This document shows positions 1-32,449 of a stretch of 32,449 nt of DNA, piece after piece. Within the stretch, counting starts at the first letter, position 1. Each line of letters starts with the position of its first letter. The notes under the pieces are model-generated. The model saw only the letters and a list, made by a program, of their open reading frames with translations. It was not told where the DNA came from and searched no databases. The DNA comes from Bacteroidota bacterium. Lineage in GTDB: Bacteria; Bacteroidota; Bacteroidia; Bacteroidales; SZUA-534. Location: assembly GCA_003250355.1 (NCBI GenBank), contig QKGS01000016.1:1-32449 (forward strand), written 5' to 3'. A program made the translations under genes and the position numbers.

Positions 1-140
1 CGCGAAAGGAAGTAGTATTTGCCGTTTTCAGCAAGCTTCAGAGCTTCGGGAGTTTTGTCAATGTAAACATAATTCTCCTTAGGGTCGCGTATATCGCGGA
101 ATGTTTGGATACCTATTGGAAGCTTTTTTCTTTTGTGCAT
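1..140 (-). CDS. AAA-ATPase-like / PD-(D/E)XK family protein, N-terminal fragment
   Basis: Only the first 46 codons lie in the window; the gene starts with ATG at 140-138 and runs off the left edge. The translation begins MHKRKKLPIGIQTFRDIRD and continues with YVYIDKT and GKYYFLSR. This is the characteristic N-terminus of the large Bacteroidota family of predicted ATP-binding proteins with an AAA-ATPase-like domain followed by a PD-(D/E)XK nuclease-like domain. In that family 'LPIGIQ.F..IR....YVDKT' precedes a P-loop after 'FLSRPRRFGKS'. The P-loop itself is outside the window. The biological role of the family is not established; members are often multicopy and strain-variable. A TAnnTTTG box lies 16 bases upstream (see 156-163). 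The family call rests on the N-terminal motif alone. Confidence 0.7.
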   Translation of the reverse strand, partial: MHKRKKLPIGIQTFRDIRDPKENYVYIDKTPEALKLAENGKYYFLS

Positions 141-155
141 AACCTTTGTTTTGCA

Positions 156-163
156 CAAAAATA
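156..163 (-). promoter_or_regulatory. Bacteroidota -7 box for the left-edge gene
   Basis: On the minus strand this reads TATTTTTG, a full match to TAnnTTTG, 16 bases upstream of the ATG of the left-edge gene. No convincing -33 TTTG is seen at the usual 19-21 base distance. Confidence 0.4.
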
Positions 164-277
164 GTAAAAAATGAAAATATAATGTTCTCCGATTTAAAGC
201 CGCTAATTCGCAAATAGTAACGAATAACGAATTAGATATAATGCCGCTAATTGTGCTAATAATACAGGACACATTTT

Positions 278-285
278 TAATTTTG
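278..285 (+). promoter_or_regulatory. Bacteroidota -7 box upstream of the methyltransferase remnant
   Basis: The sequence TAATTTTG matches TAnnTTTG and lies 32 bases before the ATG at 318. A possible TTG at 251-253 is 24 bases upstream, slightly too far for a good -33 element. Its presence suggests the truncated gene was once, or still is, transcribed. The preceding stretch (about 197-262) is rich in 'CGCTAATT'/'CGAATTA' words, an AT-rich intergenic repeat style. Confidence 0.3.
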
Positions 286-317
286 TCCACGAATTAAACT
301 AATTAAAATTCAATTTT

Positions 318-383
318 ATGGATAAATCTAAACAGCATTGGGAAAGTATTTATAATGAAAAATCAGATAATGAGCTACAATAA
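318..383 (+). pseudogene. N-terminal remnant of a class I SAM-dependent methyltransferase
   Basis: The reading frame encodes 21 residues, MDKSKQHWESIYNEKSDNE..., then a stop. 'HW..IY..K...E' is the usual opening of small class I methyltransferases, in which the segment continues into a W(F/Y)Q motif and the SAM-binding fold. Here the frame stops at 381-383, inside the A-rich start of the terminator of the neighbouring leftward tRNA-Leu gene, so the rest of the gene is missing. I infer that the 3' portion was lost by deletion or recombination at the tRNA end. A chance short ORF is the alternative, but the residue pattern and the upstream promoter-like box argue against it. The function is lost in any case, since the SAM-binding residues are absent. 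Confidence 0.5.
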
Positions 384-419
384 AAAACTCCCGACCGGAA
401 TAAACCAATCGGGAGTTTT
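384..419 (-). terminator. Intrinsic terminator of tRNA-Leu
   Basis: Arms AAAACTCCCGA (384-394) and TCGGGAGTTTT (409-419) form an 11-bp perfect stem with a 14-base loop. On the minus strand the stem is followed by a run of T. It lies immediately 3' of the leftward tRNA gene. Confidence 0.85.
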
Positions 420-422
420 CTG

Positions 423-506
423 TGCCCGGAACAAGACTCGAACTTGCACACCCTTACGAGCACCAGCCCCTCAAGCTGGCGTGTATACCAATTTCACCAT
501 CCGGGC
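423..506 (-). tRNA. tRNA-Leu (anticodon GAG)
   Basis: Read on the minus strand, the cloverleaf is complete. The acceptor arm is GCCCGGA/TCCGGGC with discriminator A. The anticodon stem CCAGC/GCTGG closes a 7-base loop TTGAGGG, giving anticodon GAG, which reads CUC/CUU leucine codons. A long class II variable arm follows, then a T-arm GCAAG/CTTGT enclosing TTCGAGT. Length (84 nt) and the long variable arm fit tRNA-Leu. CCA is not fully encoded. The gene is followed by a strong terminator (384-419). About 25 bases upstream a palindrome CAAATGCA-ATT-TGCATTTG (531-549) contains a near-match (TGCATTTG) to the -7 box, so it may be the promoter region. Confidence 0.93.
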
Positions 507-712
507 AGTTTATATTTCTGCCTTATATTCCAAATGCAATTTGCATTTGTAAAAACAAAAAAAGAACTCATTTTTTAATGAGCCACAAAAGTAAACTTTT
601 TTTTCAACTATAATCAGTTTTTATCTTTTATATTCTCTGTTTTTTGTATATAAATTGTTATTACTTTTACTATCAGTTTTTTACTGTTATTATAAAAAAA
701 AAATATTGTAAA
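507..712. other. Intergenic region between tRNA-Leu and the AI-2E family gene
   Basis: No gene is seen. It contains the 8-bp palindrome CAAATGCA/TGCATTTG at 531-549 and a small hairpin CTCATT-tttt-AATGAG at 567-582. The rest is strongly AT-rich. Confidence 0.5.
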
Positions 713-1783
713 ATGAATGGCTCGCGGGTAACAAACAGTTTAATAATAGCATTTGCTTCTATTACTATACTTATTATAGGAAAGTCGCTAATAATACCTT
801 TTGTAATAGCATTGATATTTTGGTTTTTGATTAAGGAAATAAGAAATTTGCTTAATCGTATACCATTTGTTGAAGAGCATATACCTAATGGGATTCTTAA
901 TCTTATAGGGTTTATTGTAATATTTGCAGTACTTGGCGGTATAGTAAAAATACTCTCTGCCAATATTCAACATTTATCTGAGAGTATGACTCAGTATCAA
1001 GACAATATAAAAACCGTAATTCGTAATTTAGATTCGGCACTCCCTTTTAAGCTTGAAGAATCGTATAGGGAGCTCATAGGCGATTTCAAATATGGAACAG
1101 CATTGTCAAAACTCTTAAATGCTTTTCGTGATGTATTTGGTAAAGCTGTTTTAATTATTGTGTACACAATATTTCTTATGCTCGAAGAGCGATTCTTTCA
1201 TCAAAAGCTTAAAACCATATATTTAAAAAAAAGGAGTTACAATGAGGTAGCTTCAATACTTGCACAAATAGATATTTCTATAGGTCGATACTTATCAATT
1301 AAAACAATTATTAGCTTTTTAACCGGTGTGCTAAGTTATATTGCATTGGCGATTATAGGAATAGAAGCTCCTTTGTTTTGGGCATTTTTAATTTTTATTA
1401 TGAACTATATTCCTGCCATAGGTTCGTTAATAGCAACACTTTTTCCTGCATTTTTTATTATGCTTCAATTTGGTGATATAGTTCCGGGAATATGGGTTTT
1501 GGCTGTTGTAGGAGCTATTCAGCTTATAATAGGAAACTATGTTGATCCGAAACTCACCGGCGATTCATTAAACGTAAGTCCATTAGTTGTTATAGTAGGG
1601 CTCTCATTTTGGGGGGCTATTTGGGGTATTATGGGTATGATTCTGAGTGTCCCAATTGCAGTTATGATAATTTTAATATTTGCCAATATTCCTTCGCTCA
1701 GACCTGTGGCAATATTGCTTTCAAAAAAAGGGAATGTTAAACGGTACAAACCACCGCGGAAAAACAATAATTTGAAAATGTAA
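713..1783 (+). CDS. AI-2E family transporter (PerM/YdiK-like membrane protein)
   Basis: This 356-residue polytopic inner-membrane protein has the arrangement of the AI-2E transporter family (PF01594). Two N-terminal helices are followed by a soluble amphipathic segment (about residues 75-150), then a C-terminal bundle of hydrophobic helices with 'FWAFLIFIMNYIPAIGSL' and 'GNYVDPKLTGDSLNVSPLVV', the best conserved parts of the family. Members were named for export of autoinducer-2, but others act as ion or unknown-substrate transporters, so the substrate is not predicted. I chose ATG at 713 over an in-frame ATG at 644, because the extra 23 residues (MYINCYYFYY...) have poor coding character and family members begin close to 'N.SLIIAFASI'. 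The gene appears monocistronic. Its stop is followed by an inverted repeat (1789-1861). Confidence 0.85.
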   Translation: MNGSRVTNSLIIAFASITILIIGKSLIIPFVIALIFWFLIKEIRNLLNRIPFVEEHIPNGILNLIGFIVIFAVLGGIVKILSANIQHLSESMTQYQDNIKTVIRNLDSALPFKLEESYRELIGDFKYGTALSKLLNAFRDVFGKAVLIIVYTIFLMLEERFFHQKLKTIYLKKRSYNEVASILAQIDISIGRYLSIKTIISFLTGVLSYIALAIIGIEAPLFWAFLIFIMNYIPAIGSLIATLFPAFFIMLQFGDIVPGIWVLAVVGAIQLIIGNYVDPKLTGDSLNVSPLVVIVGLSFWGAIWGIMGMILSVPIAVMIILIFANIPSLRPVAILLSKKGNVKRYKPPRKNNNLKM

Positions 1784-1784
1784 A

Positions 1785-1871
1785 ATGAGAGAATTTGAAA
1801 ATTATCCGGATTTTTGGATTACATCAATAAGCTATAATCATTTCCAAATTCTCAAATTCTCAAATCTCTAC
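1785..1871. repeat. Intergenic inverted repeat of GAGAATTTG/CAAATTCTC words
   Basis: GAGAATTTG at 1789-1797 is matched by two overlapping copies of CAAATTCTC (1845-1853 and 1853-1861), followed by CAAATCTCTAC to 1871. The region lies between convergent genes and could fold as a bidirectional terminator. Related words occur at 11893-11935 and 20009-20050. Confidence 0.5.
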
Positions 1872-1887
1872 ATTAGAACATTTAACC

Positions 1888-2703
1888 TTAACCTAAAACT
1901 CCTCGGAGGTATTCCATCATCTGCTTATTCACCTCCCATTGGTCAGCAACCGGTTCATTAGTAAATGGTACAAACGACAAATAAGGCCACGGCCCAAATT
2001 CCGGGCATATATACAAAGTATCAATTCCCAATTCATTAGCATTAGCAATAATTTTTTTCCACCAACCTACAAATGTATCAAGATACCCTTTGTTTTCGGG
2101 AGCAAACGGGTTATTAACCTGAGCCGATTGTGTGTCGCCAACTCTTGCGTGAATGTATCTGGCATTTTTTATAGCTTTGTTTACACTGTTTTGCTGGTCT
2201 TCAAGCATCGATTCTGATACATTTGTCCAATGCGAAAAATCGGCATTCAGCTTTAAGTCCGGAAATTTGTCAATAAACTTACTTGTTGTTGCAGCACAGA
2301 AATTGAAACGCCCTCGGTGAGTTTCGTGAACTATATCAATTCCCGTTTTTTCAGATATTTCGTAACACTTATCAAGAACTTTGCAATTATCTTCAAACGA
2401 AAAATAATCTTTGCCCGTATGTGAATTTATAAAATCAGGCTTTAATGCGGCTCTTTTTAGTAAAAGTGTTTCAAGTCTTGATATGTATTCATCAACAGTT
2501 TCATTTTTAGGTTCAAGCCATTGTTGACCTACGTAAGCCAGATTGTTTTCTTTAATAGCTTCCAATATATCTTTTTCAAATTCACTATCATCGGGAGAGT
2601 TAACCTCTACACCATCATACCCCGATTCAACTACTTTTTGAATAAATCCCTTTGCTGAAAGATTATCGCTACCCCAAAACGGACATATATACTTAATTTT
2701 CAT
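1888..2703 (-). CDS. Sugar phosphate isomerase/epimerase family protein (xylose isomerase-like TIM barrel)
   Basis: The 271-residue product has the AP-endonuclease-2/xylose-isomerase-like TIM-barrel fold (PF01261). The four metal ligands expected of the family can be placed: Glu127 in VHETHR, Asp155 in NADFSHW, His185 in YIHARVGD and Glu235 in CPEFGP. Relatives are cytosolic isomerases or epimerases of sugars, inosose or hydroxypyruvate, and the exact substrate cannot be read from the sequence. I chose ATG at 2703-2701 because it is followed directly by the first strand (MKIKYICPFWG) and preceded by a purine-rich AAAAAG. An upstream in-frame ATG at 2727 would add an unlikely MLHKKYKK. No signal peptide is seen. 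The gene is divergent from the lactonase-like gene. Confidence 0.8.
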   Translation of the reverse strand: MKIKYICPFWGSDNLSAKGFIQKVVESGYDGVEVNSPDDSEFEKDILEAIKENNLAYVGQQWLEPKNETVDEYISRLETLLLKRAALKPDFINSHTGKDYFSFEDNCKVLDKCYEISEKTGIDIVHETHRGRFNFCAATTSKFIDKFPDLKLNADFSHWTNVSESMLEDQQNSVNKAIKNARYIHARVGDTQSAQVNNPFAPENKGYLDTFVGWWKKIIANANELGIDTLYICPEFGPWPYLSFVPFTNEPVADQWEVNKQMMEYLRGVLG

Positions 2704-2807
2704 CTTTTTATATTTTTTATGTAACAAAATTATACATTACACCCTTAATAATCAACGATTAACTATTTGTTATATCTATTTATAGATAGATATATGTTAT
2801 AGCTAAG
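2704..2807. other. Intergenic region with an AT-rich palindrome
   Basis: Between the leftward isomerase gene and the rightward small ORF lies the perfect palindrome TATCTAT-TT-ATAGATA (2773-2788). It is a candidate operator or divergent promoter element, with no further support. Confidence 0.3.
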
Positions 2808-2936
2808 GTGAGAAAGGAAAAAGTGGAACTTTTCGAGAAATATGAACTTGGATTAAAACCTTTGACAGTTAATGAAATTGATACGGTTTTTTTTAATTCA
2901 AATTATGGTACTATAATATTATATTTGCTTAATTAG
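2808..2936 (+). CDS. Possible small protein of 42 residues (GTG start)
   Basis: A GTG-initiated frame encodes 42 residues, beginning VRKEKVELFEKYELGLKP and ending with a hydrophobic GTIILYLL segment. The amino-acid pattern (alternating charged and hydrophobic residues, few rare residues) looks coding rather than random. I do not recognise it. It may be a real small protein or the leftover of a longer gene. Its 3' end overlaps the -7 box of the downstream lactonase-like gene (2920-2927), which weakens the case for an intact gene. Confidence 0.25.
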   Translation: MRKEKVELFEKYELGLKPLTVNEIDTVFFNSNYGTIILYLLN

Positions 2937-2949
2937 GGTAATGTACCCT
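2920..2949 (+). promoter_or_regulatory. -7 box and operator-like palindrome upstream of the lactonase-like gene
   Basis: TATATTTG at 2920-2927 fits TAnnTTTG exactly. Seven bases downstream, AGGGTA-ATG-TACCCT (2935-2949) is a perfect 6-bp palindrome at the expected transcription start. It is a likely operator or 5' hairpin. The ATG follows at 2981. Confidence 0.45.
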
Positions 2950-2980
2950 TGTAGTACTACAATTATACAATGTTATATTT

Positions 2981-4069
2981 ATGAAGAAACTACTATTTGT
3001 AATAAGTTTTATTTGCATTTTAAATTCATTATTGTCTCAGGAAACAATTGTTTATTTCTCAGTTAAGGGGAGTAAAACAATAAAGAGTTATAAAATAGAT
3101 ACAGTTGCCAACAAGCTTGTATATTGTAGTGAAACAACTACAGTAGGCGAGCCTTTTGCCATTGCAATTAATAGTACAGGCAGCTATTTGGTAGCTTCTA
3201 TGTTGGGAACAGGTAACGCATCGTCGTATAGTATAAATAGCCTTACCGGAGCATTAACACCCATAAATACAATTGACCTTGTTGGCGATGCTTGTTATTT
3301 ATCGTTATCAGCGAGCGAAGCTTATATATTAACAGCCTATTTTTCTCCGGGCAAGATTGCAGCATATTCAATTGGAACAGACGGAACATTAGGTTCTTTG
3401 GCATCGTCGGTTTCGTATGGCACATACGATTATCCTCACTCAATAGCAAATATTCCCAAAACTAATATTACAATAGTGCCACAGCTTGGTACAAGTAAAA
3501 TTTTACAATATACACTCAATGAATCGAGCGGAGTTATTTCAGCATTAACCCCGGCAAGTATTTCAACGACAAACGGTTCCGGCCCGCGTCATGTGGTTTA
3601 TCATCCTACGCTTAATATTGCATATTTTTCGTTGGAGATGGCCTCTAAAACAGCAGTATGTGATTATAGCCGACAAGGACTCTCTACCCCAAAGCAAATT
3701 ATTGACAATTTACCCAAAACTTACACTTACGGTAAATGGTCGTCGGACATACATATTACCCCTAACGGCGAATATTTATACACTGCCAACCGTGTTAAAG
3801 ATTCTGATGTAGGTAAAGTAAATGGAAGTATTACCGCATTTTCAATTAATAAAACAACAGGCGAGTTATTTCTAATTGATACTTTTACAACCGAAAACAG
3901 AGTTCGTGAATTTGATATAACTCCCGATGGCAAATACCTTATTGCAGCCGGAGAAATATCAGGTATTGCAGTATTATATAAAATAGGAGCTAATGGTAAT
4001 TTAATTAAGGTTACAACTGAAAATGTAGGTATCGAGCTTTGGTGGGTGAAAAGTGTTATGGTACGCTAA
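2981..4069 (+). CDS. Exported seven-bladed beta-propeller lactonase family protein
   Basis: The 362-residue product starts with a clear Sec signal peptide (about residues 1-20, MKKLLFVISFICILNSLLSQ). A seven-bladed propeller of the lactonase family follows (PF10282, YbhE-type 6-phosphogluconolactonase and carboxymuconate-cyclase relatives). Repeated blade signatures are visible: 'GEPFAIAINSTGSYLVAS', 'GPRHVVYHPTLNIAYF', 'DIHITPNGEYLYTANR' and 'REFDITPDGKYLIAAG'. Cytosolic family members hydrolyse 6-phosphogluconolactone. The signal peptide here points to the periplasm or cell surface, so a different lactone substrate or a non-enzymatic role is possible. A propeller call is safe; the reaction is not. 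The stop lies 11 bases before the next gene, so the two are probably co-transcribed. Confidence 0.8.
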   Translation: MKKLLFVISFICILNSLLSQETIVYFSVKGSKTIKSYKIDTVANKLVYCSETTTVGEPFAIAINSTGSYLVASMLGTGNASSYSINSLTGALTPINTIDLVGDACYLSLSASEAYILTAYFSPGKIAAYSIGTDGTLGSLASSVSYGTYDYPHSIANIPKTNITIVPQLGTSKILQYTLNESSGVISALTPASISTTNGSGPRHVVYHPTLNIAYFSLEMASKTAVCDYSRQGLSTPKQIIDNLPKTYTYGKWSSDIHITPNGEYLYTANRVKDSDVGKVNGSITAFSINKTTGELFLIDTFTTENRVREFDITPDGKYLIAAGEISGIAVLYKIGANGNLIKVTTENVGIELWWVKSVMVR

Positions 4070-4080
4070 TTTATAAGTAT

Positions 4081-4521
4081 ATGAACATATTTATATACGG
4101 TTCGCTGTTGTTTGAAAGTATTAGAGAACCACTAATAGGCCGAAAAGTTGAAGTAGAAGAAGCAATACTTCACAATTATGAGATATATAAAATAAACTAT
4201 GGCTTAGCCCAGTCCGATTACCCTATTTTAAAAAGTGAGGCAGGAAAAAAAGTATACGGATTACTAATGAAAAATTTGAATAAAGTAGAAATTGACATAT
4301 TAAGTTTCTATGAAGGCGATGAATATATACTCAATGAAGTTGTTGTTAAAACAAAAAATATTAAACAAAATGCCTTTGCTTACTTTCCTGTTAAAGCATT
4401 GGTTTATAAATATGGAGACCTGTGGAGTATTGGAGAATTTGAAAGAAATATTTTAAAAAAATATAGTGAACAAATAATACCACAAACCATTGCAGAGTAT
4501 AACAAAATGTGTGATAAATAG
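4081..4521 (+). CDS. Gamma-glutamylcyclotransferase-like (AIG2-like) protein
   Basis: This is a small 146-residue cytosolic protein of the gamma-glutamylcyclotransferase/AIG2-like fold (PF06094). The glycine-containing substrate loop YGSLL is at residues 6-10, and the acidic FYEGDEY segment (residues 76-82) carries Glu78 where the family has its catalytic Glu. Relatives convert gamma-glutamyl amines or peptides to 5-oxoproline and the free amine; the substrate is not deducible. The start at 4081 is preferred because the fold begins directly with MNIFIYGSLL. An in-frame ATG at 4039 lies inside the end of the preceding gene. Only 11 bases separate it from the lactonase-like gene. Confidence 0.75.
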   Translation: MNIFIYGSLLFESIREPLIGRKVEVEEAILHNYEIYKINYGLAQSDYPILKSEAGKKVYGLLMKNLNKVEIDILSFYEGDEYILNEVVVKTKNIKQNAFAYFPVKALVYKYGDLWSIGEFERNILKKYSEQIIPQTIAEYNKMCDK

Positions 4522-4557
4522 TTTTATGGTAAACAGCTAAGTTTTTCTTGAAATTAT

Positions 4558-4588
4558 TTTGAATTTAAAAATTCATTAATTTACTTTG
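4558..4588 (+). promoter_or_regulatory. Promoter of the trp operon
   Basis: TTTG at 4558-4561 and TTACTTTG at 4581-4588 are 19 bases apart, the spacing of Bacteroidota -33/-7 promoters. The -7 box differs from TAnnTTTG at one position. Transcription would begin near 4594, about 14 bases before the leader peptide start. Confidence 0.6.
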
Positions 4589-4607
4589 TGTCAACAAAAA
4601 TATAACA

Positions 4608-4658
4608 ATGAACATTAGTGTAAAAAATATTTGGTGGTGGCATATCAATTCGCAATAA
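4608..4658 (+). CDS. trpL: trp operon leader peptide with three tandem Trp codons
   Basis: A 16-codon frame encodes MNISVKNIWWWHINSQ and ends in TAA. Three consecutive TGG codons (4632-4640) in a 16-residue peptide are far from chance, given how rare Trp is. It lies between a Bacteroidota-type promoter (4558-4588) and an intrinsic terminator (4698-4731), directly before trpE. This is the layout of a transcription attenuator. When charged tRNA-Trp is scarce the ribosome should stall on the TGG run and change the folding of the RNA so that the terminator does not form. The peptide probably has no function apart from being translated. No Shine-Dalgarno sequence is evident; the region before ATG is A-rich. 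Confidence 0.85.
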   Translation: MNISVKNIWWWHINSQ

Positions 4659-4697
4659 TCTCGTGAATCGATAGCTGGTGCTTATATAATAATATTA

Positions 4698-4731
4698 AAG
4701 CCTGTCGCATTTCACGACAGGCTTTTTTTTT
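4698..4731 (+). terminator. Attenuator terminator of the trp operon
   Basis: Arms AAGCCTGTCG (4698-4707) and CGACAGGCTT (4715-4724) pair perfectly over 10 bp with a 7-base loop, followed by nine T residues (4723-4731). It lies 39 bases after the leader stop and 27 bases before the trpE start. An upstream segment GGTGCTT (4677-4683) can pair partly with the 5' arm (AAGCC) as a competing antiterminator, but this pairing is weaker and includes a bulge. Confidence 0.9.
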
Positions 4732-4757
4732 AGTAAAAACAAAAACACATACATACA

Positions 4758-6161
4758 GTGAAAACAATAAACTTTACAGTAAACACAAAAGAGATACTAG
4801 CCGACGTACTCACACCGGTAGCTATCTATCTGAAACTGCGCGATGTTTTTCCAAATTCTGTTTTATTGGAAGGTGCCGACTTTAAAGCAGGCGAAAACCA
4901 GTATTCATTTATAGCCCTTGAACCTATTGCCGGTATAAAAGCAATGGGGCAAAAAGTAGAGCTAAACTATCCCGATGGTAAGGAAGAAACAATAAAACTC
5001 GCAAAACCGCAGGATGCAATTGATATTTTGAGCAATTTTTCAAAAGCATTTGTTCCCCAAAACGACATGAGTAAAGTGCCAACCTCAGGATTATTCGGAT
5101 ATTCAACATTTGAAGCCGTATCATATTTTGAAGAAATAGAACTAAAACGTTCCCAAGCCGATGTTGAAATACCCGATATGCTTTACCAGTTCTACAAATA
5201 CATAGTTGCAATAAACCACAATAGCAATAAAATAACGATAGTTGAGCATATATTCAACAGTGAAGATTCTAACATAAGCTTTATTGAAGAGCAACTCAAT
5301 AACCGTACATTTGCCACCTACCGTTTCAACACATCGGGCGAAGAAACATCGAACGTAACCGATGAAGAATATATGTACATGGTTAGTAAAGGTAAGGAAC
5401 ATTGCTTACGCGGCGATGTATTTCAAATAGTACTTTCACGCGGATTTCAGCAATCATTTACCGGCGACGAGTTTAATGTATACCGTGCATTACGTTCAAT
5501 AAACCCATCACCCTATTTGTTTTACTTCGATTTTGGCAGCTATAAATTGTTCGGCTCATCGCCCGAGGCACAGATAAAATCGGAAAACGGCAAAGCATAT
5601 ATTAATCCAATAGCAGGAACATTTAAACGTACCGGCAACGACATAGAAGATAAAGAACTAGCCGAAAAACTTTCGAAAGACCCCAAAGAGAATAGTGAAC
5701 ACATTATGCTTGTTGACCTTGCCAGAAATGACCTTAGTAGAAATGCCGATAATGTAAAACTGAATTTTTTTCGCGAAATACATTATTACTCACACGTTTT
5801 GCATATGGTATCGGAAGTTCAAGGCGATATTCGTAAAGATGCTGACCCGGTTCGTATTTTTGCCGACACATTCCCTGCCGGAACACTTAGCGGTGCACCT
5901 AAATACAAGGCAATGGAACTTATTGATAAGTACGAGAACCGTGCGCGCGGTTATTATGGAGGTTGTATTGGTATTATTGGCCTTAACGGCAAAATAAATC
6001 AGGCCATAACCATCCGCTCTTTTATGAGTAAAAACAATACCCTTTATTATCAGGCCGGTGCAGGTGTTGTTGCCGATTCAAAAGAAGAAAGCGAACTGGC
6101 AGAGGTTAACAACAAACTGGCTGCACTTAAAGTAGCAATAAACGAAGCAAAGAAAATATAA
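4758..6161 (+). CDS. trpE: Anthranilate synthase component I
   Basis: TrpE makes anthranilate from chorismate, using ammonia supplied by TrpG. It is the committed step of tryptophan synthesis in the cytosol. The 467-residue length is normal. The N-terminal regulatory domain carries LLEGAD (residues 36-41), corresponding to the LLES element that binds tryptophan for feedback inhibition. It also has NPSPYLF (249-255) of the same site. The chorismate-binding domain shows PIAGT, the TFPAGTLSGAPK segment (371-382) and YYQAGAGVVADS near the end. The start codon is GTG at 4758; no ATG lies close to the conserved N-terminus. Expression should be controlled by the leader/terminator at 4608-4731 as well as by feedback. 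Confidence 0.97.
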   Translation: MKTINFTVNTKEILADVLTPVAIYLKLRDVFPNSVLLEGADFKAGENQYSFIALEPIAGIKAMGQKVELNYPDGKEETIKLAKPQDAIDILSNFSKAFVPQNDMSKVPTSGLFGYSTFEAVSYFEEIELKRSQADVEIPDMLYQFYKYIVAINHNSNKITIVEHIFNSEDSNISFIEEQLNNRTFATYRFNTSGEETSNVTDEEYMYMVSKGKEHCLRGDVFQIVLSRGFQQSFTGDEFNVYRALRSINPSPYLFYFDFGSYKLFGSSPEAQIKSENGKAYINPIAGTFKRTGNDIEDKELAEKLSKDPKENSEHIMLVDLARNDLSRNADNVKLNFFREIHYYSHVLHMVSEVQGDIRKDADPVRIFADTFPAGTLSGAPKYKAMELIDKYENRARGYYGGCIGIIGLNGKINQAITIRSFMSKNNTLYYQAGAGVVADSKEESELAEVNNKLAALKVAINEAKKI

Positions 6162-6206
6162 ATGTACTGAGAAGGTATGCCTTGTCTCAACGTTAATAAT
6201 AAGAAA

Positions 6207-6779
6207 ATGAACAAAATATTAGTAGTAGATAATTACGATAGTTTTACATACAATCTTGTACACTATTTACATGAAATAACAGGCCAGTTGCCCGATGTAT
6301 ATCGTAACGATAAAATATCGGCCGAAGATGCCTCAAAGTATTCACAAATACTTTTGTCGCCGGGGCCCGGTATTCCCGATGAAGCCGGAAACCTAAAAGA
6401 AATAATTAGAGTATGTGCACCAAAATGCAGTATTCTTGGAGTATGTTTAGGTGTACAGGCAATAGCCGAAGTATTTGGCGGAAGTCTTATTAATATGAAC
6501 AAAGTGTATCATGGAGTATCAACACCAATTATAAAAACAAAAGCCGACGATGTGTTATTTGCCAATGTGCCGCGAGTATTCGATGCAGCACGTTATCATT
6601 CATGGATAGTAAGTCGTGAACAATTACCCGAAGTGCTAGAAGTAACTGCGGTCGATGAAGAAGCTCAGGTAATGGCTCTTCGCCATAAAGAATACAATGT
6701 GCGCGGAGTACAGTTCCACCCCGAATCAATACTTACACCCGATGGAATGCAAATGTTGAAGAATTGGGTGAGCTTGTAA
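6207..6779 (+). CDS. trpG: Anthranilate synthase component II (glutamine amidotransferase)
   Basis: TrpG hydrolyses glutamine and passes ammonia to TrpE. The 190-residue protein is a class I amidotransferase. The nucleophile Cys80 lies in GVCLGVQAIAE and the other triad residues His171 and Glu173 in FHPESI; the oxyanion segment SPGPGIP is at 51-57. It is a stand-alone subunit, not fused to TrpD. I chose ATG at 6207 because MNKILVVDNYDSFTYN is the conserved start; an in-frame ATG at 6177 would add ten unrelated residues. It begins 45 bases after trpE, and its stop is contiguous with the trpD region. Confidence 0.96.
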   Translation: MNKILVVDNYDSFTYNLVHYLHEITGQLPDVYRNDKISAEDASKYSQILLSPGPGIPDEAGNLKEIIRVCAPKCSILGVCLGVQAIAEVFGGSLINMNKVYHGVSTPIIKTKADDVLFANVPRVFDAARYHSWIVSREQLPEVLEVTAVDEEAQVMALRHKEYNVRGVQFHPESILTPDGMQMLKNWVSL

Positions 6780-6809
6780 ATGTTAATTGCTAATTTCATA
6801 ATTCAAAAA

Positions 6810-7805
6810 ATGAGAGATATAATAAACCATCTTGCTGCACACAAAACACTTAGCAGTACAGAGGCTAAACTAATTTTGTCAGATATAGCAAACGGAAAAT
6901 ATTCAGAGATAGAAATGGCATCGTTTCTTACTATTTTTTTAATGAGAAGCATTACAGTAGAAGAACTTTCAGGTTTTCGCGATGCACTCTTAGACCATTG
7001 TCACAGAGTAGATTTAAAGCAGGAAAACATGATAGACCTATGCGGAACCGGTGGCGACGGAAAAGATACATTTAATATATCAACACTTTCGTCGTTTGTA
7101 ACAGCAGGTGCAGGCTGTAAGGTTGCAAAGCATGGCAATTACAGTGTTTCATCGTCGTGCGGGTCGTCAAATATTCTCGAATATTTTGGATATAAATTTA
7201 CAAACAATGAGATAAATCTTCAGCAACAAATAGCTGAGGCAAATATCTGTTTCCTTCATGCCCCATTGTTTAATCCGGCAATGAAAAATGTAGCACCGGT
7301 TCGTAAGGCATTACGTGTAAAAACATTTTTCAATATGTTAGGCCCTATGGTTAATCCGGCGTTTCCCAATAAGCAAATGGTAGGAGTATTCAGCTTAGAT
7401 TTAGCCCGTTTATACGGATACATATATCAAAACAGTAATAAAGATTTTGTTATTATACACAGCCTCGACGGTTACGACGAAATTTCGCTTACCGGCTCTT
7501 TTAAGGCTATTAGCAATACTTCGGAACAAATAATTGCACCATCGGAGCTAGGACTAAAAGCTGTTAAAGAGCAAGATATAAAAGGAGGTGCCGGAGTTGA
7601 CGATTCTGCCGCAATATTCGATAATATATTGAATGGAAAAGGAACCGAGGCTCAAAATAATGTTGTTTGCACAAATGCGGCATTTGCAATTAAAACATAT
7701 ACAGGGAAAAGTTTTGAGGAAAGTTTCCAAATGGCAAAAGACTCTCTTTTAGGAGGAAAGGCAAAACAAAAGTTAAACAAATTGGTTGAAATAAGCAAGT
7801 TGTAA
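6810..7805 (+). CDS. trpD: Anthranilate phosphoribosyltransferase
   Basis: TrpD transfers the phosphoribosyl group of PRPP to anthranilate. The 331-residue protein shows an N-terminal helical domain and the glycine-rich PRPP loop CGTGGDGKDTFNIST (residues 78-92). KHGNYSVSS (107-115) follows, then the 'NPA..NVAPVRK.L..KTFFN.LGPM.NP' block that lines the anthranilate site. The position normally occupied by Val in 'DIVGTGGDG' is Cys (DLCGTGGDG), a common variant. ATG at 6810 matches the family N-terminus. An in-frame ATG at 6780, directly after the trpG stop, would add ten residues and cannot be excluded. Confidence 0.96.
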   Translation: MRDIINHLAAHKTLSSTEAKLILSDIANGKYSEIEMASFLTIFLMRSITVEELSGFRDALLDHCHRVDLKQENMIDLCGTGGDGKDTFNISTLSSFVTAGAGCKVAKHGNYSVSSSCGSSNILEYFGYKFTNNEINLQQQIAEANICFLHAPLFNPAMKNVAPVRKALRVKTFFNMLGPMVNPAFPNKQMVGVFSLDLARLYGYIYQNSNKDFVIIHSLDGYDEISLTGSFKAISNTSEQIIAPSELGLKAVKEQDIKGGAGVDDSAAIFDNILNGKGTEAQNNVVCTNAAFAIKTYTGKSFEESFQMAKDSLLGGKAKQKLNKLVEISKL

Positions 7806-7873
7806 TAAAAAACTGATTAAAATTATTTTATAATGGTTATACAATTTGTAATTTTCCACGCTTAAATATAATT

Positions 7874-8656
7874 ATGTCAACAATACTCGATAAAATAATA
7901 GCACGTAAACATGAGGAGATAGAGGCTCGTAAGGTAGCGTTACCATTGGGCGAACTGGAAAAAAAAGTGCGTGTTCGTAATTATTTTTCAATAAAAAATA
8001 GCCTTACCAAACAAGGTGCAAGCGGTATAATTGCAGAATTTAAAAGGCGTTCACCATCGAAAGATTGGATAAAAAAAGATGCAGATTCAACAATTATCGT
8101 TCCTGCTTATGAAAAAGCAGGAGCAAGTGCTTCAAGTATTTTAACCGATATCGATTTTTTTGGCGGAAACGATACTGATTTAATTGCAGCCGGGGAGATA
8201 GTTAAAATACCACTGTTGCGAAAAGATTTTATGGTAGATGAATATCAGGTAGTTGAGGCTAATAAAATGGGTGCCGATGTTATTCTCCTTATTGCAGCCA
8301 ATCTTACACCAAAGCGGGTAAAGGAACTGGCAGCCTGTGCAAACAATAACAATCTGGAAGTATTACTTGAAATACATAACGAACAGGAACTGGAGCATAT
8401 TTGCGATAATGTAACCTTAGTAGGGGTTAACAACCGAAATTTACACACTTTTGAAACATCGCTCCAAAATTCAATAAACTTATCGACACAAATCCCCGAT
8501 AAATTTATTAAAATATCGGAGAGTGGAATTAGAAATGCCGACGATATAAAAATGCTGAAAACTCATGGCTTTAAAGGGTTTTTAATAGGAGAATCATTTA
8601 TGAAAACCAATAATCCGGGGAAAGCATGCGAAGAATTTATTAAAGAATTAACATAA
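7874..8656 (+). CDS. trpC: Indole-3-glycerol phosphate synthase
   Basis: TrpC closes the indole ring by decarboxylative cyclisation of CdRP. The 260-residue single-domain TIM barrel shows IIAEFKRRSPS with Lys57, LRKDFMVDEYQ with the catalytic Lys117, LLEIH with Glu166, GVNNRNL and the phosphate-binding SESGI. It is not fused to TrpF, which follows 40 bases downstream. A 68-base AT-rich gap separates it from trpD. Confidence 0.97.
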   Translation: MSTILDKIIARKHEEIEARKVALPLGELEKKVRVRNYFSIKNSLTKQGASGIIAEFKRRSPSKDWIKKDADSTIIVPAYEKAGASASSILTDIDFFGGNDTDLIAAGEIVKIPLLRKDFMVDEYQVVEANKMGADVILLIAANLTPKRVKELAACANNNNLEVLLEIHNEQELEHICDNVTLVGVNNRNLHTFETSLQNSINLSTQIPDKFIKISESGIRNADDIKMLKTHGFKGFLIGESFMKTNNPGKACEEFIKELT

Positions 8657-8696
8657 AACATTTAATTATAGATTAACCTTTACACATTTAAACCAA

Positions 8697-9329
8697 ATGA
8701 GCACAAAAATGAAAGTTAAAGTATGTGGACTAACCGACCCCAATAATATTATTGAGGTAGCCGAACTAAAGCCCGATTATGTAGGATTTATTTTTTACCC
8801 CGGTTCACCCCGATACATGGACAAAGACCCAGGTTCGATACCCGAAACCGATGCCCAAAGAGTTGGGATATTTGTTAACGAATGTATTGAAACAATAATA
8901 AAAACGGCACGAAATTTCAGACTTAGCATAATACAGCTTCACGGCGATGAAGACCCTGAAATGTGCAGCGATTTGCAAGAGCTTGGCTATAAGGTTGCTA
9001 AAGCAATAAAAATAGATGATAAAACTATACCCGATGAGGTAGAAACATATGCATCGGTGGTCGATTTTTTTGTGTTCGATACCAAAGGGAAAATAGTTGG
9101 AGGTACAGGCCAAAAATTTAACTGGAAAAAACTCGATGAGTTAGCCGAGTTTGGGCCATTTTTGTTAAGTGGAGGTATAGGTCCCGACGATGCTGAAATA
9201 ATTAGAAAGTTAAATTATCCTAACTTGGTTGGGGTTGATATAAACAGCAGGTTTGAAGATGAACCCGGAATGAAGAATATAGAATTGTTGAAGCGATTTT
9301 TCGATGAGTTGAATCTTGTTCCGGTATAG
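8697..9329 (+). CDS. trpF: Phosphoribosylanthranilate isomerase
   Basis: TrpF performs the Amadori rearrangement of phosphoribosylanthranilate to CdRP. The 210-residue TIM barrel begins with MKVKVCGLT, which carries the catalytic Cys (residue 10). YVGFIFYPGSPRYM follows, then FVFDTKG with the catalytic Asp, and the phosphate-binding LLSGGIGPDDA and GVDINS. Either ATG at 8697 or ATG at 8709 could be used; the latter starts nearer the first strand. It lies between trpC and trpB with short spacers and is certainly part of the operon. Confidence 0.96.
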   Translation: MSTKMKVKVCGLTDPNNIIEVAELKPDYVGFIFYPGSPRYMDKDPGSIPETDAQRVGIFVNECIETIIKTARNFRLSIIQLHGDEDPEMCSDLQELGYKVAKAIKIDDKTIPDEVETYASVVDFFVFDTKGKIVGGTGQKFNWKKLDELAEFGPFLLSGGIGPDDAEIIRKLNYPNLVGVDINSRFEDEPGMKNIELLKRFFDELNLVPV

Positions 9330-9379
9330 TATAGAAACATAATATAAGTATAACTTAAAGTAGATAGGAGTAAAATACT

Positions 9380-10573
9380 GTGAAATATACAGTTGACAGC
9401 AAAGGTTATTACGGTAGGTTTGGAGGGGCATTTATTCCTGAAATGCTTTATCCGAATGTTAAAAATTTAGAGAAGAATTATCTGAAAATAATGGAGAGTG
9501 AAGAATTTCAGAAAGAATTCACAACATTGTTAAAGGATTATGTGGGAAGGCCGTCGCCTTTGTATTACTCTAAACGGATGAGCGATAAGTATGGTATAAA
9601 TCTTTACCTGAAGCGTGAAGATGTAAATCATACAGGTTCGCATAAAATAAACAACACTATTGGTCAAATATTGATGGCTCGCTATTTGGGCAAGAAGCGG
9701 ATAATTGCAGAAACAGGAGCAGGGCAACATGGTGTTGCAACAGCAACAGTATGTGCACGTGAAGGCTTAGATTGTATTGTGTTTATGGGTGCAACCGATG
9801 TTGCCCGACAAATGCCTAATGTTGAGAAAATGCAAATGTTGGGAGCAACAGTTATTCCCGCCGAATCGGGTAATAAAACACTTAAAGATGCTACAAATGA
9901 AGCTATACGCGACTGGATTAACAACCCCGATGAAACCCATTATATAATAGGTTCTGTTGTGGGACCACACCCATACCCCGATATGGTAGCCCGCTTCCAG
10001 TCAGTTATTAGTAAGGAAATGCGTATGCAGCTTGAAGAGAAAACCGGTAATCCGCTCCCCGATACAGTTATAGCCTGTGTAGGAGGCGGAAGTAATGCTG
10101 CCGGAGCTTTTTACCATTATTTGAACGATGAGTCGGTTCGTTTGGTTGCTGTTGAAGCCGACGGATTGGGCTTGGAAACAGGCGAAACAGCTGCAACTAT
10201 GGCTGCAGGCAGCCCTGGAATTATTCATGGCAGTATGACCATGCTTATGCAAACCGACGATGGTCAAATTGTGGAACCGTATTCAATTTCGGCAGGGCTC
10301 GATTATCCCGGAGTAGGTCCGCTACATGCTCACTTATTCGATACCAAGCGCGGTACTTTTGTTAGAGCTACCGACCGGGATGCACTTGATGCGGCATTTG
10401 AATTAACAAGAATGGAAGGTATTATACCGGCTTTAGAGTCGGCTCATGCACTGGCTGCACTTAAAAAACTTGACTTTAAACCCGGCGAAACAGTTGTTGT
10501 TAATATTTCCGGTCGCGGCGATAAAGATATGGAGGCTTATAGAGCTGAAATGAAAAGGCGAAATGAAAAATAG
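9380..10573 (+). CDS. trpB: Tryptophan synthase beta chain
   Basis: TrpB condenses indole with serine to give tryptophan in a PLP-dependent reaction, working as an alpha2-beta2 complex with TrpA. The 397-residue protein has the PLP lysine Lys89 in HTGSHKINNT, the catalytic Glu111 in ETGAGQHG, the PLP-phosphate loop GGGSNA (235-240) and the C-terminal SGRGDKDM. It is of the standard TrpB1 type that needs an alpha subunit. The start is GTG at 9380, preceded by one of the few real Shine-Dalgarno sequences in the window (AGGAG, 9366-9370). Unusually, its partner trpA does not follow directly: a toxin-antitoxin pair starts seven bases after the trpB stop. Confidence 0.97.
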   Translation: MKYTVDSKGYYGRFGGAFIPEMLYPNVKNLEKNYLKIMESEEFQKEFTTLLKDYVGRPSPLYYSKRMSDKYGINLYLKREDVNHTGSHKINNTIGQILMARYLGKKRIIAETGAGQHGVATATVCAREGLDCIVFMGATDVARQMPNVEKMQMLGATVIPAESGNKTLKDATNEAIRDWINNPDETHYIIGSVVGPHPYPDMVARFQSVISKEMRMQLEEKTGNPLPDTVIACVGGGSNAAGAFYHYLNDESVRLVAVEADGLGLETGETAATMAAGSPGIIHGSMTMLMQTDDGQIVEPYSISAGLDYPGVGPLHAHLFDTKRGTFVRATDRDALDAAFELTRMEGIIPALESAHALAALKKLDFKPGETVVVNISGRGDKDMEAYRAEMKRRNEK

Positions 10574-10579
10574 TTTGAT

Positions 10580-10798
10580 ATGAATAAGGCAATACAAGAA
10601 ATTTTAAAGCTTAGTGTTTCCGAGAGAATACTCTTGGTTGAAGAAATATGGAATAGTATTGCATCAGAAGATATCTCTCCGGAGTTATCTGAAGAAACAA
10701 AGAAACTTCTTGATGAAAGACTGTTGGAACATAATGAAAATAGGGGATCAGGTAGTAGTTGGGACGATGTAAAAGCGCGAATAAGGGAAGAGTTCTAG
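10580..10798 (+). CDS. Antitoxin of an addiction module (Unstab_antitox type)
   Basis: The 72-residue acidic protein starts MNKAIQEILKLSVSERILLVEEIWNSI and ends SWDDVKARIREEF. This matches the small 'putative addiction module component' family (PF09720 type), whose C-terminal SW..V..R... segment contacts the toxin. It should bind and neutralise the protein encoded directly downstream, with one base between stop and start. It begins seven bases after the trpB stop and so probably rides on the trp transcript. Base composition is like its neighbours apart from being slightly more A-rich. I saw no separate promoter, but one inside the end of trpB cannot be excluded. Confidence 0.85.
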   Translation: MNKAIQEILKLSVSERILLVEEIWNSIASEDISPELSEETKKLLDERLLEHNENRGSGSSWDDVKARIREEF

Positions 10799-10799
10799 T

Positions 10800-11099
10800 A
10801 TGTTTCCAATTATTATCAGACCTTTAGCTGAAAATGATATTAAAGAAGCTTCTATATGGTACAATAAAACACGGGGTGGTTTGGGAGATGAATTTTTATT
10901 AGCTGTTGAAGCAAAATTATATCAAATCAGAAGGAATCCGAAAGGTTATCAGTCAATTTATAAAGCTGTAAGAAGAGTTTTAACAGATAGATTTCCTTAT
11001 GGAATATTTTACATAGTTGAACAAGATAAAATCTATAATTTAGCAGTAGTACATACAAGTAGAAATCCAAAACATTGGATCACCAGGTATGAAGCTTAA
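10800..11099 (+). CDS. Toxin of the ParE/RelE superfamily
   Basis: The 99-residue basic protein has the ParE/RelE fold pattern (PF05016). It opens with 'I.P.AE.DI.EA..WY', continues with a helical hairpin 'GLGDEFLLAVE..L.QI..NP' and 'V.R.L...FPYGIFYIVE', and ends with the strand 'I..LAVVHTSRNPKHW'. The HxxRxP-like ending is typical of ParE toxins paired with this antitoxin type. ParE members poison gyrase and RelE members cleave mRNA; the sequence does not decide between them. It forms a two-gene unit with the antitoxin upstream, and trpA follows after 21 bases. It looks intact. Confidence 0.87.
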   Translation: MFPIIIRPLAENDIKEASIWYNKTRGGLGDEFLLAVEAKLYQIRRNPKGYQSIYKAVRRVLTDRFPYGIFYIVEQDKIYNLAVVHTSRNPKHWITRYEA

Positions 11100-11120
11100 G
11101 AATAATATCGATAAGAATTG

Positions 11121-11891
11121 ATGGAAAATAGAATAAACAAACTTTTTAGCGAGGCGAAAGGTAAAATTCGCTCAATATATTTTACTGCCGGACATCCGGA
11201 ACCCGATTCGGCAGTTGAAGTAATAAAGGAACTTGAAAAAAATGGTATCGACCTTATTGAAATAGGTTTTCCATTTTCCGATCCATTGGCCGATGGCCCT
11301 ACAATACAAAAGAGTTCGCAGTTTGCCTTAGAAAAAGGTATGTCGTTACCAAAACTTTTATCTGAACTGAAAGATATCAGAAAAAGTGTAAGTATTCCAT
11401 TAATACTTATGGGTTATTTCAATACTGTTTTAAAGTATGGAGTAGAGCAATTTTGTAACGATATCAGCCAAATAGGAATTGACGGAGTTATTTTACCCGA
11501 CCTTCCACTTGAAGTGTATGAAGAGCTGTATAAAGATACATTCGATAAATACGGAGTTATACCGGTGTTTTTAATTACCCCAAGTACACCGGATGAACGA
11601 ATACGCAAAACGGCTTCGTTATCGAAAGGGTTTATTTATATGGTTTCATCAGCTTCTACTACAGGAGCAAAACAAGGATATGCCCAAGAGAATATCGATT
11701 ATTTTAAACGAATTCAAAACATGAACCTTGGCGTACCTGTACTTACCGGTTTTGGAATATCCAATAAAGAAACATTTGCAATAGCTACAGAGTATTCTGC
11801 CGGAGGAATTATTGGTAGTGCATTTGTAAAAGCTTTGGAAGGTGAAAGTAGTATTGCCGATAAGGTAAAAGTATTTGTTGATACTATTTAA
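11121..11891 (+). CDS. trpA: Tryptophan synthase alpha chain
   Basis: TrpA cleaves indole-3-glycerol phosphate, and the indole is channelled to TrpB. The 256-residue TIM barrel has the catalytic Glu47 in LIEIGFPFSDP and Asp58 in PLADGPTIQ. YMVSSASTTGAKQG follows, and the phosphate-binding loop GFGISN. I chose ATG at 11121; a TTG immediately before it (11118) is less likely. It is the last gene of the operon, separated from trpB by the toxin-antitoxin pair (547 bases between the trpB stop and this start). Confidence 0.96.
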   Translation: MENRINKLFSEAKGKIRSIYFTAGHPEPDSAVEVIKELEKNGIDLIEIGFPFSDPLADGPTIQKSSQFALEKGMSLPKLLSELKDIRKSVSIPLILMGYFNTVLKYGVEQFCNDISQIGIDGVILPDLPLEVYEELYKDTFDKYGVIPVFLITPSTPDERIRKTASLSKGFIYMVSSASTTGAKQGYAQENIDYFKRIQNMNLGVPVLTGFGISNKETFAIATEYSAGGIIGSAFVKALEGESSIADKVKVFVDTI

Positions 11892-11995
11892 TAATGTGGA
11901 AATTTGAGAATGTGAATATTAGGAAATGATGGCGTACGTTAATTAAACGTGTACTCACACCTAAATACTCAATACTCATATCTAAAATTAAAAAT
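11892..11995. repeat. Intergenic region with GAGAATGTG-type repeat
   Basis: The start of this gap (11893-11935, GTGGAAATTTGAGAATGTGAA and onward) resembles the repeats at 1785-1871 and 20009-20050. Downstream, GTACGTT (11934-11940) and AACGTGTAC (11946-11954) form an imperfect hairpin without a T-run, so it is a poor terminator candidate. Confidence 0.4.
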
Positions 11996-13894
11996 ATGTC
12001 TCCGATCAAAAAGCATCCTGAAGGGTTAGTAGTACTTTTCTTTACCGAAATGTGGGAACGTTTCAGTTTTTATGGAATGCGTGCTCTTTTAACGCTCTAT
12101 TTGACACTTGAACTGTTCAGCAATTTGCAAGACCCGCTTAAAAAAGCCACTGCATTTGGAATATATGCTGCTTACGGAGCATTAGTTTATGCCACACCGT
12201 TTATCGGTGGATTATTGGCCGATAAATTCCTTGGACACAAACGTTCTGTAATGTGGGGAGCTGTATTAATGGCTATTGGTCATTTTATAATGGCTGTACC
12301 TACTGAGCTTTTTTTATACATTGCTTTAGCATTTTTAATATTAGGCAATGGTTTTTTTAAACCAAATATTTCTTCAATAGTTGGAAGCCTTTACGAAGAG
12401 AATGATTCCCGTCGCGATGGAGGTTTTACAATATTTTATATGGGTATAAACCTGGGTGCATTTTTGGCACCTTTGATTTGTGGTTTTATAGGCGAAAAAT
12501 ACGGATGGCATTATGGATTTGGTATAGCAGGGGTAGGAATGTTAACAGGGCTTTTTACCTTTTATAAGGGCGGCAAAAGCTTGAAAGAAAAGGGAAATAC
12601 ACCCCAAGCCGGCAAGAAAGCTTTATTCAATATTAAGTTGTTTACTCCCGTAAATACTATTTATGCGTTGTCGTTTGTGGTAGTTGCACTTTTGGCATTG
12701 TTGGTTAAAAATTATGAGCTAATGTCATATATACTTACCCCGTTTGCAATGGGAGTAATTGCAATACTTATAATATATGCATTGCGTAGTGGTAAGGTTG
12801 AGCGTGAAAAAATGTTTGTGATACTGATTTTATTGTTCTTTACAACTCTGTTTTGGGCTTTCTTTGAGCAGGCAGGTTCATCGCTCACATTATTTGCCAA
12901 AGAAAATGTAAATCGCAATTTGTTTTCATCGGAAGTTCCGGCTTCATTGTTTCAGGCAGTTAATCCATTATTTATATTAATATTTGCCCCTCTGTTTTCA
13001 ATTATGTGGATAAAAATGGGCGATAAGAAAAAAGAACCTTCCACACCAATGAAGTTCTTTTGGGGAGTACTTTTACTCGGATTAGGCTTTTTGTTGTTGG
13101 CAGCTGCTCCTTATTTTACAAAGGTTATACCTGTCGACTTATCGACAAATACTACAAAAATAGTGGTAATGGCAGCAACTGTTCCAATGATATTTTTATT
13201 TCTGAGTTACTTGTTACAAACATGGGGTGAGTTATGTCTTTCGCCTATTGGGTTATCAATGGTAACTAAGCTTGCTTCGCTAAAGGTTGTAGCTATGGTT
13301 ATGGGCGCATGGTTCTTATCGTCGGCTATGGCTCATCATTTGGGTGGAATTATTGCCAATTTTACATCGGAGTCTGACAATGTATCGGCTACTGAGCTTA
13401 TGATTACTGAAACAGAGCAGATATATGCAAATTACACTGAGTTTGCCACCGGCGAAAAAAAACATATCAGAAATGCAATAGCTTCGGCTTATGAAATATT
13501 GCAGAACGATGCCAATGAAATTGCATTAAATGGTAATTCGGTTACTGATTTTAATATAGATGCAGCTACCCAAACAGCTTTTGCCTATTTATCTGATAGC
13601 GTTTCTTGTTCTGTTAATATGCCTGATTTAAAAAATAAAATAGGTACTGTAATAGAAACAGGAGCATTACAAATTATTAATAATAGCCGGTTAGCTGTCG
13701 ATGCGGCTTTAGAAACAGGTTATTATACTGAGGATGAATTAAGCGAATATTCATTGTCGAGTTTAAATTCATTGAATAATTTACTTACATACACATCGGT
13801 ATTTCGGGCAATAGGAATTATTGCGTGTATTGCATCGGCGGTATTGCTACTATTGGTTCCGCTACTCAGGCGTATGATGCATGGAGTTAGCTAG
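11996..13894 (+). CDS. POT-family proton-dependent oligopeptide transporter
   Basis: This 632-residue inner-membrane transporter belongs to the PTR2/POT branch of the major facilitator superfamily, which imports di- and tripeptides with protons. The first helix bears the proton-coupling ExxER motif, here EMWERFSFYG (residues 18-27). 'GGLLADKFLGHKRSV' and 'GNGFFKPNISSIVG' (117-130) are the other family signatures, and 'LLQTWGELCLSPIGLSMVTKL' covers the C-terminal bundle. At least 12 membrane helices are visible. An unusual feature is a hydrophilic segment of about 145 residues (456-600) between the last two helices, predicted outside the membrane. Standard POT proteins are near 500 residues. 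It is not obviously linked to the trp operon upstream. Confidence 0.9.
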   Translation: MSPIKKHPEGLVVLFFTEMWERFSFYGMRALLTLYLTLELFSNLQDPLKKATAFGIYAAYGALVYATPFIGGLLADKFLGHKRSVMWGAVLMAIGHFIMAVPTELFLYIALAFLILGNGFFKPNISSIVGSLYEENDSRRDGGFTIFYMGINLGAFLAPLICGFIGEKYGWHYGFGIAGVGMLTGLFTFYKGGKSLKEKGNTPQAGKKALFNIKLFTPVNTIYALSFVVVALLALLVKNYELMSYILTPFAMGVIAILIIYALRSGKVEREKMFVILILLFFTTLFWAFFEQAGSSLTLFAKENVNRNLFSSEVPASLFQAVNPLFILIFAPLFSIMWIKMGDKKKEPSTPMKFFWGVLLLGLGFLLLAAAPYFTKVIPVDLSTNTTKIVVMAATVPMIFLFLSYLLQTWGELCLSPIGLSMVTKLASLKVVAMVMGAWFLSSAMAHHLGGIIANFTSESDNVSATELMITETEQIYANYTEFATGEKKHIRNAIASAYEILQNDANEIALNGNSVTDFNIDAATQTAFAYLSDSVSCSVNMPDLKNKIGTVIETGALQIINNSRLAVDAALETGYYTEDELSEYSLSSLNSLNNLLTYTSVFRAIGIIACIASAVLLLLVPLLRRMMHGVS

Positions 13895-13957
13895 TTAATT
13901 CATTATTAGTGATTCACATATATTTGGAGATTATTTCATTCATTTTGTTCTATTTTA

Positions 13958-13965
13958 TACATTTG
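13958..13965 (+). promoter_or_regulatory. -7 box for the patatin/beta-barrel gene
   Basis: TACATTTG matches TAnnTTTG and lies 16 bases before the ATG at 13982. TTTC near 13934-13937 is a poor -33 candidate. Confidence 0.35.
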
Positions 13966-13981
13966 CCATAAACATGACAAA

Positions 13982-16195
13982 ATGAAGTATTTCCCTAATT
14001 TGTGTCTTATATTATTTTTATTAATAACACTTTCATTATCAGGCCAAAATGATATTGCAGATAGTGAAGAAGCAAGGTCAAAAGTAGGCCTAGTACTTAG
14101 TGGCGGAGGAGCTAAAGGTTTTGCTTATATAGGGTTATTAAAAGTTCTCGATGAAGTAAATATGCCAATCGATTATATAGGAGGTACCAGTATAGGGGCA
14201 ATAGTGGGTGGACTTTATGCCGTAGGATATTCGGCCGATACTATTGAATATATTATCCGAAGTCAGAATTGGGAGAAGGTAATATCGGGTAGTATTGACC
14301 GTAAATATTTGGCATATGAGGAGAGACTTTTTTCCGATAAATACAAACTGAACATTCCCATTAACAATAATAAGATAGATGTAAAATCGTCAATTGCAGG
14401 GAGTTTACATATCGACTTGTTGTTACAGCGGTTCTTTTTGCCGGTTGCACACATAACCGATTTTAATAAATTACCTACCCCTTTTGTTTGTGTTGGAACC
14501 GACTTAATAACCGGCAAGGAGGTTGAGTTACGGTCAGGAAATTTGGCAAGGGCAGTTAGGGCATCAATGGCTATACCCGGTTTTTTTCCCGAGGTAGAGT
14601 ACAATGGCAAATACCTTATTGATGGAGGCGTAGTTGATAATTACCCCGTAGAGAAAGTAAAAGCAATGGGAGCCGATATTATTATTGGTGGCGATGTTCA
14701 GGCTAAGCGTATGAATATTGACGATATATCGTCGTTACCGGTTATGTTTGACCATATTATTTCATTTAACCGAGCCAAAATAAATAACAAAGGTATTAAT
14801 GATACCGACTATTATATACATTTTGATATGGATTACGATGTTATGTCATTTGCCCATTTCGATTCTATAATAGTTATAGGTGAGCGAATTGCTCGTTTGC
14901 ATTACAGCGAACTTAAACACCTGGCCGATTCGTTGAATGCACTATCGCAAGGTTCTAGCAGAGAAAAACAGAGGGCAATTACAGATTCTATTCTTATATC
15001 GGAAATAAGATTTGAAGGTGGTAATAAATTGCATAAAAAACTAGCAGAAGGTTTCTTTAAAAATGTTGACGAAGGTTATGTTTCGGTCAATGAAATAGAG
15101 AGATCGATTAAGTATTTGTATGGAACAAAAAGCTTTTCCGAAATATATTATACTAACAGTTTATATAAAAAAGAACCTGTTTTAACAGTAAATTTAAAAC
15201 CTTCGGGGCAGGGTGATTTATCGGCCGGGGTACATTTCGACATCGATTATGGCGGTAGCATATTGGCAAATATTACTTTACGAAATCTGTTCAATACGCG
15301 CTTTAAGTTTTTTACCGATGTAGTTCTTGGAGAAGACCCCCGTGTAAAGGCTCAAATAGTATTGAATAACGGATATAAACCGGGTATTGCAATAGAAACA
15401 GATATTTATTCGTTCGATTTTTCACAGTACGATAGCATAGGAAAAGCAAACAGTACTATGCAATATGAAAATATTGGAGGTTCGGTATTTATACCATTTA
15501 TGTTTCGCAATAGTTTTATGTGTAGAGTGGGAGCAGAATACAATTACTTCAAATACTCGCAAGATTTTAACAAGGACACAACTCTTTTATTAGCAGGGGT
15601 TTTTAGAAGTTATACATCGTTTTTTGGCGCTGTAAACTACGATACCCGTAACAGGTTGAGCTTTCCAACAAGTGGTTGGGATATTGAGTTTAATGCCGAC
15701 CATTCTTTCGAACTTGACCATTTTTATGAAATGAGAAATTACAGTCAATACTCATTTTATTTAAAATGCGACACATATATACCTGTTTTAAAATGGTTTA
15801 CTTTTCAGCCCGGGGTATTCGGTGGTTATTTGAAATATAATAATAAACTGTATATACAAGAGACATTTGGGTTAGGGGGGGTAAATACTTCAAACTATAA
15901 TGATAAAATAGTACCTTTCACCGGAATGCGATTTATAGAGCATCATGCCAATTATGCTGCTATTGCCAGAGCTAAGCTACAGTTTGAGGTTTATACCGAT
16001 TTTTTTGTAACCGGGGTTTTTGATTATGGAGTGGCAGTAAAAGACAAAAGTGCTTTTGTGGCTAAAAATGCAATGTACGGTTATGGCATTAAGTTTGGAT
16101 ACAACAGCATAATAGGTCCGGTTGAGGCATCGATTCTTGAATCGTCGGAGCACCATTTTACGGTATTTTATATTAACGTGGGTTTTTGGTTTTAA
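13982..16195 (+). CDS. Patatin-like phospholipase fused to an outer-membrane beta-barrel
   Basis: The 737-residue protein has a signal peptide (about residues 1-21), then a patatin domain (33-320). The oxyanion loop GGGAKG is at 41-46, the nucleophile Ser70 in GGTSIG, and Asp214 in DGG completes the Ser-Asp dyad. A short POTRA-like segment follows (about 330-400), then a 16-strand-type beta-barrel of the BamA/TamA (surface antigen D15) kind, ending in Phe (VGFWF) as outer-membrane barrels do. This is the architecture of type Vd autotransporter patatins (PlpD/FplA type), which display or release phospholipase A activity at the surface. Bacteroidota forms keep the domain tethered. Catalytic residues are intact. 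The next gene starts 9 bases downstream. Confidence 0.88.
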   Translation: MKYFPNLCLILFLLITLSLSGQNDIADSEEARSKVGLVLSGGGAKGFAYIGLLKVLDEVNMPIDYIGGTSIGAIVGGLYAVGYSADTIEYIIRSQNWEKVISGSIDRKYLAYEERLFSDKYKLNIPINNNKIDVKSSIAGSLHIDLLLQRFFLPVAHITDFNKLPTPFVCVGTDLITGKEVELRSGNLARAVRASMAIPGFFPEVEYNGKYLIDGGVVDNYPVEKVKAMGADIIIGGDVQAKRMNIDDISSLPVMFDHIISFNRAKINNKGINDTDYYIHFDMDYDVMSFAHFDSIIVIGERIARLHYSELKHLADSLNALSQGSSREKQRAITDSILISEIRFEGGNKLHKKLAEGFFKNVDEGYVSVNEIERSIKYLYGTKSFSEIYYTNSLYKKEPVLTVNLKPSGQGDLSAGVHFDIDYGGSILANITLRNLFNTRFKFFTDVVLGEDPRVKAQIVLNNGYKPGIAIETDIYSFDFSQYDSIGKANSTMQYENIGGSVFIPFMFRNSFMCRVGAEYNYFKYSQDFNKDTTLLLAGVFRSYTSFFGAVNYDTRNRLSFPTSGWDIEFNADHSFELDHFYEMRNYSQYSFYLKCDTYIPVLKWFTFQPGVFGGYLKYNNKLYIQETFGLGGVNTSNYNDKIVPFTGMRFIEHHANYAAIARAKLQFEVYTDFFVTGVFDYGVAVKDKSAFVAKNAMYGYGIKFGYNSIIGPVEASILESSEHHFTVFYINVGFWF

Positions 16196-16204
16196 TATCT
16201 GATT

Positions 16205-17509
16205 ATGAGTTATATTTTATTGTCGCTATATGTTATATTACTCTGCTTGGTAATAAAGAAAATGAAGTTTTTTCAGAGCAGTTTGTTTAACCGAAAGGTT
16301 TTATATGTTGTATTTCTTTCTAAATTCTTAATGGGGATTATACTGGTTCTTATTTACACTTATTATTACCATAATCAGCAATCGGCCGATGTATTTAAAT
16401 ATTTCGACGACGGCAACATTATACACAAGTCGTTGCGGTATAATGTTTTTGATTATTTGCGTATGATAACAGGAATAGGCGGCGATGCTCCTCATTTGAT
16501 GAAATATTACGATACTTGCAACTTTTGGTTGAAAGAGTTCAATTATGGGCTGTTAAATGATAATAGAATTGTTATTAGGTTCAATGCTATTGTCAGATTA
16601 ATATCTATGGGTAATATTTATATCCACACACTATTTATGAGCTTCATTTCATTTACCGGGTTGTGGGGTATTTTCAAAGTTTTTGAAAAACAGTTTGCTA
16701 AATCAAAATGGCTATTACTTGCAGTAGTTTTCTTTTTCCCTTCAGTTTGGTTCTGGACATCGGGTTTACTTAAAGAAGGTATACTTATGGGGCTGTTTGG
16801 TTTACTGTTTTATTATATGAATCGTGTTTATATATATGGGTTCAAGCCTAAATATTTAATATTTGTATTTGTTCTGCTATTCTTTTTACTCCAATCGAAG
16901 TTTTATGTACTTGTAGCCGCAATACCCGGGTTTATATTTGTGTGTACACAAAATAAGTTTATACAAAATAAGTATTTATACTTTGCATTGGTTCATGCAT
17001 CTATTTTATTGATTGTAGCATTTTCAAAACATATAGGATACGATTTTATATACCTGATAGAGCAAAAACAGCACGATTTTGTAAAGTTCGCAGGAACATT
17101 AAGTGAAGTAGGTAGTTTGGTTAAAATTCCCGATTTGGAGCCTACAATTTGGAGTGTAATAAAAAATGCACCGGAGGCTTTTTTTAATACCATGTTTCGA
17201 CCATTTTTATGGGAGTCGTCGGGGGTGGTAATGCTTATGGCTGCTTTTGAGAATATACTAATAGTTGCAGCAGTAGTTTTTGCAATAATATTTAGAAAAA
17301 AGAGCATTAGTTTATCTCCATATTTCTTTTTTAGTATTTCGTTTATAATATGTTTGTTTGTAATAGCAGGCCTAACTACTCCTGTACTTGGCGCATTGGT
17401 AAGGTATAAAGCACCGGCTTTGCCTTTTATGGGCATTGCGTTGTTAATAATTATTGATGAGGGAAGAGTATGGAAATTAGTATCAAAAGGCGGGTTAAAA
17501 AACAACTAA
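16205..17509 (+). CDS. Polytopic membrane protein, GT-C-like, unknown function
   Basis: I do not recognise a specific family. The 434-residue product has about ten hydrophobic helices spread over its length. A soluble loop after the second helix (about residues 58-125) contains 'ADVFKYFDDGN' with acidic residues. A conserved-looking helix follows, 'FFPSVWFWTSGLLKEGILMGLFGL', and the protein ends with 'RYKAPALPFMGIALLII'. Acidic residues in the first extracytoplasmic loop and an Arg-Tyr near the last helices recall GT-C-fold glycosyltransferases or Wzy/EpsG-type polymerases, but this is only a resemblance. It is co-transcribed with the patatin gene (9-base gap). It converges on the porin-like gene, with a 90-base gap. 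Confidence 0.6.
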   Translation: MSYILLSLYVILLCLVIKKMKFFQSSLFNRKVLYVVFLSKFLMGIILVLIYTYYYHNQQSADVFKYFDDGNIIHKSLRYNVFDYLRMITGIGGDAPHLMKYYDTCNFWLKEFNYGLLNDNRIVIRFNAIVRLISMGNIYIHTLFMSFISFTGLWGIFKVFEKQFAKSKWLLLAVVFFFPSVWFWTSGLLKEGILMGLFGLLFYYMNRVYIYGFKPKYLIFVFVLLFFLLQSKFYVLVAAIPGFIFVCTQNKFIQNKYLYFALVHASILLIVAFSKHIGYDFIYLIEQKQHDFVKFAGTLSEVGSLVKIPDLEPTIWSVIKNAPEAFFNTMFRPFLWESSGVVMLMAAFENILIVAAVVFAIIFRKKSISLSPYFFFSISFIICLFVIAGLTTPVLGALVRYKAPALPFMGIALLIIIDEGRVWKLVSKGGLKNN

Positions 17510-17582
17510 CCGCAGAGAAGGCAGAGGTTTGCAGAGCAAATACAAATGACACTCACAGCGTTTCTCAGCGTCCTCGGCGGTT
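17508..17582. repeat. Imperfect palindrome of GCAGAG units between convergent genes
   Basis: AACCGCAGAG (17508-17517) is mirrored by CTCGGCGGTT (17573-17582) with one mismatch. GCAGAG recurs at 17512, 17521 and 17531, and the opposite arm has related CTCAGCG words. The GC-rich composition stands out from the AT-rich surroundings. It lies between two convergent genes and overlaps the upstream stop codon, so it could terminate both. Confidence 0.55.
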
Positions 17583-17599
17583 TAGAAGCAATTCATGTA

Positions 17600-18907
17600 T
17601 TAGAATTTATACATAGCTAATAGCATTAAACGGTGGTTGTAGCTTTCGTCGAGCTTACCTATTGCATTGTGTTTAGCATCGAAGTTAGTTCCGTAAAAAG
17701 CTCCTGCAAACAGGTATTCAAAGCCAAAAGTTAGTTTTTGGACGGTATATGTTATACGTGGTGAAATTCGGTATGTTTTTACTAGCGTTTCTCCACGGCC
17801 ATTACCAAGCGATTGGTATTGGTTAAAACTACCAAGGTTTTCAGTAATACCGGCAAATATACCAATTTGTGGATTCTTCATTACAGTAACTTCACCCCAC
17901 AATGAATATGTTTGAAGGTTTGAATAGGAATAATCGTCGGGTAGAACCGAAGCAGTGTCGGCAGCACCATAACCACCAATCATGGTAAGGAACGATAGGT
18001 TCTGACCATATATGAACATAGCTTTTACAGAGAACATATCTTCGTTCAATGCTGCAAAAACCTGTGTATTGTAACTACCTGTTTGGCGTTCGGTTTTCAT
18101 TTTATTGGCAGTTTTTGTTCTAGGCTGTAATACTATGTATCCGGCAGTTGCTCCGGCTACTATTTTTCCGGGGTTAGCTATTAACTGCACCTGCATATCG
18201 GGTATGCCTGAGTTTTTAAGAGCAAATTCAGCTTCGGTACCAGCTTTGAATGTATGTTTGTGGTAACCATGCGAAAGCGCAGCAGCACTAATGCTTACAT
18301 CTTTGGTTATGTTATAAGTTCCTCTAATTTGAGGAGCACGGTTAAGCGGAGCAAAAGGTACAGCTACGGCAAATGTAAGTACATTGGGGAAACATTTGGC
18401 AACAAACATAGGGTGCCAGTATTGACCCATTATAAGGTTTCCTTGGTTCCAGTCCATTTTAATCATTGCGTGGCGTAAACGAAAGTGTCGAACATCGCCA
18501 TTGTTAGTACCAAAAAAATCGCCCTCAATCATAGCCGATGTTTTAGCCCCCATTATCTCTAATCCCGACGATTTAAAGTTTAATCGTGATGTAAAAGAAG
18601 CCATACCCAAACGTGTAGTTTGGTTTATGTCGTTCATGTTGGCATCGTAATCGGGAGCAGAAGGATATAAGTAGAGTTGCTCATCGCGTGCAGTTACCGA
18701 CTTGTATGTATCGAAGTAGGTTTCAGCTCTAACAAAGCCCCCTATTTCAAACTTTACTTCCTGGTTGGCTACATTAACTGTTTTGCCGGCTTCTTCTTTC
18801 GGAGTTTCAGCTTTTGGTTCAACAGGAGTTGCGGTTTTTTCCTGAGCCATAATTACCGCACTTACAGAAATAGCTAAGGTTGTAATTAGTAATTTTAATG
18901 TTTTCAT
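17600..18907 (-). CDS. Outer-membrane porin-like protein (DcaP-like)
   Basis: The 435-residue product has a signal peptide (about residues 1-22, MKTLKLLITTLAISVSAVIMAQ) and a short Pro/Glu/Lys-rich linker (24-45). A beta-barrel follows, beginning 'VKFEIGGFVRAETYFDTY' and ending in '...LLAMYKF' with a C-terminal Phe, the signal for outer-membrane insertion. Blocks such as 'TTRLGMASFTSRLNF', 'AMIEGDFFG', 'RLRHAMIKMDW..G.LIMGQYWHPMF' and 'PFAPLNRAPQIRGTYN' resemble DcaP-like porins, which pass small negatively charged molecules. I chose ATG at 18907-18905, which opens directly onto the signal peptide; an upstream in-frame ATG at 18940 adds 11 residues. The family call is likely, the substrate unknown. 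Confidence 0.65.
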   Translation of the reverse strand: MKTLKLLITTLAISVSAVIMAQEKTATPVEPKAETPKEEAGKTVNVANQEVKFEIGGFVRAETYFDTYKSVTARDEQLYLYPSAPDYDANMNDINQTTRLGMASFTSRLNFKSSGLEIMGAKTSAMIEGDFFGTNNGDVRHFRLRHAMIKMDWNQGNLIMGQYWHPMFVAKCFPNVLTFAVAVPFAPLNRAPQIRGTYNITKDVSISAAALSHGYHKHTFKAGTEAEFALKNSGIPDMQVQLIANPGKIVAGATAGYIVLQPRTKTANKMKTERQTGSYNTQVFAALNEDMFSVKAMFIYGQNLSFLTMIGGYGAADTASVLPDDYSYSNLQTYSLWGEVTVMKNPQIGIFAGITENLGSFNQYQSLGNGRGETLVKTYRISPRITYTVQKLTFGFEYLFAGAFYGTNFDAKHNAIGKLDESYNHRLMLLAMYKF

Positions 18908-19024
18908 AGTGATTATTTTGTAAGTTTTTCTGATTAACAAATTTTAAAACAATAAGAGAAATATAAAAATATTATGTTCTAAGGATAAAACGGTTATATG
19001 TGTTATGTAACATTAGTACAAAAT

Positions 19025-19999
19025 CTACTTTTTTAAGCACTCTTCAATAAGCTCAGTAAAGAAGTTTTCAATTGTCATGCCTTCAGCCCTCACTTGTTGA
19101 GGTATAATTGATTCTTTGCTCATGCCCGGTACAGTATTTACCTCCATAAAGTAAAATTCACCATTGCGAACCAAATAGTCAATTCGTACCACACCTTTGC
19201 AGTTGAGCAGTTTGTAAATATATTTAGTTCTGTTCTGGCATATTTGAGTTGCTTCATCGCTTAGTCGGGCAGGGGTTATTTCTTCTGAAAGCCCTTCGTA
19301 TTTGGCCTGATAATCGAAAAATTCTGTTTTGCTTACAATTTCTGTAATAGGTAATACTTTTATTTCACCGTTGGCATAATATACACCGTTTGTTATTTCG
19401 GTAGCTTCAATAAATTCTTCCAAAATAGCTTCTGTATCTTCGGCTAGTGCTTTATTTACGGCATTGCTAAGTTCACCCTCTGCTTTTACTTTGGTTACTC
19501 CAAAGCTTGACCCGCCATTGTTGGGTTTTACAAATATTGGCAATCCCAGCTTTGCAACTATTTCGTTAGTATTTACAGGGTCGTTTTTACGTAAAAGAAT
19601 TGCTTTTGCAGTAGGAATTTTAAATTCTTTCAGGAAGCTTTTGCAAGCAAATTTGTTAAACGTAAGTGCCGATACAAATGAGTCGCAGGTAGTAACCGGA
19701 ATACCAAGCATTTCAAAATACGATTGTAACTTACCGTCTTCACCCGGTGTGCCGTGAATAACCATTACAACACAATCAAAGGTTACATTGTCCGCCCCGT
19801 TATTGAAGCTGAAATTACTTCGGTCTATTTTATATTCAGTATCATTAATTACAGCTACCCATTTTTTATTGGTTATGAGTATTTTATATTTGTTGTATTT
19901 GGTACTGTCAATCCAGTTAAAAACCTGTTCAGCACTTTTGTGCGATACTATTTCCTCTTTTGAGAAACCACCGTATACTACTGCTATATTTTTATTCAT
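19025..19999 (-). CDS. ddl: D-alanine--D-alanine ligase
   Basis: Ddl joins two D-alanines with ATP hydrolysis for peptidoglycan precursors in the cytosol. The 324-residue ATP-grasp enzyme shows VVYGGFSKEEIVSHKSA (substrate site), VIHGTPGEDGKLQ, FVKPNNGGSSFGV (ATP lid region), the omega-loop area 'FFDYQAKYEG' with Tyr, and the metal-binding 'FMEVNTVPGMS' near the end. The Tyr in the omega loop suggests a D-Ala-D-Ala rather than a D-Ala-D-Lac ligase, hence vancomycin-sensitive termini; this last point is inference. It follows rluD on the same strand with a 34-base gap. Confidence 0.96.
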   Translation of the reverse strand: MNKNIAVVYGGFSKEEIVSHKSAEQVFNWIDSTKYNKYKILITNKKWVAVINDTEYKIDRSNFSFNNGADNVTFDCVVMVIHGTPGEDGKLQSYFEMLGIPVTTCDSFVSALTFNKFACKSFLKEFKIPTAKAILLRKNDPVNTNEIVAKLGLPIFVKPNNGGSSFGVTKVKAEGELSNAVNKALAEDTEAILEEFIEATEITNGVYYANGEIKVLPITEIVSKTEFFDYQAKYEGLSEEITPARLSDEATQICQNRTKYIYKLLNCKGVVRIDYLVRNGEFYFMEVNTVPGMSKESIIPQQVRAEGMTIENFFTELIEECLKK

Positions 20000-20008
20000 T
20001 ATTATAAT

Positions 20009-20050
20009 ATTACATTCTCACATTCTCACATTTTCATATTTCCAAATCTC
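20009..20050 (-). repeat. GAGAATGTG tandem repeat between rluD and ddl
   Basis: On the minus strand the end of rluD and the gap to ddl read GAGATTTGGAAATATGAAAA followed by two GTGAGAATGT units. The rluD stop (20036-20034) falls inside the repeat. Compare 1785-1871 and 11893-11935. Confidence 0.5.
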
Positions 20051-21071
20051 TACTATCAACATATCCGCGCCATTTTTCAATAACAGCAACCATATCGTCG
20101 GGGAGTTCGGAATCGAATTTCATATATTCATTTTTTGACGGATGTTGAAAGCCTAATTCTTTTGCGTGCAGAGCCTGACGCGGCAACATATTAAAGCAAT
20201 TCTGAACAAACTGTTTGTACTTTGTAAATGTAGTCCCTTTCAGAATTTTATCGCCACCATATTCCGGATCGTTAAACAAAGGGTGTCCAATATGTTGCAT
20301 ATGAACCCTTATTTGGTGAGTACGTCCGGTTTCAAGGCGGCATTCAACAAGCGTTACGTAACCCAACCGTTCTAAAACTTTATAATGGGTTATAGCATGT
20401 TTGCCATATTCACCATCGGGGAATACAGTCATAAGTTTTCTGTTTTTAGGGCTACGTCCCAAATGCCCGGTAATAGTGCCTTCATCTTCCTCAAAGTTGC
20501 CCCACACCAGAGCAATGTAACGGCGGTGTGTTGTATGTTCAAAGAACTGAAGAGCTATTTTTGCTTTAGCTTCTTCGCTTTTTGCTATTACAAGAAGCCC
20601 CGACGTGTTTTTGTCAATACGGTGTACCAGCCCCGGGCGAGCATCGTTTCCGTTAAATATTGGTAAATCTTTGTATCGGTATGCAAGAGCATTAATAAGA
20701 GTGCCGGTGTAGTGACCATAACTAGGGTGAACAACAAGCCCCGGAGGTTTATTTACTATAACAAAGCTTTCGTCTTCATATACAACATTGAGAGGAATAT
20801 CTTCCGGAATTATTTCTATCTCGCGTGGCGGATACTCAAGTACAACGGTAACAGTATCGCCGGGCTTAACCTTATAGTTCGATTTAACAACCTTATCGTT
20901 AACCCTTAAACTTCCATTGTCGGCAGCAGCCTGAATCTTTGAACGTGAGGCATTTTCAATTTTGTTTTGTAAATATTTATCAATCCGTAATGGGTTTTGC
21001 CCCGAATCGGCCGAAAATCGGTAGTGTTCAAATAATTCCTGATCGTCTTGATCTTCTGTATAATCTATCAT
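20034..21071 (-). CDS. rluD: Ribosomal large subunit pseudouridine synthase D (RluA family)
   Basis: The enzyme isomerises uridines of 23S rRNA helix 69 to pseudouridine. The 345-residue protein has an N-terminal S4 RNA-binding domain (about residues 28-75, 'LRIDKYLQNKI..ASRSKIQ..ADNGSLRVN'). The catalytic domain carries Asp153 in GLVHRIDKNTSGLLV, and 'RLETGRTHQIRVHMQHIGHP' is also present. I chose ATG at 21071-21069; an in-frame ATG at 21116 would add 15 low-complexity residues. The last residues (DSRDLEI) are encoded within the start of an intergenic repeat, so the C-terminus may vary between strains. It is the first gene of a two-gene unit with ddl. Confidence 0.93.
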   Translation of the reverse strand: MIDYTEDQDDQELFEHYRFSADSGQNPLRIDKYLQNKIENASRSKIQAAADNGSLRVNDKVVKSNYKVKPGDTVTVVLEYPPREIEIIPEDIPLNVVYEDESFVIVNKPPGLVVHPSYGHYTGTLINALAYRYKDLPIFNGNDARPGLVHRIDKNTSGLLVIAKSEEAKAKIALQFFEHTTHRRYIALVWGNFEEDEGTITGHLGRSPKNRKLMTVFPDGEYGKHAITHYKVLERLGYVTLVECRLETGRTHQIRVHMQHIGHPLFNDPEYGGDKILKGTTFTKYKQFVQNCFNMLPRQALHAKELGFQHPSKNEYMKFDSELPDDMVAVIEKWRGYVDSRDLEI

Positions 21072-21092
21072 CGCCTTGTTATTATTTGTGTG

Positions 21093-21100
21093 CAAAAATA
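21093..21100 (-). promoter_or_regulatory. -7 box upstream of rluD
   Basis: The minus strand reads TATTTTTG, a full match to TAnnTTTG, 21 bases upstream of the rluD ATG. A TTTTG 13 bases further upstream is too close to serve as a standard -33 element. Confidence 0.4.
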
Positions 21101-21158
21101 AAAAAAGAAAGTTCAAAACCGGAATTAGACTCTAAATAGTAATAGTTATTATTGATGA

Positions 21159-21186
21159 ATTGATAAAAACTCTTATTTTTATCAAT
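21159..21186. promoter_or_regulatory. AT-rich 11-bp perfect inverted repeat before the hypothetical gene
   Basis: ATTGATAAAAA (21159-21169) and TTTTTATCAAT (21176-21186) are separated by six bases and end 14 bases before the ATG at 21201. It lies between divergent genes (rluD and the hypothetical gene). It could be an operator for a dimeric regulator or an RNA hairpin covering the start. Confidence 0.45.
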
Positions 21187-21200
21187 AAAAAGTATAAAAT

Positions 21201-21893
21201 ATGGAATTTGTTGATTTTCTGAAATATGGAGCCATTGGTATTTCACTTGCTTTGGCAATACTTTCGTATCGGTTGTTATCGAAAGAACAGGAAAAAGATG
21301 CTGTAAGGCCTGAAATGCTGAAATCGATAAAAAATTATTTTCTGTTGGCAATATTTCTGTCGGTATTTTTTGGTTCTACCGAGTTGGTATTAAAAATAAC
21401 AGGTAAAAATATTTCAGGTAGCAATGAGATACTTGAAAGCATTTGGAGCGATAATTTTGGAAACTGCACCGATTCTACTATAAAGCAAAAAGCAAACCGG
21501 ATATCTCAAGCATTAAGTGAGAATATTTTTGTTGTTGATACAGTAAGTATATGTAGTTCAGTAAATAGTGAATTAGAATTGTGTCGTAACGAATTAGAAA
21601 CCTATGATAGGGGATTTTATCAGAACATAATAAAACTAAAGAAAGCTATAAACAATGACCCTGACGGTTGGATAAACCTTGAATTTCAAACTGATAAAAA
21701 GCAAGAAGTTGTAAATATTTTAAAATCAATATTTGCCAGTTTGGGTAATAGCACCGATGGAATTACTAATACAGAGGTGGTTAATAAGTGGAAGACTTAT
21801 AAGCAGAAATGGGAATCCGATAAACCGGGTTATATATTTCAGTCAGATGTTACTTGTTTGGTAAAGGAGTTTTTAGTGTTTATAGAAAATTAA
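21201..21893 (+). CDS. Two-helix membrane-anchored protein of unknown function
   Basis: I do not recognise this 230-residue protein. Two hydrophobic helices are visible near the N-terminus (about residues 8-25 and 45-65), separated by a charged loop rich in Lys and Glu. The remaining 165 residues are soluble and contain four Cys residues (in NFGNCTD, VSICSS, LELCRNE and VTCLVKE). There is also a helical pattern around 'NSELELCRNELETYDRGFYQNIIKLKKAI'. If the second helix places the domain outside the cytoplasm, the Cys residues could form disulfides. It stands alone between rluD and the agarase genes, and nothing ties it to either. Confidence 0.6.
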   Translation: MEFVDFLKYGAIGISLALAILSYRLLSKEQEKDAVRPEMLKSIKNYFLLAIFLSVFFGSTELVLKITGKNISGSNEILESIWSDNFGNCTDSTIKQKANRISQALSENIFVVDTVSICSSVNSELELCRNELETYDRGFYQNIIKLKKAINNDPDGWINLEFQTDKKQEVVNILKSIFASLGNSTDGITNTEVVNKWKTYKQKWESDKPGYIFQSDVTCLVKEFLVFIEN

Positions 21894-22042
21894 ACATCAG
21901 ATTGTTTTGTTTAGTGCAGTAAATGCACATACCTACATAATGAATTTATATATAAATACAGCATTTATATTTACATACACTTTCCTCCGAATTGTCATTT
22001 TGCAAATATAACTAAATACAAGGCAATAAATATAAATATTTA

Positions 22043-22073
22043 TTGTATTCTTTAATAGTATTATATACTTTTG
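22043..22073 (+). promoter_or_regulatory. Promoter of the first GH86 gene
   Basis: TTG at 22043-22045 and TACTTTTG at 22066-22073 are 20 bases apart, a good Bacteroidota -33/-7 pair. The 5' leader would be about 90 bases. The same -7 word is repeated before the second GH86 gene. Confidence 0.6.
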
Positions 22074-22142
22074 GTCGGGTGCTTATAAAAAGTACTAAGC
22101 TTAAAGCTTGGTGTTTTGTAAATATCAAGCTTTAACAATAAC

Positions 22143-22154
22143 TAACTATTTATT
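22143..22154 (+). promoter_or_regulatory. TAACTATTTATT motif, copy 1
   Basis: This 12-base motif lies 16 bases before the start of the first GH86 gene. Identical copies stand at 25966-25977 and 30221-30232, before the other two agarase genes. It may aid translation initiation or bind a shared regulator. Confidence 0.45.
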
Positions 22155-22170
22155 AATAAAAAACATTACT

Positions 22171-25100
22171 ATGAGTTATCGTAAGTTATTTTTTACGAAA
22201 GTATTTGTGTGGGCAGGTATATCAATGCTTACAGCACAGGTAAATGTTGGTGTTAAGTTAGACACCAAGCATTCAGTTGGAGGTGTATCCGACTTTGGTC
22301 GTGAACGCCACATTACCGTTCATTCATCATTAAGCGAGTCAGATTGGGTAGGGGAAGAAGATAAGTTAGATTATCTATTACGTGACCTTGACGCATATTT
22401 TGGTCGTGATAATGGTACTGCATCATGGATATTCAATGTAACCAAAATGGATGAAAACAAAGCAGATTATCCAGACTTGTCAGCAATGGAAAGCTATGGC
22501 GAGTTTATTAAGGGTAATTATCAGGGTAATATTGAGAGCAGAGGTTATGAAAAGTATCAGGATAAGGCATTGGGTATGATATGTGGAGCAAATCCACATC
22601 CAACTTTTGTTACTTATAATTACGGACATATGCCAAAAGGTGATGATGGAGTAGAATGGATGCCGCGCGAAATAGAATCATCACGCGACTGGATGGTTCA
22701 ATACATAGATAAATACTTTGTAGATGATACAGCACAAGAAGGTGAGTTGCGTCCAAAGTTTTGGGAAGTAGTAAATGAGCCTGATATGATGTTAAATGCA
22801 ACTTTATATTTTGGTGGAACAACATGGACTATTTCATCGTGGGAAACATTATTTCAATACCATAAAATTGTAGCAAAAGGCGTTAAAGAGCGTCTTGGTT
22901 ATAAAGCTCCTATGGTTGGCGGTATGACATGGGGTTTACACGATTTTCAAAATCCTGATCAAGACAGAATGACAGTAGAGGCAATGTTAGGTAAATATGG
23001 CACTACAGCTGCTGACGAGGCTGCAAAAACTAAAATAAGAAATGAGATAGCCCGTTGGGGAAATGCTTACGACGGAGTAAAAGGAACCGACTGGCATCAG
23101 TGGGATGTTCTTTGGAAAGGATTTATGGATGTAGCCGGTCCGGAAATGGATTTTTATGCAGTACATATGTATGACTGGCCTAAATATGATGCTACAGGAG
23201 GTGCAATTCGTTCGGGTATGCACGTTGAGGGAATGCTTGAAATGATTGAGTGGTACGATGTTGTAGGTCAGGGTAATGGAATGGCAAATCGTAAACCGAT
23301 AGTAATATCGGAATACGGTGCAGTTCAGGGTGCTTGGGCTTATAAGTCAACTTTTGACCCACGTTACGATTGGGAAAATTTGAAACCGTTCAACTCTATG
23401 ATGATGCAGTACTTACGTCGGTCCTGATTATATTATAAAAACAATGCCTTTTACACCTGCCAAAGCAACTTGGGGCGATGGAGCAACTTGGGCATATAAA
23501 TATAAAATGTTACGTGACGATGATAAGGATGGAATATGGGAATGGAGTGATTATATTAAATGGTATGAACTATGGTCTGAAGTAAAAGGAACAAGAGTTG
23601 AAACTTCATCGGCCGATCTTGATATTCAAGTTGATTGTTATGTTAATGGAGCCGATGTTTATTTGATACTAAACAGTATGGAAACATCAGCAACAACAAT
23701 AAACTTGAGTGTTACTGGTATTGCAGGTTCTCCTACAAGTGTAAAAACAAAACATATGTATTGGAATGGAACTGCTGTTAAGCTCGATGAATCTACTGCT
23801 GCAACAGCTCCAACGTCGGTATCATTAGCCGCTGACGGTACTATGATTTTGAAGTATACTTATGGTTCAGATGTAGAAGCAGCTATTAGTAAAGTAACTA
23901 GAGAATACAAATATTTTTGTGCTTCTTTAGGTGCTAAAAACAGAAAAACATTTTCAGGAACAACTGCAGCTTCGGTTAATGTAAATGGTGTTAAAGTACC
24001 TGCAAATTTATCAAATGCAAAGGCTACATTATTGCTTACCGGTAGTGTATTTTCAGGATGGGCAAAACTAAATTCAGTGAGTATAAATGGTAATGCTGTA
24101 ACACCTTCAAATGATTGGAGAGGTCAGCCTAGAGGAGCCGGTAAAGAATTGGTTACAATGGAAATTCCTTTTAGTGCTAATTATCTTCAAGAGAATAATA
24201 CTATTACAGTTGCTTTTGCAAATGGTGCAGACTTGGCTGTTGCAAATATTATTGTATATGAAACTACCGATGCTTCAGTAGCTATTGCTGTTGATAGCGT
24301 AGCAGTTTCCGATGATGCATTAACTGTAAATATGGGCGACAAAGATCAGATTTCGGGTATTGTATTTCCGGTATATGCAAGTAACAAGTCATTAACATTT
24401 GAAAGCTTAACTCCGGCAGTTGCAACTGTCGATGCAAATGGTATTATTACTCCGGTAAGTGAGGTGAGGCTATTATTAAAGTTATTTCAAATGCCGATAA
24501 TACAAAATTTGCTCAGTGTACAGTTACTGTTACTAATATTCAAGTACCTCCTACATCTATTTCATTAGATTTTGCAGAAGTTTCATTACTTACAGGAAAA
24601 AACAAAACACTTAAAGAAAAAGTACTACCTATCGATGCTGACGATAAAACAGTTTCATGGTTAACCAGTGCTCCTTCTGTAGCAACAGTAGTAGGTGGTG
24701 TAGTTACAGGAGTTAGTGCAGGTACTGCTATTATAACAGCAAAAACAAATACAGGAGCTCTTACTGCTCAGTGTACTGTTAAGGTTGTGGCATTAGACCC
24801 ATTGGCTGAAAGTATTACAGTTCAGGCTGAAAATTTTAAAGAGACCGGAGGCACAACCTTTACCTATGCTGACAATGCGTCGGGAGTTAGAATTAATGGT
24901 ACTTATGTTGATTATTGGAACGCTGATGATTATATTCTTATAGATTTTAATGTAACTACAGCAGGCAATTATTTTGCAACTGCATTTGCAGGAACAACTC
25001 TTGATAATAGGGAAATAAAAATTACTATAGGAACAGAGTCGGTAACGGTTGTTCTTCCCAATAATAATGATTGGACTACTACTGTAGAAACTGTTATTCC

Positions 25101-25473
25101 CGGACATTTCAGCCTTTCAGCCGGTACGCATACTATGAAAATAGAGGCAGTTGGAAAGCAAGAGTGGCAGTTTAATGTTGATAAGGTGGTACTTACAGAA
25201 GGTACCGGAGTAGACCCTGATGTAACAGTTGGTGTCGATTCTGAGCAAGCCGGTGAGCTATCGGTATATCCTAACCCTGCAAATGATATTTTATATATAA
25301 GCGCAGGAGCACAGGTTAATTATATAGTGTTTAATGCTATGGGGCAAATGAGTTTAATTGGTAAAACTTTAGCAGATGGTTCACTTAACATTAGTTCTCT
25401 GAATTCCGGTATTTACTTCATACACATATTGAATGGTGATAATATTATTGCTAAACAATTTATAAAAGAGTAA
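22171..25473 (+). pseudogene. GH86 beta-agarase/porphyranase, interrupted by two compensating frameshifts
   Basis: Three consecutive frames together spell a 1100-residue secreted enzyme. A signal peptide (1-23) is followed by a GH86 TIM barrel with acid/base Glu203 in WEVVNEPDM and nucleophile Glu381 in VISEYGA. Two Big_2 domains (about 705-875), a CBM6-like domain (about 883-1012) and a T9SS sorting tail ending KQFIKE follow. One extra G at 23420-23421 shifts the frame and gives TGA at 23425-23427, leaving a 418-residue product. One base missing at about 24463-24465 (gag-gtg-agg where gag-ggt-gag is expected) restores the original frame. The intact paralogue downstream (FLERPSHVVYSMPF against YLRRPDYIIKTMPF) shows where the frame should run. 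No other stop occurs, so decay is recent or the changes are sequencing errors. The product would cut agar or porphyran outside the cell. Confidence 0.82.
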
Positions 25474-25479
25474 CTCGTA

Positions 25480-25534
25480 TTAATAAATAGTAATAGATTA
25501 AGTGTCTGTCATTAATTTGGCAGGCACTTTTTTT
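25480..25534 (+). terminator. Terminator of the first GH86 gene, duplicated sequence
   Basis: AAGTGTCTGTC (25500-25510) pairs with GGCAGGCACTT (25519-25529), an 11-bp stem with two G-T pairs, followed by a T-run to 25534. The 52 bases from 25480 are identical, or nearly so, to those at 30029-30080. Confidence 0.88.
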
Positions 25535-25880
25535 GTGTTAATATACAAACTCAAGTATTCCAATTGTAATAATAACCTTAGTTCTATATAAGAAATATTG
25601 TATTCTACTGATTATTTATCATTAACATTCTAATGTGAGATTTTAGTATCAAGTATCAAGTATCAAGTAAAACAACTACACAAGTATTGATACTATGTAC
25701 TTGATACTAAACAGTAATAATCACAAAGGTCAGAATATAAATACATTGAGCAATTCCTTACATCGAATTCTCATTACATAGTAATAATACTTGTTTGCGA
25801 ATGATATTTTTGCCTCACAGTTATTGTTTGCAAACATTACTAAAATAAAGCAAATACAGTGCAATATATTAATAAATGTG
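25535..25880. other. Intergenic region between the two GH86 genes
   Basis: No gene is supported. Its notable content is the AGTATCA heptad repeat with an inverted partner at 25642-25711. The remainder is AT-rich, with no terminator or open frame of note on either strand. Confidence 0.5.
25642..25711. repeat. AGTATCA heptad repeat with inverted partner
   Basis: AGTATCA is repeated three and a half times in tandem (25645-25669). The outer word TTTAGTATCAAGTA (25642-25655) is matched by its exact reverse complement TACTTGATACTAAA (25698-25711), so the whole can fold into a long hairpin. Confidence 0.7.
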
Positions 25881-25885
25881 TAATA

Positions 25886-25893
25886 TACTTTTG
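25886..25893 (+). promoter_or_regulatory. -7 box of the second GH86 gene
   Basis: TACTTTTG matches TAnnTTTG and is the same word, in similar surroundings (ATATACTTTTG), as before the first GH86 gene. A -33 TTG is not evident at the usual distance. Confidence 0.5.
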
Positions 25894-25965
25894 TATGTAG
25901 GTGTATATCACTTAAAAGTATAAATTCTTCGTTTAAAGTCTCCAAAACAGCAAACGATTGAATAC

Positions 25966-25977
25966 TAACTATTTATT
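25966..25977 (+). promoter_or_regulatory. TAACTATTTATT motif, copy 2
   Basis: This copy lies 17 bases before the ATG of the second GH86 gene and is embedded in a longer stretch shared with the first GH86 gene up to and beyond the start codon. Confidence 0.45.
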
Positions 25978-25994
25978 AATAAAAATACATTACT

Positions 25995-28900
25995 ATGAAT
26001 TATCGTAAGTTACTAGTTACGAAATTATTTGTGTTGGCAGCTTTTTTTATGGTCGAAGCACAAGTAATAGTTGATGTTAACCTGAATATGAAACATTCGG
26101 TTGACGGAGAATCAAGATTTGGCCGTGAGCGCCGTATGACTATTCATGCTAACCACACAGAAAGCGACTGGAATGGGCATGAAGATATGTTAGATTACCT
26201 TATCAATGATTTAGATGTTTATTTTGGTCGTGAAACAGGTAATGCAACATGGAAAATGCAGGGAGTAGAGCAAGATCCGAACAAGCCGGGTTGGGCTAAT
26301 GAATCGCAAATGATTACTCACGGACAGGGTTTAAAGGAATGGTATTCGTCTTCAACGTTTGATTCTCGTCGTCAGTATGAGGCTAAATCAAATATGATTA
26401 TGGGTATCAATGACTTCTCGCCGATGTATTCGAATCTTTCGTATTTTCCAACATTCGGGAAAGGTAAAGATGGATGGTTTGTTAAAGATACCGATGCCGC
26501 TGCCGACTGGGTAGGAAAGTATTTTGAACACTATTTTGCACACGAAAAAGGTGCACTTGGCGACCCGCTGCCAAAATACTGGGAGTGTTATAACGAGCCC
26601 GATATGAACTTCTTAAATCCTTCATTTGGTATGATTGTATCGAGTTTAGAAAAAAACTGGGAGTACCATAAACGTGTTGCTCAGGAAATAAGAAGCCGCT
26701 TAGGTGATAAAGCTCCACTTATTGGAGGTATGACATGGGGACAGTTAGACTTATATAAGTCAGATGGTATACCATCAAGGGTATCTGGTAATTATTGGGA
26801 TGCTTATTCAAGTGCCGAAGCTATTGGTTGGTATTCAGTAATGCTTAAAGGAGTAGGCGAAACCGGTGGTGTAGAGAATCCAGGTGTAGGAAACAGTGTT
26901 TGGCCTAGAGCATGGGATAATAAAGGCGATGCTTGGTGGCAATGGGATTATATGTACCAAGGATTTATGGATTACTGTGGTGCCGATATGGATTTCTATG
27001 GCGTGCATATGTACGACTGGCCACAGGCTGATCCAAACAACGATAAAGCAAGTACAAGAGCAGGAGGACATATAGAAGCATTTCTTGATATGTTCGAGTG
27101 GTACGACCACCAATTATATGGAAAGAAAAAGGATATTGTAGTGTCAGAATTTGGTGCTGTTAGCAGAACTTATATCGAATCATTAGCTAATGGCGAACGT
27201 GATTGGCCTTTTATTAAGTCATTTAACCAAATGCAGATGCAGTTTCTTGAGCGTCCGTCACATGTTGTATATAGTATGCCTTTTGCTCCAACAAAAGCAG
27301 TATGGGGTGCTTATGAGTATGGTGGAAAAGTAGTTCGTTACGAGGGAGCAACACTGATGGAACCACGCGGAACATGGACAACTCTTGCAACTGAGCCTTC
27401 AGGAGGATGGGGATGGGGAAAAACCATTCATTTCTTTGAATTATGGAAAGATGTTGAGGGAACTCGTATCGATACTAAATCAGATGATATAGATGTTCAG
27501 GTTGACTCTTATGTTAATGGCAAAAAAGCTTACCTGATTCTTAATAATACTGTTGATCAAAATAAAACAATAAGTATTTATACACACGGAGCAGGTAGCA
27601 ATACTCTAAGTAGTGTTGAGTTCCGTCACTTATTTAAAGGGGATGATAATATTCCGGCATATACAGTTGCAAATATGACTACTGCCCCTGCGCAAGTAAC
27701 ACTTAAACCAAACTCAACTATTGTTTTGGTTTACAATTATGCATCAGATATATCAATTAATCAGGAGTCGGTTGAAACTAAATATATGTGTGATCCTTTA
27801 GCCGGAACTAGTAAAAATGAGCGCGGTACTCAGCTTTGTCACACCCCGGCTAAAACATCAATTACTGCAACAGTAAAAGGGGTAAGTAAACCGGCCACAG
27901 GCGAGGCTATTATTCGTATTGGCGGATTCCATTATAGCCCGCTCGATGGTACAACAGGTATGAAGGTAACTAAGCTTAAAGTAAACTCTACCGATGTTAT
28001 TGTTTCAGCCAATAATTATGTACAACCAACCAGAGGTTATGGTTTAGGTAGTTGGGCAGGAGCATGGTTTGGTGTTTTAGAAATAGAATGTCCGGTATCA
28101 GCACTTGTTGATGGAACAAATACTATTGAATTTGCAAGAGCAGGTAATACTGAGTTTACTACTATTATGATTCAAACATTTGATATGACAGCAACACCGG
28201 GGCGTACAACAGGTGGAGCTGCAATTACAGGAGTATCATTAGGTACTAATCAAAGTGTAATGCAAGGCAAATCGTTAGCTTTAGCAGCTTCATTTACACC
28301 TGCAAATGCTTCAAATAAAGGCTTAACATGGTCTTCTTCAAATACAAGTGTAGCAACTGTTGACGCCGATGGAGTTGTTACTGCTGTTGCAAGCTCAGGA
28401 ACAACTAATATTACTGCTACAAGTACTGCAAATGGTTCAGTTAATTCAACAATAACAATTACAGCTATACCTTATACTACAGGTGTTACAAGCATTTCTA
28501 TAAATGGCGGAGCAGCATCAGTAACCGTTAATCAGTTTGAAAACACAGCACTTACAGTTAGCTTTACCCCTTTAGTTAATATGGCTCCGGTAATTGAGTG
28601 GTCATCTGATAATACAAACAATGTAGAAATTGTTAACGGAAAAGTAATTGGTAAGGTTATTAATTCATCGGCAGTAATTACGGCTAAAGTTGCAGGAACA
28701 AGCATTACAGACCAAATTACAGTTAATGTAACTATTCCTGATGACGAAAGCGTTTATATGTCAGAAATTCCTAACGAATTGAATCCGGCTTCGGCATATA
28801 CATTCAAAATTCCGGCCTTAGTAGCAGGTGCACGTTCTGTAACAGTAGAGCTATATAAAGGAGCTGATTTGTTAGGAACAGCCACCGACAATGTTGATAA

Positions 28901-30020
28901 ATTTGGTGTAGATACTGCAACAGTTATTATTACACTTGCAAGTACTCCTGATTATGGAACCGATTATGTTGTAAAAGCAATACTAAAAGAGGGTGCTAAT
29001 GTTATAGATACCGAAACAAAATCGATTGAGGTAAAAGCTGCAACTCCGGTTTCAGAAGTTACATTAGATAAGAAGAGTATATCGATACTTAAAGATGGCA
29101 CAAAAACACTTACTCCTACTGTGTACCCAATGAATGCCGGCAATAAGGCTGTAACTTGGTCGTCTGATGCCGAAGGTGTTGCAACAGTTAATGCTAACGG
29201 TGTAGTAACAGGTGTAAGTGCAGGTACTGCAAACATTACTGTAACTACAGTTGATGGCGGACACACAAAAATATGTGCTGTTACAGTAGTAGAGATAGCA
29301 GCAGGTGCTGCTCAAATAATTGTTGAAGCAGAAAACTTCTCATCTGAAGGTGGTACTGTTGATGATTCTCAGTGGAAAGGAGAAGGTATTGGTGTTAGAA
29401 TTAACAGCCAAGCAGACAATGGTGCTTCTACTCCAATAATTGATTACTTCAACAATGGGGATTATGTAATAATAAACTTCAATGTTACTACAGCGGGTAC
29501 TTATTTTGCAAAAGCTTATGTAGCTAACCCTGAAGGAACTAAAACTGTACAAATTACTATTGATGGTACCAAATCTGTTTCTGCAAATATTCCGGCTACT
29601 TCATGGACACAATATGTAGAGCTTGTTATTCCGGGTAACTTTAACTTAACAGCAGGTGCACATACTTTAAAAATAGAAGGTCTTACAGATGATCCTTGGC
29701 AGTTTAATGTTGATAAGGTAATCCTTATTGAAGGACAAGGTCTTACTTCAGATCAACCGGGTGATGGCCCTATATTAGAGGCCGGTGAAGAGGTAGTGCA
29801 GGAGGTAATTCTTTATCCGAACCCTGCAACAGAAACAATTAATGTTACAGTTGAACCACAGTCGAAATATATTGTGTTCAGTACAGTTGGTCAATTAATG
29901 TTGGCCGGCGAAACTTCTGACAACAACTCTATTGATGTTAGCTCATTACCAAGCGGTTTATATGTATTGCATATCCAAAACGGCAATACCGTAGTAGCTA
30001 AGCAATTTATAAAAGAGTAA
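25995..30020 (+). CDS. Modular secreted GH86 beta-agarase/porphyranase
   Basis: GH86 enzymes cut beta-1,4 bonds in agarose or porphyran. The 1341-residue protein has a signal peptide (1-23) and a catalytic TIM barrel (about 30-450) with acid/base Glu201 in YNEPDM and nucleophile Glu385 in VVSEFGA. 'KHSVDGESRFGRERRMTIHA' and 'LDVYFGRETG' are typical of the family's first part. Beta-sandwich modules follow (about 490-735), then a Big_2 domain (743-825), two further Ig-like segments (829-914 and 915-1015) and another Big_2 (1019-1100). A CBM6-like sugar-binding domain (1106-1247) and a T9SS sorting tail (1268-1341, YPNPA...KQFIKE) complete it, so it should cross the outer membrane by type IX secretion and be attached or released. 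It is the intact paralogue of the broken gene upstream. Agarase and porphyranase specificity cannot be separated by eye. Confidence 0.88.
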   Translation: MNYRKLLVTKLFVLAAFFMVEAQVIVDVNLNMKHSVDGESRFGRERRMTIHANHTESDWNGHEDMLDYLINDLDVYFGRETGNATWKMQGVEQDPNKPGWANESQMITHGQGLKEWYSSSTFDSRRQYEAKSNMIMGINDFSPMYSNLSYFPTFGKGKDGWFVKDTDAAADWVGKYFEHYFAHEKGALGDPLPKYWECYNEPDMNFLNPSFGMIVSSLEKNWEYHKRVAQEIRSRLGDKAPLIGGMTWGQLDLYKSDGIPSRVSGNYWDAYSSAEAIGWYSVMLKGVGETGGVENPGVGNSVWPRAWDNKGDAWWQWDYMYQGFMDYCGADMDFYGVHMYDWPQADPNNDKASTRAGGHIEAFLDMFEWYDHQLYGKKKDIVVSEFGAVSRTYIESLANGERDWPFIKSFNQMQMQFLERPSHVVYSMPFAPTKAVWGAYEYGGKVVRYEGATLMEPRGTWTTLATEPSGGWGWGKTIHFFELWKDVEGTRIDTKSDDIDVQVDSYVNGKKAYLILNNTVDQNKTISIYTHGAGSNTLSSVEFRHLFKGDDNIPAYTVANMTTAPAQVTLKPNSTIVLVYNYASDISINQESVETKYMCDPLAGTSKNERGTQLCHTPAKTSITATVKGVSKPATGEAIIRIGGFHYSPLDGTTGMKVTKLKVNSTDVIVSANNYVQPTRGYGLGSWAGAWFGVLEIECPVSALVDGTNTIEFARAGNTEFTTIMIQTFDMTATPGRTTGGAAITGVSLGTNQSVMQGKSLALAASFTPANASNKGLTWSSSNTSVATVDADGVVTAVASSGTTNITATSTANGSVNSTITITAIPYTTGVTSISINGGAASVTVNQFENTALTVSFTPLVNMAPVIEWSSDNTNNVEIVNGKVIGKVINSSAVITAKVAGTSITDQITVNVTIPDDESVYMSEIPNELNPASAYTFKIPALVAGARSVTVELYKGADLLGTATDNVDKFGVDTATVIITLASTPDYGTDYVVKAILKEGANVIDTETKSIEVKAATPVSEVTLDKKSISILKDGTKTLTPTVYPMNAGNKAVTWSSDAEGVATVNANGVVTGVSAGTANITVTTVDGGHTKICAVTVVEIAAGAAQIIVEAENFSSEGGTVDDSQWKGEGIGVRINSQADNGASTPIIDYFNNGDYVIINFNVTTAGTYFAKAYVANPEGTKTVQITIDGTKSVSANIPATSWTQYVELVIPGNFNLTAGAHTLKIEGLTDDPWQFNVDKVILIEGQGLTSDQPGDGPILEAGEEVVQEVILYPNPATETINVTVEPQSKYIVFSTVGQLMLAGETSDNNSIDVSSLPSGLYVLHIQNGNTVVAKQFIKE

Positions 30021-30028
30021 TTCATAGA

Positions 30029-30085
30029 TTAATAAATAGTAATAGATTAAGTGTCTGTCATTAATTTGGCAGGCACTTTTCTTTT
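30029..30085 (+). terminator. Terminator of the second GH86 gene, duplicated sequence
   Basis: AAGTGTCTGTC (30049-30059) pairs with GGCAGGCACTT (30068-30078), followed by TT-C-TTTT. The stem, its loop and the 20 bases before it repeat those of the first GH86 gene (25480-25531). Confidence 0.88.
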
Positions 30086-30172
30086 GTATATTTATTTGTT
30101 TATAAATGCAATAAGGCAAATATAAACATATCAATGCAAATAAAACTAAATAATAAGAGTACCTTTTACTCT

Positions 30173-30180
30173 TATATTTG
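30173..30180 (+). promoter_or_regulatory. -7 box of the GH16 gene
   Basis: TATATTTG matches TAnnTTTG exactly, 62 bases before the ATG. A small GACC/GGTC hairpin (30191-30205) lies in the leader. No clear -33 element is seen. Confidence 0.5.
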
Positions 30181-30220
30181 TAATAATTGAGACCGGGGGA
30201 AAGGTCGCAAAGTTAACTAT

Positions 30221-30232
30221 TAACTATTTATT
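30221..30232 (+). promoter_or_regulatory. TAACTATTTATT motif, copy 3
   Basis: The motif lies 10 bases before the ATG of the GH16 gene. Unlike the two GH86 copies, the surrounding sequence here is not otherwise similar, which makes the conservation more telling. Confidence 0.45.
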
Positions 30233-30242
30233 TTAATTCTTT

Positions 30243-32449
30243 ATGAAATTAATCAAACTATGTTTTGTAGCTACGCTATGTTTATTGGCGTGGAATCAAT
30301 CGTTTGCACAGTACGATTGGGATGCTATTGCAATACCTGCCGATGCAGGTTTAGGTAAAATTTGGCAACTTCAGGAAAATATTTCCGACGATTTTAATTA
30401 CAACACCTCATTTGCGTCAGGTGGGTATGCCAACAAATCAAATTTTGGAGCAAGAAATCAGTGGTATAACTTTTATCATAACGCTTGGGATGGCCCGGGT
30501 TACACTTATTGGAATACCCAGAATGTATCGGTAAATGGTAGCGATTTGGTTATAACGGTGGGATATGCTAATAATGGTAATCCCAAAAGAGGTATTTATT
30601 ATTCAGGCGAACCCGCTGTATACTATGGTGTTGCTTCCGGTTGTGTAACTTCAAATTACAAAGTTAATTATCCCGTATATGTAGAATCTTCAATTAGTGT
30701 AGCCAATATCTCTTTGGCTTCATGTTTTTGGATGTTAAGTCCCGATGATACGGAAGAGATTGATATTATTGAAAATTATGGAGGTGTTGACGGGTATAAG
30801 AACTTTACACATATTAGCCATCACTCTTTTGTACGTAATCCGTTTACTGATTATCAGCCGCGCGACTGGAATAGCTGGTATCCTATATCGGAGGTAACTG
30901 CTGCCGGTGGCTGGGGTGAGTACTGTTGGAATGGTGGAAACCGTAGATATATGCGTATGGGTGTTAACTGGATAGGACCAAAGCATTGGGAGTACTATAT
31001 TGATGGTAGTTTGGTACGTGTAATGTACTATAATGCAACAGCTACTAAAATGAATGGAACATGGGAGTATACATATTTTAATTCGTTGAATTGGAATGTT
31101 AACGGTTATATGCTTCCTACCAATATTTCGGGAGGATATCAAAACGGTTATACAGATGTGACTATACATTCAACATCGGCTACTTACGATTTTACTAAAT
31201 TGCAGGCGGCAAGTAATGCGTCGAATGGTTATAGTGTTGTCGACCCTGCATGGTTTCAGGGTAGCGATGTTAGTGATGTTGATGGTAATGGTATTACAAA
31301 TGAGGCAAAAGGTTTTACGAAAGACCTTGAAATTATTATCAATATGGAATCGCAGGGTTGGTTATTGGCGTCAACCCCTTCGTACGACGATTTGAATAAT
31401 GTTGCTAAAAACCAAATGAAAGTTGACTGGGTACGTGTGTACAAGCCAGTTAATAGTACCGGTAATATTGCAGTTTCATCAGTAACAGTAAACGAAACAG
31501 CAAATGTGGAAGTGGGGGCTACTACTAGCTTAAGTCATACTGTTTATCCAACAAATGCAACAAACAAATCAGTAACCTGGAGCAGCAGTGCACCGGGTGT
31601 AGCAACTGTAAGTGCAAGCGGTGTAGTAACAGGAGTATCGGCAGGAACAGCCAACATAACAGTAACTACACAAGACGGTAACAAAACCGACGTGTGCGTG
31701 GTAACAGTTGGAACAGTAGCATTGGCAAGTATAACTTTCGATGATGAGAGTAAATATTTGAATACAAATTATACTGTTGGAAGCTCAATGGAAGTTTCTG
31801 TTAATTATCATGCCGGAACAGGCAATACCGTACAGTCGGGCTACTATACTGGAGTAACCATTCATTTACGTGAGTTAGATGCTTCATGGAATTTAGTTAA
31901 TGATTATTATGTAGAGGGGGATACTGAAGTAGGTAATGAGTCAGGTTCATTTACCGGAACTATTGATTTAACAGGAGCTACAGCTACTGCAGAATTACCT
32001 TCTGGTAACTTTTATTACTTATATGCACTATTCAGAAATTCAAAAGGAACTGATATAAGTTATGGTATTAACCCTATTAATGTTGTTGCAAGCGGAACAG
32101 GTACAGTAAGTGTAACAGGAGTAACAGTAAATGAAACAGCAAGCGTAGAAGCAGGCAGCACCGTAACCCTAACAGCAACAATATCACCTGTTGATGCAAC
32201 AAACAAATCAGTAACCTGGAGCAGCAGTGCACCGGGTGTAGCAACCGTAAGTGCAAGCGGTGTAGTAAGCGGCGTATCGGCCGGAACGGCAAACATAACA
32301 GTTATCACACAAGACGGTAACAAAACCGATGTATGTGTAGTTACAGTTGAACAGGCTCCTCTATCATTTATAATTGAAGCAGAAGATTTGGTAACATCGG
32401 GAGGAACGTTTGCCGATGGAAATAACAGTAATATGAATACTACGGCTGT
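30243..32449 (+). CDS. Secreted GH16 beta-agarase with Big_2 and CBM6 modules, 3' end outside the window
   Basis: The frame is open from ATG 30243 to the window edge (735 codons). After a signal peptide (1-23, ...NQSFAQ) comes a GH16 domain (about 24-402) that opens YDWDAIAIPADAGLGKIWQLQE, like Zobellia-type beta-agarases. The active-site motif is EEIDIIENYGG with nucleophile Glu172, Asp174 and acid/base Glu177. 'YMRMGVNWIGPKHWEYYIDGSLVR' and 'KVDWVRVYKPV' support the agarase subgroup, which cuts beta-1,4 bonds of agarose. A Big_2 domain follows (about 410-490), then an unassigned beta-rich module (about 492-615), a second, nearly identical Big_2 (about 620-702) and the start of a CBM6-like domain (FIIEAEDLVTSGGTF). 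A T9SS tail is expected beyond the edge. Confidence 0.9.
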   Translation, partial: MKLIKLCFVATLCLLAWNQSFAQYDWDAIAIPADAGLGKIWQLQENISDDFNYNTSFASGGYANKSNFGARNQWYNFYHNAWDGPGYTYWNTQNVSVNGSDLVITVGYANNGNPKRGIYYSGEPAVYYGVASGCVTSNYKVNYPVYVESSISVANISLASCFWMLSPDDTEEIDIIENYGGVDGYKNFTHISHHSFVRNPFTDYQPRDWNSWYPISEVTAAGGWGEYCWNGGNRRYMRMGVNWIGPKHWEYYIDGSLVRVMYYNATATKMNGTWEYTYFNSLNWNVNGYMLPTNISGGYQNGYTDVTIHSTSATYDFTKLQAASNASNGYSVVDPAWFQGSDVSDVDGNGITNEAKGFTKDLEIIINMESQGWLLASTPSYDDLNNVAKNQMKVDWVRVYKPVNSTGNIAVSSVTVNETANVEVGATTSLSHTVYPTNATNKSVTWSSSAPGVATVSASGVVTGVSAGTANITVTTQDGNKTDVCVVTVGTVALASITFDDESKYLNTNYTVGSSMEVSVNYHAGTGNTVQSGYYTGVTIHLRELDASWNLVNDYYVEGDTEVGNESGSFTGTIDLTGATATAELPSGNFYYLYALFRNSKGTDISYGINPINVVASGTGTVSVTGVTVNETASVEAGSTVTLTATISPVDATNKSVTWSSSAPGVATVSASGVVSGVSAGTANITVITQDGNKTDVCVVTVEQAPLSFIIEAEDLVTSGGTFADGNNSNMNTTA
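31557..31710 (+). repeat. Big_2-encoding direct repeat, copy 1
   Basis: These 154 bases encode the core of the first Big_2 domain of the GH16 protein (ATNKSVTWSSSAPGVATVSA onward). They match 32196-32349 in length and nearly in sequence. Confidence 0.9.
32196..32349 (+). repeat. Big_2-encoding direct repeat, copy 2
   Basis: This copy has the same length as 31557-31710, offset by 639 bases. Differences are few, mostly at third codon positions, as expected of a recent intragenic duplication or gene conversion. Confidence 0.9.

Follow-up and report, generated by a model that had tools for sequence, protein, structure and literature searches.

A short open reading frame (ORF) with a run of Trp codons stands in front of the trp operon of this Bacteroidota bacterium, and the locus raises the question of whether this ORF belongs to a ribosome-mediated switch and, if so, which RNA strand competes with the terminator that follows it. 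We analysed a DNA stretch of 32,449 nt (the window, to which all positions refer) and compared its leader with those of related genomes. The ORFs 3′ of the leader matched models for trpE, trpG, trpD, trpC, trpF, trpB, and trpA, the matches of trpE and trpF being under the curated cut-offs. A gene on the same strand (4039–4521) ends upstream of the leader. The features of the leader region are summarized in Table 1.

Table 1. Features of the trp leader region in the window.
Feature	Position	Strand	Details
Putative promoter	4559–4588	+	TTG 4559–4561; spacer 19 nt; TTACTTTG 4581–4588
Leader peptide ORF, MNISVKNIWWWHINSQ	4608–4658	+	ATG 4608 to TAA 4656–4658; 16 codons; Trp-run ORFs precede trp genes in relatives
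Three adjacent Trp codons, TGGTGGTGG	4632–4640	+	Also 5′ strand of the 1:2 hairpin
1:2 hairpin	4633–4682	+	Outer part from Trp codons; inner stem ATTCGC/GTGAAT; sequesters the antiterminator strand
Antiterminator strand	4661–4683	+	Pairs with 4698–4717 in three blocks; 17 bp; −17.7 kcal/mol
Antiterminator block 1	4661–4667 with 4711–4717		TCGTGAA with TTCACGA
Antiterminator block 2	4669–4674 with 4702–4707		CGATAG with CTGTCG
Antiterminator block 3 (innermost)	4680–4683 with 4698–4701		GCTT with AAGC
Intrinsic terminator hairpin	4698–4724	+	AAGCCTGTCG 4698–4707; loop CATTTCA 4708–4714; CGACAGGCTT 4715–4724
Nine-T tract	4723–4731	+	First two T within the stem
trpE, first gene of trpEGDCFBA	4758–6161	+	Start GTG 4758; NCBIfam TIGR00564, 1.6e-126, 423 bits (curated cut-off of 517.7 not reached)

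When both strands of the window were scanned, a Trp run of the TGGTGGTGG type occurred only once (expected 0.09; present in 8 of 100 shuffles). Its place within a short ORF ahead of trpE provides the run of product codons that characterizes a peptide-leader attenuator. The putative promoter agrees at seven of eight positions with TAnnTTTG, which we take to be the Bacteroidota −7 box consensus. The exact box was found 8–50 nt 5′ of the leader ATG in 61 of the 135 leaders having sufficient upstream DNA, compared with 5.35 in shuffles. A sequence-only reading of this region had described a Bacteroidota-type promoter, a 16-codon ORF with three adjacent TGG codons, and a 10-bp perfect stem followed by nine T and then trpE. 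All of these elements were recovered here, with the correction that the T tract begins inside the stem rather than behind it. Its view of the locus as a trp-operon attenuator that is enterobacterial in principle, with Trp codons and a terminator before trpE, was likewise sustained.

Elsewhere in the window, the gap between trpB and trpA within the trp operon (10580–11096) carries a type II toxin-antitoxin-like pair (PF09720 Unstab_antitox, 4.4e-15; PF05016 ParE_toxin, 2.8e-6). Two adjoining secreted glycosidase-like genes were also observed at 22108–24568 and 25995–30020. The former is split into two ORFs matching successive parts of the latter (40% in 441 aligned positions and 33% in 393), and the latter has porphyranase, CBM, and sorting-tail domains.

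Terminator and antiterminator in the window

An intrinsic terminator lies between the leader ORF and trpE, as in other peptide-leader attenuators. Its stem consists of 10 perfect pairs, or 11 with A4697–T4725, and the terminator scan of the window returned two sites, which were this same hairpin on both strands (0.1 in shuffles). The fold of 4632–4694 yielded the 1:2 hairpin with a minimum free energy of −15.5 kcal/mol, and the antiterminator strand was 73% paired upstream in the folding ensemble. The whole leader together with the terminator gave a z-score of −3.99, and none of 200 dinucleotide shuffles folded as well. When folded alone, 4634–4706 was unexceptional in stability (−14.6, z = −1.17; 24 of 200 shuffles equally good), and so was 4658–4706 (z = −0.11).

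The antiterminator covers the terminator 5′ arm, four of the seven loop bases, and three bases at the tip of the 3′ arm, and it is mutually exclusive with the terminator and covaries in relatives (see below), as a peptide-leader attenuator would have it. Nascent RNA was folded with the 5′ part masked to 4645, 4650, 4655, or 4660, mimicking a stalled ribosome. The antiterminator was then the best structure at ends 4716 and 4719, with energies of −13.4 and −15.9, respectively (−15.7 with the mask to 4660). With a mask to 4670 or 4675, which mimics a ribosome that has reached the stop codon, end 4719 gave a best fold containing the terminator top (−7.1). The complete terminator is more stable than the antiterminator (−18.8 versus about −15.9), and the switch would therefore have to be kinetic.

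The sequence-only reading had seen no strong 1:2 or 2:3 hairpins. The Trp-codon hairpin and the 17-bp antiterminator speak against this statement, yet the z-score of 4634–4706 alone is modest, and with these two structures the doubt that an ordinary switch exists loses its ground. Its sole competing pairing, GGTGCTT with AAGCC, proved to be the innermost edge of the antiterminator (block 3), whereas the main blocks 1 and 2 had been overlooked. Nor is the leader much shorter than that of enterobacteria, as had been stated: the window has 90 nt from ATG to the terminator, against 87 nt for E. coli trpL, which encodes a 14-aa peptide.

Trp-codon leaders across Bacteroidota

Leaders were collected by the presence of a Trp run and a terminator, and the antiterminator played no part in the selection. 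The presence of the first two elements in the sampled leaders is thus by construction, because both were selection criteria. A TrpE-like match (E ≤ 0.001) was obtained in 54 of 60 relatives, with many paralogues, and a leader was present at 29 of 30 full-length TrpE loci that were retrieved from this sample (27 found by script and two by eye). The script-found leader was inside the locus in 24 of the 30; those of L017 and L032 were farther upstream (L049 and L045), and that of L028 was identical to a counted one (L051). Two-Trp leaders, whose hairpins failed the script rule, were seen by eye in L014 and L031 (L050 and L052), and no leader was seen in L029, which is near a contig end.

Eighty named Bacteroidota loci came from Bacteroides, Flavobacterium, Pedobacter, Dyadobacter, Algoriphagus, Hymenobacter, Chitinophagaceae, Saprospiraceae, and others; a leader was present in 70 of them, counting L071 (identical to L009). 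Those without one were L072, where the contig begins 17 nt upstream, L074, L078, L080, L086, L092, L107, L122, L131, and L139. In a phylum-wide sample, 70 of 296 genomes matched TrpE at a strict E-value of 1e-140. Leaders were found at 26 of the 30 loci fetched from it, the window included, and not at L147, L164, L167, and L170. After removal of false calls (L012+3941, L017-1307, L136+1758, L139+3458, and L149-305) and of a duplicate of the window (L146), 136 distinct leaders remained (137 minus one identical duplicate).

In these 136 leaders, the median peptide length was 19 aa, and the terminator followed the first TGG at a median distance of 69 nt. The next gene was trpE in 111, trpB in 21, and trpD in two, with too little DNA in the other two. 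The TrpB-like genes behind the Trp-codon leaders of L035 (571–1938) and L038 (570–1934) matched NF009057 above its cut-off (7.3e-219 and 1.2e-214, respectively). Nine loci had two leaders in series before trpE (L006, L007, L008, L011, L066, L067, L070, L073, and L089), a count that omits L005, with a large second loop, and L055, whose second terminator was outside the check, although both also have two Trp-run ORFs. Relatives with tandem attenuators include Draconibacterium and Mariniphaga records, and the first leader of the pair has the peptide pattern IWLPWWGLL in L066, L070, L073, and L089. The window has a single leader. A tandem arrangement might serve to make the Trp response sharper. 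A recurring GCYATTGT-like stretch was also noticed by eye, uncounted, 3′ of the antiterminator strand in the leaders of relatives; this stretch has the potential to base-pair with the TGG codons and may in addition act as a site of polymerase pausing.

Pairing was measured between the terminator and the leader segment that begins 12 nt past the first TGG and ends at the terminator. Two controls of 100 rounds each were used, in which terminators were swapped among leaders or the segments were dinucleotide-shuffled. For all 136 leaders, the mean energy with the leader's own terminator was −16.98 kcal/mol, compared with −13.83 ± 0.25 after swapping and −11.63 ± 0.23 after shuffling. The corresponding values for 82 dissimilar leaders were −17.58, −14.06 ± 0.32, and −12.65 ± 0.31. 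The strand started 22–31 nt past the first TGG in 78% of cases (44% swapped and 22% shuffled).

For covariation, 81 leaders were aligned with MAFFT from sequence alone, L064 of the 82 being outside the length limit. The 8-bp core helix of the antiterminator was paired in 69.1% of 589 cells (61.6% in shuffles and 30 to 54% when slid), leaving 31% of cells unpaired. Its covariation score was 0.285, compared with 0.186 in shuffles (0 of 500 as high) and at most 0.112 when slid. Changes on both sides were seen in 72 cells (33.7 ± 7.1 in shuffles; 0 of 500 as many), and further pair types numbered 29 (22.6 in shuffles; 2 of 500). All eight pairs showed two-sided change, a measure that does not discriminate, as the same was seen in 232 of 500 shuffles. 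Part of the covariation reflects shared ancestry, which the slid and swapped controls remove only partly. Whole helices were exchanged between leaders, as in GTCGTGAG:CTCACGAC, GCTATGTTAAGCG:CGCTTAACATAGC, GCTTCCTGT:ACAGGAAGC, and CCGTGAG:CTCACGG. Judged from these comparisons, the antiterminator pairing in Bacteroidota trp leaders is real and specific to each leader's own terminator.

The sequence-only reading had proposed to look in relatives for conserved TGG runs and for covarying terminator and antiterminator stems. WWW was present in 120 of the 136 leaders, and the terminator stem was paired in 95.6% of cells with a covariation score of 0.655 (0.284 in shuffles), both figures coming from leaders picked by these two elements. 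Covariation of the antiterminator was seen in the core helix described above.

Probable loop targeting and relation to known leaders

The longest helix between strand and terminator took at least three loop bases in 100 of the 136 Bacteroidota trp leaders, and at least two loop bases plus two 3′-arm bases in 77. It was confined to the 5′ arm in 13, and 23 were in between, several of them using the 3′ arm only. Among the 82 dissimilar leaders, at least three loop bases were used in 66%, compared with 30% after swapping and 22% after shuffling. The 5′-arm-only exceptions include Chitinophagaceae L119 and L130, Limnovirga L106, the Flavobacteriia-like duplicates L154 and L155, and the tandem-pair leaders L007 and L073. 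By this measure, the loop bases in the longest helix numbered 0 in the E. coli trp leader, 1 in thr, 1 in leu (whose helix reaches the 3′ arm), 3 in his, 1 in phe, and 0 in ilv.

Candidate leaders of other operons, from the same bacterial class, were examined in a set of 22. Like the trp leaders, the his, ilv, and phe leaders have a run of regulatory codons and then a terminator that is preceded by a complementary strand. They differ from them in loop use: at least three loop bases were taken in 0 of 5 ilv, 0 of 4 phe, and 4 of 13 his leaders, and the helix was confined to the 5′ arm in 4 of 5, 3 of 4, and 2 of 13, respectively. Rows from L226 and L241 were left out of this set by eye, and among the omitted rows, a 40-aa ORF of L241 with a Phe/Tyr stretch is possibly a genuine phe leader. 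Compared with 100 of 136 for trp, these counts indicate that the trp leader favours the loop most strongly and that this is no rule for all Bacteroidota leaders. A pattern search for a Thr/Ile leader at homoserine dehydrogenase loci gave 0 of 24. Peptide leaders followed by terminators also occur for his, ilv, and phe in the genome of the window itself (L196, L233, and L246).

The antiterminator in most of the examined Bacteroidota trp leaders thus appears to be built on the terminator loop, unlike that of E. coli trp, which pairs with the terminator 5′ arm only and with no loop base. Trp codons, an antiterminator, and a terminator with a T tract are common to E. coli trpL and the window leader, and the antiterminator design, which differs from that of E. 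coli trp, is well supported by covariation. It could still be argued that the window leader is of the E. coli type in every detail, its strand working through the 5′ arm alone and its complementarity to the loop being incidental. Blocks 2 and 3 indeed provide 10 bp with the 5′ arm by themselves, and leaders confined to this arm do exist in the trp, ilv, and phe sets, as in E. coli trp. However, alignment columns 147–150, which are mostly loop, showed several standard pair types with columns 52–55, and the longest helix included loop bases at a much higher frequency than in either control. We therefore regard incidental loop pairing as improbable.

A helix that lies mostly within the loop, as several do, would also be expected if the strand kissed the loop of an intact terminator and strengthened it, as in a pro-termination pseudoknot. 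The commonest longest helix nevertheless enters the 3′ arm by 3 nt (39 of 136) and would break the top pairs of the stem. Trp starvation would moreover raise termination in such an arrangement, which is the wrong direction for a biosynthetic operon, and we hold it to be very improbable. The least credible explanation is that no switch exists and that a Trp-rich ORF stands by chance before an ordinary terminator of the gene at 4039–4521. This gene is on the same strand and ends upstream of the leader, but a promoter-like box separates the two, and the Trp run, terminator, and antiterminator are conserved before trp genes, so that hardly any weight is left to it. An attenuator whose antiterminator targets the loop remains the preferred reading.

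Such leaders are of a known kind. The Bacteroid-trp RNA (RF01692) was described by Weinberg et al. 2010 (PMC2864571), and the kind appears in the published record in PMC2864571 and PMC6414381. The statement cited with PMC2864571 mentions psychrophilum and likens the RNA to the E. coli trp leader. The kind that the sequence-only reading placed in a phylum distant from the enterobacteria had thus already been catalogued. By bits, RF01692 was the best Rfam match of the window leader (32.2 bits, E = 0.039, 239 bases), below its gathering cut-off of 49 bits. Thr_leader (RF00506) ranked first by E-value (2.7e-4, 31.1 bits; cut-off 55), and the trpB motif RF04312 scored 27.4 bits (cut-off 59), neither reaching its cut-off. 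The enterobacterial Trp_leader (RF00513) was absent from the 23 Rfam matches of the window leader up to E = 10, and a tRNA was the sole match in the window at gathering score, with no T-box or other riboswitch.

When the 60 genomes were searched with RF01692, 30 of them yielded a total of 34 matches at E ≤ 1. The cut-off was reached in six genomes, and Trp-run leaders were present there in all six. Within the same limit of E ≤ 1, matches away from trp loci (L033, L034, L036, L037, L039–L042, and L057) had no Trp-run leader by eye and were taken as chance. The window leader shares with RF01692 the phylum, the site before trp genes, the Trp-codon ORF, and the hairpin from the Trp codons, and the model runs up to a terminator arm resembling GGCUUGUC, as found in the window. 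The window leader is therefore a divergent Bacteroid-trp member by place and anatomy, not by Rfam cut-off. The model contains one hairpin and ends at the terminator 5′ arm, and thus lacks the terminator and the loop-directed antiterminator; it stops short of the loop that the switch would use. Searches of an open-licence library showed neither a loop-directed antiterminator nor tandem attenuators for Bacteroidota trp leaders, and the supplement of PMC2864571 may say more.

Ribosome position and proposed control

The ribosome footprint extends about 13 nt beyond the A site. With this value, the antiterminator strand stays clear of a ribosome halted at the third Trp codon in 131 of the 136 leaders, a count favoured by the strand search starting 12 nt past the first TGG. 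Once the ribosome has reached the stop codon, half or more of the strand is covered in 135 of the 136. A stall would thus free the strand and a ribosome at the stop codon would mask it, which fits the geometry of a peptide-leader attenuator.

Folding models of the 82 dissimilar leaders, which ignore RNA polymerase kinetics, proteins, and tertiary contacts, pointed in the same direction. Without masking, the strand was paired upstream with a probability of 0.62 (0.23 ± 0.02 with shuffled flanks). With a stalled ribosome, the terminator top had a probability of 0.09, compared with 0.44 ± 0.04 for swapped and 0.63 ± 0.03 for shuffled leaders, and it exceeded 0.5 in 8 of the 82. When the ribosome stood at the stop codon, this probability was 0.86, a figure partly due to removal of the masked strand and hence a test of the stop-codon position. 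For the window, the values were 1e-5 in the stalled state and only 0.58 in the stop-codon state. This geometry and the models support the suggestion of the sequence-only reading that stem formation may be decided by the stalled or terminating ribosome itself.

On evidence that is comparative and computed throughout, we conclude, with a probability of about 0.86, that the window leader is a ribosome-mediated transcription attenuator that senses charged tRNA-Trp through a loop-targeting antiterminator. When Trp is plentiful, the ribosome would clear the three Trp codons and halt at the TAA at 4656, masking much of the strand from 4661 onward. The terminator would then form and the RNA would end before trpE. 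When Trp is scarce, a stall on the Trp codons would open the 1:2 hairpin and free 4661–4683. The freed strand would pair with the emerging 5′ arm, loop, and 3′-arm tip, so that the terminator could not close and trpEGDCFBA would be transcribed. Without translation, the 1:2 hairpin would hide the strand, making termination the default.

Beyond the window, we lean towards regarding the Bacteroidota trp leaders as a distinct design. In this design, a strand about 26 nt past the first Trp codon complements the loop and the arm tips and would nucleate on the loop before the 3′ arm emerges. It would thus win kinetically despite the more stable terminator, and some genomes would run two such switches in series. 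A loop-seeded antiterminator would represent a second way to build a peptide-leader switch. The his, ilv, and phe leaders in the genome and its class suggest that ribosome-mediated attenuation is general in the group. Peptide-leader attenuation requires the leading ribosome to keep time with RNA polymerase. That a trp leader selected for such timing is widespread, and is accompanied by his, ilv, and phe leaders, argues that ribosome-polymerase coupling may work in Bacteroidota.
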